Shown here: in pieces, positions 1 to 64,000 of the stretch | How the letters are laid out: every line of letters starts with the position of its first letter | How positions within the stretch are numbered: position 1 is the stretch's first letter | Source of the DNA: Desulfonatronum lacustre DSM 10312 | GTDB taxonomy: Bacteria > Desulfobacterota > Desulfovibrionia > Desulfovibrionales > Desulfonatronaceae | Direction of reading: 5' to 3' | Length of the DNA stretch: 64,000 nt | Assembly: GCF_000519265.1 (NCBI RefSeq) | Contig: NZ_KI912608.1 | Location: 385,665-449,664 of the forward strand | Position numbers and translations under genes: made by a program | Notes under the pieces: generated by a model | Told to the model about the DNA's origin: nothing | Databases searched by the model: none | The model's input: the letters and a program-made list of their open reading frames with translations, nothing else

Positions 1-1
1 G

Positions 2-337
2 GAGGACTACGTGTATCGTTATCATCACAAGTTCTACCCTGTCCGGGACCAACACGGCGTCCACGGATGCATCACCACCCGGCAGGTCGGGGAGGTGTCC
101 CGGGAAAAATGGCCGACCACCCAGGTCCGGGAAGTCATGAATCGCTGCTCCCTGGTCAACACCGTAGCCCCGGAAGAGGACGTGGTGGACGTGCTCCAGA
201 AGATGAACGCCGCGGGCCTGAGCCGGATGATGGTCATGGAAGGGCAAAGCCTGGTGGGGATCATCTCCCTGAAGGACATTCTGGGCTATCTCACCGCCAG
301 GATGGAGTTGCAGGGGGAGCAAGGACTCGGGGAGTAA
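2..337 (+). CDS. CBS-domain protein, C-terminal part (possibly site-2 protease)
   Basis: Partial gene entering from the left edge; the open frame runs from base 2 to the TAA at 335-337. The visible 111 residues hold one CBS domain (around REVMNRCSLVNTVAPEEDVVDVLQ) ending in GIISLKDILGYL, which is typical of CBS pairs that bind adenosine ligands. The preceding YHHKFYPVRDQHGVHGCITTR resembles the linker between two CBS repeats of M50 site-2 metalloproteases, but the catalytic part is outside the window, so the parent family is inferred. The stop codon is the first triplet of a dispersed repeat. Confidence 0.6.
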   Translation, partial: EDYVYRYHHKFYPVRDQHGVHGCITTRQVGEVSREKWPTTQVREVMNRCSLVNTVAPEEDVVDVLQKMNAAGLSRMMVMEGQSLVGIISLKDILGYLTARMELQGEQGLGE

Positions 338-480
338 CAGTCCGCTGAAAAACTCCCAATTGCCGCGTTGCTAAAAAAAGTTCAAACTCTCACGTATCAG
401 GACATACGCTTCGACCTTGAGCTTTTTTTGCTCCTTGCACTTGAGGTTTTTGAGCGGACTGTTGAAGAATCACTTTTTTG
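335..480. repeat. MITE-like dispersed repeat, copy 1
   Basis: About 146 bp that matches, on the opposite strand, the sequence at 15748-15905. Shared blocks include CGTTGCT, AAAGTTCAAAC(T/C)CTCACGTAT, ATACGCTTCG(A/G)CCTTGAG and a run CTTTTTTTGC. It starts TAACAGTCCGCTGAAAAAC, and the TAA is the stop codon of the upstream gene. The ends of the better copy are imperfect inverted repeats, so it looks like a non-autonomous element. No transposase is present. Confidence 0.75.
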
Positions 481-488
481 ATACGCGG

Positions 489-1235
489 ATGGATGTGATT
501 ATGGAAAGAACGTGGCTGGTCGGATTTTCAACGGAGCATGCCGGGGTGATGCGCGCCGCGCTGACTCTGGGGCTGGGGCTGTGTGGCCTCAAGATTGATT
601 TTGTTTGTGAAATGTTCGCGTCGCAATATGGCGGCGACGTCGAGGGCGAAAGCAGGATGGCCGAGCGCTTCGACCGCAAGCCGGAAGATCCAGCGTGCCT
701 GGCCTTGCGGGAAGCCTTCGCCCGCTTGGTTCAGGCAACCGCTTCCGCACCGGCGAGCGTCGAGGAAATCGAAGACCTCGCGACCTGCCTCGAAAAAATC
801 CAGGCCGCGCCCGTTGACGCCGAAAACCGGGCCTCGGCAACGTTTTCCACCGCCGAACTGTCCAGCCTGCGGACAGCCTGTGAACTCTACGCTAGGCTGG
901 CCATCGGGCAGGGTTGGGCCGTGGCCGGTTACCTGGGCTGTCCCGAGGACGCCGCCCAGGCGGCCCAGGCCTTTGACCAACGCTTCAGGGAAATCTTCTT
1001 CCCCGAACTGCGGGGCGACGCCTACTACGGAATCAACAGCCAACTGGTCCACGACAACGCAAGGGTGGCCTGGGACGTCCTGCAGGTGGTCCGACAACAC
1101 CTGGCCTTCCACGCCCTGGGCAAGGTCGTCGGCCGGGACAAGCGAGACGTCCGAACCATGAAAGGCCCGGATTTCGACGACCCCATGCAGCGGTCGCGCC
1201 TGGAATTGATCCGCTGTGTCCCGGAAAATCCGTAG
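489..1235 (+). CDS. hypothetical protein
   Basis: A 248-residue soluble protein that I do not recognise. It has an Ala/Glu-rich helical middle (around residues 60-150) and a C-terminal half with AYYGINSQLVHDNARVAWDVLQVVRQHLAFHAL. No signal peptide, membrane segment or catalytic motif is evident. Codon use matches neighbouring real genes. ATG 489 was chosen because farther upstream codons lie inside the dispersed repeat; ATG 501 (MERTWLVGF) is equally possible, and neither has a clear ribosome binding site. Confidence 0.6.
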   Translation: MDVIMERTWLVGFSTEHAGVMRAALTLGLGLCGLKIDFVCEMFASQYGGDVEGESRMAERFDRKPEDPACLALREAFARLVQATASAPASVEEIEDLATCLEKIQAAPVDAENRASATFSTAELSSLRTACELYARLAIGQGWAVAGYLGCPEDAAQAAQAFDQRFREIFFPELRGDAYYGINSQLVHDNARVAWDVLQVVRQHLAFHALGKVVGRDKRDVRTMKGPDFDDPMQRSRLELIRCVPENP

Positions 1236-1356
1236 TTATTCAGATTATCACCGCGGCGTCATCGAGCCGTGGTTGAAGGGTCGTGTCGGAGCCAACCCGA
1301 CAAGAGCGCTCGCGGCAATGGGGAGGCTGAGGTTTTATTGACGGGGTCTGCAGGGG

Positions 1357-1379
1357 GTTGTACAGGTTTCCTGTACAAC
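1357..1379. promoter_or_regulatory. YefM/YoeB operator palindrome
   Basis: Perfect inverted repeat GTTGTACAGG-N3-CCTGTACAAC located 19 bp before the antitoxin start. Its TGTAC core matches the TGTACA motifs bound by YefM in E. coli yefM-yoeB, where antitoxin and toxin jointly repress their own promoter. Autoregulation here is inferred from position and motif. Confidence 0.75.
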
Positions 1380-1397
1380 ACAAACAGGAGGCCAGCC

Positions 1398-1676
1398 ATG
1401 CTGCAAACCACCTACACCAATGCCAGGGCCAATTTCAGCACCCTCTGCGACGCGGTTGTCGATGACCGTGAAGTCGTCATCATTACCCGCCGCAATGAAC
1501 AAAGTGTCGCCTTGGTCGCCGCGGACGAGTTGTCCAGCCTGATGGAAACAGCCCACTTGCTGCGTTCTCCCAAAAATGCCAGACGCTTGCTCACGGCTTT
1601 GAACCGCGCCTTGGAAGATGAAGGCGAGACCGGAACGCTCCAGCAACTGAAGGTCGAGGTCGGCCTTGCGGAGTAG
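1398..1676 (+). CDS. yefM: YefM/Phd-family antitoxin
   Basis: A 92-residue antitoxin. It starts MLQTTYTNARANFSTLCDAV, followed by the Phd/YefM signature VIITRRNEQSVALVAADELSS (dimeric DNA-binding N-terminal domain), then a charged C-terminal tail expected to wrap the toxin. ATG 1398 follows a strong AGGAGG-type site (1386-1391). It overlaps the toxin gene by 11 bases, indicating translational coupling. It should bind the palindrome just upstream and neutralise YoeB. Confidence 0.88.
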   Translation: MLQTTYTNARANFSTLCDAVVDDREVVIITRRNEQSVALVAADELSSLMETAHLLRSPKNARRLLTALNRALEDEGETGTLQQLKVEVGLAE

Positions 1677-1935
1677 GCCGCGCACCGCCGTATTCCAGCC
1701 GGAATTTCGGGAAGACCTGCGCCACTGGGTCAAAACGGAGCGCAAGACCGCCCTGCGCATCCTGGATCTCGTGGAAGTGATCCTCCGCGACCCGTTCCAA
1801 GGCATCGGAAAACCCGAACCCCTCAAACACCTCGCCCCCGGCATTTGGTCCCGACGCATCACCCAGGAACACCGCCTCGTTTATCTGGTCCGGGATGAAC
1901 GGATCGATTTTCTCCAGGCCAGATATCATTACTGA
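1666..1935 (+). CDS. yoeB: YoeB-type mRNA interferase toxin
   Basis: An 89-residue RelE-superfamily ribosome-dependent endoribonuclease. Family features are FQPEFREDLRHWVKTERKTALRILDLV, the core block KPEPLKHLAPGIWSRRI (GLWSRRI-like), RLVY, and the diagnostic YoeB C-terminus ARYHY with the catalytic His and C-terminal Tyr. The start is a TTG inside the end of yefM (11-base overlap), which is the only start giving the full domain. It cleaves mRNA in the ribosomal A site when free of YefM. Confidence 0.88.
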   Translation: MRSRPRTAVFQPEFREDLRHWVKTERKTALRILDLVEVILRDPFQGIGKPEPLKHLAPGIWSRRITQEHRLVYLVRDERIDFLQARYHY

Positions 1936-1997
1936 TTTCTTGTATAACCCCGCATCTCGCGCAGAAAGTTGTCGGGGTTGGATTCGATGGTGGCCAA

Positions 1998-2034
1998 GCT
2001 TCAATGAGGCCGGGGCAGAAATGCCCCGGAAAAC
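1998..2034 (-). repeat. possible solitary CRISPR-type repeat
   Basis: On the minus strand this 37-base stretch starts GTTTTCCGGGGCA and ends CCTCATTGAAGC, with a perfect 8-bp stem CCGGGGCA/TGCCCCGG and a GAAA-type loop. The 3' end ATTGAAGC and internal palindrome are typical of CRISPR repeats of non-I-E types. No second copy is seen at spacer distance on either side, so it would be a relic or an off-array repeat. Confidence 0.4.
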
Positions 2035-2232
2035 GGTTCGTGTCTCGTGCCAGATTTTGCATAGCCTTGTAGAGTTGCGCCAGCGACGCTGATCTCGGAC
2101 ATCGTAGCAGACGGTGTACAGCCGTTCCATGTTCGGCCTTGGGTGATGGGATAGTTTGGATGATGCGGAATACGGTTTCTGTGTTGGCGCAGTCGGTGGC
2201 GTATGACTTGCCATCATCCGCGGCCAGTTGCA

Positions 2233-2254
2233 GTTGTACGTTTTTTCGTACAAC
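2233..2254. repeat. second TTGTAC palindrome
   Basis: Perfect inverted repeat GTTGTACG-T6-CGTACAAC just outside the distal end of the CRISPR array. Its half-sites GTTGTAC/GTACAAC equal those of the yefM operator, with 8 instead of 9 bases between them. It could be another YefM site or simply a hairpin with a T6 loop. Confidence 0.5.
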
Positions 2255-2307
2255 TCGTGGTACCCCTCTTTGTTAAGATTCTGACCCCTGACCCTCTCCA
2301 ACGCCTC

Positions 2308-3861
2308 CGGTTCATCCCCACGTGTGTGGGGAACGCGCCCTGAACAAATCGTCGATCTGCTCCGGGGTCGGTTCATCCCCACGTGTGTGGGGAACGCTGA
2401 CCCTGGATGACGACCTCAAGGCCCAAGGGCGGTTCATCCCCACGTGTGTGGGGAACGCACCTACTGAATCAACTCCCACCTTGATAATGTCGGTTCATCC
2501 CCACGTGTGTGGGGAACGCGTTCATCAGGCGCGTTGTTTCGGCGATGATTTCGGTTCATCCCCACGTGTGTGGGGAACGCCCGCGTAGTTTGCGCCAGCG
2601 GCCATGACGGCGCGGTTCATCCCCACGTGTGTGGGGAACGCTCCACGACCTGCCCGTGTTCGTCCCTCTCGAACGGTTCATCCCCACGTGTGTGGGGAAC
2701 GCTCCGGGCCGACCACGCGGACGGGAGTCAACGCCGGTTCATCCCCACGTGTGTGGGGAACGCAGCAGGATGCCGTCAATGGCGGCGTCACGGGTCGGTT
2801 CATCCCCACGTGTGTGGGGAACGCTCCACGACCTGCCCGTGTTCGTCCCGCTCGAACGGTTCATCCCCACGTGTGTGGGGAACGCGGAGTTGATGTGCAG
2901 GTTGATGTGCCGGGTGCCGGTTCATCCCCACGTGTGTGGGGAACGCCATATACATCTATAAGTTCATCTGCGCGCTTGAGGTTCATCCCCACGTGTGTGG
3001 GGAACGCTTTGGGCATGACAGCGCCTTTGGCCAGGAGCACGGTTCATCCCCACGTGTGTGGGGAACGCTCTCGATCAAGATGGAAACCCAACAGGGGGAA
3101 CGGTTCATCCCCACGTGTGTGGGGAACGCTTGATGTCCACGGCCATGCCGGGCACGTACGCCGGTTCATCCCCACGTGTGTGGGGAACGCCATTGGCAAC
3201 GCCGGAAGAGTGATTCCGACCCCGGTTCATCCCCACGTGTGTGGGGAACGCCGAAGACAGTAAAGTCGAGGCGACCGTGGGGTCGGTTCATCCCCACGTG
3301 TGTGGGGAACGCTACATTTCTAAATGCTCGGATATCAAGCAAGCCGGTTCATCCCCACGTGTGTGGGGAACGCGCGACGAAGGAGCAAGGAGCCCCGCCA
3401 GGGGCCGGTTCATCCCCACGTGTGTGGGGAACGCAAGGGCGTCTGGGTCGAATACTACACCGCCGACGGTTCATCCCCACGTGTGTGGGGAACGCGAGCC
3501 CAAGCTGCGACTGATTCAGGCCCCCAGCGGTTCATCCCCACGTGTGTGGGGAACGCTTCTCTTTTAATCTTTTGCAGAACTTCCATATCGGTTCATCCCC
3601 ACGTGTGTGGGGAACGCATCAATGAGGGTTACTGGGGAATCCTCAGTAGCGGTTCATCCCCACGTGTGTGGGGAACGCCGAAACCACTTTGGCTTCTCTC
3701 ACATGGCGGGCGGTTCATCCCCACGTGTGTGGGGAACGCTGGATGGTGCGACGCTCGAATCAGTTGACGTTCGGTTCATCCCCACGTGTGTGGGGAACGC
3801 TCCAGGTACACAGATTACACGGATTCGCTCGGCGGTTCATCCCCACGTGTGTGGGGAACGC
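2308..3861 (-). CRISPR. type I-E CRISPR array, 26 repeats and 25 spacers
   Basis: Twenty-six 29-base repeats start every 61 bases from 2308 to 3833, separated by 25 spacers of exactly 32 bases. On the plus strand the repeat begins CGGTTCATCCCC and ends GTGGGGAACGC. Read on the minus strand it begins GCGTTCCCC and ends GGGGATGAACCG, the usual I-E form with 5' handle ATGAACCG. Transcription is therefore leftward and the new-spacer end is at 3861, next to cas2. All repeats are identical except repeat 12 (2979), whose first plus-strand base is A instead of C. Spacers 6 (2642-2673) and 9 (2825-2856) differ at one base. Confidence 0.98.
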
Positions 3862-3932
3862 CTTGCTGTACTTTGTTGATTTCCTAGGCGTTTTTTAAGG
3901 GGCAAAGTTGCACCGAATCAAAGTCAACATTG
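3862..3932 (-). promoter_or_regulatory. CRISPR leader
   Basis: The 71 bases between the last repeat and the cas2 stop codon are where a type I-E leader must lie. They are A/T-rich compared with the flanks, with short runs such as AAAAAACGCC read leftward. I could not identify a convincing IHF site; AATCAACAAAGTA is only a partial match. The leader may continue into the cas2 3' end. Confidence 0.5.
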
Positions 3933-5151
<1,219 letters not shown>

Positions 5152-5323
5152 GGTCAAGCGACTCCAGGTTTGAGGTAGGCTTGAAAAGGGACAAAGAAAT
5201 CATCTGGTGCGCGGTGACCGGCAACGCCGGGTTGATCGTCTCCGGTGGGCCGCACCTGTTGAACTGTGTTCATGCACCTGTTCCCATCGTCTCCTCGGCG
5301 GTCCGGCTCCGGCGCTTCACGTA

Positions 5324-5824
5324 TCAAGAACGCCTCCGCAGAGGATGATCCGTCGGCAGCATTTCCCGCATCTCGCGCAGGAAGTCGTCGGCGTCCTTTT
5401 TCGTGTGATACTGCTTGCGCGTTTTCTCCGTGAGGTGACGCTGGCCCTTGATCCCGCAGTTTTGCAGATGATCGGCCCACGCCCGCAACTGCCGGGAACA
5501 GCTCTCGGCCAGGGATTTCAAATTTGAGATTTGAGATTTGAAATGGGCGTAGCCCGGTCGGCGTTCCAGAAAGCAGAGCATGGACCGGACCTCCCCGGCG
5601 GACCCCCTGGCGATGTACAGAAAGGCCAGCAGTTCGTTGGTCGTGCCGCGCTCGAACCCTTCGGCGATATTGTTGGAAACCGACAAAGCCGCCCGCTCCA
5701 ACTGATCCCGCAAACTGAAACTGCTCCGCCACTCTTTCGACTCGGTCATGTCGTACACGCCTTCAGCCAGCCGGATGGCCTCCTTCCAGACGGGAAGGTC
5801 TTCGAAACGGTTGAAGGTGGGCAT
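5324..5824 (-). CDS. four-helix-bundle protein (S23/IVP family) inside the cas operon
   Basis: A 166-residue protein of the family first known from 23S rRNA intervening sequences. Hallmarks are FEDLPVWKEAIRLAEGVYDMT, LRDQLERAALSVSNNIAEGFERGT, and FLYIARGSAGEVRSML. It is related in fold to Avd, the RNA-binding accessory protein of diversity-generating retroelements. It lies 13 bases after cas6 with its own AGGAG site and is oriented with the operon. The loop before the last helix carries FKSQISNLKS, encoded by a GATTTGA micro-repeat. C-terminal residues beyond about 125 are extra. Function is unknown. Confidence 0.8.
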   Translation of the reverse strand: MPTFNRFEDLPVWKEAIRLAEGVYDMTESKEWRSSFSLRDQLERAALSVSNNIAEGFERGTTNELLAFLYIARGSAGEVRSMLCFLERRPGYAHFKSQISNLKSLAESCSRQLRAWADHLQNCGIKGQRHLTEKTRKQYHTKKDADDFLREMREMLPTDHPLRRRS

Positions 5825-5837
5825 GGGGGCTCCTGTA

Positions 5838-6488
5838 TCATGGTCTGCGGACAAGCATCAGACCGCATCCCAGACCTTTAGCGCATCCCAACCCCTGTAA
5901 CAGAGTAGTCTTCGCCTTTTGGGAATCAACAACATGTGCAAATCCTTTCAAATCAAGAACTGAAAGGGTAATCGGCCGCAGTCCGGGCTTTTTTCGGACT
6001 TGGTATCTCTGGTACGTATCAACCATCAACGTCTCTGTTTCAACTGCGAACCCTGTATCATTCTCTCTTGATTGCAACCATTCGCTTGCAGCGTCGTGCG
6101 CGACGACAGTTCGGATCGGCAAGTCCCAATCTTTCACTCCTTCATCAAGCAATCGCTTTCTGCGATCCTGAACGATGTCGTGACGGACCTGTCTGCCGTT
6201 GGCGTCTCTGGTCTTTCTGACGGCATTGAGACGGAGAGAAAAGAAAACCCTGTCCCCGGGTTTCAGTTTTGGGTCGTACTCTTTCAGTTCAATATCCCAT
6301 ATATTTTTTTTGTCCGCCGGTGACCTTTTCGAGATCACGATGAAGCGACCATTATCCAATGGTCGGTAGATGAAGTCCCGTTTCCTGTCCGGGTGGTCGG
6401 CAAAGAGATCCCACAAGGCCTGATGTTCCTCATACATTCCCAACCGCGCCGATTGATAAGGATCGAGTCGCAGTCTGCAGATATACAT
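5838..6488 (-). CDS. cas6e: Cas6e (CasE/Cse3) pre-crRNA endonuclease
   Basis: A 216-residue RAMP nuclease that cuts the repeat hairpin of the array transcript and stays bound to the crRNA 3' end. The start MYICRLRLD is typical; a His in EEHQALWDLF (residue about 21) is at the expected catalytic position. The C-terminal Gly-rich loop reads GCAKGLGCGLMLV, as in the family. The start at 6488 lies 2 bases after the cas5 stop. Longer upstream readings overlap cas5 and lack family similarity. Confidence 0.94.
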   Translation of the reverse strand: MYICRLRLDPYQSARLGMYEEHQALWDLFADHPDRKRDFIYRPLDNGRFIVISKRSPADKKNIWDIELKEYDPKLKPGDRVFFSLRLNAVRKTRDANGRQVRHDIVQDRRKRLLDEGVKDWDLPIRTVVAHDAASEWLQSRENDTGFAVETETLMVDTYQRYQVRKKPGLRPITLSVLDLKGFAHVVDSQKAKTTLLQGLGCAKGLGCGLMLVRRP

Positions 6489-6490
6489 GC

Positions 6491-7237
6491 TCAACCTCCT
6501 TGATCCAACAACTTTTCGGATAGACTGATCATGACTTCCTGTCTGGTCGTGAACTGGCGTCGTCCATGGTGCAACGGCTGGTCCCTCGTGCTCATGACCT
6601 TGATCTGTCCTTTCATGCCCTCGTATGGCTCCGAGAAGAAATGAACAGCCCTCGGGGCAGTTGCGATCTCTCTGACTACAGCGTCCACTGGATACCGATC
6701 GAGAGCCTCGATTGGCCCATCGGCTTCCGCAAGCATGGGATTGAAAGGCAAAGCCGGGGGACAACTCTTTCGTCCAAGGTACGGCAGCAAGCGCGGACGA
6801 GTGAGACTTTCCTCAAGCATTTCCAGGGATAGTTCGTCCTCTTCCTTTTTCGACCAGAGGCAGACAATGAAAAGCGCATCCATAAGATACTCTCTTCTGG
6901 AGAGAATTGTGGTCAAGTCTTCGTCAGAACCGAGAAATGGTCCCAACTCGTCTTTCCTGCAAAAGAAAACCCGTTTCTTTTTTTCTCGGGAACTTTGCAC
7001 CGTATGATAATCCGTCAAACGCATCCCCGGGGCGTCCACACGCACCATTATCCCTATGCTGTCAGCGAGTTTTTGAAGGCGTTCTTCTTCGTGGCGGCGG
7101 ATACCCAAGCACGCCGAAATCAATCCAAGGAGGGCCGACCGCGTCGGGCGGCCCGATGTCGGCCGTATTTCTCCCACGGCCACGTCACCCCAGGACTGCA
7201 AGGGGCCATAGAGTTGGAATATGAGATATTTCGTCAC
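6491..7237 (-). CDS. cas5e: Cas5e (CasD) Cascade subunit
   Basis: A 248-residue subunit that caps the 5' handle of the crRNA in Cascade. Typical motifs are YLIFQLYGPLQSWGD at the N-terminus, RPTRSALLGLISACLGI, and RLTDYHTVQ. Length matches CasD (about 225-250). It is tightly packed between cas7 (4 bases) and cas6, as in standard I-E operons. Confidence 0.95.
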   Translation of the reverse strand: MTKYLIFQLYGPLQSWGDVAVGEIRPTSGRPTRSALLGLISACLGIRRHEEERLQKLADSIGIMVRVDAPGMRLTDYHTVQSSREKKKRVFFCRKDELGPFLGSDEDLTTILSRREYLMDALFIVCLWSKKEEDELSLEMLEESLTRPRLLPYLGRKSCPPALPFNPMLAEADGPIEALDRYPVDAVVREIATAPRAVHFFSEPYEGMKGQIKVMSTRDQPLHHGRRQFTTRQEVMISLSEKLLDQGG

Positions 7238-7241
7238 GGCA

Positions 7242-8366
7242 TTACTCCGCTACAAAGCCGCAGATTTCATCAAGCTTCCCTGTTCCCTGAGCGGCGTTGA
7301 AGGACTTGGATTCGCTGATGACTCCGTATACGTTTTCCATTTTGCTCTTGGTTTTTTCAATGCATGTTACCGCTTTCTCCAGCAAATCATCACCTGAAAC
7401 AGGTTTGAGAAAGGCGACGGAAAGTGTGCGGGGCTGGGCGTCGCCCTTTTCCGCGAGGCAATAGGAAGCATAGGCCCGGGAGGCGAAGCTGTTCTGTTTC
7501 CCGCCGGGGCTGATGGTGCAGGCGGCACGGCAAAGGGCCTGCAAGGTGCGGGACGTCAAATCCTGATCGTCGCCGAGATTTTCCTTCAGCAGCTCACGAT
7601 CCACGCACACATACAGATAGAACAGTCCAGCACCGAATTCGGCGATGCCCATATGCCCCGCGCCGGAGTCCTCGACATTGAGATCATCCACGGCGGTGAA
7701 GAAGTCGTCCTCGACCTCTGTCTTGTGAACCGTCATGGCATGAGCAACCTGAACGGCGGCCTCGATGTTGTAACGTCTGCTCGCGGCGAGCATACGGCCG
7801 AAAAGGGCGATGTCCGCGGCCTGGTTCTCCCTCCGCAAAAGCTCGAGTTGGCCGCCTTCGGGCACGGCGCCGTTCGTCCGGCACTCTTCGATCAGTCGCT
7901 CTATGCCCTTGATTTCGCTGGGACTGAAATGAGCCAATTGCTCGATTTCCAGGTCCAGGAGCGGATCCTTTTCAATCTCTTCTTTTTTCGTGGGAAGAGA
8001 CTTGGTCTTGCCGAAAACTCCGGCAATAGCCTTCGCGATTTCTTTTGATTTATTATCAACATCCTTTGATGCGATTCCGGATATGGAGGTAACATCACGA
8101 TCCTCGATCAAATCTGTCAGTTTTCTTCCGGATTCCAAACTGATGTAGACATACTTGCCCATCTCTTTGGTTCTGACGCCGATTTCTTTGCCAATGGCCT
8201 GCTGGAAGACATCGGAAGTACGCCAGGCTCTTTTCAAGCTTTGAGAGGAGACCCTCAGCCGTTGTGTATTGCCCATGATCACGGTCTTTGGTCGGCCAAG
8301 GTCGTCCCTGTTCAGATTGGAAGCCGGATAGCTGGTCAGAATATGCAGCTGAATGTACTTGCTCAT
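7242..8366 (-). CDS. cas7e: Cas7e (CasC/Cse4) backbone subunit
   Basis: A 374-residue RAMP protein forming the six-subunit filament over the spacer part of crRNA. The start MSKYIQLHILTSYPASNLNRDD is diagnostic, followed by GNTQRLRVSSQSLKRAWR (crRNA-binding region) and AMTVHKTEVEDDFFTAVDDL. It ends SFNAAQGTGKLDEI. ATG 8366 has a good AGGAGAG site. Length is normal for the family. Confidence 0.96.
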   Translation of the reverse strand: MSKYIQLHILTSYPASNLNRDDLGRPKTVIMGNTQRLRVSSQSLKRAWRTSDVFQQAIGKEIGVRTKEMGKYVYISLESGRKLTDLIEDRDVTSISGIASKDVDNKSKEIAKAIAGVFGKTKSLPTKKEEIEKDPLLDLEIEQLAHFSPSEIKGIERLIEECRTNGAVPEGGQLELLRRENQAADIALFGRMLAASRRYNIEAAVQVAHAMTVHKTEVEDDFFTAVDDLNVEDSGAGHMGIAEFGAGLFYLYVCVDRELLKENLGDDQDLTSRTLQALCRAACTISPGGKQNSFASRAYASYCLAEKGDAQPRTLSVAFLKPVSGDDLLEKAVTCIEKTKSKMENVYGVISESKSFNAAQGTGKLDEICGFVAE

Positions 8367-8388
8367 TGTTCTCTCCTTTCCAAATGGA

Positions 8389-8886
8389 TTAAGCTGAAGT
8401 GTAATATGTGGCTGCCCAGTTCTTCCTGGTTTTGTCGTTCCACCAGAATGCCCCCTGGACCAAGCTTTTTGGTTCGACCTTGCTTTCCAGGTATTTTGTG
8501 AGTCTGACGAGCATCGTAAACAGATCGTCTCTCTTTTCCACTGCCAAGAGTTTTCGAAACCGGACATCTCTAACATCTTGGCTGCCTTTGTCCGTGGTGG
8601 CGAGCTGTTTGGCGAAGTGCCCCTCCTGGAGCAGATTTTTGGCATGCGCCAGTACGCCGATGCCGACAGCCAACTGCTCCGCCTCCTTTTCACTCAGCAA
8701 GATTCCCTTGTGCAGCAGGCGCTGGCGGAAATCTCTCTGAAAAGCTGAAGAGACGTAGACTTCAAAGGGAGTTTTCGCCCTGCGCAGTTCAGCCCTGTTT
8801 CCTCGATTGGAGGCTAGGTCGTCGAACCACTCCAGAACTGTTTCCCAGAACACCTCGTTTTTAAGAAAGGTCCCGAATGATTTCAT
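8389..8886 (-). CDS. cse2: Cse2 (CasB, Cas11e) small subunit
   Basis: A 165-residue mainly helical protein that forms the Cascade dimer stabilising the target R-loop. It is recognised by position between cse1 and cas7, by size, and by the RAELRRAKTPFEVY and LAVEKRDDLFTMLVRLTKYL blocks similar to Cse2. ATG 8886 gives an ATGA overlap with cse1, and a GGAGG lies 11 bases upstream; ATG 8904 would add six residues without a ribosome binding site. Confidence 0.9.
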   Translation of the reverse strand: MKSFGTFLKNEVFWETVLEWFDDLASNRGNRAELRRAKTPFEVYVSSAFQRDFRQRLLHKGILLSEKEAEQLAVGIGVLAHAKNLLQEGHFAKQLATTDKGSQDVRDVRFRKLLAVEKRDDLFTMLVRLTKYLESKVEPKSLVQGAFWWNDKTRKNWAATYYTSA

Positions 8887-10487
8887 CTCTGAATCGACCT
8901 CCATTTTTCAGGGAGCTCGAGGATTTTCCGCAAGGCTGCCCCGTTGAAGTTTCTCATCCTGAATTGGGCGGCATGGATTCGCCGGGCGTGGTCCGGGTGG
9001 AACAAGGCGCTCTGGACTTCAGCTTGAAACAGCTTCTCACATGCCTGCTCCAAAACATGCGCCCACCTGAGCCTCAATTTCAAAAGATCTTCTTCAGACT
9101 CATGCTCGAGCACCGGAACCATCGTTCTGACGAGTTCGTAAAACGAGGCTTCCGTGTACCCCCAAAACATGCCCGAAGCGTTGGACAGTCTCGTCTGGTC
9201 GGCGCTCACGTCCCTGCGTTTGATTTCGTGAAATAGTCCTTCCTTCAAGCCGAACATCAGATTGCTCTTGACCTTGTCCGCCGCTTGGACAAGCTTTTCC
9301 ACCCATTCCCGGAAGTCCTCGCGGTAATCGTCCGCGACTGCAACGAAGGGCAGTTCTCCTTCGCACCACTGGCGCGGCTTCATGTTGTCCATGTCAAAAC
9401 CACTGGCCAGAATTCTAGCTGAGCCGTTGGGGCTACTCTTTCGTTGCCGGTGAATGCACAGTGCTGGCTTCACGGAGCCTCTGTCCTCATGGATATTACC
9501 ATAAACCAGGCCTAGCCAGTTCACATATCCGGTGATGTTCGCAGCGCCCTTCACAGCAAGAGGGGGAACATCCCCGGCTTGGTAGCGATATGGCGTCAAG
9601 GGATGCGTCCATCCGTCACCGTAATTGTATCCATAGGGACGCTGGATATATTCTTTGACTACAGTGGTTCCCTGTAGAGAGCAGATCGAGCAGGTTTCCG
9701 GCGCGGACGTTTCTTCGGGCAGGAGCAATATCCGGCGGGGCATCCCCCAGTAGGCGTGAAGAAAGTGAACGTCCTGGGGCAGGATCTCACTCCCTTTTTT
9801 CTCGCTTGTCCGGGTTGGTGCGGCCCAAGGAAAAACACTGCCCGGTATTGTATGAGATGCGGGAAGGCTTTCCACACCTTTTTCGTTAAGCGGAAGGACG
9901 TTGAGCCAAATTTTCTCCCAGAGTGTTTCGCCCAAGGTGATGGTCGAAAGAGGCCCGCCGCCCCTGAGCGACGTCCTGTTGCCTTTTCCTCCCGAAGGGG
10001 CAAAGGCCTGCAATGTGAAAAGCCCCATGGCCGCGCAGGGAGGACAAAGGGCTTCCACACGCCCCCGCTTGACGAAAAAGTCGCTGTTCAATCGCAACGC
10101 ATTGTCCCCTGGTGAATCGATGAGCAGGCCGGAAATGTGGTTGACGCTGCTGTCCGATGCCGAAAGCTCAAAGTCTTGCAAAAAGAGCGGCTTTTTCTCG
10201 AACAGGTTGAAGTAACTTTTGATCCGCTCCATTGCCTGCAGGAGTTCTTCCGGAGCAGGGGGTGAGACAAGCTTTTCCTTCCATTCCGTCGCATCCTTGG
10301 GAGGAAAAATCGTTTGGACCAATCCGATCAAAAACTCGAACATGGCGCTTCGAAAATCCATGCGTGGGAGACTCAAATCCACACAAGGCGGGTCACCGCC
10401 GGACACCTCCCATGGAGCAATCTTATCTGTACTCCCATCCACACGGCGTACGGATATCCAGCGCTCCTGAATGAGATTGAAATTCAT
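8883..10487 (-). CDS. cse1: Cse1 (CasA, Cas8e) large subunit
   Basis: A 534-residue PAM-reading subunit of Cascade that also recruits Cas3. The opening NFNLIQERWISVRRVDGS and the central block ALCPPCAAMGLFTLQAFAPSGGKGNRTSLRGGGPLSTI are highly characteristic. Other family marks are CSICSLQGT and a C-terminal four-helix bundle. It is preceded by cas3 and overlaps cse2 by four bases. Confidence 0.95.
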   Translation of the reverse strand: MNFNLIQERWISVRRVDGSTDKIAPWEVSGGDPPCVDLSLPRMDFRSAMFEFLIGLVQTIFPPKDATEWKEKLVSPPAPEELLQAMERIKSYFNLFEKKPLFLQDFELSASDSSVNHISGLLIDSPGDNALRLNSDFFVKRGRVEALCPPCAAMGLFTLQAFAPSGGKGNRTSLRGGGPLSTITLGETLWEKIWLNVLPLNEKGVESLPASHTIPGSVFPWAAPTRTSEKKGSEILPQDVHFLHAYWGMPRRILLLPEETSAPETCSICSLQGTTVVKEYIQRPYGYNYGDGWTHPLTPYRYQAGDVPPLAVKGAANITGYVNWLGLVYGNIHEDRGSVKPALCIHRQRKSSPNGSARILASGFDMDNMKPRQWCEGELPFVAVADDYREDFREWVEKLVQAADKVKSNLMFGLKEGLFHEIKRRDVSADQTRLSNASGMFWGYTEASFYELVRTMVPVLEHESEEDLLKLRLRWAHVLEQACEKLFQAEVQSALFHPDHARRIHAAQFRMRNFNGAALRKILELPEKWRSIQR

Positions 10488-10521
10488 CCATCCCCTCCTT
10501 TTGTTTTGTCATGTCGACAAT

Positions 10522-13185
10522 TCAAATGATAGTCAGACCCGTCCTGGCATTGTATTTAACAAGCACTTCATGTCCTTTCATATTCACAGCCTTTCCCGTC
10601 CATTCTTCATTTTCCGACGGAAAGAGCGGCATGAGCACGCAGTACTTGCCTTGGTCCGGCATACTTTCCTTGAACTTTTCCAGCTCTTGCTTGAGAGACG
10701 AATCAGCGATCAAAGGTTCCTTGACCTTATGTGCGCTGACCGGAACCTCGGATCTGGCGCAGGCCGTCGCGGTCATCCTTCCCGGAACCCACAAGTTGAT
10801 CTTGCCGTTTTGCACCGTGCAGAGGCGGAGGCGAATCGTGTCCTCTCCCAAACGCGTTGGAACCCGGACGTCTTCCTCCCAACGCATGTCGGATGCGTCA
10901 ATCGAGTATCCCTGGTCGAGCTTGAGCGTGTTCAGGTAGGCCATTGTCTGCTTGGCCCGATCGTCGCCTTCGGCCTTTTGGTCGGCTTCGAGCAGGATTT
11001 CCGGAGCTTCCAAACCTCCATAAGCGTTTTCCATCAGATTCCGCGCCTTTTCGGGAAGCTCAATGCGGCCTTCCTGCTTGAGCAGATGGGCCGTGCGCCA
11101 GAGCACGGCTTGTCGGGGGTAGACCCAGACGGAATCGCCGAGAAGATTTGCATACCAGGTTCTTGAGACCGGTTCCGGTTCTGGAGAAAGAACAATCATA
11201 AGCGGTTTTTCGTAGCCGATCGGACGAGCAAATGGAAACACGAACCGGTGACAGCGTCCCGCCCGTTGAATCATCAAATCCATGGGAGCCAGATCGGAAA
11301 GGAGAATGTCCCAGTCCAAATTGAGCGATTGTTCCAGAACCTGGGTCCCGATCACAATTTTCCTCTTTCTAAGCTCAGGTGTGGAGTTCTTGCCGAAGAG
11401 TTCGAGCACGCGTTTTTCGATGTCCAATCGATCGGCCATAACAAATCGGGCATGGAAAAGAGTAACGTCTTCCTGTGGAATCCCCTCTGCCAGCAACCGT
11501 TCGTAGGCGGCGACGGCGTCGTTCACGGTGTTTCTGATCCAGCAGGAGCAAGCCCCAGCCGCATGCGCCTGGTGCAAGGCCTCGAACATGTCGTCCGGGT
11601 TGTCGGTCAGTTGGACCGCGACATTGATTTTCCGGGTCGATTCAAGAGGAACTTCCAGATATCCTTCATCCGAAATGCTGGTGGCCAATGGAAAGCTCTC
11701 GCTCTCCAGATCCGGGGCTTCGAGTCCCCGGCCGGCAAGATAGGACTGGACAAACTGTTTGCGAAGCGCCTTGGTCAGGGTGGCCGTGAGCAGGATGACG
11801 CTGGCGCCCATGGCTCCCAAAAAGGTAAGCAAGCTCTGGAGGATCTTGCCGGTATACTCATCATAGGCGTGAATTTCGTCCGCAATGAGCACTGTGCGGG
11901 AAAGGCCCAGCAGTCGCAGGCACTGGTGCCGTGCCGGAAGCACTCCAAGCAATGCCTGGTCCAGGGTGCCGGCCCCGCATGGCGCAAGCAGGGCCTTCTT
12001 GCGGTTGTCCGAAAGCCACCGACTGCATTCCGGCCCGCTCTCTTCTTCTTCCAAATGGGCCGATCCGGTCGAGGCGTTTTCCAGTTCAATGGACCCTAGA
12101 AATTCCTCATGGATTGCCCGCGCGCCGTGGGCAAGCACGAGAGACGGTCTGCCCCTTTCCGCGAAAAGCGCCCGATAGGTCTTGGCCATGCGTGAATACA
12201 TGGCGTTGGCCGTGGCCATGGTCGGTAAGGCAAAGAAAAGCCCGCTAGCCTCTTCGGTGGACATGATTCGGTGGGCGCGGAGAAGGGCGGCCTCGGTTTT
12301 TCCGCTACCGGTCAAGTCCTCGAAGATATGCAACTGTGGCCCTGGATTGGGGAAAACATCCATGAGCGCGTAAGCTTGCAGCGAGGTCGGTTTTGCATCC
12401 GGAGGGAGGTTGGGGAGAAGGGTATGGAAGGTTCCCTGACGGCACGGCTCGGGGTGCAAAATGCCGCATTCCTCGACCGCCTTGTCCGCCTGGGCGAGAG
12501 CGGTCGGCCAATAGTCTTGTAACGGCACGGCCGTTGGCTCATAGCGAAACCACTTTTCGGAAGATCCGATCCAGTCTGCGAGTACGAGCAGGCCGGAGAA
12601 CAGCCAGGACAATCGCCGAAACGATTCCTCATCGTCAAAGAGAAACGGCATGTCTTTCAGGAAAAGCCAAATCGCCTGATCCACAAAGGACGTGGCCGCA
12701 TCCTCCGCGCCACGGAAATGGCGGCGATTTTTTCCAGGAGACGTCGGTTTGCCGTGGTGGCCGTAAGCCGCTTCGGCCAAGGCGTTCAAGGAGATGATCT
12801 GGCGACTGCGCAAGCAGAAAGGTTCATTTTCCAGCTTGGAGCGAATATGGGCGTTCCAGAACCAGGAACCCAGTTCTGTGTGGTGGACTTGAGCGGTCGT
12901 GCCCGTCATCTTCCTTCCCAGCAATGATACGAGATCAGGGAGTTTTTCCTGGAATGCGGGAGAGAATTTTCCCATGTCGTGAAGTACGGCAAAGAAGAGG
13001 AGAAGCGGGAGGATGTCCTGAATTGGTCGACCGGAAAGGCGAACGATGCGTTTTCTGATCTGTTCGTCCTTTTCGATCAAGACCTGTACAACCGCGGCGA
13101 CATCCAGGCAGTGGTAGACGAGCAGATGATGTCTGCCTGTCTCTTTGCTCCATTTTCCCCAGAATGGATAAACTATATCATTCAT
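10522..13185 (-). CDS. cas3: Cas3 nuclease-helicase, type I-E
   Basis: An 887-residue target-degrading enzyme. The N-terminal HD nuclease shows HHLLVYHCLDVAAV and the HD motif LHDMGKFSPAFQ. The SF2 helicase shows Walker A LTGSGKTEAAL, DEIH-type Walker B IADEIHAYDEYTG, a TATLT motif III, and motif VI QRAGRCHRF. The start MNDIVYPFWGKWSKETG (13185) overlaps the ORF6N gene by 8 bases, so the two are translationally coupled. Length is standard. Confidence 0.96.
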   Translation of the reverse strand: MNDIVYPFWGKWSKETGRHHLLVYHCLDVAAVVQVLIEKDEQIRKRIVRLSGRPIQDILPLLLFFAVLHDMGKFSPAFQEKLPDLVSLLGRKMTGTTAQVHHTELGSWFWNAHIRSKLENEPFCLRSRQIISLNALAEAAYGHHGKPTSPGKNRRHFRGAEDAATSFVDQAIWLFLKDMPFLFDDEESFRRLSWLFSGLLVLADWIGSSEKWFRYEPTAVPLQDYWPTALAQADKAVEECGILHPEPCRQGTFHTLLPNLPPDAKPTSLQAYALMDVFPNPGPQLHIFEDLTGSGKTEAALLRAHRIMSTEEASGLFFALPTMATANAMYSRMAKTYRALFAERGRPSLVLAHGARAIHEEFLGSIELENASTGSAHLEEEESGPECSRWLSDNRKKALLAPCGAGTLDQALLGVLPARHQCLRLLGLSRTVLIADEIHAYDEYTGKILQSLLTFLGAMGASVILLTATLTKALRKQFVQSYLAGRGLEAPDLESESFPLATSISDEGYLEVPLESTRKINVAVQLTDNPDDMFEALHQAHAAGACSCWIRNTVNDAVAAYERLLAEGIPQEDVTLFHARFVMADRLDIEKRVLELFGKNSTPELRKRKIVIGTQVLEQSLNLDWDILLSDLAPMDLMIQRAGRCHRFVFPFARPIGYEKPLMIVLSPEPEPVSRTWYANLLGDSVWVYPRQAVLWRTAHLLKQEGRIELPEKARNLMENAYGGLEAPEILLEADQKAEGDDRAKQTMAYLNTLKLDQGYSIDASDMRWEEDVRVPTRLGEDTIRLRLCTVQNGKINLWVPGRMTATACARSEVPVSAHKVKEPLIADSSLKQELEKFKESMPDQGKYCVLMPLFPSENEEWTGKAVNMKGHEVLVKYNARTGLTII

Positions 13186-13720
13186 TATCAAACTCTCTCG
13201 ATCCGAAACTTTTTGCATTCTCTCTGAGAAACCCAATCCGCCGCTCCGGCTGCTCCTCGGTCTCCAGCAACTGCCGCAACGCTTCGAACACGACGCGGAA
13301 CTGTTCGTCGTACTTGGCTTCCATGTCCTCGATTTTTCGGCGCAGGTCGTCGTGGGTGGCCAGCATTTGGCGGAGCTTGGTGAAGGCGCGCATGATCTGG
13401 ATATTGACCTGGATGGCCCGTTTGCTGTTCAGGACCGAGGAAAGCATGGCCACGCCTTGCTCGGTGAAGGCCATCGGGAGGTAACGCGTACCGCCCCAAC
13501 TTGAGGTGCCAAAATGGCACCTCAAGTTCGTGATTTCATCCGGTGTCATTTCGAACATGAAATCGTCCGGGAATCGATCAATGTTTCTACGCACTTGTCT
13601 TTTGAGAACTTTCGTTTCCACCCCGTACAATTCCGCCAAATCCCGATCCAACATAACCTTCACGCCGCGCAGCAAAAGAATCTTGCCGGTGATGGCTTCC
13701 AGGGGAACAAGGTCCGTCAT
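13178..13720 (-). CDS. ORF6N-domain protein coupled to cas3
   Basis: A 180-residue protein with an N-terminal ORF6N/KilA-N-type domain. Supporting motifs are ITGKILLLRGVKVMLDRDLAELYGVETKVLKRQVRRN, RFPDDFMFEMT, and YLPMAFTEQGVAMLSSVL, followed by a coiled-coil C-terminus (residues about 115-170). Such domains are common in phage and island proteins and probably bind DNA. ATG 13720 has a perfect GGAGG site. It is the first gene of the cas operon and overlaps cas3 by 8 bases; a role in CRISPR regulation or anti-phage response is possible but unproven. Confidence 0.85.
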   Translation of the reverse strand: MTDLVPLEAITGKILLLRGVKVMLDRDLAELYGVETKVLKRQVRRNIDRFPDDFMFEMTPDEITNLRCHFGTSSWGGTRYLPMAFTEQGVAMLSSVLNSKRAIQVNIQIMRAFTKLRQMLATHDDLRRKIEDMEAKYDEQFRVVFEALRQLLETEEQPERRIGFLRENAKSFGSREFDNE

Positions 13721-13885
13721 GTTTTTCCTCCCTGACGTCATCTGGAGTTTCGATCCAGAGTGACCGTTACGAAGATTGTGATAACTCCACCCGCCCCCGT
13801 TCGTTTGGGAGCAACGGCCTTGTTCCATGATTGTTCCGGAGAAATCAAATTGTCTCGGCGGCCTGTGGTGATTGCCGGATTGGTC

Positions 13886-13903
13886 GGATCATGGACGTGA
13901 TCC
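13886..13903. promoter_or_regulatory. inverted repeat upstream of the cas operon
   Basis: GGATCA-N6-TGATCC lies in the 219-base gap between the WYL regulator and the ORF6N-cas3 operon, 166 bases before the first start codon. It is a candidate operator, for example for the WYL protein, from position only. Confidence 0.3.
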
Positions 13904-13939
13904 ATACCTATCATGGCACAGGCTCAAAACCTGACCCAG

Positions 13940-14902
13940 TCAAAAATATTGTTTCGCCGCGGCCAGGATTCGTTCCCGCACGGCCAGGCGCAGTTCTTCC
14001 GGCTCCAGCACCTCGATGTCCGGGCCGTACTTGAGGATTTCCATGACCAGTTCGCGTTGGTCCCCGTAGGGTAGGCGCAGTTCGTAGGCCTCGCCGCACC
14101 ATGCGCCGGACTGGTCCGGGTGCCAGACCTCGCTTTCCACCCAGCGGGCAGCCTGGCCGGTGAAGCGCAGGGTTGCGGTCCGGTCCGGATTGCGCAGGAA
14201 AATGCCGAAGGAGTCGTGCATCAGGGCGTCCAGGGTTTTGTTGTCCGGCATGTTGGCCTGTTCGGGCAGCACCTGGGCTTCGACGATCCGGTCCAGGGCG
14301 AAGGTGCGGCGGTCGTCGGCCTGGTCGCAGTGGGCGAGGAGGTACCAGGCGTCCCGGTAGCGGAGCAGGCGGAAGGGGTGGATGGTTCGTGGGCTTGGGG
14401 TCTGTTTGTCCGGTCCGTGATAGAGCAGCCGGATCTTGCGGGAGCCCAGCAGCCCGGCGGCCAGGGCTTCGAAGACCGGCGGATGGACCGGACGGGGGCG
14501 CATGGGATGCAGCAGAACGCGGTGGATCAAGTCGTCCACGTTGAGCCCCATGTCCTGCACGGCCAGGCGCAGGCGCTTCAGGAGATCTTGCAACGGCCGC
14601 TGGAGCAGGCCGGGTTGGGTGGACTCCAGGAACTGGATGGCCGCCAGCACGGCGTAAAGTTCGGACTCGTTGAACCAGAATCCGGGCAGCTCGAAGGCCC
14701 CGGCCGCCGGATCGTACCGATAGCCTCCGGCGTCGCGGTCAAAGACGATGGGCGCGCCCAGCATGTCGCGCATCTCGGCGATGATCCGTTTGACCGTGGC
14801 CTGGGAGCATTCCAGTTCGTCCTGGATGCGGGCGCGGGGAACGGGCTGGTTGTGGGTGTGAAAGAGCCGATGCAGGGCGTAGATGCGTTGGGCGCGGTTC
14901 AT
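13940..14902 (-). CDS. WYL-domain transcriptional regulator
   Basis: A 320-residue regulator. Residues 1-60 form a winged helix-turn-helix (QRIYALHRLFHTHNQPVPRARIQDELECSQATVKRIIAEMR). The middle is a WYL domain with YHGPDKQTPSPRTIHPFRLLRYRDAWYLLAHCD and the ALDRI motif. A WCX-type C-terminal extension follows. WYL domains sense nucleotide or oligonucleotide ligands, and WYL regulators are often linked to CRISPR-Cas. It sits directly upstream of the ORF6N-cas3 operon on the same strand, so it may regulate it. ATG 14902 has a GGAGGG site. Confidence 0.9.
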   Translation of the reverse strand: MNRAQRIYALHRLFHTHNQPVPRARIQDELECSQATVKRIIAEMRDMLGAPIVFDRDAGGYRYDPAAGAFELPGFWFNESELYAVLAAIQFLESTQPGLLQRPLQDLLKRLRLAVQDMGLNVDDLIHRVLLHPMRPRPVHPPVFEALAAGLLGSRKIRLLYHGPDKQTPSPRTIHPFRLLRYRDAWYLLAHCDQADDRRTFALDRIVEAQVLPEQANMPDNKTLDALMHDSFGIFLRNPDRTATLRFTGQAARWVESEVWHPDQSGAWCGEAYELRLPYGDQRELVMEILKYGPDIEVLEPEELRLAVRERILAAAKQYF

Positions 14903-14963
14903 GCCTCCCTCCTGTGGAAGTCAGTGGTGGCTTGGCGCGCCGCGATCTTTGGTCCGGCGCGGG

Positions 14964-15731
14964 TCAGTGGTCGTGGGGCAGGGCGTGGGGGATCAGGGAG
15001 TGGGGTTTTTCCTGGCCGTGGGCGGTCATCAGGCTGTCGTCGGCCATGATGGTTCGGGCTGGTCCGTGGGTTACGATCCGGCCCCGGTCCAGGAGCACGA
15101 CCCGAGTGCAGACTTCCAGGGTCAGTTCCAGGTCGTGGGATGCTATGAGCAGGGTCTGATCGGATTGCTTGAGCAGGCCGATCAGGCGGCGACGAGCCCG
15201 GATGTCCAGGCCGGCGCTGGGTTCGTCGTAGATGATCACCTTGGGGTGCATGGCCAGGGCTCCGGCTATGGCCACGATCCGTTTTTCGCCCTCGGAAAGG
15301 TGGTGGACCGGACGTTGGGCCAGGTCCTGGGCGCCTACGGTGACCAGGGCGGTCTGGACCCGCTCGGCCACCTGTTCCTGGGTTAATCCCATGTTGCGCG
15401 GCCCGAAAGCCACGTCCTCCCAGACCGACGGGCAGAAAAGCTGGTCGTCGGACTTCTGGAAGACCAGGGCGATTTCGGGATTGAAGCTCCCGCCGACCAC
15501 TGGCCGGTCCTGGACCAGGACTTCGCCGGAGGTGGGCTTGAGGATGCCGCTGATGATCAAAAACAGCGTGGTTTTTCCCGCGCCGTTGGGGCCGATCAGG
15601 CCGAGGCGTTCGCCGGGGGCCACGTCCAGGCGCAGGTTTTGGAGCACGTCCGGCTTGTCCGGGTAGGAGAAGCACAGATCGTTGAGCCGGATGGCGGATG
15701 TCGGGGATGAGGTCACGGTGGGCGGGGTCAC
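14964..15731 (-). CDS. cbiO: nickel/cobalt ECF transporter ATPase CbiO-like
   Basis: A 255-residue ABC ATPase. Walker A is GPNGAGKTT, the Q-loop is VFQKSDDQLF, the signature is LSEGEKR, Walker B is VIIYDEP, and the H-loop is ASHDLELT, all typical of energy-coupling-factor ATPases. A GTG at 15731 (or 15716) is the probable start, because the frame farther upstream is made of the dispersed repeat. The gene follows cbiM and cbiQ on the same strand, with the repeat between it and cbiQ. Confidence 0.88.
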   Translation of the reverse strand: MTPPTVTSSPTSAIRLNDLCFSYPDKPDVLQNLRLDVAPGERLGLIGPNGAGKTTLFLIISGILKPTSGEVLVQDRPVVGGSFNPEIALVFQKSDDQLFCPSVWEDVAFGPRNMGLTQEQVAERVQTALVTVGAQDLAQRPVHHLSEGEKRIVAIAGALAMHPKVIIYDEPSAGLDIRARRRLIGLLKQSDQTLLIASHDLELTLEVCTRVVLLDRGRIVTHGPARTIMADDSLMTAHGQEKPHSLIPHALPHDH

Positions 15732-15747
15732 GAAAAGATGAGTGGGG

Positions 15748-15905
15748 TTAGCAGTGTGTTGAAAAAAGCCAGATTCTGCAGGCTGTTCAAAAAACCCGAT
15801 GGCAAGGCGCAAAAAAAGCTCAAGGCCGAAGCGTATTTCGTCATACGTGAGGGTTTGAACTTTTTGCAGCAACGCAGCTAGCGGGGATTTTTCAACAGTC
15901 TGTTA
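15748..15905. repeat. MITE-like dispersed repeat, copy 2
   Basis: 158 bp, read on the minus strand from TAACAGACTGTTGAAAAATC to a terminal TTGAACAGCC...CAACACACTGCTAA. The two ends (TAACAGACTGTTGAAAAA and TTAGCAGTGTGTTGAAAAA) form imperfect terminal inverted repeats. It is the reverse-oriented homologue of 335-480. Its first TAA is the stop codon of cbiQ, and its other end lies 17 bases before the cbiO start. Confidence 0.8.
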
Positions 15906-16664
15906 GAGGGTCATGTCAAGCCAGATCAGAAGCCCGGTCGCTACGCAGACCGCGGCCAGGGCCAGGAGATCGGCCGGAGCGGCCTTGAATTCATCACGGG
16001 AGACGGGCTGGTGACCGTATCCGCGCAGGCGCATGGCATTGTACACGCCCTGGGAGCGTTCATATCCGCGCAGGATCAGGCTGCCCGTCAACCAGGCCAG
16101 GGTGGACAGGTTGCGCCAGGGCCATCTCTGCTCCACATGGCCGCGCAGACGCATGGAAATCCGCATCCGACGCAGATCCGCGGAGAGCACCTCCAGATAG
16201 CGGACCACCAGCAGGGCCATGTCGGCCATGACGTACGGCAGCCCCAGGGCCTGCATGGCTTTGATGGTTCTGAGCAGGGGCGTGGTGCCCAGCAAGACCG
16301 CCGCCAGGGTGACGATGCAGAAAAAGCGGGTGGCCACGAGCATCGCGGCCTGGAACCCTTCCCTGGTGACGGTCAGTCCGCCCCATTCCACGAGGGGGGT
16401 GAATCCGCTGATGAGCGGCAGCAGGATGATCAGGCACAGAATGACCAGCGAAGGGTAGCGCAGCCGCCGGAGCAGCAGGTCGAGGGGATAGCGGGACATG
16501 GCGACGACGGTCAGGGTCAGGGCGATCATCATCGGCAGGACGCGGAGATTGGAGACGAAGGAAAAGGTGAAGGCCAGCAGAAGCAGGCCGATCAGCTTCA
16601 TCCGGGGGTCCCAACGATGCACGAAGGGCGACTCCGGAGAGATGGAAATGGTGTGGGCAATCAT
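15903..16664 (-). CDS. cbiQ: ECF transporter T component CbiQ-like
   Basis: A 253-residue membrane protein with about five to six hydrophobic segments and the EcfT coupling motif region RRMRISMRLRG plus a second AMRLRGYG motif near the C-terminus. These Ala-Arg-Gly-type helices contact the ATPase. ATG 16664 overlaps cbiM by four bases (ATGA). The TAA stop coincides with the end of the inserted repeat, so the native stop may have been replaced. Confidence 0.9.
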   Translation of the reverse strand: MIAHTISISPESPFVHRWDPRMKLIGLLLLAFTFSFVSNLRVLPMMIALTLTVVAMSRYPLDLLLRRLRYPSLVILCLIILLPLISGFTPLVEWGGLTVTREGFQAAMLVATRFFCIVTLAAVLLGTTPLLRTIKAMQALGLPYVMADMALLVVRYLEVLSADLRRMRISMRLRGHVEQRWPWRNLSTLAWLTGSLILRGYERSQGVYNAMRLRGYGHQPVSRDEFKAAPADLLALAAVCVATGLLIWLDMTL

Positions 16665-17311
16665 ACGCCGTCCAGAATCATCGGGTGGACCCGCAACAGG
16701 AATCCGGCCAGCAGGCCGGTGAGCAGACCTTCCAGAACGGCCAGGGGAACGTGGGCCAGGCCCAGGGCCAGGATGGCCGAGCGTTCGGCCGCGGCGCTGA
16801 GATGGGCCGGAAGGCTGGTGAGCAGGATCAGGGCGAAAATCAGCACGGAGAGGGCAATGCCCGAAAAACCCGCCAGAAAGCCGAACACGGTGGTCCGCCT
16901 GGGAGACGCGGGGTGGATTGCTCCGCCGCGTGCGCGGAGGTGAAACACGCCGGCCGCGGCCAAGGCCGGCAGGCCGAGGATCACGCCGTTGACGCCCAGG
17001 GTGGTCAGCCCGCCGTGACCGAACATCACGGCTTGGAGGAACAGGCCGATCAGGATGGCCGGAAAGGCGAATACTCCCAACAGTGCGCCCAGCAACCCGT
17101 TGAGCACAAGATGGACGCTGGCCGGCGGGATGGGGATATGGATCAAGGAGGCCACGAAAAAAGCGGCCGTGAGCAGGGCGGCCTTGGGAATGTCGGCTCG
17201 GGGATCCTCGCGTTTGTTGATGGCCCGGATGCACAGCCAGCAGATGGAGATGGACGCGGCATAGCCGCCGAGGGTGACGGGCAGGGGCAGGATTCCGTCG
17301 GGGATGTGCAT
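16661..17311 (-). CDS. cbiM: CbiM/NikM substrate-binding component for Co/Ni
   Basis: A 216-residue membrane protein beginning MHIPDGILP, the conserved N-terminus whose Met-His-Ile chelates Ni or Co in CbiM/NikM. Six to seven hydrophobic segments follow, with the family block VHLVLNGLLGALLG. No CbiN or NikN small protein is encoded next to it, and 216 residues is too short for a fusion with one, so the partner is missing, elsewhere, or unneeded. A hexamer palindrome element lies 28 bp upstream of the start. Confidence 0.9.
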   Translation of the reverse strand: MHIPDGILPLPVTLGGYAASISICWLCIRAINKREDPRADIPKAALLTAAFFVASLIHIPIPPASVHLVLNGLLGALLGVFAFPAILIGLFLQAVMFGHGGLTTLGVNGVILGLPALAAAGVFHLRARGGAIHPASPRRTTVFGFLAGFSGIALSVLIFALILLTSLPAHLSAAAERSAILALGLAHVPLAVLEGLLTGLLAGFLLRVHPMILDGV

Positions 17312-17339
17312 GCGCGGGGTCCTTTTTGGATCGTGAATC

Positions 17340-17513
17340 GTATCTACTCAGCACATTTTGTGTCCGCTCTTGCTCCGGCAATCGGGGTCGGCGCTTCGCT
17401 ATCGGGATCGGAATCGGAACAGGAAGAATTGGAACGCTTCCCAGCGTTTTCGATTCCGATCCCGATTCCGACTCCGACCCCGGCAACAGCATTACTCTGT
17501 GCTGAGTAGTTAC
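17340..17513. mobile_element. hexamer palindrome element A (subtype 1)
   Basis: 174 bp imperfect palindrome starting GTATCTACTCAGCACA and ending TGTGCTGAGTAGTTAC. The arms contain ATCGGGATCGGAATCG and its complement, and the centre is a small AACGCT-N4-AGCGTT hairpin. It is flanked by an exact 8-bp direct repeat CGTGAATC (17332-17339 and 17514-17521), which looks like a target-site duplication. It lies between divergent cbiM and the KamA-like gene. No transposase is encoded. Confidence 0.8.
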
Positions 17514-17640
17514 CGTGAATCAAAACCTCAATGACAGGAGGTGCCTACCAATTCTGAAATGTTTGTGTCAAGGGCGCTGAATGTGCCACTATTTCGTAAA
17601 AAATATATAGATGTGTTGTTTTTCCCGTGTTTCGGTTGTT

Positions 17641-17668
17641 TTGACATTCCGTTTGAATCGATTACAAA
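17641..17668 (+). promoter_or_regulatory. sigma-70-like promoter for the KamA-like gene
   Basis: TTGACA at 17641 and TACAAA at 17663, separated by 16 bases, about 70 bases before the start codon at 17737. The -35 box is perfect and the -10 matches at four of six positions. Confidence 0.5.
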
Positions 17669-17736
17669 AGGAAGAGTTGCCGCAGACTGCACCGAGCAGG
17701 AGGCTTTTTTCACCTTCCAGCCCAGGAGGCCTGCAT

Positions 17737-18849
17737 ATGACCCATCCCAAGAACATCACCGACATCGCCGCGCTGTCCGGACTGTCCCCGGAAGAGCGGG
17801 AACGCCTGCGTCCGGTTATGGATACGTTCGATTTCCTGTCCAACGAATATTATTTGTCGCTCATTGACTGGACCGATCCGGATGACCCGATCCGCAAGGT
17901 CATTGTGCCCTGCGTCGAGGAACTGGAAGAGTGGGGGCACTTGGACCCGTCCAACGAGAGCAAGTACTCCGTGATGCAGGGCGTGCAGCACAAGTACGAG
18001 AGCACGGCGGTGTTTCTGGCCAGCGACGCCTGCGGCGGATACTGCCGGTTCTGTTTCCGCAAACGGCTGTTCATCCACCCGGAGCAGCGCGAATTCCTGA
18101 CGGACGTGGACGCGGCCCTGGACTACGTGCGCGGCCATCCGGAAATCAACAACGTCCTAATCACCGGCGGGGACGGTCTGATGCTGCCTACGGCCCGGTT
18201 GGAGCGGATCGTCTCCGGGCTGCGGGGGATCGACCACGTCCGGATCATCCGCGTGGGCACCAAGCTGATGGCCTACAACCCGTACCGGGTGCTCAATGAT
18301 CCGGAACTGATCCGACTCGTGGAGCGGTACAGCCTGCCGGATCGGCGGATGTACTTCATGCTCCATTTCAATCATCCCCGGGAGATCACCGAGCAAAGCA
18401 TCGCCGCCTGCGACATGCTGCTCAGAGCCGGAGCCGTGCTCTGCAACCAGACCCCCATGCTGCGCGGGGTGAACGACACGCCGGAGGTCCTGGGCGAACT
18501 GTTCAACAAGCTCTCCTACATCGGCGTGCCGCCCTACTACGTGTTCCTGTGCCGGCCCACGGTGGGCAACCTGCCCTTTGCCGTGCCCGTGGAACAGGCG
18601 CATAACATTTTTCTGGGGGCCAAGAGCATGTGTTCGGGTCTGGCCAAACGGCCCCGGCTGACCATGTCCCACGCCACGGGCAAGATCGAGGTCCTGGCCT
18701 CCACCTCGGACCAGATGATCTTCCGCTACCACCGGGCCGCGACCCCGGAGCAGAGCGCGGAAGTGGTCATCTGCAAAAAGAACCCCGAAGCCTACTGGTT
18801 CGACGATTATCAGGAGATCATGGAAGTGGTCAGTTTGGGCGACGGGTAG
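17737..18849 (+). CDS. KamA-family radical-SAM protein (lysine 2,3-aminomutase-like)
   Basis: A 370-residue radical-SAM protein. The [4Fe-4S] ligands are C99, C103 and C106 in ACGGYCRFCF. The surrounding KYESTAVFLASDAC and LITGGDGLMLP match the KamA/EpmB family. PLP-binding features are less certain: the C-terminal region FAVPVEQAHNIF is present, but it is shorter than true lysine aminomutases (about 415). ATG 17737 follows an AGGAGG site. Substrate is unknown; a mutase or epoxy/amino-sugar role cannot be chosen from sequence. It ends at a strong terminator. Confidence 0.82.
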   Translation: MTHPKNITDIAALSGLSPEERERLRPVMDTFDFLSNEYYLSLIDWTDPDDPIRKVIVPCVEELEEWGHLDPSNESKYSVMQGVQHKYESTAVFLASDACGGYCRFCFRKRLFIHPEQREFLTDVDAALDYVRGHPEINNVLITGGDGLMLPTARLERIVSGLRGIDHVRIIRVGTKLMAYNPYRVLNDPELIRLVERYSLPDRRMYFMLHFNHPREITEQSIAACDMLLRAGAVLCNQTPMLRGVNDTPEVLGELFNKLSYIGVPPYYVFLCRPTVGNLPFAVPVEQAHNIFLGAKSMCSGLAKRPRLTMSHATGKIEVLASTSDQMIFRYHRAATPEQSAEVVICKKNPEAYWFDDYQEIMEVVSLGDG

Positions 18850-18873
18850 TTTTCATTCGCAACAGAGGCAAGC

Positions 18874-18921
18874 AAAAAGCCGGGGCGCCGCGATGGAATA
18901 TCGCGGCGCCCCGGCTTTTTT
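18874..18921 (+). terminator. rho-independent terminator after the KamA-like gene
   Basis: A perfect 16-bp stem GCCGGGGCGCCGCGAT with loop GGAAT, followed by TTTTTT and preceded by AAAAA. It can work for both the KamA-like gene and, read leftward, the toxin gene at 19003. Confidence 0.92.
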
Positions 18922-19002
18922 GGGGGGAGACACTTTGGGGAGCTTCAAAATACGGAGAAATACTTCATCCGTCGGCATCTCTTCAAGATTGTATCGGGCG
19001 GT

Positions 19003-19323
19003 TCACTTTCCAAAAAGCTCCGAGTGCGTACCAGCACGGACGAAAACGATGGAGTCGCCAGCAAGGCGGTAGATCAAGAGAAAATCGCCGCCTATATGGC
19101 ATTCCCGATGATCACTCCAATTCCCTTTCAGTTGATGATCCTTCCATTCCGGGCCAAGCGGCACGTCATTGGCCACCAACTGAAGCATCACACCTTTGAG
19201 AAGGTTCATGTCATATCGGGCGCTGCGGGAAAGTCGTTCCCAGTCTTTCAAGAATTGCTTGGCGTAGTCCGTCGCGCGAGGCGGACGGGTTCGTTTACTT
19301 CCGGGCGCTTTTTTCGAGGTCAT
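19003..19323 (-). CDS. yafQ: YafQ-family mRNA interferase toxin
   Basis: A 106-residue RelE/YafQ toxin. Family blocks are YAKQFLKDWERLSRSARYDMNLLKGVM, the core LGPEWKDHQLKGNWSDHRECHIGGDFLLIYR, and the C-terminal GTHSELFG with the catalytic His (His100 region). The basic N-terminal extension is longer than in E. coli (92 residues). It overlaps the antitoxin gene by 29 bases. It cleaves mRNA on the ribosome. Confidence 0.9.
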   Translation of the reverse strand: MTSKKAPGSKRTRPPRATDYAKQFLKDWERLSRSARYDMNLLKGVMLQLVANDVPLGPEWKDHQLKGNWSDHRECHIGGDFLLIYRLAGDSIVFVRAGTHSELFGK

Positions 19324-19573
19324 CCATCAACGCCTCGGGTGTGGTGAACCGCAAAGGCCGGGAAGCCATTATTTCACGCGCTTCCTCCATCGCAGCCTGC
19401 GTCTCGGCGTTTGGAACCTTGAGCTCCAGGGGGAAGGCCTGATCAGCAATGATGCGTTTCAAGAGAATCCGCACGGCGTCAGAAACCGTCAGCCCCATGG
19501 AACCCAAGGCCTGAACGGCTTGATCCTTCATTGCCGTATCGACGCGGACATGAAGCATGGATGTTTGCGGCAT
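19295..19573 (-). CDS. dinJ: RelB/DinJ-family antitoxin
   Basis: A 92-residue antitoxin. The ribbon-helix-helix start LHVRVDTAMKDQAVQALGSMGLTVSDAVRILLKRI is diagnostic of RelB/DinJ, followed by FPLELKVPNAET. It precedes and overlaps the YafQ gene, which is the normal order. ATG 19573 follows an AAAGGAG site. An imperfect GTATCT/GGTATAC inverted repeat at about 19601-19618 is a possible autoregulatory operator. Confidence 0.9.
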   Translation of the reverse strand: MPQTSMLHVRVDTAMKDQAVQALGSMGLTVSDAVRILLKRIIADQAFPLELKVPNAETQAAMEEAREIMASRPLRFTTPEALMDDLEKSARK

Positions 19574-19624
19574 ACTCAAAGTCTCCTTTCGATCCACAAT
19601 GTATCTCTTTTGGTATACGGTCAA

Positions 19625-19652
19625 GTAGGGGCACGGCGCGCCGTGCCCCTAC
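19625..19652. repeat. perfect 28-bp GC-rich palindrome
   Basis: GTAGGGGCACGGCG is followed immediately by its exact complement, ending CCCCTAC. It has no loop and no T-run, so a terminator is unlikely. It lies between the 3' end of glgE and the antitoxin promoter. Similar GTAGGGGCACGGC palindromes are known as interspersed repeats in many bacterial genomes. Confidence 0.7.
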
Positions 19653-19677
19653 GCGAACAGAGGCGGGCTGGAGGGGA

Positions 19678-21735
<2,058 letters not shown>

Positions 21736-21749
21736 GGCGTCTCCTGGGG

Positions 21750-22484
21750 TTATTGGGAGGTGGAAGGCAGTGTGATGCGCTCCCAGGAAGGGTCGGTGAG
21801 GTCGATTAGTTGCAGGCAACCGTGAAACAGGGGGCGATGGCCGCAAGCCACGGCCACGGCCTCGCGGCACTGCAACGCGGCGACCAGCCAGACGCAGGGG
21901 GCCAGGGTGCCCAGGGGAACTTCCGCGTCTTCTGTCCGGTCGTTCTGGCCCAGCACGCCCTGGAAAATGCCCGGGTCCGGATCTCCCGGAAGCTGGGTGG
22001 TGATGAAGCCGGTCCAGCCGGCCACTGCCGCGCTGATCACGGGCAGGCCGGCTTGGGCCGCGGCCTTGCGCAGGGCCAGCTTGGTGGGCAGGTCCCCCAG
22101 GGCGTCCAGGACGATGTCCGCGCCCTGGATGAAGTCCGGCATGTCCTTGGGGGCGACGACGGCCTGCCGGGTGGAGAGGTCCACTTCCGAGTTCACGGCC
22201 TGGATTCGCTCCAAGGCCGCCTCGGCCTTGGGCCGTCCGATGGTCGACTCCAGGCAGAACAACTGGCGGTTGAGGTTGCTGGCCTCGAACACGTCGCCGT
22301 CCGCGGCTCGAATCCAGCCCTGGTCCCTGCGGCCGAAGCCCATCCGGGCCAGCATTTCCAAAAGGGTTCCTCCCAGACCGCCGAGACCCAATTGGCAGAT
22401 CCGGGCCGCGTGCAGCCGTTGCTGATCCGCCTCGGAAAGCGTTGAGAAGTTTCGGATATAACGCTGGTCAAGGGATGCGGACAT
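21750..22484 (-). CDS. ThiF/MoeB-family adenylyltransferase (E1-like)
   Basis: A 244-residue protein of the HesA/MoeB/ThiF fold. The nucleotide-binding block is QLGLGGLGGTLLEMLARMG, followed by NLNRQLFCLESTIGRPKAEAALERI. It adenylates the C-terminal Gly-Gly of a small sulfur carrier. The two zinc-binding CxxC motifs of many MoeB/ThiF proteins are not seen. The carrier gene is directly upstream. ATG 22484 with a GGAGG site was chosen. Which cofactor it serves (molybdopterin, tungsten cofactor or thiamine) is not clear. Confidence 0.85.
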   Translation of the reverse strand: MSASLDQRYIRNFSTLSEADQQRLHAARICQLGLGGLGGTLLEMLARMGFGRRDQGWIRAADGDVFEASNLNRQLFCLESTIGRPKAEAALERIQAVNSEVDLSTRQAVVAPKDMPDFIQGADIVLDALGDLPTKLALRKAAAQAGLPVISAAVAGWTGFITTQLPGDPDPGIFQGVLGQNDRTEDAEVPLGTLAPCVWLVAALQCREAVAVACGHRPLFHGCLQLIDLTDPSWERITLPSTSQ

Positions 22485-22488
22485 GGCC

Positions 22489-22713
22489 TCAACCACCTCC
22501 AACCGCTGGAAAGAGACCGACCCGGTCGCCCTCCTGCAGTTCGTATTCCGGGCCGACGATCACGCCGTTGGCGAAGGAAATCTTGATCTCGCCCTCGGGA
22601 ATGCCCAGAAAGGCGATCAGGTCCCGGAGCATGGGCTTTGGTCCGAGATGGAATTCGCTCTCTTTGGGCTGAAATTTGGCCAGGGTGGCGTAGCATTTGA
22701 CTTCGAGCAGCAT
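22489..22713 (-). CDS. MoaD/ThiS-family sulfur carrier protein
   Basis: A 74-residue ubiquitin-like protein. It starts MLLEVKCYATLAKF, holds GVIVGPEYELQEGDRVGLFP, and ends in the essential Gly-Gly (PAVGGG). It should be adenylated and thiocarboxylated by the ThiF-like protein four bases downstream. ATG 22713 is the first start matching family length. It forms the first gene of the carrier-E1-glgE cluster. Confidence 0.88.
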   Translation of the reverse strand: MLLEVKCYATLAKFQPKESEFHLGPKPMLRDLIAFLGIPEGEIKISFANGVIVGPEYELQEGDRVGLFPAVGGG

Positions 22714-22854
22714 GGGAGATCCTTGGTTGATGATGAACGATGGCCCGTCGAGGCGGGGAGGGAGCCGTTCCGGGGTTTTCTCCGCAACACGATAAAAAAT
22801 GTAAAGAAGCCGGGGCGGATGGTCAACTGGAAGTGGAGGAGGAAAGGAGGGCAA

Positions 22855-23010
22855 ATTTGATCTCGATTCTCACGCGCTCTCGGATCGGTATTGAAATCGG
22901 AATCGCTATCGAAATCGAACGTCAATGGCACTAAAGATATCGTAATCACAGGATGATGCACAGTATTTTTTCGATAGCGATTTCGATACCGATTTGGATC
23001 GGAAAGAGGG
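22855..23010. mobile_element. hexamer palindrome element E (subtype 2)
   Basis: Intergenic element in the 428-base divergent gap before the PIN-DegT gene. The left arm at 22883-22918 is built of ATCG-NN units (ATCGGTATTG, AAATCGGAATCG) and the right arm at 22970-23001 of their complements. The centre has CGTAATCACAGG-TGATGCACAG, shared with elements F, G and H. A possible flanking repeat GGAAAGGAGGG/GGAAAGAGGG is imperfect. Confidence 0.65.
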
Positions 23011-23068
23011 ATATTGAAAATCTTTCGCGGAGACGGGAGGGAGGCGCGCGGGCATGTGAAAGAACCTT

Positions 23069-23097
23069 TTGACATCCGTGGGGCAACAACCTAAATT
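23069..23097 (+). promoter_or_regulatory. sigma-70-like promoter of the PIN-DegT gene
   Basis: TTGACA at 23069 and TAAATT at 23092 with a 17-base spacer, 44 bases before the start codon. The -35 is a perfect match and the -10 matches four of six. Confidence 0.6.
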
Positions 23098-23141
23098 TCG
23101 CCTCTTTTGCCCGCCCTATATCATTTCGAGGTACAATAACC

Positions 23142-24821
23142 ATGCATCAGTTTGTTTTGGATAGCGATGCTCTGGCCTTGGCGCTGGAGATCGCGGCGTC
23201 GGACTCCGTCCCGGACGAGGACCGGGAGCGTACGGCCATGGCTTCTCTGCTCGCCATGGCCGGGGACGAGACACTCGGGTTGTGGGTTCATCCGCACACG
23301 GTGTCCGACCGCTTGACCCGAAGGCGACGAGAGCTCGCCCTGGAAGGTATCTTTCCGACGAAAGAGAAGGAATCCGTCTCGGAGTTGGCGGGGGGGATGG
23401 CCGCCCTGCTGGAGACCGTCCGCCTGCTGCCCGCTCCAGGCGTGCAGTTGTTGCAGGTTTTGCATCAGGAAGCTGCGGACCCGCTGCTGGACCTGACCCT
23501 TCTCGCTGCTGAAGAGTACCTTGAAAGCTTCGTGCTTGTTTCGCGTCTGGCCGAAGACTCGTCGGTCCGACGGCTCACCCCGGAAGCCTGCGTGCGCCTG
23601 GTGGCCGAGGAATTGGAATCCGAATTGTCCGAAAACGGGGCGACTCCCGTGCCCCCCGTTCCCTTTGTCGATTTGAAGGCCCAGCAGATGAGCATCTACC
23701 CGGTCCTGGAAGCGAACATCTTCCAGGTCGTGAAGAGCTGCAAGTTCATTCTCGGGCCGGAAGTGGAGGAGCTGGAACAGCGCCTGGCCGACTACACCAA
23801 AACGCGGCACGTGGTGTCCTGCTCATCGGGCACCGAAGCCCTGGCCCTGGCCCTGATGGCCTACGACATCGGGCCCGGAGACGCGGTCTTCACCACGCCG
23901 TTCAGTTTCATCGCCACGGCCGAGGTGATCTGCCTGCGGGGGGCCACGCCGATATTCGTGGACATCGATCCCCGGACCTTCAATCTGGACCCGGAAAAGC
24001 TGGACGCGGCCGTGACCGCCCTGGTTTCCGGAAAGGGCGATCACCCGTTGCCCGATGCGGCCCGAGGGCTGACGCCCCGGGCCGTGATCACCGTGGACCT
24101 GTTCGGTCTGCCCGCGGACCATGCCCGCATTCGCGAGGTCGCGGTCAGGCACGGCTTGCGGGTCATCGAGGACGCGGCCCAGTCCTTCGGCGGGATGGAG
24201 CATGGCCGACGGGCCTGCGCCCTGGGCGACATCGGCTGCACGTCGTTTTTTCCGGCCAAGCCTCTGGGCGGGTACGGCGAAGGCGGGGCCTGCTTCACGG
24301 ACGACGCGGAGTTGGCCGAGCGGATGCGGTCCATCCGGGTCCACGGTCAGGGTACGTCGCGCTATGAACATGCTCGGCTGGGCACCAACGCCCGTTTGGA
24401 CAGCCTGCAAGCGGCCGTCTTGCTGGCCAAGATGGACGTCTTCCCCCTGGAACTGGAGCGTCGCGAAGCATTGGCCGCCGCCTATTCCCGGCTTCTGGAA
24501 CCCTGCGCCCTGACTCCTCCGTACATTCCCGAAGGGTTCGGCTCGGCCTGGGCCCAGTACTCCCTGCTGGCTCGGGACGAGGCCCATCGGGACGCCTGCC
24601 GTCAAGCCCTGACGGATGCCGGGATTCCCAGCGTGATCTACTACCCCATTCCCCTGCATCTGCAACGCGTTTTCCTGCCGTTGGGCTACGCGCCGGGGGA
24701 CCTGCCGGTCTGCGAGGCCACGTCGCGACGCATTTTCAGCCTGCCCATGCACCCCTATCTGCCCAGCCGAACCCAGGAGCGGATCGCCAGGATTCTGTGC
24801 GATATCGCGCCGCGGAATTGA
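23142..24821 (+). CDS. PIN-like domain fused to DegT/DnrJ/EryC1 sugar aminotransferase
   Basis: A 559-residue fusion. Residues 1 to about 165 look like a PIN domain: start FVLDSDALALALEIA, HPHTVSDRL, and DPLLDLTLLAAEEYLESFVLVSRL near residue 115-140. Residues about 175-559 are a PLP aminotransferase of the WbpE/GnnB type, with SCSSGTEALALAL, VITVDLFGLPAD, EDAAQSFGG and the PLP lysine in FFPAKPLGGYGEGG. It is followed by a Gfo/Idh dehydrogenase and lpxB, so a role in making a 3-amino sugar for lipid A is plausible. The PIN part is unexplained. Confidence 0.78.
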   Translation: MHQFVLDSDALALALEIAASDSVPDEDRERTAMASLLAMAGDETLGLWVHPHTVSDRLTRRRRELALEGIFPTKEKESVSELAGGMAALLETVRLLPAPGVQLLQVLHQEAADPLLDLTLLAAEEYLESFVLVSRLAEDSSVRRLTPEACVRLVAEELESELSENGATPVPPVPFVDLKAQQMSIYPVLEANIFQVVKSCKFILGPEVEELEQRLADYTKTRHVVSCSSGTEALALALMAYDIGPGDAVFTTPFSFIATAEVICLRGATPIFVDIDPRTFNLDPEKLDAAVTALVSGKGDHPLPDAARGLTPRAVITVDLFGLPADHARIREVAVRHGLRVIEDAAQSFGGMEHGRRACALGDIGCTSFFPAKPLGGYGEGGACFTDDAELAERMRSIRVHGQGTSRYEHARLGTNARLDSLQAAVLLAKMDVFPLELERREALAAAYSRLLEPCALTPPYIPEGFGSAWAQYSLLARDEAHRDACRQALTDAGIPSVIYYPIPLHLQRVFLPLGYAPGDLPVCEATSRRIFSLPMHPYLPSRTQERIARILCDIAPRN

Positions 24822-24853
24822 ACGCCGTGGCACATCACGAAAATGAGAGCATC

Positions 24854-25855
24854 ATGAACGATTCCCAACCACTCAAAGTCGGCCTGATCGGGGTCGGCAA
24901 GATGGGCGGCAACCATTTACGGGTGCTGTCCTACATGAAACCGGTGCAGGTGGTCTTCATTCACGACCGCAACCGGGACAAGGAGGCCAGGCTGGCCGAG
25001 GAATACGGCACGCGACCGGCCGAGGACCTGGAAAAGGATCTGGCCCTGGTGGACGCCGTGGTCCTGGCCACGCCGACCTCCACCCACCTGGAGTACATCG
25101 AGCTGGCCAGCCGGTTCGTAACCAATATGTTCGTGGAAAAGCCGCTCACGGACAGCCTGGAGACCACCCGGGCCGCGGCTAGGCTGGCCCGTGACAAGGG
25201 CCTGCGCATCCAGGTGGGCTTTATCGAGCGCTTCAACCCCGTGGTCACGGAACTGGTCAAGATCGTCGGCCGCTCCGCGGACGTGGTGAACATGGATCTG
25301 ACCCGCACGGACAAGGTGCCGGACCGCAATCTGGACGTGGACGTGGTGCTGGATCTGATGGTTCACGACCTGGACCTGGCCCTGCATCTGCGCGGTCCGG
25401 TGGAGCGGATTCAGGCCTTCGGGCATGCCCAGGACGGGCTGACCGCCCTGGCGCACGCCGTATTGGTCCACAGCAACGGGACCATTTCCCGGGTCATGGC
25501 CAGCAAGATCACCGAAAAACGGATCCGTCAGATCGCCGTGACCTGTCCGGAGATGTACGTGGAGGCGGACCTGCTGCAAAAGGAACTGGTCCTGCATCGC
25601 AAGACCGTGGCCCAGCGCTACGCGGATCTGTCCCTGGCCTCGGTGCGCGAGGCCGTTTTCGTGCCCCATGAGGAGGCCCTGCTGGGGCAGTTGCTGGCCT
25701 TTGCCGGATACTGCCGGGGTCGGGACTGCTCCATCCCCGCCTCCGTGCCCACGGTGGAAGCGGCGGTGGCGTCCATGGAACTGGCCGAGGTGATCCGCAA
25801 AAGCATCACGGAAAACGCCACCGCGCCGGTTTCGTACCAGCCCATCGGGTTCTGA
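24854..25855 (+). CDS. Gfo/Idh/MocA-family sugar dehydrogenase (GnnA/WbpB-like)
   Basis: A 333-residue NAD(P)-dependent oxidoreductase. The Rossmann start VGLIGVGKMGGNH and the catalytic EKP motif (FVEKPLTDSLE) are present, with IQVGFIERFNP after it. In related organisms a gene of this type next to lpxB acts with an aminotransferase to make UDP-GlcNAc3N for lipid A; here both partners flank it. That role is inferred. ATG 24854 overlaps nothing; it lies 32 bases after the aminotransferase. Confidence 0.85.
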   Translation: MNDSQPLKVGLIGVGKMGGNHLRVLSYMKPVQVVFIHDRNRDKEARLAEEYGTRPAEDLEKDLALVDAVVLATPTSTHLEYIELASRFVTNMFVEKPLTDSLETTRAAARLARDKGLRIQVGFIERFNPVVTELVKIVGRSADVVNMDLTRTDKVPDRNLDVDVVLDLMVHDLDLALHLRGPVERIQAFGHAQDGLTALAHAVLVHSNGTISRVMASKITEKRIRQIAVTCPEMYVEADLLQKELVLHRKTVAQRYADLSLASVREAVFVPHEEALLGQLLAFAGYCRGRDCSIPASVPTVEAAVASMELAEVIRKSITENATAPVSYQPIGF

Positions 25856-25857
25856 GC

Positions 25858-27009
25858 ATGGCCGCGCTCCGGGTTTGGCTGAGCGCCTGCGAACCTTCCG
25901 GGGACCTGCACGCCGGGCTGTTGGCCGGGGCGCTGCGGGAGCTGCACCCAGGAATCCAGCTCTCCGGCATGGGCGGTCCGACCATGGAGGAACAGGGAGT
26001 CGACCTGCGGCTGCGCATGGAGGGGCTTTCGGTGATGGGCGTCTCCGAAGTGTTCGCTTATCTGCCCCGAGTGTTCGGGATGTGGCGGACCATCCGCAAA
26101 GAGTTGGCCGCGTGGCGACCCGACGCCGTGGTTCTGGTGGATTCGCCGGACTTTCATTTCCGGGTGGCCCGAATGGCCTCCTCCCTGGGCATCCCGGTCT
26201 TCTACTACATCAGCCCCCAGGTCTGGGCTTGGCGGCAAGGCCGGGTCGAGTTCCTGAAGCGGCACGTGCGGCGGGTGTTTTGCATCCTGCCCTTTGAGCC
26301 GGAGTTTTATCGCGCACGGGGGATGGACGCGGAGTTCGTCGGCCATCCCCTGGTCGGTGAATTGTCGCGCCCCGAAATTCTGTCCATCGTCCCAAAGCCG
26401 AACCGGATCGGCATTCTGCCTGGCAGCCGCAAATCGGAAATCCAGCGGATGATGCCGATTTTCGGCCAGGCGGCCCAGGAACTGCTCACGGAGAACCCGA
26501 AGCTCGAGTTTTGCGTGGTCAAGGCGCCCAGCGTCGGCGAGGAACTGCTTCGCGAGCACTGCCCGGCTCAGCTTCCCTTGCGCTTCATCGAAGCCAAGGA
26601 CCGCTACGCGGCCATGCGTTCCTGCGCCCTGATTCTGGCCACCTCCGGAACCGCGACCCTGGAATGCGCCCTGCTCCAGGTGCCGACCATCGTAGCCTAC
26701 CGCTTCTCCCGGCTCAGCTTCCTGGTCGGCGTACGGCTGGTCAGGGTGCCGGCCATCAGCCTGGCCAATCTCGTGCTGCGTCGAGCGGTGCTTCCGGAGT
26801 TTATCCAGAATCAGGCCCGGTCGGAGACCATCGCGGCCCAGGCCCGGGAATGGCTCGCTCACCCAAAACGGATGGATCGTATTCGCCATGAGTTGGCCCG
26901 GTTGCCCGAACTTCTTGCCTCTTCCTCCGGCTTCTCCGAAGAGCCACGGGAAGCTCCGGCTCAACGCACCGCCGCGATGATCCTGCGCGATCTTTCAGGT
27001 CGGGGCTGA
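25858..27009 (+). CDS. lpxB: lipid-A-disaccharide synthase
   Basis: A 383-residue peripheral-membrane glycosyltransferase joining UDP-2,3-diacylglucosamine and lipid X. Clear family motifs are SACEPSGDLHAGLL, GMGGPTME, YYISPQVWAWRQGR, and VGHPLV; the nucleotide-binding region IGILPGSRKSEI follows. Start ATG is 2 bases after the preceding stop. Length is standard. Confidence 0.96.
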   Translation: MAALRVWLSACEPSGDLHAGLLAGALRELHPGIQLSGMGGPTMEEQGVDLRLRMEGLSVMGVSEVFAYLPRVFGMWRTIRKELAAWRPDAVVLVDSPDFHFRVARMASSLGIPVFYYISPQVWAWRQGRVEFLKRHVRRVFCILPFEPEFYRARGMDAEFVGHPLVGELSRPEILSIVPKPNRIGILPGSRKSEIQRMMPIFGQAAQELLTENPKLEFCVVKAPSVGEELLREHCPAQLPLRFIEAKDRYAAMRSCALILATSGTATLECALLQVPTIVAYRFSRLSFLVGVRLVRVPAISLANLVLRRAVLPEFIQNQARSETIAAQAREWLAHPKRMDRIRHELARLPELLASSSGFSEEPREAPAQRTAAMILRDLSGRG

Positions 27010-27047
27010 TTTTTGATTATTTCGCTGACAGCGAGAGCGGTGACGTT

Positions 27048-27222
27048 CAGGAAGATTGATCTCGATCCTCACCCGCTATCTGAATCGGTATCGAAATCGA
27101 AATCGTGATCGAAATCGAACATCATGTCCAAGAAGATGACGTAATCACAGGTTGATGCACAGCATTTTTTTTATTGCGATTTTGATCTCGATTCGGATTT
27201 TGATGAGAACAGATTGCCCTGA
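27048..27222. mobile_element. hexamer palindrome element F (subtype 2)
   Basis: 175 bp between lpxB and lptA. Left arm ATCGGTATCGAAATCGAAAT, right arm GCGATTTTGATCTCGATTCG, central CGTAATCACAGGTTGATGCAC. The ends CAGG and CCTGA are inverted. It is flanked by an exact 9-bp direct repeat GGTGACGTT (27039-27047 and 27223-27231), consistent with target-site duplication on insertion. Confidence 0.8.
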
Positions 27223-27352
27223 GGTGACGTTTCTTGGCGCTTTACATCCTCGACGATTCCAGAGTAGCTTTTTTCACAGTGCCTTTACGGGGCTTCCACA
27301 CAAGGCGCCAACAGTTCCAGTCAATTCAACCTCAATGCAGGAGAACAGCGAG

Positions 27353-27862
27353 ATGGTACGATTAGTGAAAATCATGGCGACCACTTTGGTTTTGGCGTGC
27401 ATTGCCGCGTATGTCCATGCCCAGGATCAAGTCCCGGTGAAGATCCTCTCCGACCAGATGGATTATGTTCAGGAGAACAACACCGTCATTTTTCGCGGCA
27501 ACGTCCATGTGGACCGCGAGGACTTCCAGATTTGGAGCGACAAGCTGACGGTGTTCATGGAGTCTTCCGGGGAGCAGGGGCAAATGTCCATGGGTCCGGA
27601 CGGCTCCCAGGACATCGAGAAGCTGCTTGCCGAAGGCTCCGTGCGCATCGAACGCGACAAGCAGGTGGGCACCAGCGAAAAGGCCACGTATTGGACCAAG
27701 CGCGGCGTCGTGGTCATGGAAGGCAATCCCGTGCTCAAAGACGGCGAAAGCTCCATCAGCGGCGAAGTGATCACCTACCACCTGGAAGACAATCGCGGGG
27801 TGGTGGAGGGCGGTGAGCGTCAGCGGGTTCAGGCGATTTTTATGGCTCCGCCCACGCCATAG
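27353..27862 (+). CDS. lptA: lipopolysaccharide transport periplasmic protein LptA
   Basis: A 169-residue OstA-fold protein that bridges inner and outer membranes for LPS. A signal peptide (residues 1-24, cleaving after YVHA) is followed by the LptA/OstA repeat VKILSDQMDYVQENNTVIFRGNV and later ATYWTKRGVVVMEGNPVLKDGESSI. ATG 27353 follows AGGAGAAC. It ends in a bidirectional terminator shared with lptE. It lacks the usual lptB/lptC neighbours in this window. Confidence 0.92.
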   Translation: MVRLVKIMATTLVLACIAAYVHAQDQVPVKILSDQMDYVQENNTVIFRGNVHVDREDFQIWSDKLTVFMESSGEQGQMSMGPDGSQDIEKLLAEGSVRIERDKQVGTSEKATYWTKRGVVVMEGNPVLKDGESSISGEVITYHLEDNRGVVEGGERQRVQAIFMAPPTP

Positions 27863-27881
27863 TCGGCGCATTGGGACAATG

Positions 27882-27921
27882 AATAAAAAAGGCGGCTCCG
27901 CGAGGAGCCGCCTTTTTTATT
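27882..27921. terminator. bidirectional terminator between lptA and lptE
   Basis: AAAAAAGGCGGCTCC, loop GCGA, then GGAGCCGCCTTTTTT. The flanking A and T runs let it terminate both converging transcripts. Confidence 0.93.
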
Positions 27922-27940
27922 CTCGTTTCGCGGGAAGTTT

Positions 27941-28438
27941 TCAATAGTCCGCGCCCAGGGCGTCTGCCGTGCGGCGGATGGCGTTCTCAATGGCCCGTTC
28001 TCCGGCGGCGACTTCATTGGTTCCGGTCTCAAAGGTTTCATAATCGGAAATATGGCCGGAGGACCAGATCCGCGAGCCGTCGACCGCGCTGAGAAACTCG
28101 GTCTCCAGGATGACGGTGGCGCGCTCTCTGAGCGTCTGATCCTGGGCTCCGGAGAGTTCCGTGTCCGTGGAATAGGCGATGATGCGCAGGACGACGTGCG
28201 CTTGAGCCTGCTCGGCGTCGACCCAGTTCACCTGGGCGCGGCGGGTGAATTCGTCGCGAAATCGCGAGCGGAGATACGGATCAATCCAGGCTTCGAGGGT
28301 TGGGTTGTCCACTTCCTGAATATGAATGTTCACCACTCCGCTGGGGAGGGTGATCGGGGCGCTGGCGCTGAAGTGGTAGCCGCAACCCACCAGAAGGAGG
28401 AAGAGGCCTATTGTCAGGTATGGGAAAGTCCGTTGCAT
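27941..28438 (-). CDS. lptE: LPS-assembly lipoprotein LptE
   Basis: A 165-residue lipoprotein. The signal peptide ends in lipobox LLLVGC, followed by GYHFSASAPITLPSGV, typical of LptE, and a two-helix/beta core. It plugs the LptD barrel in the outer membrane. It is directly downstream of lptD (60 bases), so the pair is co-transcribed. Confidence 0.92.
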   Translation of the reverse strand: MQRTFPYLTIGLFLLLVGCGYHFSASAPITLPSGVVNIHIQEVDNPTLEAWIDPYLRSRFRDEFTRRAQVNWVDAEQAQAHVVLRIIAYSTDTELSGAQDQTLRERATVILETEFLSAVDGSRIWSSGHISDYETFETGTNEVAAGERAIENAIRRTADALGADY

Positions 28439-28498
28439 GCTTGCTGTCCTTTGCGTTGTCGTGGGTGAATGATGGTGCGTCGGCGTTTGTGAGGACGA

Positions 28499-30919
28499 CT
28501 AAAGGCCCAAGCCCAGCATGTCCTCCAACCCCTTGAGGGATACTCGCAGTTCGAAGCGATCTTCGTCCTGGGTCTGGGAAAAGAGGAAATCCAGAAAATA
28601 ACACTGGTGGGTGAAGCCGATACCGAAAATCTTTTCGAGGTCTTCCTTGGCCAACATGTCTCGCTTGAAATCCGCACGCGCGAACCAGCCCCGAGGCAGA
28701 TGGACCAGGCCGCCGATGCGGAGAATCTCGCGTTTTTGCTGGTTCTGGCGCCAAATGTCGTCGGTGACTTCGGACCGGAAGTCGAACCCGAAATAGGCCG
28801 AACCCAGGCCGGGATAACTCCCGTACAACAGATGTTCATGTTCGGTGATGGTGTTCATGTAGGGCGAATACCAGGATCGGGTGATCAAATCGATGTATCT
28901 TCCCGGCGAAAAGACCACGTCCGTCCGGATGTCGGAGAAGGGGCGGCGTTCGTATTGATCCAGATTATCGCCGCGATCGGCCTCTTCGATGTCGTACGCC
29001 TGGTCGAAGCGAACCCGCAGGAAGTCGCGATAGGTGGTCTCGACCCGGAGCATGTCCTCGGTAAGAGGCGTGTCTTCGGTTCCTGGACGTCGCACGACGA
29101 CCTGGTCCATGCGTCGATTGAAGATGTTGTGCAAGCTGTAGGAGAGCAGATTGCGCTTGTTGATCCGGTCGTCGCGGGTGAAAAGCGGGTTTTCGTCCTG
29201 GTCCACGTGGGGAATGTACGAGTAGGTCAATTCGGGCTGGATCGTGTGCTTCATCCTGGTCCAGTACGCATTGCCGACATTGTCCAGGGTCGGCGTGATC
29301 CGGTCCTGTTTATCAAAGTCATAGATGTTGAATAAAGAGGTGAAGGCGTCCACGCGGAAATCGGGAATCCCGCGCTCGTTGAAGTCCTTGGATTCGTTCA
29401 CGCTGTCCGGGATTCCCGTGACTTGCTGGTGCTTATCGATGGCGTACAGGGTTTGGCGCCAACCGGCGCTGGGGGTCACGGTACCGAAGCCGGTGGTCCA
29501 GGGCAGACTGAGGCGCGGATATATATCGGCTCGGGCGCCGGTGGTTCCCTTTTCGCGCCAGAAATAGACGGCTTGGGTCCTGGCCTCCAACTCAAACGGA
29601 GACTCTCCGATGCGGGTTTTGTAGAAATCCAGGTTCAACTCGGGGAGACGCTGCAGGGTGGGGTTTTCGTTGCTGGGATTGTTGTCGGTCCAGTACTGGA
29701 GGGCCTGGGTGTAGTACATCGCCCCGCGGAACCCGACCTGGCTCCAGTTGCGGCTGAGTTCCACGGCGTTACTCCGATACAGGGAGTCGATGTTGTTCAT
29801 CCCCCGGCCGAAGTCGCGGAGCATGGTGTCGTGGACCCTGGTGTATCCGGTATGTCCGTGCTTGAATTCGCGCAGGTAGTTCTGGTCGGAGACCATGTCC
29901 AGATCCAGCTTGGTCCGCCACAAGGGGTCGCCAAGGTAGCCGTCGTACTTGCCGCGAATCCAATAGCGGTGCTTGTTGTCCCGGGTCAGGCCGTCCCCGC
30001 GGAACTGGGGATCCTCGTCGGCCTCGGTGGAGGCGGTTTTGGAGTCGTGCAGCCAGTCGGCCTGCCAGACGCCCTTGGAGTCCAGATTGTTGAAATGACG
30101 GTATTCCATACCGGTCATCACGCCGCGCTTGCTCATCATGTTGGCGTAGAAGGTGGCGTCTTGTTCCTCATCAATGGCCCAGTAGTAGGGCAGGGTGAGG
30201 CCGGCTCCCAAGCGGGAGCTGAAGGACGGTTCGGGGATCAGGAAGCCGCTTTGGCGTTCGGTCTTGACCGGAAAAATCATGTACGGAGAGTAGAGAACGG
30301 GTGTGTCCTTGACCTGAAAGCGGGGGTGCCACATCTGGGCGTAGCCGCCGGAGGTGACTTCGCCCTCGCTGCTTTTGATGGACCACGCCGGAACCGGACC
30401 GTCGCAGGTGGTGAGGTGCGCCCCCCTGAAGGCGTAGGTCTGTTCGCAGCGCTTTTCCAGCAGTTCCCCGCGAATATACACGTGGTCCTGGGCCAGGAAC
30501 ATCTCCCCGTCCGTTACCCAGCCAACGTTGTTCAACAGGTCGAAGTCCGCCTTCCGGCCCACGAGAATATCTCCGTCCCATTCGATCCGGACGTTGCCGT
30601 CGAGAAAAGCGAAGCCGGTCTCCCGAAAATAACGGGCCGTGTCCGCCTGGATCAGATTCGGGCCCTGCCGGATCAGTACGTTGCCCTGGGCTTCGAAAAC
30701 CTGTTCGGCTTGCAGGGACTCGACCCGGTCGGCCTCCAGGGTCCAGGGAAGCTCGGAGTCCATGGAAAAATCTTGCTGGAACATGGACTGGGCGTTTCCG
30801 GGGCGCGGCCAGGCGAGCAACAGGCAGAGCAAGACCCAGAGCAGCGCCCAGAGATGGTTCGGAAGGACCGGAAGCGCGGAGGGCCGGAAGCGGAGGGGGG
30901 GATGGAACGAGTTCGTCAT
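28499..30919 (-). CDS. lptD: LPS-assembly protein LptD
   Basis: An 806-residue outer-membrane protein. An N-terminal signal segment (cleaving near GNAQ) is followed by an OstA/LptA-like domain (WTLEADRVESLQAEQVFEAQGNVLIRQG) and then a 26-strand barrel domain with RQSGFLIPEPSFSSRLG and many alternating aromatic strands. Four Cys pattern is partial (CEQTY, TTC). ATG 30919 has an AGGAG site. It is the export gate for LPS, acting with LptE and LptA. Confidence 0.93.
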   Translation of the reverse strand: MTNSFHPPLRFRPSALPVLPNHLWALLWVLLCLLLAWPRPGNAQSMFQQDFSMDSELPWTLEADRVESLQAEQVFEAQGNVLIRQGPNLIQADTARYFRETGFAFLDGNVRIEWDGDILVGRKADFDLLNNVGWVTDGEMFLAQDHVYIRGELLEKRCEQTYAFRGAHLTTCDGPVPAWSIKSSEGEVTSGGYAQMWHPRFQVKDTPVLYSPYMIFPVKTERQSGFLIPEPSFSSRLGAGLTLPYYWAIDEEQDATFYANMMSKRGVMTGMEYRHFNNLDSKGVWQADWLHDSKTASTEADEDPQFRGDGLTRDNKHRYWIRGKYDGYLGDPLWRTKLDLDMVSDQNYLREFKHGHTGYTRVHDTMLRDFGRGMNNIDSLYRSNAVELSRNWSQVGFRGAMYYTQALQYWTDNNPSNENPTLQRLPELNLDFYKTRIGESPFELEARTQAVYFWREKGTTGARADIYPRLSLPWTTGFGTVTPSAGWRQTLYAIDKHQQVTGIPDSVNESKDFNERGIPDFRVDAFTSLFNIYDFDKQDRITPTLDNVGNAYWTRMKHTIQPELTYSYIPHVDQDENPLFTRDDRINKRNLLSYSLHNIFNRRMDQVVVRRPGTEDTPLTEDMLRVETTYRDFLRVRFDQAYDIEEADRGDNLDQYERRPFSDIRTDVVFSPGRYIDLITRSWYSPYMNTITEHEHLLYGSYPGLGSAYFGFDFRSEVTDDIWRQNQQKREILRIGGLVHLPRGWFARADFKRDMLAKEDLEKIFGIGFTHQCYFLDFLFSQTQDEDRFELRVSLKGLEDMLGLGL

Positions 30920-31132
30920 GGGGAAAAGGACTCCTTGGCGAAAGCAGTATGATGACAAAACTGCATTCCCTTAATCCGTTTCAGGATTTGAGTAAAGAAG
31001 GTCTTGTTTCCAGGTAGGACATGGTTTAGAGATGCGCACATGGACTTTGGGGGTTGTTTGCGGTGCCTGGTCGCGCGTGGTTTGGCCGCAAGGCCCGGCA
31101 ACATTTTGAAGCCGTGGAGGATAAAGGTGAAC

Positions 31133-31573
31133 ATGCTGAAGTTCGGACGATGGTACATGATCTGTTTCGTGGCGGTGAGTCTGCTGGTGATCGTCACGGG
31201 GTGCGGCAAGAAAGGCTGGCCCGAGCCGCGACTGGACGAGGACCGCTTTTCCTGGGGCCAAATCCAGCATCAGCGTCAGGGAGCGTGTCTGGACGCGAGG
31301 GCTCTGGTGCACGGGGCTGCCAACAAGCTCGGATTCGTCTATTTGGAGTGGATGCGCCTGGACACCGCGGAGGATTGTCCGGACTGCCCCTTTGAGGTGA
31401 CCGAAAGGGTTCGCCTGGGCGACGGTTCCAGCGAGTTCAAACGGCAAAACGGGGTGATCCGGATCTTATATTGCGAGTGGGATCCCGACGCTTCATACAG
31501 GTGGCGGTTGGTGGGCATGAACGTCCACCGCGGATTGGGCTCGGTACCCTCCCAGGTAGAGTTCTCCCGCTGA
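31133..31573 (+). CDS. small lipoprotein, LptM-like N-terminus
   Basis: A 146-residue predicted lipoprotein. The lipobox VIVTGC is followed by GKKGWPEPRLDEDRFSW; the CGKKG-W-P block resembles the mature start of LptM/YifL (CGLKG-P), which helps LptDE oxidative folding. The rest (residues about 40-146) includes a Cys pair (CPDC) and is not recognised. It lies head-to-head with lptD, 213 bases away. The LptM link is an inference from motif and context. Confidence 0.65.
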   Translation: MLKFGRWYMICFVAVSLLVIVTGCGKKGWPEPRLDEDRFSWGQIQHQRQGACLDARALVHGAANKLGFVYLEWMRLDTAEDCPDCPFEVTERVRLGDGSSEFKRQNGVIRILYCEWDPDASYRWRLVGMNVHRGLGSVPSQVEFSR

Positions 31574-31600
31574 TAATACCGTATTTACAGGGTTCGCTAA

Positions 31601-31648
31601 GAACGAGAACGCCCCGGCGCCTTCAAAGGTGCCGGGGCGTTCTTGTTC
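31601..31648. terminator. long hairpin between convergent lipoprotein gene and glnA
   Basis: GAACGAGAACGCCCCGGC-GCC and its near-complement form a 21-bp stem with a TTCAAA loop. No T-run follows on either strand, so it may be a Rho-assisted or weak terminator. Confidence 0.55.
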
Positions 31649-31665
31649 TCGGGCTTGATCGAAAT

Positions 31666-33012
31666 CTACAGCAGAGGCAGGTACCGGTCGATTTCGTACT
31701 GGGACACCTGGATGCGGTAGTCGTCCCATTCCTTTTTCTTGTTTTCGATGAACTTGGAAAAGATATGTTCGCCCAGAGCTTCCTTGAGCAGAGAGCTTTG
31801 CTCAAGGATTGCCACGGCGTCCCCGAGGCTGCCCGGCAAGGCGTCGATATGGTGCTGGGAACGTTCCGAGGCGGACATTTCAAAGATGTCCTCTTCCACG
31901 GGGTCCGGCAGTTTGTAGTTCTCTTCCATGCCCTTGAGGCCGGCGGCGAGCATCACGGCGAAGGCCAGGTAAGGGTTGCAGGCCGGGTCAGGGGAGCGCA
32001 GCTCCACGCGGGTGGCGACCTCCTTGCCGGGCTTGTACAGCGGCACCCGGACCAGGGAAGAGCGGTTACGACGGGCCCAGGCCAGGTAGACCGGGGCTTC
32101 GTAGCCCGGAACCAGCCGTTTGTAGGAGTTCACCCACTGGTTGGTGACGGCGCAGAATTCCGGGGCGTGCTTGAGCAGGCCGGCGATGTAGCTCTTGCAT
32201 TCAGCGCTGAGAAAATGCTTGTCGTTGGCGTCGTAAAAGATGTTCTTGCCGTTCTTAAACAAGGACTGGTGGGTGTGCATCCCACTGCCGTTCTGACCGA
32301 AGATGGGTTTGGGCATGAAGGAGCAGTAGCAGCCGTGCTTGCGGGCGATCTCCTTGCACACGACCTTGTAGGTCACGGCGATGTCGGCCATTTGCAAGGC
32401 CTCGGCGTAGCGCAGGTCGATCTCGTGCTGGCTGGGGGCCACCTCGTGATGGCTGTACTCCACGGTGATGCCCATGCGGTTCAGGGCGAAGATGATGTCC
32501 CGGCGGACATCGTTGCCTAGATCCAGAGGCGGGGCGTCGAAGTATCCGCCCTGGTCGATGATGATCGGTTCGTGGGCGGAGTCGAACAGAAAGAATTCCA
32601 GTTCCGGGCCGACGTAGAACGTGTACCCCTTTTCCGCGGCCTTGCTCAGGATGCGCTTGAGAACGTACCGGCTGTCCGCGACATAGGATGTTCCATCGGG
32701 GTTTTTGATGTCGCAGAACATCCGGGCCACCGGGCGGTCCATGGGACGCCAGGGGACCATCTGAAAGGTTGTCGGGTCCGGAATAGCGACCATGTCGCTT
32801 TCGTGGATCCGGGCGAAGCCGAGAATGGAAGATCCGTCGAAGCCCATGCCTTCTTCAAAAGCGTTTTCCAATTCACTGATGGTGATCTGAAAGCTCTTCA
32901 GGGTTCCGATGACGTCCACGAACCAGAATTGAACGAAGCTGACATTGTAGTCGCGCACCGCCTTCATCACGTCGTCGGCATTTTTGCAGTTGAATACGGG
33001 TGAATCGGTCAT
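31666..33012 (-). CDS. glnA: type I glutamine synthetase
   Basis: A 448-residue enzyme making glutamine from glutamate, ammonia and ATP. Motifs: MGFDGSSI, active-site PELEFFLF, HHEVAPSQHEIDLRY, NGSGMHTHQSLF, and the ATP site NRSSLVRVP. The C-terminal region EENYKLPDPVEEDIFEMS is of the short GSI-alpha class, without a clear adenylylation Tyr. ATG 33012 follows GGAGG. Element B lies only 31 bp upstream, so the glnA leader contains it. Confidence 0.96.
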   Translation of the reverse strand: MTDSPVFNCKNADDVMKAVRDYNVSFVQFWFVDVIGTLKSFQITISELENAFEEGMGFDGSSILGFARIHESDMVAIPDPTTFQMVPWRPMDRPVARMFCDIKNPDGTSYVADSRYVLKRILSKAAEKGYTFYVGPELEFFLFDSAHEPIIIDQGGYFDAPPLDLGNDVRRDIIFALNRMGITVEYSHHEVAPSQHEIDLRYAEALQMADIAVTYKVVCKEIARKHGCYCSFMPKPIFGQNGSGMHTHQSLFKNGKNIFYDANDKHFLSAECKSYIAGLLKHAPEFCAVTNQWVNSYKRLVPGYEAPVYLAWARRNRSSLVRVPLYKPGKEVATRVELRSPDPACNPYLAFAVMLAAGLKGMEENYKLPDPVEEDIFEMSASERSQHHIDALPGSLGDAVAILEQSSLLKEALGEHIFSKFIENKKKEWDDYRIQVSQYEIDRYLPLL

Positions 33013-33043
33013 GCGGGGGAACCTCCGAATGTTAAAAATTGAA

Positions 33044-33222
33044 GTATCTACTCAGCACATTTCGTGTCCGCCCTTGCTCCGGCAATCGGAGTCGGGGTCG
33101 CTATCGGAATCGGAATCGGAATAGGAATAGGAAAAATTATGAACGCTTCCCAGCGTTTTCGATCCCGATACCGATCCCGACTCCGACCCCGGCAACGGTA
33201 TTACTCTATGCTGAATAGTTAC
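33044..33222. mobile_element. hexamer palindrome element B (subtype 1)
   Basis: 179 bp, starting GTATCTACTCAGCACA and ending GCTGAATAGTTAC, with the same AACGCT-N4-AGCGTT centre as element A. The arms contain ATCGGAATCGGAATCGG on the left and CGATCCCGATACCGATCCCG on the right. A 7-of-8 direct repeat (AAATTGAA at 33036-33043, AAATTGAG at 33223-33230) flanks it. It sits in the 5' leader of glnA. Confidence 0.78.
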
Positions 33223-33230
33223 AAATTGAG

Positions 33231-33390
33231 AACCGTGACGAGGAGCATTCAAGTTCAAGGCCATTTGGAGAAAGAAGAAGAATAACGAAAAGGTGGCGTT
33301 TCAGCCGTTTGTCGGCGCACGAAAATACTCTTCAAAAATGTAAATTTTGATGTGTGCTGATGGAGGGCCTGTACGTTTTTGTAAAAAGCA
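33231..33390. other. non-coding remainder between element B and aroK
   Basis: 160 bases with no gene; with element B the gap between aroK end and glnA start is 378 bases. A short A/T-rich stretch TACAAAAACGTACAGGCC on the minus strand could hold a glnA promoter, but I see no strong -35/-10 or sigma-54 match. Confidence 0.4.
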
Positions 33391-34005
33391 TCATCGGGCA
33401 TTGAGTTTCTCCTTGGCGTTCTGGAGAACGGCGTCAAGGCTGTCCTCGGAGCGCAGAATATGGTCGGCCAGATTCATGTAGATCGGGCTGCGCTGGATAT
33501 TGCTTTGGATCAGTTCCTGCTCCGGAGTCAGGCCGGAGAGGGGCGGTCGGTGGTCCGGAGTGGGTGCCGCGTTCAATCGTCCGAGCAGGGTGGAGATTTC
33601 GGCCATCAAATAGAAGGTTGTTCCGGATTGTTGAATCAGTTCTTGATTATCCGCGGCCAGGACGATGCCGCCACCGGTGGCCACGACCTGGCCGCGCCGG
33701 GCGCAGACCTCCCGTAAGGCCTCGGACTCCAGGACGCGAAAGGTATCCCAGCCGTCCTCGGCCACGATGTCGGCGATGCTCCGTCCGGCCTTGTCCACAA
33801 CCAGAGCGTCGGTGTCCACGAAGCGCATCTCCAGGCGCTCAGCCAGGAGTTTGCCCAGGGTGGACTTGCCGCTGGCCCGGAGCCCGACCAGGAAAATGTT
33901 GGTCGATTGTGGATCGAAGACGTCTCGTTTTCGTGTTTCCGGCGCGTGGACCATTCGGGCGTCGGGATCGCCCACCTGTACGGTGTTTTGGATGAACCTG
34001 TTCAT
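33391..34005 (-). CDS. aroK: shikimate kinase
   Basis: A 204-residue kinase of aromatic amino-acid synthesis. Walker A GLRASGKSTLGK, shikimate-binding DTDALV and RSIADI, and GGGIVL are conserved. A 37-residue N-terminal extension (MNRFIQNTVQVGDPDARMV) precedes the domain. ATG 34005 overlaps the HAD-GH65 gene by four bases (ATGA), indicating coupled translation. Confidence 0.92.
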   Translation of the reverse strand: MNRFIQNTVQVGDPDARMVHAPETRKRDVFDPQSTNIFLVGLRASGKSTLGKLLAERLEMRFVDTDALVVDKAGRSIADIVAEDGWDTFRVLESEALREVCARRGQVVATGGGIVLAADNQELIQQSGTTFYLMAEISTLLGRLNAAPTPDHRPPLSGLTPEQELIQSNIQRSPIYMNLADHILRSEDSLDAVLQNAKEKLNAR

Positions 34006-37000
34006 ACCTCGATCCGCCAATCCATGGGCATGGGGTCATCCGGAAAATCAGCTTCGGTGCATCGGCCCGGAAGCAGGTGGAACGTCTTGTCGTCCAGGGC
34101 GATGGTCCGTTCCTCGCCCTCGCGGCCGGTGATGGACAGCCTGGCTCGGCCGTGTTCCAACTCCACATCGTACCAGGTCCGCTGGAGCTGGAAGCGGAAG
34201 GACAGCTTTTGCCAGTGCTCCGGCAGCCGGGGCTGGATCACGGGATGCTCTCCGGTGAGTTGCAGCCCGGCGAAGCAGCGCAAGATAATGTCCAGGGTGG
34301 CGGCCATCACTCCGGTATGGATGCCCTCCTTGGTGGTCCCGCCCTGGGTGTCGTAGACGTCGCTTTTCATGGCTTCCACGAACCAGCGCCACGTTCCGGC
34401 GTCGGAGTGGATGAAGTAGGAAACCACGGCGTGGACCACCTTGCTCAAGGTGGAACCGTGGCTGGTGCGCGGTTCGTAGAAGTCGTAATTCTTCTGGAGC
34501 AGTTCCAAGGGGTCTTCGATCTCGTGCCCGAGTTCGCGCAGAATGTGCGCCACCTCGCCGGGGTCCAGCAGGTAGTACATCATCAGCACGTCGGCCTGCT
34601 TGGCCAGTTTATAGTGGTCCGGGCTGTCCCCCTCGGCCTTGAGGATGCGGTCCATGCGATGGATGTCGTAGTAGCGGCGGCGGTAGGCGTCCCAGTCCAG
34701 CTCTTTCAAGTCCATATATCCGTCGAACTGGTGGATGATGCCATCAGGAGACAGCAGCACGTTCAGTTTGTGGATCATGTCCCGCCACTTCTCCGTCTCC
34801 GAGAGGTCGAAGCCGATCTGCTCGCGCAGCTTCTTCATGGTCGCGGCGGGCAGGCGCTCCACCAGTTCCAGTGCCCGTTCCAGGAGCCAGACCACCATGA
34901 CGTTGGTGTAGGCGTTGTCCTTGATGCCGGGCTCCTCGGATCCAGGCAGCTTTTCATGGAACTCGTCCGGTCCCATCACGCCCTCGATGTGGTAGCGGTC
35001 CGTCTCGGGATCGAACCTGGCGATGTCCGCCCAGAACCGGGCGATTTCCAGAAGCATTTCCGCGCCGTGGTCCCGCAGGAATCGCTCGTCCTTGGACCAG
35101 TTTACGTAGCGCCAGACATTGGCGAAAATGGCGATGGAAACGTGGCGTTGACGGCGGCTGAGATCCGGGTCCCAGGTCTTGCCGGCGGGGTTGTAGTGGA
35201 TTTCCTGGGTTTCCTCGTCCCCGCCGTCCGCGGTCTGCCAGGGGTACATGGCGCCCTTGTATCCGTATTGCCGGGCGTATTCCCGGGCCCCGTCCAGTCG
35301 GTGATAGCGGTAGAGCAGCAGGGAACGGGAGATTTCCGGAAAGTGGAGATCGAAAAACGGCAGGATGTAGATCTCGTCCCAGAAAATATGACCGCGGTAG
35401 GCCTCGCCGTGCAGCCCTCGGGCGGGCATCCCGGTGTAGAGCAGACGGTTGTGGGGCGAGGCCGTGGTCAGGAGGTGGTAGATGTGCAGCCGGGTGGTGC
35501 GCTGAATGAAGCGGTCGCCCTGGATGCGGATGTCCGCCTTGTCCCACAGCGCGGCCCAGGCGCGTTCGTGGGCGCTGCAAATCTTGGCGAAGGACGCCTG
35601 TTTTCCGGCCAGGTTGGAAGCCGCACTGCCCAGATCCTGGACTCCGTCCAGGGAGCTGTACACCGCGACGATCTTTTCCAGGGCGTAGGTTCGGTTCTCA
35701 TGGGCATGGAAGCGCAATTCCTCCCCGATTTCCGCGTCGTTCTTGAAAACCTCACGTTCCGGAGACAGGGGCTTGTTCTCCTCCAGCAGACGACTTTGGG
35801 CCTCCATGTGGATCTGGTAGCCGGAGCCGGTGGTCTTGACCCGCAGGCAGACTCCGCCGGAAGTTCGGCCGGAGTGCATCAGCTCCAGGTGCTTGGACGT
35901 CAGCTGGGAATACCGGGGCACGCCTGCGTTTTCCACGTTGCCGTCCAGGCTGACCCGCATGGTGATGGGCGCGGAGTAGTTGATGGGCGTCAGCTCGAAG
36001 CGCAGCGCGCAGAGATGCGGCTCGGCCATACTGGCCAGACGTTTGGACTGAATCCGGGTGATCAGGCCGTGGACGTCCCGGCAGATCATGGTCCGTTGGA
36101 GCACGCCGCGGCGCAGATCCAACTCCTGCTTGTAGCTGAGCAGTTCCATTTGCAGCGGGCTCAGGAATTTGCCGTTGCCGATCTTGAATTCCACGGGCAG
36201 CCAGTTCGGGCAGTTCACGAAGTCGTTGTTGAAGATTTCCTTGCCGTGGACCATGCTCGGGACGCGGTTGAAAATGCCCGCCATGTAGGTTCCGGGGTAA
36301 TGGTTGAAGGAGGCCCGCTCGCCTTCAAAACACCCTCGCGTGCCGATGTAGCCGTTGCCCACGGTGGTCAGGGTTTCGCGCAGCTTCTCGTCACCGCGAT
36401 CCAGGCCGACATAGGCGAGCTTCCAGCCGTCCCCGGGCAGTTCGTGCTCGAACCAGGCCCGGATGTCCTCGGGGCAGGTTTCCGATAAGTCGCCCAAGAC
36501 CATGTCCGCGCCGAACTGGCGCAGCATTTCTCCTTCGCCGTTGCGAGCCAGGCCGATGACCATTCCGAAGTTGCCGGCCCGTCCGGCCTGGACCCCGGCC
36601 AGGGCGTCGTCCACCACCAGGCATTCCCCGGGGTACCGGCCCATGGCCTTGGCCGCGGCCAGGAGCATGTCCGGATGGGGTTTTTCCCGCAGGCTTTGTT
36701 CGCGGAGCATTTCGTCATCCATGCGCACGTCGTACAGGCCTTCCAGACCCGCAAGCTTCAGAATGCAGTCGCAGTTCAGGCTGGAAGAGGTGATTCCGAT
36801 TTGAAAGCCATCGTTTTTGAGGGATTTCAGGAGTTCGACCGAGGAGTCGATGATTTTCGGGCCATGGGTGTTGAGCATGTCCAGGAACAGGTCGTTTTTT
36901 CGACGACACAAGCCGTGGATGGTCTGGGCTTCGGCCGAGTCATCCGAGCGACCATAGGGCGGTTCGATGTTTCGGGATTTGAAAAAACTCAGCGCTCCTT

Positions 37001-37199
37001 CAAAGCCCGGACGGCGTTCCAGATGGTTGCGGTAGTCGCCTTGGGGGTCAAAGGGCCGGAACGGGCTGCCTTCCTTTTCGGCGACGTTTTCCAGGAACGG
37101 ATTGAGGATCTGCTCCCAAGCCTTGGCGTGCAGATGGTCGGTGCTGGTCAACACGCCGCCCAGATCGAAGATGGCCGCCTTGGGTTTTATTCCGGTCAT
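34002..37199 (-). CDS. HAD hydrolase / GH65 disaccharide phosphorylase fusion
   Basis: A 1065-residue bifunctional protein. Residues 1 to about 255 are a beta-phosphoglucomutase-type HAD domain (AAIFDLGGVLTSTDHLHAKAW, REKPHPDMLLAAAK). Residues about 260-1060 are GH65, with catalytic Glu about 743 in GVMGPDEFHEK and GHIFWDEIYILPFF. Together they could phosphorolyse trehalose or a related disaccharide to beta-glucose 1-phosphate and isomerise it. The exact disaccharide cannot be assigned. ATG 37199 has a GGAGG site. Confidence 0.88.
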   Translation of the reverse strand: MTGIKPKAAIFDLGGVLTSTDHLHAKAWEQILNPFLENVAEKEGSPFRPFDPQGDYRNHLERRPGFEGALSFFKSRNIEPPYGRSDDSAEAQTIHGLCRRKNDLFLDMLNTHGPKIIDSSVELLKSLKNDGFQIGITSSSLNCDCILKLAGLEGLYDVRMDDEMLREQSLREKPHPDMLLAAAKAMGRYPGECLVVDDALAGVQAGRAGNFGMVIGLARNGEGEMLRQFGADMVLGDLSETCPEDIRAWFEHELPGDGWKLAYVGLDRGDEKLRETLTTVGNGYIGTRGCFEGERASFNHYPGTYMAGIFNRVPSMVHGKEIFNNDFVNCPNWLPVEFKIGNGKFLSPLQMELLSYKQELDLRRGVLQRTMICRDVHGLITRIQSKRLASMAEPHLCALRFELTPINYSAPITMRVSLDGNVENAGVPRYSQLTSKHLELMHSGRTSGGVCLRVKTTGSGYQIHMEAQSRLLEENKPLSPEREVFKNDAEIGEELRFHAHENRTYALEKIVAVYSSLDGVQDLGSAASNLAGKQASFAKICSAHERAWAALWDKADIRIQGDRFIQRTTRLHIYHLLTTASPHNRLLYTGMPARGLHGEAYRGHIFWDEIYILPFFDLHFPEISRSLLLYRYHRLDGAREYARQYGYKGAMYPWQTADGGDEETQEIHYNPAGKTWDPDLSRRQRHVSIAIFANVWRYVNWSKDERFLRDHGAEMLLEIARFWADIARFDPETDRYHIEGVMGPDEFHEKLPGSEEPGIKDNAYTNVMVVWLLERALELVERLPAATMKKLREQIGFDLSETEKWRDMIHKLNVLLSPDGIIHQFDGYMDLKELDWDAYRRRYYDIHRMDRILKAEGDSPDHYKLAKQADVLMMYYLLDPGEVAHILRELGHEIEDPLELLQKNYDFYEPRTSHGSTLSKVVHAVVSYFIHSDAGTWRWFVEAMKSDVYDTQGGTTKEGIHTGVMAATLDIILRCFAGLQLTGEHPVIQPRLPEHWQKLSFRFQLQRTWYDVELEHGRARLSITGREGEERTIALDDKTFHLLPGRCTEADFPDDPMPMDWRIEV

Positions 37200-37559
37200 G
37201 ATTCCTCCCGAAAGGCATAAGGGTTGCAAAGGTTTAAAATCGGAGTAACCAAGTCAGCGCATTTTGCGTGCGGCCTCATTTCGGCATTGGATTCGTGCCT
37301 CTGCGGGAATGACTTGTCTTGCCGTGGCGTCTTGGAACCAGTCATACCCGCGAAGGCGGGTATCCAGCCTTTTCACGGATCAGCCGAATGGTTACGTCGT
37401 CTGAAGGTTCTGGTCGCGTATTCTGAGCAACGAAACGGATCAGGTCAACCTTGTGGAGAGAATTCTCTTGAAAAAACGAGATCAACCACGGATTGCCAAG
37501 GAACGGAGGATGTCCTATCCGTCGGGGCGGAAAAAACGCTGATGGAGAGAGGCCCGAAC
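37200..37559. other. non-coding divergent gap with repeat-like sequence
   Basis: 360 bases between the HAD-GH65 gene and a radical-SAM gene. The start (37240-37290) loosely resembles the outer arm of elements A and B (GTAACCAAGTCAGCGCATTTTGCGTGCGG), so a decayed half-element is possible. A REP-like repeat lies at 37341-37367. No gene is evident. Confidence 0.4.
37341..37367. repeat. REP-like CCCGCGAAGGCGGG repeat
   Basis: GTCATACCCGCGAAGGCGGGTATCCAG-type 27-bp sequence with stem TACCCGC/GCGGGTA. Two more copies lie at 52428-52508. It is a common intergenic palindromic repeat in many bacteria. Confidence 0.7.
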
Positions 37560-38828
37560 ATGAACAAGCACGTCGACGTCAATCCCCGCATGGTCTTCGC
37601 GGACCGGCGCGGACGGATCTTCGATCATCCTTCCCTGGGCATGGTGTGCCGGAGTGGCTGGGAATTTCGACGTCCGGAGCCCGAGGAACTGATCCCGCTA
37701 CCGAAGGAATGCGAGTTGTTTTTGCTCCCTGGTCGGCGTGCCCTGGGCTGGGACGGGGACCGAGGGCGGATCGAGGCGGGAGATCGGACCGCAGTGGCGG
37801 CCTTTGTCAGTCCGGGGCATACGCTGAGCGCGGTTTGCGCCTATGAGACGGATCCCGGCGCTCCGGTTCTGCCGCTGTTCGCGTACGGCGCGGTGGGGTA
37901 TGCCCGGGGGCGGTTTTGGGTCTGCGCGACCCGGGTGGATGAAGACCCGCGACAACGATTTGAGGGCATCTCTCCGAAGCGGATCCAGGCCGGGGCCAGG
38001 CAATGGTTGAAGACGTTTCCCAACAATCGGCTGGTTCGGCATCTGGCCGACTGCGCCCTGGTCTCGTCCTGCCCGGCGGCTCGAAACCTGGCCCTGGGGC
38101 GGTACGAAGCGCCCTTGCCCACGTCGCGTTCCTGCAATGCCCGCTGCGTGGGCTGTTTGTCCCTGCAACCGCCGGACTCGGGCTTTCCCTCCACCCAGAA
38201 CCGGATCCGGTTTCAGCCTTCGGCCCGGGAAATCGTGGAAATCATGAACCAGCATGGACAACGGGAACCCCGGGCCATTTTTTCCTTTGGCCAGGGGTGC
38301 GAGGGCGAGCCTTTGACCGAGGCGGAATTGATCGCCCGGGCGGTACAGGATTTTCGGGCCTCCGGCGGCCAAGGGACCGTGAACGTGAACACCAACGCCG
38401 GTCTGCCGGAGACGATTCCGGATCTGGTCCGGGCCGGGATGTCCTCGATCCGGGTCAGCCTGAACAGCGCTCGGGAAGCGGTGTATGCGCGATACCATCG
38501 CCCCCAGGGCTACGCCTTCAGTGACGTGCGGGAAAGCATCCGCAAGGCCAAGCAAGGTGGCCTGTTCGTGTCCCTGAATTATCTATTTTTTCCGGGGATC
38601 AGCGACAGGCCCGAAGACGTCGCGGCCCTGATCGACTTGGTCAGGGCCGAACGAGTGGATTTCATCCAGCTCCGGAACATGAATCTCGATCCGGAGGTAT
38701 ATCTTGGTTTGTATGGGGACATGAGCGAGGAGCGGGAGACCGGAATGGACTTGCGATCAATGATCCAGGAGCTGCGACATCAAGCTCCGTGGATTCGCTT
38801 CGGCTACTTCAATCCATATCTGGGCTGA
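37560..38828 (+). CDS. radical-SAM protein of unknown function
   Basis: A 422-residue radical-SAM enzyme. Cluster ligands are C192, C196 and C199 in SRSCNARCVGC. The AdoMet domain covers about residues 185-400 (FSFGQGCEGEPL, VNVNTNAGLPE, SIRVSLNSAREAVYARY). The N-terminal 180 residues are a separate domain without a known motif. It ends RFGYFNPYLG. ATG 37560 follows GGAGAGAGG. Related proteins are seen in sulfate reducers, but I do not know the substrate. Confidence 0.82.
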   Translation: MNKHVDVNPRMVFADRRGRIFDHPSLGMVCRSGWEFRRPEPEELIPLPKECELFLLPGRRALGWDGDRGRIEAGDRTAVAAFVSPGHTLSAVCAYETDPGAPVLPLFAYGAVGYARGRFWVCATRVDEDPRQRFEGISPKRIQAGARQWLKTFPNNRLVRHLADCALVSSCPAARNLALGRYEAPLPTSRSCNARCVGCLSLQPPDSGFPSTQNRIRFQPSAREIVEIMNQHGQREPRAIFSFGQGCEGEPLTEAELIARAVQDFRASGGQGTVNVNTNAGLPETIPDLVRAGMSSIRVSLNSAREAVYARYHRPQGYAFSDVRESIRKAKQGGLFVSLNYLFFPGISDRPEDVAALIDLVRAERVDFIQLRNMNLDPEVYLGLYGDMSEERETGMDLRSMIQELRHQAPWIRFGYFNPYLG

Positions 38829-38831
38829 GGG

Positions 38832-38852
38832 GCGGGCTTTTGAACAGCCCGC
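38832..38852. terminator. possible terminator hairpin
   Basis: GCGGGCT and AGCCCGC with a 7-base loop between the radical-SAM gene and the convergent purM. No T-run; low support. Confidence 0.35.
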
Positions 38853-38891
38853 GGAATCGGGCTGTATCAACATGCCGCCAGTCGTCTCGGA

Positions 38892-39944
38892 TCAGAAGAC
38901 GATCCGCACCTGTTCTTCGTCCTTATCCTTGCGCTCGTGGAGTTCGCCGATCAGGAAGGCTTCCTGGTTCTGGGCGTTGAGCCGGGAAATGATCTCTTCG
39001 GCGTGCTGTTTATCCACCACGAGCAGGAAGCCGATGCCGACGTTGAAGATTTGGTGCATTTCCTCCCAGGAAAGCCGGCCGGCCTGTTTGGCCCACAGAA
39101 ATTCCTGGGCCACGGGCCAGGAGCCGAACTGGATCGAGGCCAGCAACTGGTTGGGGATGATCCGGGGAATGTTGTCGTAAAATCCGCCGCCGGTAATGTG
39201 GACCATGCCTTTGATGGGCAGGTCGCGCAGCAGGTTCAGCACCGGCTTGACGTAGATCTTGGTGGGGCTGAGCAGGACGTCAGCCACGGAGTTCTGGGTT
39301 CCGGGGAAGGTGTCCTGACCTTGCAGCCTGGATTCGGCAAGCACTTTACGCACCAGGGAGTAGCCGTTGGCGTGGAATCCCGAGGAGGCCAGCCCGATGA
39401 GTTGGTCTCCGGGGCTGGAACGTGAGCCGTCGATGATTTTGGTGTCTTCGACGATGCCGACGCAAAAACCGGCCAGATCATACTCTCCTGGAGAATAAAA
39501 GTCCGGCATCTCGGCGGTTTCCCCGCCCAATAGGGCGCACCCGGCCTCCTTGCAGCCCGCGGCGATGCCGGTCACGACCTGTTCGGCCTGGTCCAGGTCC
39601 AACTTGCCCGTGGCGAAGTAGTCCAGGAAGAAGAGCGGCTTGGCGCCCTGAACGAGGATATCGTTGACATTCATGGCTACCAGGTCGATACCTATGGTGT
39701 CGTGGCGCTGAAAGGCGAAGGCCAGCTTCAGCTTGGTGCCCACGCCGTCCGTGGCCGCGACCAGCACCGGCTCGTTGAACTGGTTCATGTCCGGCTTGAA
39801 CAGACCGCCGAACCCGCCGATGTCCGAAATGACGCCCTTGGTGTGGGTGGTTGAAATGGCTTTCTTGATCCGATCGACAAGCCGATTGCCTGCCTGGATG
39901 TCAACGCCGGCCTGTTGATAGGCCTGAGAGCGATGAGGCATCAT
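38892..39944 (-). CDS. purM: phosphoribosylformylglycinamidine cyclo-ligase
   Basis: A 350-residue AIR synthetase of purine biosynthesis. Motifs: IGGFGGLF, VAATDGVGTKLK, GIDLVAMNVNDILVQGA, ALLGGETAEMP, and HITGGGFYDNIPR. The start MMPHRSQ at 39944 follows an AAGGAG site. The gene faces the secreted-protein gene across a gap holding element G. Confidence 0.95.
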   Translation of the reverse strand: MMPHRSQAYQQAGVDIQAGNRLVDRIKKAISTTHTKGVISDIGGFGGLFKPDMNQFNEPVLVAATDGVGTKLKLAFAFQRHDTIGIDLVAMNVNDILVQGAKPLFFLDYFATGKLDLDQAEQVVTGIAAGCKEAGCALLGGETAEMPDFYSPGEYDLAGFCVGIVEDTKIIDGSRSSPGDQLIGLASSGFHANGYSLVRKVLAESRLQGQDTFPGTQNSVADVLLSPTKIYVKPVLNLLRDLPIKGMVHITGGGFYDNIPRIIPNQLLASIQFGSWPVAQEFLWAKQAGRLSWEEMHQIFNVGIGFLLVVDKQHAEEIISRLNAQNQEAFLIGELHERKDKDEEQVRIVF

Positions 39945-40037
39945 GATGACGGTTGCTCCTTGGGAAGGTGATGACGAACGATTCGGGAGAACTACCACTC
40001 CCGCGATCATTGTTCAAGGAAAATACTCGGGCTCGTC

Positions 40038-40234
40038 CAGGACGGATTTCTTCTCGATCCTCACCCGCTATCTGGATCGGTATCGAAATCGAAATCGAAA
40101 TCGGAATGGGAATCGGAATTTGGAATTGGAAAATGCAGTTCATCACCTCGTGATTACGTCATCTTCTTGGACATGCGTTCGATTTCGATCACGATTTCGA
40201 TTTGGATTTGGATTTCGATGAGTGTAGCGTCAGG
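40038..40234. mobile_element. hexamer palindrome element G (subtype 2)
   Basis: About 197 bp in the 305-base gap between purM and the secreted protein gene. The left arm has ATCGGTATCGAAATCGAAAT and several GGAATCGG units; the right arm has TCGATTTCGATCACGATTTC and GGATTTGGATTTCGATG. The central block CTCGTGATTACGTCATC is the complement of the core of E, F and H. Clear target duplications are not seen. Confidence 0.7.
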
Positions 40235-40249
40235 ATAAGGAGGTATGGG

Positions 40250-40678
40250 ATGCTTTGTCGATGGATATGGATATTCGGGCTTGGATTCGTCGTGGCCGTG
40301 TTTCCGTGTTTCGCGACCGCCGAGGAGTCATGGAGGTCGCACATCCTGGCTCAAGCGGCAGGTGGAGCGTACATTGGCACGGACGAGCGCTCGGGCGACT
40401 CCGTGATCCGAGTCGGCCCTTCCGGGGAAGCAAAACCGGGAACCCGGATGTACATGGACAGGAATCCCGGTCCCGGCGGCGACTTGGGGGACAGGGTGAT
40501 CCATGTGGTCCCGCCCCCGGAGGAAAAGCAGGAAACCGAGGTGCTTTTCGGACCGTTGCTGATCACTCCGGAAATTACCTGGCCTGAAAACACCTGGCGT
40601 GGCATGACCAAGCCGGACCCGCGCGTGCCGCATGGTCGCATGCCTAGGGAGCAAAGGGCACCCGGAAGGCGGGAGTAA
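40250..40678 (+). CDS. predicted secreted hypothetical protein
   Basis: A 142-residue protein starting with a typical signal peptide (MLCRWIWIFGLGFVVAVFPC, cleaving after ATA). The mature part is rich in Gly, Pro and charged residues (DRNPGPGGDLGDRVIHVVPPPEEK) and ends in a basic tail. No domain is recognised. ATG 40250 follows AAGGAGG at 40238-40244. Element C begins directly after the stop codon. Confidence 0.7.
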   Translation: MLCRWIWIFGLGFVVAVFPCFATAEESWRSHILAQAAGGAYIGTDERSGDSVIRVGPSGEAKPGTRMYMDRNPGPGGDLGDRVIHVVPPPEEKQETEVLFGPLLITPEITWPENTWRGMTKPDPRVPHGRMPREQRAPGRRE

Positions 40679-40679
40679 G

Positions 40680-40849
40680 ACCATTTTAATGCAAAGCTTC
40701 TCTTTCGGTATCGGTATCGGTATCGGTATCGGGGTCGAATTAGGATTATTGGCGAACAAACAGTATCGATCCCGATCCCGATACCGACGCCGACCCCGAT
40801 AACTGCATTTTCTCAAGCGAATAACGCATTGCCGAAGTAGAATTGGTAT
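40680..40849. mobile_element. hexamer palindrome element C (subtype 3)
   Basis: 170 bp between the secreted protein gene and amrS, beginning one base after a stop codon. Left arm TCGGTATCGGTATCGGTATC, right arm ATCCCGATCCCGATACCGAC; between them AATTAGGATTATTGGCGAAC. Nearly identical, in reverse orientation, to element D at 56603-56759 (shared CAAAGCTTCTCTTTCGGTAT and GCCGAAGTAGAATTGGTA ends). Confidence 0.72.
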
Positions 40850-40892
40850 AAGGCCGAGAGAGGCCCGAATTGGAACCAGCGAGGAGGTGGTG

Positions 40893-41957
40893 ATGAACAC
40901 GTTCCTGAATTGTCCAACGGATGAGGCCCGTCTCTGGAAGCCGCTCAAGGAGGAAAAGGTGCAGTGTCGGCTTTGCGCTCACTTCTGCGTGATCGCCGAG
41001 GCCGAGCGAGGACGATGCGGCGTGCGGGTCAATCGGCAAGGCCGGTTGTATACCCTGGTTCGGGACACCGTGGCCGCGCTGAACCTCGATCCGGTGGAGA
41101 AGAAGCCGCTGTATCACTATTTCCCCGGCACCAAGACCCTCTCCCTGGGAACCATGGGCTGCAATCTGTCCTGCTCCTTTTGCCAGAATTCCAGCTTGTC
41201 CCAGCCGCCGCGCCGGGGTGAGGCCGTGCGGGGGGAGCGGGTGCAAGCGGAAGCCGTGGTGGACTTGGCCGTGCGTTCCAAGGCCGCCAGCATCTCATAC
41301 ACCTATTCGGAGCCCACGGTATTTTTCGAACTGGTGGAAGACGTCGCCACGCGGGCCGGGGAGCGGGGTCTGGGGAACATTATCGTGTCCAACGGGTTTC
41401 AAAGCAGGGAATGCCTGGAGTCCTGGGGGCCGTTGATCAACGCGGCGAACATCGACCTGAAGGCGTTCACCGAAGGGTTCTACAAAGACATCTGCGGGGC
41501 CGGGCTTCAGCCTGTTCTGGACAATCTGAAGATCATTCGCGGGCTGGGGTGGTGGTTGGAAGTCACCACCTTGCTCATCCCCGGACTGAATGACGACCCT
41601 GGCGAATTGCGGGCCATGGCCGACTTCATTTGCCGGGAATTGGGGCCCCAAACACCCTGGCACCTGTCGCGCTTTCATCCGGACCATGTCATGCTGGACA
41701 GACCGCCTACTCCGCCGCAAACTTTGCGGCGGGCCTGGGAGATCGGCAAGGAGTCCGGATTGTTTCATGTCTATGTCGGCAACATCACCGGGGTTGCCGG
41801 CGAACAGACCGAATGTTCCGGATGCGGGGCGGCTCTGCTTCGTCGTAACGGGTTTCAGGCCGCCAACATTGGAATGCGTGACGGAGCGTGCCGAGCGTGC
41901 GGCGCTCCGGTGGAAGGACACGGCATGGAAATCATGCCGCTGGAGGCATCGACGTGA
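40893..41957 (+). CDS. amrS: AmmeMemoRadiSam system radical-SAM enzyme (AmrS)
   Basis: A 354-residue radical-SAM protein of the PflA-related AmrS family. An N-terminal Zn/Cys region (VQCRLCAHFCVIAEAERGRCGVR) is followed by the cluster motif C90, C94, C97 in GCNLSCSFCQN, then SYTYSEPTVFFE. A zinc ribbon (CSGCGAAL...CRACGAP) closes the protein. The usual Amme and Memo partners are not in this window. ATG 40893 follows GAGGAGG. It overlaps cobO by four bases. Confidence 0.9.
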   Translation: MNTFLNCPTDEARLWKPLKEEKVQCRLCAHFCVIAEAERGRCGVRVNRQGRLYTLVRDTVAALNLDPVEKKPLYHYFPGTKTLSLGTMGCNLSCSFCQNSSLSQPPRRGEAVRGERVQAEAVVDLAVRSKAASISYTYSEPTVFFELVEDVATRAGERGLGNIIVSNGFQSRECLESWGPLINAANIDLKAFTEGFYKDICGAGLQPVLDNLKIIRGLGWWLEVTTLLIPGLNDDPGELRAMADFICRELGPQTPWHLSRFHPDHVMLDRPPTPPQTLRRAWEIGKESGLFHVYVGNITGVAGEQTECSGCGAALLRRNGFQAANIGMRDGACRACGAPVEGHGMEIMPLEAST

Positions 41958-42460
41958 TCGTGGTGTACACCGGAGACGGCAAAGGCAAGACTTCCGCGGC
42001 CATGGGGCAGATCATCAGGGCCCTGGGACACGGCCTGCGCGTGGCCTGCGCGCAGTTCATGAAACGGGACGACGTTGCCGGGGAACAACGGTTTCTGGCG
42101 TCCCAGCTCGGTGACGACTTCCTTGTCGGCGGTCTGGGATTTTTTCGGGACAACCAGGACCGGACCAGGCACCGGGAGGCGGCCCTGAGCACCCTGGCCT
42201 GGGTCTCGTCCAAGGTCGAAGCCGACGTCCAGGTCCTGGTGTTGGACGAGCTCCTGTACGCCCTGGGCGCGGGCGTGCTGGAGCAGAAAGAACTGCAAGC
42301 CTTGCTGGACAGGGCCCGAGAGCGAGACGTGCATCTGGTCCTTACCGGGCGCGGTCTCCCGGAATGGCTCGGGCGCCAGGCGGACCTGATTACGGAAATG
42401 CTCCCCGTCAAACACCCCTTCAACCAGGGCCAGGGGGCGTTAAAAGGCATTGATTTTTGA
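41954..42460 (+). CDS. cobO: cob(I)yrinic acid a,c-diamide adenosyltransferase
   Basis: A 168-residue BtuR/CobO enzyme that adds the adenosyl ligand to cobalamin. P-loop YTGDGKGKTSAAMG, then VACAQFMKRDDVAGEQRF, LVLDELLYAL, and the C-terminal ADLITEMLPVKHPFNQGQGALKGIDF. It starts at a GTG overlapping the amrS stop (GTGA). It is slightly shorter than typical CobO (about 190). Coupling with AmrS may reflect shared regulation. Confidence 0.92.
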   Translation: MIVVYTGDGKGKTSAAMGQIIRALGHGLRVACAQFMKRDDVAGEQRFLASQLGDDFLVGGLGFFRDNQDRTRHREAALSTLAWVSSKVEADVQVLVLDELLYALGAGVLEQKELQALLDRARERDVHLVLTGRGLPEWLGRQADLITEMLPVKHPFNQGQGALKGIDF

Positions 42461-42485
42461 CGCGTCGGGTCGTAGCGGGCAATAC

Positions 42486-42675
42486 TCAGGGCCAATCTGT
42501 TCTCATCAAAATCCACGTCGCGATCGAAATCGGAATCGGAATTGGAATTGGAAAATGCAGTGCAACACCTCGTGATTACACCATCGTTATTGGAGATGAT
42601 GTTCGATTTCGATCGCGATTTCGATTTCGATACCGATTCAGATAGCGGGCAGGGATTGAGAACAAAATTGCCCTG
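42486..42675. mobile_element. hexamer palindrome element H (subtype 2)
   Basis: 190 bp between cobO and tRNA-Pro. Left arm GATCGAAATCGGAATCGG, right arm GATTTCGATCGCGATTTCG, core CTCGTGATTACACCATCG. The outer ends CAGGGCCAATCTGTTCTCAT and GAGAACAAAATTGCCCTG are inverted. The flanks GGGCAATAC (42477-42485) and GGGCAAGTC (42676-42684) agree at seven of nine bases, a possible decayed target duplication. Confidence 0.75.
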
Positions 42676-42676
42676 G

Positions 42677-42699
42677 GGCAAGTCCGCCGCGGACTTGCC
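42677..42699. repeat. 11-bp inverted repeat beside tRNA-Pro
   Basis: GGCAAGTCCGC-C-GCGGACTTGCC, a perfect short palindrome at the end of element H and 34 bp before tRNA-Pro. Function is unknown; no T-run follows. Confidence 0.45.
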
Positions 42700-42732
42700 T
42701 TACTTCATTGATTCGACTAGTTGTTCGGGGAT

Positions 42733-42809
42733 CGGGGCGTAGCGCAGTTTGGCAGCGCACCTGCCTTGGGAGCAGGGGGCCGGAGGTTCAAATCCTCTCG
42801 CCCCGACCA
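42733..42809 (+). tRNA. tRNA-Pro(UGG)
   Basis: 77 bases with all four arms. Acceptor CGGGGCG pairs with CGCCCCG; anticodon stem CCTGC/GCAGG encloses loop CTTGGGA with anticodon TGG; T arm has GGTTCAAATC. The CCA end is encoded (42807-42809). Confidence 0.96.
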
Positions 42810-42876
42810 GTGGAACAACGAAGGGTTGCGATGGGTGATCATCGCGACCCTTTTCCTTTTTCTTTGGAGGCCGAGG

Positions 42877-43740
42877 ATGACGAAGCGGGTTGAGAGATTT
42901 ACGTATACGATCTGGTGGAACCTTTTGTTGATCACCGTTGGGTCGGTGATCATTTCCGCCGCGATGAAGGGCATCGTGGTGCATCACGCGTTCGTTCCCG
43001 GCGGGGTGTTCGGCGTCGGACTGCTGATCTTTTATGCGTTCCCGGTGGTATCCGCCGGCATTGTGTACTTTCTTTTGAACATCCCTTTGTTCGTGGTGGG
43101 CTGGGTCAATGTCAGTCGGCGATTTTTTTTCTACAGCCTGTATGCCATGGTCGTCGCCACCTTGACCTACGAGCTGATCGATCTGGACTTCGGCATTCAG
43201 GACCAGCTTTACGCGGCCATTGCCGCCGGAGGGATCATCGGTTTCGGGGCGGGCATCGTGCTGCGCTCCCTGGGGTCCAACGGAGGGCTGGACGTGGTGG
43301 CCGTGTTGTTGAACCAGAAGTACAACATCGGCATCGGGAAAACCTACTTTATCTTCAATTTTGCCTTGTTCAGCGTCAGCTTGCTGGTGCTGGACATTGA
43401 CCTGATCATTGCCTCCCTGATTCTTGTATTCATCACCTCCGTGGTCCTGGAATCCACCCTGGGCTTGTTCAACCAACGCAAGCTCGTCCTGATCATCTCC
43501 GATCGCAGCCAGGAGATCGCCGACGAAATGATCAACCACCTGAAGATGGGCGCGACGTTCATCCGCGGTCACGGGGCTTACTCCCGGAAGGATAAGGACA
43601 TCATCATGGCCATCACCAACAACATCGTCTTAAAACGCCTGGAAGAGCTTGTTTTTTCCAAGGACGAGCACGCCATTTTCGTCGTGGAAAACACATTCAA
43701 CGTGCTGGGCTCCAGTTTCGCCAAGCGCAAGATTTATTGA
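42877..43740 (+). CDS. YitT family membrane protein
   Basis: A 287-residue protein. About five hydrophobic segments in residues 1-195 ([43 protein letters not shown]) are followed by a cytoplasmic DUF2179 domain with [30 protein letters not shown] and [11 protein letters not shown]. These are hallmarks of YitT proteins, whose transport substrate is unknown. ATG 42877 follows GGAGG. It converges with bioN, 8 bases away, with no visible terminator. Confidence 0.92.
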
Positions 43741-43748
43741 ACGGCTCG

Positions 43749-44519
43749 TTATTCCGTCAGAATCAGGCCAAGTTGCGAAAGCACTCCCCAAAGGACACCC
43801 AAGACCAGAATCGGGATCAGGACCGCAGCCCATTCTTCAGGTTTAACCGCTCGTTCCGGTCGCCAGGCCTCGGGGCAATCCAGATCTCGGGCGGCCACGG
43901 CCAGGGTTTGGGTCCATGTTGTCTGACTGAGTACCCGGAGCAGGGCCAGGGGGATCAGGCGGAGGCGGGTCGTCCAGGGGCAGTCCGGCCAGCGCATGGT
44001 CAGGCCTTGGCGCAGTCCGCCGACAGCCGCCAGGGCCAGGGGCAGGAAATGGATCATCAGGCTCAGGGCCAGGGCGGTTTTCCAGGCTCGGGAGCCGAGC
44101 ACGGGCCGCAGGTACCAGGCCAGGCCGAGGCCCAACCGACGCGGGGAGGTGGACAGGGTCAGGGTGAAGCCCAGCAGGAGAAGTGTTGTCAGCCTGACCC
44201 CCAACTCGGCTCCCGCTCCCAATCCGGCGAGCAGCTCGGCCCCTGCCCAGATATCCAGTCCGCACTTGAGTCCGGACCAGACCGAAACAAAAAGAAACGC
44301 CATCCGCCACAACGTCCCGTTGGCCCTGGTGAATCCCCCCAGGGCCCGGCAGGACGCCCCGGCGAACAGCGTCAGAAAAAACAAGATCGGCAGGGGAAGC
44401 TGCCAGAGGACCATGCCGACGAGCAGGGCAAAGGCCAGCTTGGGGCGGGCGTCCAGGGCCAGGAGGGCGCGGCCGAGTCCGTCGCGTGGGGTTGGGGCGA
44501 GCAGGGGGATGAAGGTCAT
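43749..44519 (-). CDS. bioN: ECF transporter T component, biotin (BioN)
   Basis: A 256-residue membrane protein with five to six hydrophobic segments (WQLPLPILFFLTLFAGA, LALSLMIHFLPLALAAVG). The AARDLDCPEAW block near the C-terminus resembles EcfT coupling motifs. It is the last gene of the bioY-bioM-bioN set, so a biotin-specific assignment follows from its neighbours. ATG 44519 follows the ATPase stop by four bases. Confidence 0.85.
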   Translation of the reverse strand: MTFIPLLAPTPRDGLGRALLALDARPKLAFALLVGMVLWQLPLPILFFLTLFAGASCRALGGFTRANGTLWRMAFLFVSVWSGLKCGLDIWAGAELLAGLGAGAELGVRLTTLLLLGFTLTLSTSPRRLGLGLAWYLRPVLGSRAWKTALALSLMIHFLPLALAAVGGLRQGLTMRWPDCPWTTRLRLIPLALLRVLSQTTWTQTLAVAARDLDCPEAWRPERAVKPEEWAAVLIPILVLGVLWGVLSQLGLILTE

Positions 44520-44523
44520 GCTT

Positions 44524-45282
44524 TCAGGTGAGTGGGGTCGGGGCCGGAGATGGGGCGTGGCGATCGTCCCAGGGCAGGATGCCCAGCCCGGCTCGCCAGG
44601 AGCAAGGCGGGCGCACGTCCAGGGACTCCAGAAGGGGGAAGACCTCCCGGGCCGGGCCAAAGGCCGTTTGGCGACCGCCGGACAGGACCAGCCACAGGTC
44701 GGCCAGATCGGCCAGGGGTTCCAGGTCGTGGCAGGCGATGATCTGGGTCAGGCCGCTGTCCCGGTTGGCCTGGAGCATGGTCCGGATTTCCCGGATGCCC
44801 GGATAGTCCAGCCCGGCAAAGGGTTCGTCCAGGAGCAGCAGTTCCGGGCGGGGCAGCAGGGCCGTGGCCAGGCAGAGTTTGCGTTTCTGGCCGTGGGACA
44901 GGGTATGCACCGGGGTGTCCGGCCCGGGCAGGTGCAGACGGGCGGCCAGATCCAGGGCTTCGCCGCGGCGCTCAGGAGCCAGCCCCAGACAAATGTCCTC
45001 GTCGATGGTGGTCCCGATAATGCTCAGATCCGCCTCCTGGAGCACCAGGGCGGCTTTGCGTCGCACCGTCTCGCCATCCTGAAGCGCGTCCTTTCCAGCG
45101 ACCCGGAGGGTGCCGGATGAAGGCGGCAGCAGTCCGGCCAACAGAGCGAGCAGCGTCGACTTGCCAGCTCCGTTGGGACCGACGAGGCCGAGGATTCGCC
45201 CTTTGTCCAGAGTGAAGGCTATGTCCCGGAGGATGGGAGCGGACGGCGCATAGGCAAAATGAACCGAGGCGGCGCTGATCAC
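44524..45282 (-). CDS. bioM: ECF transporter ATPase, biotin (BioM)
   Basis: A 252-residue ABC ATPase. Walker A GPNGAGKST, signature LSHGQKRKLCLA, Walker B LLLLDEP, and H-loop IACHDLEP are intact. The start is GTG 45282, overlapping bioY by four bases (GTGA). It energises uptake by BioY through BioN. Confidence 0.92.
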   Translation of the reverse strand: MISAASVHFAYAPSAPILRDIAFTLDKGRILGLVGPNGAGKSTLLALLAGLLPPSSGTLRVAGKDALQDGETVRRKAALVLQEADLSIIGTTIDEDICLGLAPERRGEALDLAARLHLPGPDTPVHTLSHGQKRKLCLATALLPRPELLLLDEPFAGLDYPGIREIRTMLQANRDSGLTQIIACHDLEPLADLADLWLVLSGGRQTAFGPAREVFPLLESLDVRPPCSWRAGLGILPWDDRHAPSPAPTPLT

Positions 45283-45848
45283 CGTGGCAGCAACCCCCGA
45301 CCGTGCATGATCCGCCAGGTGGCCACGGCCATGACCAGCTTGACCAGATCCTGCAGGATGAACGGCAGGAAGCCGATGGTCAGGGCTTTGTTCCAGCCGA
45401 TGTCCAGAACGCGGACCAGGTTGAGCAGGCCACAAGCGTAGAGCAGGGCCAGACCCAGCAGTCCGGCCAGCAAGCCGAGGGCCCAACTGGGTGTTTGGCT
45501 GGGTGTCCGGGCGGTCTTCCGAGCCTGGGTGAGCAGGCCGATGGCCCCGGCGGCCAGGACGAAGCCGATCAGATAGCCGCCCGTGGGGCCGAAAAGCACG
45601 GCCAGGCCGGATTTCCCCCCGGCGAAGACGGGCAGGCCGATGCTCCCGGCGGCGACGAAGAGCAGGACCGCGATCATCCCGTGGGGCCAGCCCAGCAGAA
45701 AACCGGCCAGCATGATGAACAAGGGCTGCATGGAAAAGGGCACCGGCCCCAGGGGAATGGACAAAAACGACCCCACGGCGATCAAGGAGGCCATCAAGGC
45801 GGTCCAGACCATGACGTGGAGGGATTGCAAGGAGGTGGTGGCGGGCAT
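45279..45848 (-). CDS. bioY: biotin transporter substrate-binding protein BioY
   Basis: A 189-residue S component with six hydrophobic segments. Family motifs are SFLSIPLGPVPFSMQPLFIML and GGKSGLAVLFGPTGGYLIGF. ATG 45848 was chosen for signal and length. The gene leads the BioYMN operon. Confidence 0.93.
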   Translation of the reverse strand: MPATTSLQSLHVMVWTALMASLIAVGSFLSIPLGPVPFSMQPLFIMLAGFLLGWPHGMIAVLLFVAAGSIGLPVFAGGKSGLAVLFGPTGGYLIGFVLAAGAIGLLTQARKTARTPSQTPSWALGLLAGLLGLALLYACGLLNLVRVLDIGWNKALTIGFLPFILQDLVKLVMAVATWRIMHGRGLLPR

Positions 45849-45946
45849 GGTGAGCGATTCTTCCTGGTTGAGGGTGATCAAAAAGGCCGCGTAACCGAAG
45901 TATGTTAAGAGACCTCTCAAGATCGCACAAGCCCCACTTTTCCTCC

Positions 45947-46987
45947 CTATTGCGCCACCACGGCCTTCCTGATCAGTTCGAACAACGCATCCACGTCCTC
46001 CAACCCTCCCTCGTGGTACAGCACCACCTGGACCCGGGCGTCGGGCAGGATTTTGACCAGGTAGATCAGCGGGATTTCACCGGCGCCCACGGATTCGAAC
46101 ATGACTTGGCGTTCGTCGGGCAGGAGCGGATACGGCACGTGGTGCGAGCGCTTGAAGCGCAGCACGCTGCGCTGGGTGTCGCCCACGCCGATGCCGATCA
46201 TTTTCAGGCGCGGTCCGACTCCGGGGTCGTTGTGGAGCAGGGTGAACAGACGGTTATATTGCTCCACCTCCTGGACGCACTGGTGGCAGTGCTCGCCGTA
46301 GTACTTGAGCAGGACGAACTCCGCGGGCACGTCGGCCAGGAAAAAATTGGCCGATTCCTGCTCCAGCCCCAGGTAGGCGAAATCCTCCGTTCTGTCCGAG
46401 GCGGTGAGCACGCAGGGCGGGAAGTACTGACCGGGCTGGAGCCGATGAGATCGGACTTCGCAGACTTGAAGGTCCGGGTAGTGTTCGCGCCAGGCGATGT
46501 ACCCGGCGGGGTAGCGGATGACGTTGGCGTATCCCAGGCGCACGGCCCAGGCTGCGGCGATCTCGCTGAGCAGTCAGCGAAAGTCCCGGCAGTAGATCAC
46601 GATGGGCCGATCCTTGTCCGGCCCGAAGGTGTCCAGCATGGCTTGGCGGCGCTCGGGGGGCAGGTCGCCCCGGTCGCGCAGATCCACGGGCAGGCTCACG
46701 GCCTCGGGCATATGGCCGGAAACGAACTCGTAGGAAAAGCGCACGTCCACCAGCAGCACGTCAGGATTTTCGTCCATCAACCGACGCAGTTCCGGGGTGG
46801 TGATCAGGGTGTAGCCGTCTCGGTCCGCGCTGCGCTGGGCCTGGGTGAACAGGGGCGAGGTTTCTTCGGCTGCCTGGACAACGCTGCCCTGGGGCGCGGC
46901 CAGGGCTGGCCAGGCGCTGGAGAGCAGGAACAGGGATACGGCCAATGCCTTGAAACGGTTGGCGAAGTGGTTTCGATTCATGAGCAT
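45947..46987 (-). CDS. predicted selenocysteine rhodanese-thioredoxin fusion (TGA at 46574-46576)
   Basis: 346 residues if the internal TGA (codon 138) is read as selenocysteine. A signal peptide (MLMNRNHFANRF, cleaving after ALA) is followed by a rhodanese domain with LLVDVRFSYEFVSGHMPEAVSLP and IVIYCRDFR-U-LLSEIAAAWAVRLGY. The TGA aligns with the second Cys of YCGGxHC in the paralogue 47093-48388, giving C-X4-U. A thioredoxin/TlpA domain follows with a CHQC motif and cis-Pro EIPLIYL. A 7-bp hairpin with loop CGTGC starts 22 bases after the TGA. Alternatively it is two broken pieces; frame continuity argues against. Confidence 0.72.
46533..46551 (-). promoter_or_regulatory. candidate bacterial SECIS hairpin
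   Basis: On the minus strand CCTGGGC, loop CGTGC, GCCTGGG forms a 7-bp stem (two G-U pairs). The apical loop begins 29 bases after the TGA, within the roughly 16-37 base window known for bacterial SECIS elements, and has a G in its first two positions. Confidence 0.55.
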
Positions 46988-47015
46988 GGAAAGCCTCCCG
47001 TGTCGTGAAGTGAAC

Positions 47016-47056
47016 AAAAAAGCCGTCCTCCCCCGGCTTGCCGGGCTTGGACGGCC
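47016..47056 (-). terminator. terminator of the triple-rhodanese gene
   Basis: Read leftward: GGCCGTCC, inner GCCCGGCAAGCCGGG, GGACGGC, then TTTTTT. It separates the lipoprotein gene from the selenoprotein gene downstream. Confidence 0.85.
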
Positions 47057-47092
47057 TGATTCTATCTCATCGAGCGAACCGCGATCAGAGCG

Positions 47093-48388
47093 TTAATTGA
47101 TCGTGAATTCACCCGCGGGAGTGTAACTGACGTTGGCGTCGACATAGTAGACGTCCTTCAGGTCTGGACGCATGAACTGGAAGAGGTAATAGGCTTCTCC
47201 ACTGCGCGCGCCCGTGGAGCAGATGAAGACGATGGGCTTGTCATCCGTGCTGAAGACAGCGATCTGGTCTTCCAGTTCGTTCACGGTCATGTTCAGGGCG
47301 CTGGGGATGTGTCCGGCGGCGAACTCTGCCGGGGAACGGACGTCGATGAGCTGGATGCTCCCCGGGTTGTCCTTCATCAGTTGGACGAAGAAGTCGTTGT
47401 CAATGGTCCCTTCAGCCGAACCGCTTTTCAGGGTGCCTTCTTCAGCCGGAGCCTTGGGCGCGGCCGGGGCCGCGACAGTCATGTGCGGGCCGTCGGCGGT
47501 CCAGACCACGTAGCCGCGTTCCACCCACTCGGGATCCCCGGCGGGGTAAACGGCGATATTGGTGTAGCCCAGGGCCTCGGCCTTCCAGGCGGACTGATGG
47601 CTCAAGGGGCAGTGCGTCCCGCCGCAATAGAAGATCAGTTTGGTGTTTTTGTCCGCTGGCAGGACCTCGGCGGCCATCCGGTCGAACTGGCTGTCCGGCA
47701 GGCTGACGGCGGTGGGGATGTGGCCCACGTCGTAGCGGGGCTGCTTGGGCCGGGAGTCGATGATCATCACGTCGGTCACCGGAGTGGCCGAGAGCACGGC
47801 CCGGGCCACGATGGGCCGGACGGTGTCGATGGTGATCTGGGTGTGGTAGGGTTCAGGAACCTGGGCCTTGTCCAATTCGGGGAGCGGGGTGCGCACGTCG
47901 CGGGCGGTCCAGACTTGGTAGCCCAGCTTGACCCATTCCGGATCCCCGGCGGGATACACGGCCACGTTGGTGTAGCCCAGGGCCTCGGCCTTCCAGGCGG
48001 ACTGGTGGCTCAGGGGGCAGTGCAGGCCGCCGCAGTAGAAGACCAGCAGCGTGCTTTTGTCCGCGGGGAGGACTTCCGCGGCCCGACTGTCGAACTGGCT
48101 GTCCGGCATGCTGACGGCGGTGGGGATATGCCCGACGTCGTAGCGGGGTTGTTTGGGCCGGGAGTCGATGATCATGAAATCCGTGGGCGATTCGCTGCGC
48201 AGCATGGCCTCAAAGACCAGCGGCTTGACGAACTCGATGTCCACCAGGGTGTGGTAGGGTTCCGGGACCTGGGCCGGGTCCAGGTCGAACTTCGCGGTTT
48301 TGGGGCCGTGGTGCCCGGCGCAACCGGCCAGAAACAGGACCGCCAGGGCGGAGATGATCAGCCGCATGGTAATCGAATATTTTCGCAT
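47093..48388 (-). CDS. triple-rhodanese lipoprotein
   Basis: A 431-residue predicted lipoprotein (lipobox LFLAGC) with three rhodanese domains. Domain 1 (about 35-160) and domain 2 (about 175-300) are near-duplicates, each with IIDSRPKQPRYDVGHIPTAVS and YCGGxHCPLSHQSAWKAEALGYTN; the active-site Cys is the first of YC-GG-x-HC. Domain 3 (about 325-425) is a plainer rhodanese with FICSTGARSG. It probably carries sulfane sulfur in the periplasm beside the Mo enzyme. Confidence 0.88.
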   Translation of the reverse strand: MRKYSITMRLIISALAVLFLAGCAGHHGPKTAKFDLDPAQVPEPYHTLVDIEFVKPLVFEAMLRSESPTDFMIIDSRPKQPRYDVGHIPTAVSMPDSQFDSRAAEVLPADKSTLLVFYCGGLHCPLSHQSAWKAEALGYTNVAVYPAGDPEWVKLGYQVWTARDVRTPLPELDKAQVPEPYHTQITIDTVRPIVARAVLSATPVTDVMIIDSRPKQPRYDVGHIPTAVSLPDSQFDRMAAEVLPADKNTKLIFYCGGTHCPLSHQSAWKAEALGYTNIAVYPAGDPEWVERGYVVWTADGPHMTVAAPAAPKAPAEEGTLKSGSAEGTIDNDFFVQLMKDNPGSIQLIDVRSPAEFAAGHIPSALNMTVNELEDQIAVFSTDDKPIVFICSTGARSGEAYYLFQFMRPDLKDVYYVDANVSYTPAGEFTIN

Positions 48389-48477
48389 GTTCTCGCTCCT
48401 TGGGTTGATGGTTTCGCTGCGGGCGTCTCTCCCGCGGCATGTTTTTTCAGCGTGTAGTGCCAGGTTTTTCAGGTAAA

Positions 48478-48513
48478 GGCGGTTCGCTCAGTAGAGGCGA
48501 TTCGCGAACCGCC
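48478..48513 (-). terminator. hairpin between cytochrome b and triple-rhodanese genes
   Basis: GGCGGTTCGC and GCGAACCGCC form a 10-bp stem with a 16-base loop; on the minus strand it is followed by TTTACC rather than a long T-run, so it may be partial termination or mRNA processing. Confidence 0.4.
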
Positions 48514-48526
48514 CCTCCAGCACCCT

Positions 48527-49252
48527 TCACCCTTCGACCTTCCTTTCCTCCCCAGCCACTTCCTCGTACCACAACTGGTGATGGTGCTTGGCGTAGTGTT
48601 CGGGAACGGTGCCGGTGAACATGGACTTGAAGGCCGGCTTTTCCTCCTTGGAAATGGCGGCCATGTAGATGTGCACCAGCATTCCGGCGGTGACCAGGCC
48701 GACCGTGAGGTAGTGGATGGTCCGGGACCAGGCCGCGGGATCAGGGTTGTCGAGCATGATGGGGGAGAGGAACATGATCACGCCCGTGACCACGATGACG
48801 ATCCCGCCCAGCACCGTGGCCTGGGCGAAGAGCTTCTGCCCGAAGTTGTAGAAACCCTGGGGCGGCATGTCCGGGGTCATGCCGAAGCGCTGAAAGCCCT
48901 TCTTGCCCATGGTCATCTTCAGGTTCATCTTCATGAACCAGGTCATGTCCCTGGACGGGGAGACGGTGAAGACTTCTTTCAGGAAGAGCCATGTCTCCCT
49001 GGGCTTGAGCAGCACGTAAAGCACGAACACCCCGGCCCAGATCAGGCCCAGATACTGGTGTACGGCCAGTAGGTTCTCGCCGCCCCCGAACAGGGCGCGC
49101 ATCAGGTTCGGCCACCACGCACCCAGAGGATTGAGCTGGTCGTTCTTGATCAGCCCCAGGCCGGTGAGCAGCAGGGCGATCCAGCAGAAGGCGTTGAACC
49201 AGTGGATGAAAATGGACAACTTGTCATGTCGATGAATCAGTTTTTCACTCAT
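48527..49252 (-). CDS. membrane cytochrome b subunit (FdnI/PhsC-like)
   Basis: A 241-residue di-haem-type cytochrome b with four to five hydrophobic segments. Likely haem-ligand His residues are in IHWFNAFCW, VHQYLGLIWAG, TIHYLTVG and GMLVHIYMA. It links the periplasmic Mo enzyme and Fe-S subunit to the quinone pool. ATG 49252 follows AAGGTG. It lies 11 bases after the Fe-S gene. Confidence 0.9.
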   Translation of the reverse strand: MSEKLIHRHDKLSIFIHWFNAFCWIALLLTGLGLIKNDQLNPLGAWWPNLMRALFGGGENLLAVHQYLGLIWAGVFVLYVLLKPRETWLFLKEVFTVSPSRDMTWFMKMNLKMTMGKKGFQRFGMTPDMPPQGFYNFGQKLFAQATVLGGIVIVVTGVIMFLSPIMLDNPDPAAWSRTIHYLTVGLVTAGMLVHIYMAAISKEEKPAFKSMFTGTVPEHYAKHHHQLWYEEVAGEERKVEG

Positions 49253-49263
49253 GGCACACACCT

Positions 49264-50040
49264 TTAGTCCTGCTTGGAGACTGTCGATTCAGGGGGGTTT
49301 GCTTCGTGCTCGTCGTCCTCTGGATCTGGCGGGTCCGGAGCAAAGGCCTGCTTGGCCCACATCCCGGCAACGCCCAGGGCGGACAGCCCCACGGCGACCG
49401 TGACCAGCGGATTGACCAGCGAGGCCATGACTGAATAGGCCTGTGGATACTCCACGTCTCCTGGCCAGTCCGCGGGCTCCGTGGCCGCGATATAGTACAG
49501 GTTGGGCTGGGTATCGATGTTTTTACTGGTCACCCGCACCGTGGTTTTTTCCCGCAGCAGCCGGGAGACTTCGCTGTCCGGATCGTTGAGATCCCCGAAG
49601 ACCCGTGCCTTGGTGGGACAGGTGTCCACGCAGGCCGGAACCAGTCCCCGGGCCAGTCTGCCCGAGCTGAAGCAGAAGTCGCATTTGTCCGGAACGCGTT
49701 TTTCCGGATGCCGGTACCGGGCCCCGTAGGGACAGGCCCGCACGCAGTTGCCGCAGCCGATGCATAGGGATTCATTGACGTGGACGATCCCGGTTTCCCG
49801 ATCCTTGAACGTGGCCCCGCTGGGACAGGCCGTGACGCAGGTGGGCACGTCGCACTGCATGCACCCGCCGGGCTGGAAATGGGTCCGGGTCAGCTTGCCC
49901 AGGGAAAAGTCCGGGGTGGTGTGCTTGATCCAATTGCGCCAGTACCCCTTGGGCACGTTGTTCTGGACCTTGCAGGAAACCATGCAGCCCTTGCAGTCGA
50001 TACAGACGGAAGAGTCCACGACCATGGCGTATTTTTTCAT
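49264..50040 (-). CDS. 4Fe-4S subunit of a molybdopterin oxidoreductase
   Basis: A 258-residue electron-transfer subunit. Four ferredoxin-type clusters are visible: CIDCKGCMVSC, CMQCDVPTCVTACP, CIGCGNCVRACP and CDFCFSSGRL...CVDTCP. A C-terminal hydrophobic anchor (SLVNPLVTVAVGLSALGVAG) precedes an acidic tail. It matches PhsB/PsrB/HybA proteins. The first base of its start overlaps the last base of the catalytic gene's stop. Confidence 0.93.
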   Translation of the reverse strand: MKKYAMVVDSSVCIDCKGCMVSCKVQNNVPKGYWRNWIKHTTPDFSLGKLTRTHFQPGGCMQCDVPTCVTACPSGATFKDRETGIVHVNESLCIGCGNCVRACPYGARYRHPEKRVPDKCDFCFSSGRLARGLVPACVDTCPTKARVFGDLNDPDSEVSRLLREKTTVRVTSKNIDTQPNLYYIAATEPADWPGDVEYPQAYSVMASLVNPLVTVAVGLSALGVAGMWAKQAFAPDPPDPEDDEHEANPPESTVSKQD

Positions 50041-52232
50041 CAGCCCACCTTCCTGCTCACGGTTACAAGGGTCTCATGCATGGCCATGTTGCCGGAAATA
50101 TGGTCCACGTGATCCTCCAGGACTTCGGCGATGCTGGCTCCCCGGTTGTGCACCAAGCGCTGGCCCGGAGAGAGCGCCCCGAAGCCGGTGGCCATGTACA
50201 CGGTGTCTTTTTCAATGCCCTCGAAGAATTTCAAGGCCAGTTCCACCTGGGCGACACCGCTGGTCACGAAGACCCGCTCTCCGTCGCCAAAGCCCATCCG
50301 CGTGGCCGTTTTGGGGTGAATCCAGAGGGTGTTTTCCTCTTCGAACTCAATGAGCAGGGCGTTGTTGGTATTGCTGTGGGTGAAGAAGGCCGTGCGGCCC
50401 ACCACCAGACGGAGCTTGCCCTCTTCCCGACGCGGTGGCTTGTACGTCGGCATGGGGTCCAGGCCCATGTTGGCGTAACGCTGGTTGTAGAGCTCGATCT
50501 TCTGGGCCTGGGTCTTCAGCGGCACGTCGAAGTAGATGCCGTAAACCTTGCTGGGGTTGTAGTAGACCCCGTCTTCCTTGATGGCCTGGGCCGCTTCGGG
50601 GATGCTGGCCAATTGCCATTCCCGGTACTGGTCGATGGTGAAGTCGAACGTTTCCGGAAAACCCAGGCGCTTGGACAGCTCGGTACATATCCAGCGCATG
50701 TCCCGGGACTCGTACATCGCCGGGACCACGGCGTCGCGCCAGATGGCGCAGGCGCAGGCCGAGGAGCCCTGCAGGGCCGAGACCGGGTCGTTGCGTTCCA
50801 GAAAGCTGGGAGAGGGCAGGAGCAGGTCCGAGTACCAGGCCGTGTCGGTCATGGCGATGTCCGCGTTGACGATGAAGTCGAGATGGTCGAGCATCTCGAT
50901 GGTCTTCTTGCGATTGGCCGCGGTCTGCATGAAGTTGGTCTTGAAGGTGAACCAGCCCCGGATGGGGTAAGGCTCTTCCTTGATGATCGCGTCGCGCATC
51001 AGCTTGAACGAGCCCTCGTGATGGATCAGGCCCGGGGCCATGCCGTGGTCGATGCGGTCGTCCGGGTTGTCGTCGTACCAGGGGATGTCGAAGTACGGGG
51101 CGCGTACGCCGACTTCCCGTGACGCCAGGATTCCGCCGGGGCGGTCCCAGTTGGCCAGCAGGGCGTTGACGATGGCCATGGAGCGGCGAATCTGGGAAGA
51201 ATCCTCATAGTCCGAGGTTCGTCGTCCGGTATAGACCATGGCCGTGGGGGCCGCGGCGGCGATTTCCCGGGCAATGCGCCGGATGTCCTCGGCCGGTATT
51301 CCGGTCTCCCCGGCGGCCCATTCCGGGCTGTATTCGCGGACATGGGCGCGCAACTCCTCCAAACCGAAGAGCATTTCGTCCGCGAACTGGCGATCGTACA
51401 GCCCCTCGTGAATAATCACATGGGCCAGGGCCAGGAAAAAAGCCATATCCGTGTGCGGCCGGATGGAGAACCACTCGTCGGCCATGGCCGCGGTCTTGGT
51501 GTAGCGCGGGTCCAGGACGACAATCTTACAGCCGTTTTTGCGGGCCTCCATCAGGTCGATGGTGTCCGGAGTGATGATGGCCTCAAAGGGGTTGGCCCCG
51601 GCGATGATGATGTACTTGGTGTACAGCACGTCCGGGTAGGGAGTCTCCCCGAAGGTGTCCAGATAGGCCCGGGCGTTGCTCAGCAGGCACAAGGTTTCGT
51701 GGGAAGTAATGTTGTAGGAGCCGAAGACCTCGGCGAAGCGGATCAGGAACTGGGACTGCATGTCCGAGCCGGGTGAGAACATGACTCCGCAGCGGGTATA
51801 CTTTTCAGCGATGCGCTCAAACTGCTCGGCGGTGTGGTCCAGGGCCTGGTCCCAGGAGAGGCGCTGCCACTTGCCCTCGCCCCGGGCCCCCTTGCGCAGC
51901 AGAGGGTGTTTGAGTCGGTCCGGGTCGTAGATGTGCGCCGTGGCCGCGTTGCCCCGGGCGCAGAGCATGCCTCGGGATTTGAGGAATTTCGGGTTGGGGT
52001 CCAGCTTGATCACCCGACCGTTCTGGACCCTGGCGATCATCCCGCACCGGTTGAAACACATGTCGCAGGCCGTGTAGTGATCGGTGATCGGCCCGGCCTG
52101 AAGGGCCGGAGCCGCGGCGTGTCCGGTGGACACCAGGCCCGTTAGGGCCGGGACCCCGGCCGCGGCGGTCATGGCCGCCGCGGATGCCCGCAGGAAATTA
52201 CGTCGTGAAAGTGTTTTCGTCGTCTCATCCAT
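50040..52232 (-). CDS. molybdopterin oxidoreductase, PhsA/PsrA-like
   Basis: A 730-residue Tat-exported enzyme (signal TLSRRNFLRA). The N-terminal 4Fe-4S motif is CDMCFNRCGM...GMLCARG. A Cys in TSHETLCLLSNA is at the Mo-ligand position typical of thiosulfate and polysulfide reductases. Other marks are VVLDPRYTKTAAMADEWF and the C-terminal dinucleotide-binding region. With its Fe-S and cytochrome b partners it is a periplasmic sulfur-compound reductase or oxidase; thiosulfate or polysulfide is inferred, not proven. Confidence 0.9.
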   Translation of the reverse strand: MDETTKTLSRRNFLRASAAAMTAAAGVPALTGLVSTGHAAAPALQAGPITDHYTACDMCFNRCGMIARVQNGRVIKLDPNPKFLKSRGMLCARGNAATAHIYDPDRLKHPLLRKGARGEGKWQRLSWDQALDHTAEQFERIAEKYTRCGVMFSPGSDMQSQFLIRFAEVFGSYNITSHETLCLLSNARAYLDTFGETPYPDVLYTKYIIIAGANPFEAIITPDTIDLMEARKNGCKIVVLDPRYTKTAAMADEWFSIRPHTDMAFFLALAHVIIHEGLYDRQFADEMLFGLEELRAHVREYSPEWAAGETGIPAEDIRRIAREIAAAAPTAMVYTGRRTSDYEDSSQIRRSMAIVNALLANWDRPGGILASREVGVRAPYFDIPWYDDNPDDRIDHGMAPGLIHHEGSFKLMRDAIIKEEPYPIRGWFTFKTNFMQTAANRKKTIEMLDHLDFIVNADIAMTDTAWYSDLLLPSPSFLERNDPVSALQGSSACACAIWRDAVVPAMYESRDMRWICTELSKRLGFPETFDFTIDQYREWQLASIPEAAQAIKEDGVYYNPSKVYGIYFDVPLKTQAQKIELYNQRYANMGLDPMPTYKPPRREEGKLRLVVGRTAFFTHSNTNNALLIEFEEENTLWIHPKTATRMGFGDGERVFVTSGVAQVELALKFFEGIEKDTVYMATGFGALSPGQRLVHNRGASIAEVLEDHVDHISGNMAMHETLVTVSRKVG

Positions 52233-52254
52233 GCCAAGCTCCTCGTGGGACCCA

Positions 52255-52287
52255 GCCCGGATTCAGCGGGCCCCGCTGAATCCGGGC
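52255..52287. repeat. perfect 33-bp palindrome before the Mo-enzyme gene
   Basis: GCCCGGATTCAGCGGG, one central C, then the exact complement CCCGCTGAATCCGGGC. It lies 22 bases upstream of the start codon, between the cytochrome c and oxidoreductase genes. It is too close to the ribosome binding site to be an ordinary terminator. Confidence 0.65.
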
Positions 52288-52427
52288 ATACGTCCGGAGT
52301 CGGTTCTCGGTTCACAAGCCAACGAATCGGCTTTATGACGAGTGTTCAGCCCTTTTTTGGGCTTATAACATCCTGCCCTGTAACTGCTCAAAAAGGTCGG
52401 GCGCAGCCAGAACGTTACCTTAAGCAT

Positions 52428-52508
52428 CTGGATTCCCGCCTTCGCGGGAATGACTTCAATTCGTACGCTTTTCGAAGCTCGTCATGCCCGCGAAGGCGGG
52501 CATCCAGG
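52428..52508. repeat. pair of inverted REP-like repeats
   Basis: CTGGATTCCCGCCTTCGCGG near 52428 and its inverted relative CATGCCCGCGAAGGCGGGC near 52483 form a long hairpin. They match the repeat at 37341-37367. Together with the palindrome at 52255-52287 they fill the 308-base gap between the Mo enzyme and cytochrome c; no gene is seen there. Confidence 0.7.
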
Positions 52509-52540
52509 CTCTGCTTGCCATAAGTTTCAGAGTTACACCG

Positions 52541-52885
52541 TTATCCGCACTTGGCCGGAGTCGGGGAGTCCATGGCTCCGTCATACAAGTACTGATAGAT
52601 GTCCAGGCGATCCTGGTCCGAGAGCTTCTCGCCCCAATGTTCAACACAAGGCATTTCCGTGTAGGCGTCGAATACCGCTTTCCAGTCGGCCTGGGTCTTG
52701 GAGTCCGGGCCGAGGTAGTGTGAAGGAACAGCTCCCACCGGGTTTTCCATGTGACAGGGGCGGCATTCCTGGCGGAACAGGAACCGGCCTTTCCGGGCGT
52801 TGCCGGCTTCAGCGGCGACGGAAATGCCAATGTAGGATGCCAGGATGACCGCGACGCCGATGCCCATCAATGTTTGCTTTCTCAT
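52541..52885 (-). CDS. class I cytochrome c
   Basis: A 114-residue periplasmic cytochrome. A signal peptide ends near ISVAAEA; the single haem motif is CRPCH (residue about 43) and a distal Met (DAYTEMPCVEHWG) is available. It is the first gene of the Mo-enzyme operon and a likely electron donor or acceptor for it. A sigma-54-type promoter lies about 65 bases upstream. Confidence 0.9.
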   Translation of the reverse strand: MRKQTLMGIGVAVILASYIGISVAAEAGNARKGRFLFRQECRPCHMENPVGAVPSHYLGPDSKTQADWKAVFDAYTEMPCVEHWGEKLSDQDRLDIYQYLYDGAMDSPTPAKCG

Positions 52886-52950
52886 GCTCGTCTCCTTTTC
52901 GTGGTTATATGATTTTGGGTGCGTTCAATGTCGGTTGGTACGCCTCACTA

Positions 52951-52967
52951 AGCAGAATGTATGCCAG
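52951..52967 (-). promoter_or_regulatory. sigma-54 promoter for the cytochrome c/Mo-enzyme operon
   Basis: On the minus strand CTGGCATACATTCTGCTTA. The -24 GG and -12 GC are separated by the required ten bases, and TGGCA is a full -24 match; the -12 box CTGCT matches TTGCW at four of five. It lies between the cytochrome c gene and the divergent sigma-54 activator. Confidence 0.65.
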
Positions 52968-53168
52968 TTAGGGGTGTGTTGCTATAAGCTTTTGAATGAT
53001 ATATGTTTTATCTTCCCTCCTTCTGCTTTTTGGACCGCCAACAGGGTCTGATGTGTGAGGGTGTGCGTTGACAGGTGTTTAATCATGTCCATAAATTGAT
53101 GAACAGCCGTTCGACGAGGCAACGGTTTTTTTAGTCTCGTACTCATGATACACGTTTTTGGAGAGAGC

Positions 53169-54623
53169 ATGCAACCGGCAAAATTACTTGAAAACACCTT
53201 TCAATCCGGCGGCCCGGCTCAGGGCCGGGCCGGGCAGTTTCCGCCGTTCGACGCGCATTGGCGGCAGATTCTCGAAGTCATGCAGGAGGGGCTGCTTTTG
53301 GTGGACGCCAACGGGACCATCAAGTTGGTCAACAAGGCCATGGAAGAAATCACCGGTTATTCCCGCGATGAGCTGATCGAGTCCTCCTGCTCCATTTTCA
53401 ATTGCGACGCCTGCAAGCGCGTCCGCTCCGACGCTCGCCATGCTTGGTGCAAACTCTTCGAAAAAAAAGACTTCGTGCGCAAGAGATGTCACATCATGCG
53501 CAAGGACGGCACGTACGTACATATCCTGAAAACGGCTTCCGTGCTCTACGATGACGACGGCCAGCCTTTCGGCGCCGTGGAAACCTTGACCGACGTCTCC
53601 GAGCTGGACCGCAAGGAACATGAACTCCAGCAGCTTTCCCGGCTGTTGGACGAGCGGACCATTTTTCACGGCATGGTCGGTCGTTCCGCCAAAATGCAGA
53701 ATATTTTTCGGCTGGTGGAAAAGGCCGCCCAAAGCGACGCGCCGGTGTTTATCTGCGGCGAATCCGGTACGGGTAAGGAATTGGTGGCCAGGGCGATCCA
53801 TGATCTGGGGCCGCGATCCGAAGAACCTTTCGTGCAGTTCAACTGCGCGGCCCTGAATGAATCGCTGTTGGAAAGCGAGCTGTTCGGCCACGTCAAAGGG
53901 GCTTTTACCGGTGCGTTCCGTCATCGCCAGGGCCGGTTTGAAGCGGCCCACGGCGGGGATATCTTTCTGGACGAGATCGGCGACCTGCCCATGTCCGTCC
54001 AGGTCAAACTGCTCCGCGTTCTGGAGACCAAGACCTTCGAGCGGGTAGGGGACAACCGGCAGCTTTCCGTGGACGTGCGGATCATCACCGCCACCAATAA
54101 ATATCTTCCGAAGTTGATTTCCGAAGGCCTGTTTCGGGAGGACCTGTTCTACCGGATCAACGTGATCCCCATCCGGTTGCCGGCATTGCGCGAGCGGCGG
54201 GACGACATCCCGTTGCTGGCGGATTTTTTCATCCAACGCCTGCGCTCCAAAAGCGAAAAGGACATCAAGGGATTGAGTCCCATGACCTTGGGCATGTTCA
54301 TGAGGTATTCCTGGCCCGGCAACGTGCGCGAACTGAAAAGCGTATTGGAGTACGCCTTTGTTCTGGCCGACCGCGGACAGATCGAACCGGAGCATCTGCC
54401 CATGGATATTCAGGTTCCGGTGCCCACGAAAGGCCCGACGGAATCCGTCGCTTCCCAGGCCTGTCCCGCGGAAGCCGATCAGAAGACGCAATTGGTGGAG
54501 GCCTTGCGCCGCACCGGAGGGAATAAGTCCGAGGCAGCGCGGATTCTAGGCATCAATCGGGTGACTGTGTTTAATCGGATGCGCAAGTACGGGGTCGACA
54601 TGAAAACCGTGATCCAGGTGTAG
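53169..54623 (+). CDS. sigma-54-dependent transcriptional activator
   Basis: A 484-residue regulator: PAS domain (about 30-145, [21 protein letters not shown]), AAA+ domain (about 160-400) with Walker A GESGTGKE, the sigma-54 contact loop GAFTGA, Walker [13 protein letters not shown] and R-finger region, then a Fis-type helix-turn-helix ([22 protein letters not shown]). The PAS includes CDACKRVRS and several Cys that could sense redox or sulfur. It is divergent from the operon it probably controls. ATG 53169 follows GGAGAG. Confidence 0.95.
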
Positions 54624-54625
54624 CC

Positions 54626-55657
54626 ATGGACCAGAACTTGATCTTGGCCCTGACTCCCGTCGGCGTGGTTCGTTCGCCGCTCATACGTCTGGAGGACTGC
54701 CCCAAACAGGGGCTGGAGAACGGCCCCACGGCCCGGATCGAGATCGACGCCGCGTTTCTCGATGCCCTGGACGGCCTGGCCTTGGGCGCGGAGATCCTGG
54801 TTTTCACCTGGATGCATTTGGCCGAGCGGGATCGTTTGAAAGCCAGGGCCCGGGGCAATCCGGACAACCCGCTGCAAGGGGTCTTCGCCCTGCGCTCGCC
54901 CCATCGCCCCAACCCCCTCGGCCTGCACCAGGTCCGGATTGTCGGGCTGGACGCGGAACGGGGAATGTTGGACGTCTTCCCTCTGGAAGCCGTGGACGGG
55001 ACCCCGGTTGTGGACGTCAAGCCGGTCTTGGAACGGGGCCGCGGCGACGGAACGCCCTACGGCCTGCCCTGGGGCCCCCGGATCAGCGCCCGGGAAGCGG
55101 GCTTGATACGCGAGGCCGGGAGTCGGGCCTGGCAACGGGGGCTGATGGCCGGTCTGAACGGAAACATCAGTCTGCGCCAGGGCGATGCCATGATCATCAC
55201 GGTTTCCGGAAGTGCCAAGGGGCGGCTGCGGCCCGGCGACCTGGCCCTGGTCAACCTGGCCTCCGGAACGGTGACCGGCCCGGGCCGACCCTCCACCGAG
55301 GCGACCCTGCACCGGGCCGTATATGCGTCACAGTCCAAGGCCCAGGCGGTATTGCACGTCCATCCTCCCCATTTGCTGGCCCTGAGTCTGGCCAAGCCCC
55401 AGGACGACCTGCTGGAACTGCCGCTCTTCGAAGCGGATGTCTGGTCCCGGAAAATGATCCGTCTGGCCCCGCTCCAGCCCGGATGCGAGGCCCTGGCCAA
55501 GCAAGTGGGCCGGGCGGCCATGGCCTACCCGGCCCTGTTCATGGAACGCCACGGTCTGGTCTGTTGGGGGCGGGACATGGACGAGGCTTTGGCCCTGGCC
55601 GAGGAGCTGGAGAGCTTGGCTCGGATCGACGTGCTGAATCGGAGCATGGTGGGCTGA
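54626..55657 (+). CDS. TrmO domain fused to class II aldolase
   Basis: A 343-residue fusion. Residues 1 to about 145 are a TrmO/TsaA-type methyltransferase ([34 protein letters not shown]), which methylates t6A37 of tRNA. Residues about 150-343 are a class II aldolase/adducin domain with [21 protein letters not shown] and the metal-site motif HVHPPH. The second domain may act on a sugar phosphate, for example in methionine salvage or fucose-type metabolism. ATG 54626 lies two bases after the activator stop. Confidence 0.85.
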
Positions 55658-55731
55658 AGTTGACTTCCCAGCGCGGAACAGTGAACATGACTCAATCTGT
55701 TTGTCCGAACATAAGCCCAAAGGAGTCCATT

Positions 55732-56346
55732 ATGAAAGCCCTCGTTGTCTACTATTCGATGTACGGACACATCCACGCCCTGGCCGAGGCCATGGTTCAG
55801 GGAGTCGGTCAGGTGCCGGGCGCGACCGTTGAACTGCGTCGGGTTCCGGAAACGCTCCCCGAAGAGGTTCTTGCCAAGATGGGCGCTTTGGACGCGCAAA
55901 AAAAACTCACGACGGTCCCGGTCTGCACCGTGGACGAACTGGCCGAGGCCGATGCGATCATCTTCGGCACCCCGACCCGGTTCGGGAATATGTGCGGTCA
56001 GATGCGCCAGTTCCTGGACGCCACCGGCGGGCTCTGGGCCGAGGGCAAACTGATCGGCAAGGTCGGCAGCGTGTTCACCAGCTCCGCCACCCAGCACGGC
56101 GGCCAGGAATCCACCATCCTGACCTTCATTCCCTTCCTGTTGCACCAGGGCATGGTAGTGGTCGGTCTGCCCTATTCCTTCCAGGGCCAGATGCGCATGG
56201 ATGAAATCACCGGCGGCTCCCCCTACGGCATCTCCACCATCGTCGGCGGTCAGGGCGAACGCATGCCCAGCGAAAACGAACTGGAAGGCGCCCGCTTCCA
56301 GGGACGCCATGTCGCTGAAATCGCGACGAAACTGGCCAAGCCGTAA
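55732..56346 (+). CDS. wrbA: NAD(P)H:quinone oxidoreductase, WrbA type
   Basis: A 204-residue flavodoxin-fold enzyme. The FMN loop [14 protein letters not shown], the WrbA insertion region, and [19 protein letters not shown] are diagnostic, as is [15 protein letters not shown] and PYGISTI near the C-terminus. It reduces quinones by two electrons. ATG 55732 follows AAAGGAG. It is followed by tRNA-Ala. Confidence 0.95.
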
Positions 56347-56387
56347 TCCATTGCCCAACGAACCGGAAAAAAAATCTTTCAACCCAC

Positions 56388-56415
56388 TTGACTTCTCCGG
56401 CTATTTGAATAGATT
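56388..56415 (+). promoter_or_regulatory. promoter of tRNA-Ala
   Basis: TTGACT at 56388 and TAGATT at 56410 with a 16-base spacer, 15 bases before the tRNA. Confidence 0.5.
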
Positions 56416-56429
56416 CCGGCTCTTCGCAC

Positions 56430-56505
<76 letters not shown>

Positions 56506-56513
56506 AGAAAATC

Positions 56514-56548
56514 AAAGGGTTTAAGCAGAAATGCTTAAACCCTTTTTT
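56514..56548 (+). terminator. terminator of tRNA-Ala
   Basis: AAAGGGTTTAAGCA, loop GAAA, TGCTTAAACCC, then TTTTTT. Confidence 0.92.
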
Positions 56549-56602
56549 CGTTCCCACCATTTCCATTCCCACTTTTTTCCCACTATGGATTGTCGGTTTT
56601 CT

Positions 56603-56759
56603 ACCAATTCTACTTCGGCAATGCGTTTTTCGCTTGAGAAAATGCAGTTATCGGGGTCGGTATCGGTATCGGGATAGATACTGTTTGTTCGCCAATAACC
56701 CTAATTCGACCCCGATACCGATACCGATACCGAAAGAGAAGCTTTGAATTAGAAATGGT
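56603..56759. mobile_element. hexamer palindrome element D (subtype 3)
   Basis: 157 bp between tRNA-Ala and dgkA. It is the reverse-oriented near-copy of element C, with arms CGGTATCGGTATCGGGAT and CCGATACCGATACCGATACC and ends ACCAATTCTACTTCGGC and GCTTTGAATTAGAAATGGT. The centre differs at only a few bases, so C and D are recent relatives. Confidence 0.72.
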
Positions 56760-56815
56760 TTTACTTGGGAAGTGAGGCGTGACATCAAGGAGGGATGGGG
56801 AAGGGGGCGAAGGAG

Positions 56816-57178
56816 TCAGCCGAGAAGAACCAAGGCCCAGACCACCGGGACGAGGAGGAGGGAGAGCAGGACGGCTGCGGAGCCGATGTCTTTGGCCCTG
56901 CCGGACAGCTCGTTGTGCTCCATTCCTATCCGGTCCACCACGGCTTCCACGGCGGAATTCAGCAACTCGACGATCAGGACCAGGACCACGCTGCCCAGCA
57001 GCAAGGCCCGTTCCACGCCGCCTTCTCCCAGCCACAACGCGACGGGGACCAGCGCCAGAGCGGCCAGAACCTCCAGCCGAAAGGCCTCTTCGTTGCGCCA
57101 CGCGCTACGCAGTCCCAGTAGGGAACAGACAAATGCCTGGATCAGCCTGGGGATGCCTCGTAAACCGCTTTTTCCCAT
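56816..57178 (-). CDS. dgkA: diacylglycerol kinase
   Basis: A 120-residue integral membrane kinase recycling diacylglycerol. Three hydrophobic segments; the family motif VELLNSAVEAVVDRIG and the amphipathic N-terminus RNEEAFRLE are present. ATG 57178 was chosen; the chemoreceptor gene stop is eight bases upstream, so they are co-transcribed. Confidence 0.93.
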   Translation of the reverse strand: MGKSGLRGIPRLIQAFVCSLLGLRSAWRNEEAFRLEVLAALALVPVALWLGEGGVERALLLGSVVLVLIVELLNSAVEAVVDRIGMEHNELSGRAKDIGSAAVLLSLLLVPVVWALVLLG

Positions 57179-57186
57179 GGTGGGCC

Positions 57187-59508
57187 TCAGCACGAAACCT
57201 GCATTTCCTGGATCAGATCCCGCAGGCGGCGGATCTGGTCCACGAGACCGGCGAGTTCCTGTTCCGCCAAGGCCATGCCCTGGGCGGTCTCCGTGGAAAT
57301 TCGGCTGATCTCGGAAACGGACCGGCTGACCTCCTCGCTGGCCGCGGATTGCTGGTTGCTGGCCGCGGCCATGGCCCCGACCTGGGAAGCGTTGTTTTCC
57401 ACGAGGTCGGCGATCACTTGCAAGGACGCATCGGAGCGGGTGGCCAGCTCGGCGGAAGCCGTGACATAGTCCGTGGCCGATCGCACCGCGGAGATGCCGC
57501 GGTGGGTTCCGTCCTGGATTGAGGCAATGGATTCCGAGACTTCCTTGGTGGCGGCCATGGTTTTTTCGGCCAGCTTGCGCACCTCGTCGGCCACCACGGC
57601 GAACCCGCGACCCGCGTCCCCGGCCCGGGCCGCCTCGATGGCCGCGTTCAGGGCCAGAAGGTTGGTCTGGTCGGCGATATCCTCGATCACCGTGATTACC
57701 CGGCCGATGTTCTGGGCCCGTTCGCCCAGGACGTTCATGTCCGCCTGGAGGCTTTGCGTCTGCTGCTGAACCTGGGTGATGGAATCCACGACCTGGTTGA
57801 CCAGCCCCCGGCCTTCCAGGGCTTGTGATTTGGCCTCATCCGAGTTTTGCGCGGCATGTCCGGCGTTGGCGGCGATTTCCTGGATCGAGGCGTTCATCTC
57901 CTCCATGGCCGTAGCTGTTTCCGCGGAGCGCTGTTCCTGCCGACGGGAACCGTCGCCCGCCTGAGTCACCTGTTTGGCGATGCGTTCCATCGCGTCGGAG
58001 ACCTGCTGGGAAATTTCCTGAACCCGGGCCGCCACGCTTTCGATTTGCGTATTCTTGCCCTTGATCTCGGCTTCCTGCTCTCGGATGGTGGTCAAATCGT
58101 AGTATAGGGTCAGGACGCCGGTCAGGTTGCCGTCCCAGTCGTAAATGGGGTTGGCGTTGACGCTTAGGATTTTCTTGCGCCCCTGGACCAGTACTTCCAT
58201 TTCGCCCTCCACGCGGCGTTTCTCGATGAGCGCCTGAGAGGATCTGGTCCGACGTCCGGCCTCGCCATGAAAAAACAGACCGGCATCCTGGAATTGATAG
58301 TCTTCCGGAGCGCCTTCCTTGGCTAAAATTTCCAGCAACAAGCGGTTCGTGTGGGTGATGCGGGATTCGGAGTCCAGGATGAGAAAAGGAAAGTTGGCGG
58401 AAATGCTCTTCAGGACACCCTCGGAAAAGCCCAGCTTGTTTTTCAATTCCTGGACCATGGCGGTCAGATTGCCGGCCAGTTCCGCCAGTTCGAACCGAAA
58501 TCTTCCGTCCAGACGAGCGCCCAGGTCGCCGTGAGTGACCTTGCCGGCGTAGGACTCGATGGAAGTCAGGGGAGCCAGGACGTACCGCCTGAGCATGAGG
58601 ATGATCAAGCCGGCCAGGAGCAAGGCCATGAACAAGCCGCTGGCGATCAGGGTGTTGCGTTGGCGGTTGGGCACGGTGTTCATCTCCGCGGCGTCAATGA
58701 CGGTGCAGACCTTCCATCCGTTGAGCGGCATGGTGGTCACGGCCATGAGCATGGCCCGGCCATCGTGGCTGAAGGAGATCAGGCCCTGCTGGATGTCCAT
58801 GGCCTGCCCCAGGCCGCTCTCGGCACCGGAGGTCAGAATGCGCCCCGGCTCCCGGCCATGGGCCGCCAGGCGGCCGTCATTGTCCAGAATGGCCGCGAAG
58901 CCGGTTTGACCGACGGAAATCGTATCGATGAACTGCCGGGTGAAGTTGTCCCACCGGGTGGAAACGGATACGCCGCCGGCGACCTGGCCGGTCAGGTCGC
59001 GAACCACCGCGGCGGCGCTCATGGTCGGCGCAACACCGCCCATGGCCCTGCGTACCCGGTTCTCGACGACCACCCCTTGGCCTGTGAACAATGTCCGCAT
59101 GAACGGCTCGTCCTTCAGGGACATGCCGGTCAAGTCCCGGTCGTCGGCGTTGTAGCCGACGATGACGTCGCCATTTTCGTCAAACAGCGTCACGGCCCAG
59201 ATATCCCCGTAGCCGCTCATGAAGTTGGTGATGATCCGGGAGGCGTCCTGGCGAAAATAGTCGGACTGCAGGGCGCTTTCAAAGGCGTTCTGCTCCGCCA
59301 GGGATGCCGTCAGGGAGACGAGGTTGTGGATGGAGTTCTCCAGGACCCGTGAGGTGGAATCGGCGACATTGTGCATGGTTCGGGTCTGCAACGTAAAGGC
59401 CATGTCGGACGTGGACTTGTTGACGTAAATGATCAACGCGCCGATGGACAGCGCCACGGAAAGGGTCACGACCAGGATCAACTGCGTGTTCAGGCTGCGA
59501 ATGTTCAT
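57187..59508 (-). CDS. methyl-accepting chemotaxis protein
   Basis: A 773-residue chemoreceptor. Transmembrane helix 1 is residues 10-30; a periplasmic double-Cache domain (about 35-285) ends at a second helix ([17 protein letters not shown]). HAMP (about 312-365), a PAS domain (about 370-490) and the signalling domain follow, with the conserved tip [20 protein letters not shown]. Ligand is unknown. It has extra cytoplasmic PAS, suggesting redox or cofactor sensing as well. Confidence 0.94.
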
Positions 59509-59590
59509 GCTCGGGCTCGAAGGAAAGGGTGATGGACATTACGGATTACGGTGGGTCAAAAGCAGACTCCTATATGGCTTTCATGTCGAA

Positions 59591-59619
59591 GTAAAACCTT
59601 GCAGCCGGTTTTACGTAAA
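59591..59619. promoter_or_regulatory. overlapping inverted repeats upstream of the chemoreceptor gene
   Basis: GTAAAACC-N8-GGTTTTAC overlaps TTTACGTAAA, 83-110 bases before the start codon. It is a candidate regulator site; the bound protein is unknown. Confidence 0.35.
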
Positions 59620-59659
59620 TGTAACATTCGCTACTGAACAAATCGGGCACCCGGAAAGA

Positions 59660-61279
59660 TCAGACATCCGCCGCGGCCTCCAAGTCAAAGGCCGCGGCCA
59701 TCAATGCGCGCGTGTAGGGGTGTTTGGGCCGGGAGACGACGTCTTGGGCCGGGCCCTGTTCGACCACATGCCCATGGTGCATGACCAGGATGTCGTGACT
59801 CATGGCCCGGACCACCCGCAGATCGTGGCTGATGAACAGGTAGGCGGTGCCGTGCTCGTGTTGCAGGGTGCGCAGCAGGTCCACGACCTGGGCCTGGACG
59901 GACATGTCCAGGGCCGAGGTCGGTTCGTCCAGGACCAGCACGTCCGGCTTGAGAATCATGGCCCGGGCGATGGCGATGCGCTGGCGCTGGCCCCCGGAGA
60001 ATTCGTGGGGATAGCGGTGGCGGCTTTCCGGGTCCAGGCCGACTTCCTCCAGGGCCGAGGCGATCAGGGCATCCCGCTCCCGTCCGGCATGTCCCAGGCG
60101 ATGCACGGCCAACCCCTCGCCGATGATCTGAGCAATGGACATCCGCGGATTGAGGCTGCCGAAAGGGTCCTGGAAAACGATCTGCATGTTCCGCCTGAGT
60201 GGGCGCAGGGCGCGGGGGGGCAACTGGTGGATTTCCCGGCCCTGGAAGACGATCCGGCCCGTGGAGGCGTTCAGGCGCAGTAGAGCCAACCCCAGGGTGG
60301 TCTTGCCCGAGCCGGATTCCCCGACCACGCCCAAGGTCCGGCCGGGATACAGCCGTACGTTCACGCCGTTGACGGCCTTGACGTGCCCCTTGGTGCGCTT
60401 AAGCAGTCCTTTCCTGATCGGAAACCAGACATTGACCTCCCGCCCGGCGAGTACCGGCTCCGTGGAAGCGGGGTCGGCCACCGGGCCGTCCCGGGGCTCG
60501 GCCTTCAAGAGCCGTTGGGTGTAAGGATGCTCCGGCGTGGTGAAGACCCGCTCCATCGGACCGGACTCAACGATTTTGCCCTCCCGCATCACGCAGACGT
60601 CGTCGGCGTTTTTGCGCACGATGTTCAGATCGTGGGTGATCAGGAGCATGGCCATGCCCAGGCGTTGTTGCAAATCCTTGAGCAGGGCCAGCACCTGGGC
60701 CTGGATGGTCACGTCCAGAGCCGTGGTCGGCTCGTCGGCGATGAGCAGATCCGGGTTGTTGGCCAGGGCCATGGCGATCATCACCCTCTGACATTGACCC
60801 CCGGAAAGCTGATGCGGCCAGGAGGACAGCTTTTGTCCGGGATCGTCCAGGCCCACCAGTTCCAGAAGCTCCACGGCCCGCGCTCTGGCTTGGTCCGGAG
60901 CAAGCTTCTGGTGCAGGCGCAGGGTTTCCACGATCTGCTTTTCCACCGTGTGCAAGGGGTTGAGCGAGCTGTGCGGCTCCTGAAAGATCATCCCGATCCG
61001 TCCCCCGCGCACTTCGCGCAGCACCGCTTCCGAAGCGCCCAGCAATTCCTGGCCGTCCAGCAGAATCGAGCCGCCGGGGTGAAAGGCCTGGGGATAGGGT
61101 AGCAATTGAACCAGGGACAGGGCCGTGACCGATTTTCCGGAACCGGACTCGCCCACCAGGGCCATGGTTCGCCCCTTACGCAGCGTGAACCCGACGTTTT
61201 GCACGGCGGGAACGATGGCCCCGGAGCCGTGAAAGGAGACGGACAGGTCGCTGACGTGGAGCAGGGGGGAAGTGGGCAT
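59660..61279 (-). CDS. yejF: oligopeptide ABC transporter ATP-binding protein, YejF type
   Basis: A 539-residue protein with two ABC ATPase domains. Both have Walker A GESGSGKS (near residues 41 and 319), signatures LSGGQCQRV and FSGGQRQRI, and Walker B LLIADEP and VLVLDEP. The fused double ATPase is the YejF/dipeptide-uptake type. It is separated from yejE by an intergenic hexamer element. YejA and YejB are not in this window. Confidence 0.92.
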
Positions 61280-61341
61280 GGGGGGAAGTCAGAGGGCTGA
61301 AGGCTGATTTATAAGTAGATGTTGGGGCAACTCTTATGGAG

Positions 61342-61430
61342 TTGGGATCGAAATCGAAATCGTGATCGCAATCGAGAATAACGACTCTACGCTGGGACGA
61401 TACCGATTTCGATACCGATTTCGATTCCAA
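61342..61430. mobile_element. hexamer palindrome element I
   Basis: 89 bp in the gap between yejE and yejF. Left arm TTGGGATCGAAATCGAAATC, right arm GATACCGATTTCGATTCCAA, so the outer ends are TTGG.. and ..CCAA. It is shorter than the others and has no convincing direct repeats. Confidence 0.65.
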
Positions 61431-61526
61431 GCGGGTTCTGGGTATCGCATCATGTTGATCGCAAATCAGATCGAGGGGGGCCGACAATGGCTCCGCGTGC
61501 GGCTGGGAAAAGAATTGGTTTCGTCA

Positions 61527-62552
61527 TCATACCGTCTTCTTCCTCGGATCAAAAGCGTCCCTGGCTGCCTCGCCGATGAAGATCAGCAGGCTGAGCATTA
61601 CGGCCAGGACCATGAAGGCGGTGATGCCCAGCCAGGGGGCCTGGAGGTTGGCCTTGCCCTGGGCCAGGAGTTCCCCCAGGGACGGGGAGCCCGGCGGCAG
61701 GCCGAAGCCGAGGAAGTCCAGGGACGTCAGGGTGGTGATGGAGCCGTTGAGGATGAAGGGCAGGAAGGTCAGGGTGGCCACCATGGCGTTGGGAAGGATG
61801 TGCCGGAACATGATGGTCAGGTTGCCAACGCCCAGGGCCCGGGCCGCCCGGACATAGTCGAAATTGCGGGTCCGCAGGAATTCCGCCCGGACCACGCCCA
61901 CCAGGGCCATCCAGGAAAAAAGCAGCATGATCAGCAGCAGCCACCAGAAACTGGGCTCGATCAGGGCCGAGAGGATGATGATCAGGTAGAGCAGGGGCAG
62001 GCCGGACCAGATTTCCATGAACCGCTGGAAGAGCAGGTCGGTCCAGCCGCCGAAATAGCCCTGGACCGCCCCGGCGGCAATGCCGATGACCGTACTGGAA
62101 AGGGTCAGGAGCAGGCCGAACAGCACGGAAATCCGAAAGCCATAAATGACCCGGGCCAGCACGTCCCGGCCCTGGTCGTCGGTGCCGAGCCAGTTTTCCC
62201 AGCTGGGCGGGGAGGGGGCCGGGACGTCCAGGTTGAAATTCACGGTCTGGTGGCTGTAGGCGATGGGCGGCCAGAGCATCCAGCCCTTTTCCCGGATCAG
62301 GTCGGCCACGAACGGGTCGCGATAATAGGCCTCAATGGGGAAGTCCCCGCCAAAGGCGGTTTCCGGATAAACCTGGAAAATTGGGAAGAACCACTGCGCG
62401 TCGTAGCGGACCAGGAGCGGCTTTTCATTGGCGATGAAGTCCGCGCCCAGGGTGGTCAGGAACAAGACCAGAAAGATCCACAGCGACCAATACCCGCGCC
62501 GGTTCTTCCGGAAATTGGCCCAGCGGCGTTGATTCAGGGGGCTCAGACGCAT
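61527..62552 (-). CDS. yejE: oligopeptide ABC transporter permease, YejE type
   Basis: A 341-residue permease. The N-terminal amphipathic segment RWANFRKNRRGYWSLWIF is typical; WLGTDDQGRDVLARVIYGFR and the EAA-type loop VRAARALGVGNLTIMFRHILPNA are present. It lies 10 bases after lpxK and before yejF, with the hexamer element between the two transport genes. Confidence 0.92.
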   Translation of the reverse strand: MRLSPLNQRRWANFRKNRRGYWSLWIFLVLFLTTLGADFIANEKPLLVRYDAQWFFPIFQVYPETAFGGDFPIEAYYRDPFVADLIREKGWMLWPPIAYSHQTVNFNLDVPAPSPPSWENWLGTDDQGRDVLARVIYGFRISVLFGLLLTLSSTVIGIAAGAVQGYFGGWTDLLFQRFMEIWSGLPLLYLIIILSALIEPSFWWLLLIMLLFSWMALVGVVRAEFLRTRNFDYVRAARALGVGNLTIMFRHILPNAMVATLTFLPFILNGSITTLTSLDFLGFGLPPGSPSLGELLAQGKANLQAPWLGITAFMVLAVMLSLLIFIGEAARDAFDPRKKTV

Positions 62553-62562
62553 GGGCGGACCA

Positions 62563-63639
62563 TCATACCTGGGTCAAGCGGCGTTCCAGCCAGTCCTCGA
62601 ACCGGGGAGCGTCGGTGGTGAACGGCGCGAATCGGACCGACATGTCCAGGCTCCACCACTGCGGCGCCTGGATCGGCCCTCGGTTCGCCTCCTGTTCCTG
62701 GGGCAGTACGTCGCGGATTTTGACGGCGTCCTTGGCCGTGCAGACCAGGTGATCCGTGTTTGCGGTTGCGGCTTTTTGGGCCAGCCGGGCGACGTCCTTG
62801 GCGGAAAAGGGATGGTGATCGGCAAAGGCGTCGAAGCGGACCGGCTTGCGGCCCAGGAAGGTTGAAGCCGTGTGCTCCACGGACAACGGGTCGGCCACGC
62901 CGCTGAACAGGAGGTAGCGTCCCTCGGCTTGGGAGGGCAGATCATCCCGGCGTTCTCCGGTGCGGAGGTTGGTTAGGAGCAGGGGCAGCGGGGTGAAAAA
63001 AAAGATCGGTTTTTTGTACGTTCCAAGCTGGTGGTCGATCCGTTCCCGTAGGCTGGCGTTCATCATCTTCAGGTCCGGCAGCTTGATCAGGAAGGCGTCC
63101 GCCCGGGACAGAGCGGAGGGGCCTTCGCGCCAGGGGCCGCTGGGCACGACTCTGTTCCAGTCGGTGTCCAGGTCCTGGAGGGTCAGCAGCGCCAAGTTCA
63201 CGTCCCGGGCCACCGCCATGTGCTGCAATCCGTCGTCCAGCAGGAACAGATCCGGTTGCCATGCGTCCCAGGCCCATTTTCCGGCCCGGGCGCGTTTGGG
63301 GTCCACCACGATCCTGGCAGCCGGGTTGGAACGGGCCAGCAGCAATGGCTCGTCACCGGCTTCATGCGGGGAGGCGTCCGATTCGACAAGGAAAGGAAGG
63401 CGGGGAGGATGGGCGCGGTAGCCGCGGGTCAGCAGCACGCATTGCTTGTTGTTCTCCGCGGCCCAATTCAGCAACCAGGCGCAGACCGGGGTCTTGCCCG
63501 TGCCGCCCCAGCGGACGTTGCCCACGCTGATGCAGGGCCGGGGCGGTCGCCATGCGGAGAAAACGCCTCGGACGTAGGCGGCGGCGCGCAGGGCCATCAA
63601 TGCGCGGTACAGCGCGGCAGGTGGGGAGAGGAGACGCAT
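62563..63639 (-). CDS. lpxK: tetraacyldisaccharide 4'-kinase
   Basis: A 358-residue lipid A kinase that adds the 4' phosphate. Walker A VRWGGTGKTPV, then VLLTRGYRAHPPRLPFLV, DEPLLLAR, and FLLDDGLQHMAVARD are family signatures. The start is ATG 63639 (MRLLSPPAALYRAL); a TTG two codons earlier is also possible. Membrane-associated N-terminus. Confidence 0.94.
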   Translation of the reverse strand: MRLLSPPAALYRALMALRAAAYVRGVFSAWRPPRPCISVGNVRWGGTGKTPVCAWLLNWAAENNKQCVLLTRGYRAHPPRLPFLVESDASPHEAGDEPLLLARSNPAARIVVDPKRARAGKWAWDAWQPDLFLLDDGLQHMAVARDVNLALLTLQDLDTDWNRVVPSGPWREGPSALSRADAFLIKLPDLKMMNASLRERIDHQLGTYKKPIFFFTPLPLLLTNLRTGERRDDLPSQAEGRYLLFSGVADPLSVEHTASTFLGRKPVRFDAFADHHPFSAKDVARLAQKAATANTDHLVCTAKDAVKIRDVLPQEQEANRGPIQAPQWWSLDMSVRFAPFTTDAPRFEDWLERRLTQV

Positions 63640-63664
63640 GCGCAATAGCTCAGTATGGCCGGGA

Positions 63665-63772
63665 AAATCGTGCTCGTGTTCAGCCGGTTGCGGTGTTCGG
63701 AATCGATTTCGATTTCGATTGCGATTGCGATTTCGATAAGGAACACCGCTTTATTGAGCACGAGCACGATTT
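63665..63772. mobile_element. hexamer palindrome element J (hexamer in the loop)
   Basis: 108 bp in the gap between lpxK and fabI. Outer 14-bp stem AAATCGTGCTCGTG/CACGAGCACGATTT and inner 9-bp stem GCGGTGTTC/GAACACCGC. The loop holds six hexamers (ATCGATTTCGATTTCGATTG and on). Unlike other copies, the repeated motif is not in both arms, so the stem was built from other sequence. Confidence 0.65.
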
Positions 63773-63790
63773 GAGATCGTGGACCAGGTG

Positions 63791-64000
63791 TCACATGCCC
63801 ATGATGTTATAGCCGGCGTCCACGTAGATGGTTTCTCCGGTGATGCAGGTGGAAAAGTCCGAGGCCAGGAACAAGGCCAGACCGGCGGCGTCTTCCTGGG
63901 TCACGTTGCGCTTCAGGGGCGCGCGGTCCTCGACGTGCTTGAAGATCTGCTTCATCCCGGAGATGCCCGAGGAGGCCAGGGTTTTCAGCGGGCCGGAGCT
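63791..64000 (-). CDS. fabI: enoyl-ACP reductase FabI, C-terminal part
   Basis: Partial gene, 69 residues plus stop, leaving at the right edge. The block SSGPLKTLASSGISGMKQIF and the tail ASDFSTCITGETIYVDAGYNIMGM match the C-terminal region of FabI. It makes fatty acids for membranes and lipid A. It is on the same strand as lpxK. Confidence 0.9.
   Translation of the reverse strand, partial: SSGPLKTLASSGISGMKQIFKHVEDRAPLKRNVTQEDAAGLALFLASDFSTCITGETIYVDAGYNIMGM

Follow-up and report, generated by a model that had tools for sequence, protein, structure and literature searches.

On the reverse strand of the window, the 64,000-nucleotide stretch of the Desulfonatronum lacustre DSM 10312 genome analysed here, a frame of 346 residues runs from 46987 to 45947, ends in TAG, and is open throughout save for one TGA (46576–46574, residue 138). 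The question is whether this codon ends the protein, marks a damaged or misread gene, or is translated, and in the last case what kind of protein results. An earlier note on this DNA had described the frame in the same way and predicted selenocysteine (Sec) at the TGA, a prediction that is now strongly supported. The reading favoured here, with a probability of roughly 0.82, is that the gene encodes an exported selenoprotein in which UGA is read as Sec138 and closes a six-residue rhodanese loop (C133-R-D-F-R-U138), followed by a ResA/TlpA-like domain with a CHQC motif, and that it belongs to a thiosulfate-reductase-like gene block (Table 1).

Table 1. Features of the predicted selenoprotein gene and its gene block, in window coordinates.
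Feature	Position	Strand	Remark
Small c-type-cytochrome-like protein (PF13442)	52541..52885	−	First gene of the conserved block
PhsA-like molybdopterin oxidoreductase	50040..52232	−	Best NCBIfam match thiosulfate reductase PhsA
PhsB-like 4Fe-4S protein	49264..50040	−	
PhsC-like cytochrome b (PF01292)	48527..49261	−	
Companion triple-rhodanese lipoprotein-like gene	47093..48388	−	Two CX4C domains; lipoprotein look read by eye
GGAGG, Shine-Dalgarno-like	46994..46998	−	6 nt 5' of ATG; read by eye
Gene of the predicted Sec-containing rhodanese–TlpA/ResA-like protein	45947..46987	−	346 aa + TAG stop
Probable signal peptide, residues 1–30	46898..46987	−	Ends in SAWPALA, followed by A; read by eye
Rhodanese domain, residues 64–168	46484..46798	−	PF00581
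Cys133 codon, rhodanese catalytic-position Cys	46589..46591	−	Invariant in 38 aligned fusions
In-frame TGA, predicted Sec138, second position of CX4U	46574..46576	−	TGA in 56/63 loci, TGC/TGT in 7/63
Candidate SECIS hairpin, 7 bp, loop CGTGC	46533..46551	−	22 nt past the TGA
ResA/TlpA/DsbE-like thiol-disulfide oxidoreductase domain, about residues 183–344	45956..46441	−	Model and structure matches
CHQC redox motif of the TlpA-like domain, residues 234–237	46277..46288	−	CxxC in 33/38 aligned fusions

If the TGA were a true stop, the locus would hold a short rhodanese and a separate TlpA-like gene downstream of it, and a mechanically called open reading frame does restart after the TGA, at a GTG (46543). 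This GTG lies within the rhodanese domain, however, and that domain is continuous through the TGA: as the earlier note had claimed, one rhodanese fold spans the codon, and the Pfam match to PF00581 reaches 57.3 bits against a cut-off of 22.2. The parts before and after the TGA are under similar coding constraint: between the window gene and its close relatives (6 pairs), dN/dS is 0.10–0.34 in the first part and 0.09–0.20 in the second. In addition, seven orthologues of the class have Cys at this position and their frame reads through. A true stop is thus very improbable.

Conservation of the site was followed in 297 genomes of the class, of which 187 gave some match at E <= 0.001. Every match down to E = 2.9e-25 was counted, which gave 61 loci, one per genome and the window's own included (two of them, L031 and L032, are identical); weaker matches resemble other rhodanese or TlpA genes and were left uncounted. 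Two named MAG loci, L002 and L004, bring the number to 63 (L003 was omitted as the same record as L006). Here, the codon at residue 138 is TGA in 56 loci, TGC in six and TGT in one, and in the 61 class loci alone it is TGA in 54 and a Cys codon in seven. Cys homologues, which the earlier note had proposed to look for, are therefore present, and no other residue occurs at the site. A family outside the order (f21) adds five more fusions, two with TGA and three with Cys. A quick tree of the resulting 68 loci, built on 133 columns and with many of its forks unresolved, requires 6 changes between Sec and Cys; the nearest named relative in it is the Desulfonatronum MAG locus L002, with 88% identity in its best segment. 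The identical position of the TGA in dozens of genomes excludes a sequencing error. A single stop in an otherwise open frame is also what a pseudogene or a misread base would look like, but with the same TGA in 54 of 61 genome loci and purifying selection after it, the probability of a pseudogene or error is negligible.

The genome, 3.76 Mb in one contig, has the Sec machinery that the earlier note had suggested checking for: selA (E 1.1e-183, above cut-off), selB (365.7 bits, above cut-off), selD (333.4 bits, at G000:C1:15288-16199, L051) and a tRNA-Sec with anticodon TCA. The selD gene has an in-frame TGA of its own; Sec-containing SelD is already known. As selA is above cut-off in all 66 genomes carrying the gene, including those that have Cys at the site, its presence does not discriminate the Sec from the Cys groups. 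It is also conceivable that TGA is reassigned genome-wide to another amino acid or read through without Sec; we found nothing in support of this. TGA serves as the stop codon of PhsA and PhsC in this block, Cys is the only alternative at the site, and next to the full Sec machinery the same genome has TGA in selD and in TsoB, all of which argues against reassignment and leaves it only a very slight chance, below that of a true stop. None of the findings that the earlier note had named as counting against Sec came up. Residue 138 is almost certainly selenocysteine, judging from these comparisons, and the gene is best described as a real, conserved predicted selenoprotein gene.

The gene also contains a hairpin, CCTGGGC-CGTGC-GCCTGGG, with a 7 bp stem that starts 22 nt after the TGA and a G at loop position 2, a geometry that fits the rules for bacterial SECIS elements. 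The earlier note had these features right, but the hairpin is weaker than it implied, since on its own it lies within chance: the share of synonymous-codon shuffles giving an equally good hairpin is p = 0.43, and the fold z-score is 0.33. Rfam gave no match to the hairpin region. With single-sequence significance failing and Rfam empty, the hairpin alone was rejected as proof of a SECIS element. In 59 TGA sequences, four of which are TsoB, the p of the best hairpin has a median of 0.23, and 10% of the values are under 0.05. For 166 control windows the median is 0.55, with 3% under 0.05, and for 7 Cys forms it is 0.40, with 14% (one sequence). The lower values for the TGA sequences are a shift, not proof. 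In seven Desulfonatronum-like sequences all 5 scorable hairpin codons are identical, whereas the remainder of the gene, for the same amino acids, predicts 0.58; the permutation p was printed as 0.0000 (20,000 draws), and as the same when six f3 sequences were added. The same test in group g9 was not significant, with p = 0.55 for 19 sequences and p = 0.11 without three that have another hairpin.

The sister clade has an 8-bp hairpin in which 94.7% of cells are paired and 2 pairs have changed on both sides (3 cells), as counted in 19 chosen sequences (16 from g9, one from g44 and two from g16). Pairing and score together were reached by 0 of 500 shuffles and the pair counts by 13 of 500, and 8 of the 19 sequences have a broken outermost pair. 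Because three sequences with another hairpin (L027, L030, L034), the near-duplicates L011, L015, L021 and L032, and distant f2 sequences had been omitted beforehand, this covariation count leans towards structure. In the window's own clade there is no covariation, because the stem hardly varies there. Codon freezing in the close relatives and covariation in the chosen sister-clade sequences support the candidate SECIS hairpin; the g9 codon test, the window's own clade and Rfam add nothing to this.

What follows the rhodanese domain had been called thioredoxin in the earlier note. An AlphaFold2 model was made from an alignment of 38 of the 44 fused loci (six near-duplicates were omitted) and has a mean pLDDT of 90.7 and a pTM of 0.74. 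Its C-terminal half resembles the ResA and DsbE structures 4nmu, 3gl3 and 1st9 (Z 17.6–17.9, rmsd about 2 Å over 135–140 residues) and, with Z about 16, CcmG; the PDB matches listed for the model are filled by this TlpA-like half. The Pfam match to AhpC-TSA reaches 25.5 bits, just under the cut-off of 26, and the curated ResA model NF002854 reaches 30.2, under its cut-off of 170. By modelled fold and CxxC motif the domain is ResA/TlpA/DsbE-like, which is the more exact description. From the predicted N-terminal signal peptide, the protein looks exported. Its mass had been given as about 38 kDa; the computed value, with Cys substituted for Sec, is about 39.3 kDa for the precursor and about 35.9 kDa without the signal peptide read by eye.

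In the 38 aligned fusions Cys133 is invariant and residue 138 is always Cys or predicted Sec, and 33 of them retain the CxxC of the TlpA-like domain. The five that have lost it (L069, L070, L077, L078 and L079, all from g16) still retain Sec. There are also members that consist of the rhodanese only, in f3, f5 and some f2 genomes; these have CxxxxU, but CxxxxC in L072 and L073. A profile of the C-terminal domain, run against 16 such loci (L097, L100, L105, L107, L108 and 11 shorter ones), found no separate TlpA-like gene beside them, the sole exception being a weak antisense match in L058 (E 1.4e-4) that was taken as chance. Since the g16 fusions lack CxxC, and the members with a rhodanese alone gave no convincing TlpA-like neighbour in the stretches searched, a TlpA relay cannot be universal, and the built-in reductant is dispensable.

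The gene is the last in a block with the order cytochrome c, PhsA, PhsB, PhsC, multi-rhodanese, Sec-rhodanese–TlpA. A cytochrome b is what would be expected of PhsC, the third subunit. The PhsA-like protein scores 504.5 bits with the NCBIfam thiosulfate reductase model, below the cut-off of 694, so that thiosulfate as the substrate is a good guess. In 21 neighbourhoods (16 + 5), most of them chosen to spread across genera, PhsB, PhsC and the multi-rhodanese gene are upstream of the Sec gene without exception, and in all 20 whose contig extends far enough the block includes PhsA and the small cytochrome (L004 starts inside PhsB). Two additional stretches come from f5: in L173, PhsA and the multi-rhodanese gene precede the Sec gene, and in L174 the multi-rhodanese gene is behind it, the sole exception in gene order. 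Over the 61 loci, a multi-rhodanese match is found upstream in 56; among the other five, PhsC is upstream in L064, L065 (the genome of L174) and L081, while L076 and L085 have no Phs or multi-rhodanese genes within the available stretch. Of 21 stretches searched, 18 have a gene for a TorD-type chaperone close by, those without it being L097, L104 and the window (L002–L004 were outside this search).

In two of the 21 stretches searched, L100 and L174, both f5, the neighbourhood also includes a block of YedE, TusA, two small proteins and DsrE (with TorD, L100:8728-12544 and L174:13143-19150). It directly follows TorD in L100, and in L174 TusA and the multi-rhodanese gene stand in between. In L108 a TusA gene adjoins. 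No YTD-like cluster was found in the window or at the Sulf_transp places L176 and L177 of its own genome (a third such place, at 3692693, was outside the search). The block of L100 and L174 has the composition of the YTD (YedE–TusA–DsrE) cluster, which is a candidate for sulfur disproportionation according to the accessible part of PMC12998232.

The multi-rhodanese companion, which the earlier note had placed two genes away, is in fact the adjacent upstream gene (48388–47093). The comparison drawn from it stands: its loops read YCGGLHCPLS and YCGGTHCPLS, so that the TGA in the Sec gene falls on the second Cys of a CX4C pair. In f5 the companion itself has a TGA at the second CX4C position in all four genomes read (of 7), with the motifs FHCQNLAUPLSH in L100 (7131 on), YCMNPGURLSH in L108 (about 9516-8600, reverse strand), FHCQNFAUPLSH in L173 (about 4700-5756) and YCMNPAURLSH in L174 (about 14600-15574). 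Here the same exchange between Cys and Sec is found in the opposite partner. A search across the phylum gave many other CX4U rhodaneses (L139-L157), some of them 450-500 aa long with three rhodanese-like domains, some carrying UxLS, and one (L150) with two Sec rhodanese domains in a single frame. The window's genome also has a true TsoB elsewhere (G000:C1:3034000-3039500; L086:1019-2770, reverse strand), with 971.5 bits for NF045694 against a cut-off of 805, two TGA codons and the motif YUDGLAU.

Comparison across genomes shows the predicted Sec or Cys at residue 138, the invariant Cys133, the fusion and the make-up of the operon. Together these suggest a likely role in periplasmic sulfane-sulfur handling, with Sec resolving a cysteine persulfide. 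The detailed chemistry of Cys133 and Sec138 can be sketched only tentatively. Thiosulfate, polysulfide or a partner would supply Cys133 with a sulfane sulfur. The persulfide formed there would then be attacked by the selenolate of Sec138, so that sulfide is set free or the sulfur is handed on. The product would be a Cys–Sec selenylsulfide, which may be reduced by the TlpA-like CxxC, or by another reductant in members without it. It may also be that Sec is real and the protein is not a persulfide reductase, but either a redox sensor or a sulfur carrier that donates persulfide or selenopersulfide, for example to a partner or into a TusA/DsrE relay. This would suit the TusA and DsrE genes that adjoin in L100 and L174, the TusA gene in L108, and the g16 members that have lost CxxC. 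Against it stand the CxxC kept by most aligned fusions and the example of TsoB, in which the part joined to a similar rhodanese is DsbD, a supplier of electrons. TusA is cytosolic. As the Sec-rhodanese looks exported, a direct transfer between the two is unlikely. A carrier or sensor is less likely than not, but far likelier than any reading without Sec. TsoB, whose rhodanese is similar and carries a DsbD part, agrees with resolution of the persulfide by Sec138 and its reductive recycling. On a wider and again tentative view, a selenium-dependent periplasmic sulfane-sulfur module may be a standard accessory of a Phs-type thiosulfate reductase across the Desulfovibrionales and in at least one family outside them. 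The C/U pair of one rhodanese, in some lineages also that of its neighbour, would resolve persulfides and so supply thiosulfate reduction or disproportionation, and this energy metabolism would then depend on selenium.

Rhodanese-type selenoproteins as such are not new. Zhang and Gladyshev reportedly described a rhodanese-like selenoprotein in 2005 (form 1, UxxS, WP_010941598.1), and Haft and Tolstoy are said to have described TsoB in 2025 as a selenoprotein resembling a rhodanese/DsbD fusion. The protein studied here shares with TsoB a related rhodanese (E 2.9e-26 over residues 41–169), Sec at the second position of the X4 loop and a fusion to a thiol-redox domain. Unlike TsoB, which has UxxxxU with two Sec and a DsbD part, it has CxxxxU and a ResA/TlpA-like part. 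Membership in TsoB was rejected, as NF045694 gives 91.7 bits against the cut-off of 805 and covers the rhodanese part only. The UxxS of form 1 is matched by ULLS in the window and ULRS in most g9 fusions, a comparison made by motif only. With ResA, TlpA and DsbE the protein shares the fold and CxxC of its C-terminal domain, but here this domain is fused behind a Sec-rhodanese and scores under the ResA family cut-off. Table 1 of PMC13188914 lists five rhodanese selenoprotein forms, among them form 1 (UxxS) and form 5 (TsoB; UxxxxU, rhodanese + DsbD); that table has no rhodanese–TlpA fusion, Phs block or Sec companion. Older surveys include rhodanese-type selenoproteins as well (PMC1088965, PMC2398784, PMC5029168 and PMC9312934, in their accessible parts), and a marine deltaproteobacterium has a rhodanese-like selenoprotein according to the available text of PMC8318568.

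Form 1, TsoB and the widespread CxxxxU rhodaneses make the Sec position an already known kind, and this qualifies the claim of the earlier note that the domain pair is undescribed: the fusion is indeed absent from the table just mentioned, and among its matches in NCBIfam 20.0 there is no model of its own. The literature searched, accessible in part, gave no rhodanese–TlpA selenoprotein and no selenoprotein of a thiosulfate-reductase operon, which does not establish absence from print. PhsABC operons and the YTD cluster are similar in that Phs-like genes make up the block and YTD-like genes stand alongside in L100 and L174; they differ in that the accessible text of PMC12998232 names no selenoprotein or TlpA-like rhodanese in either. 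As far as searched, what is new is the fusion of the rhodanese to a ResA/TlpA-like domain and its conserved place behind PhsABC-like and multi-rhodanese genes.

If the favoured reading is right, annotation that stops at the TGA truncates a conserved gene of sulfur-based energy metabolism in dozens of sulfate-reducer genomes. The operon context would then give Sec a concrete role in sulfane-sulfur chemistry, with the catalytic Cys and the Sec that resolves it separated by five residues within one rhodanese loop, and the protein would be a candidate for an uncertain step of thiosulfate reduction or disproportionation. In two genomes this candidate gene adjoins a YedE–TusA–DsrE cluster. The place of the gene beside a thiosulfate-reductase-like operon is a hint that these bacteria rely on selenium for sulfur respiration.

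It is also worth recording some minor observations. A search for defence systems gave no match. Opposite the gene, an antisense frame of 368 aa is open on the forward strand (window 45902-47008), probably as a by-product of high GC. Plasmid relatives amount to 5 records, each with <40% identity across about a third of the protein. Elsewhere in the genome, a YedE-type Sulf_transp match (G000:C1:1516794-1517261, L169) is interrupted by a single TGA in frame; the selenoproteins listed in the accessible part of PMC13188914 include a Sec form of YedE.
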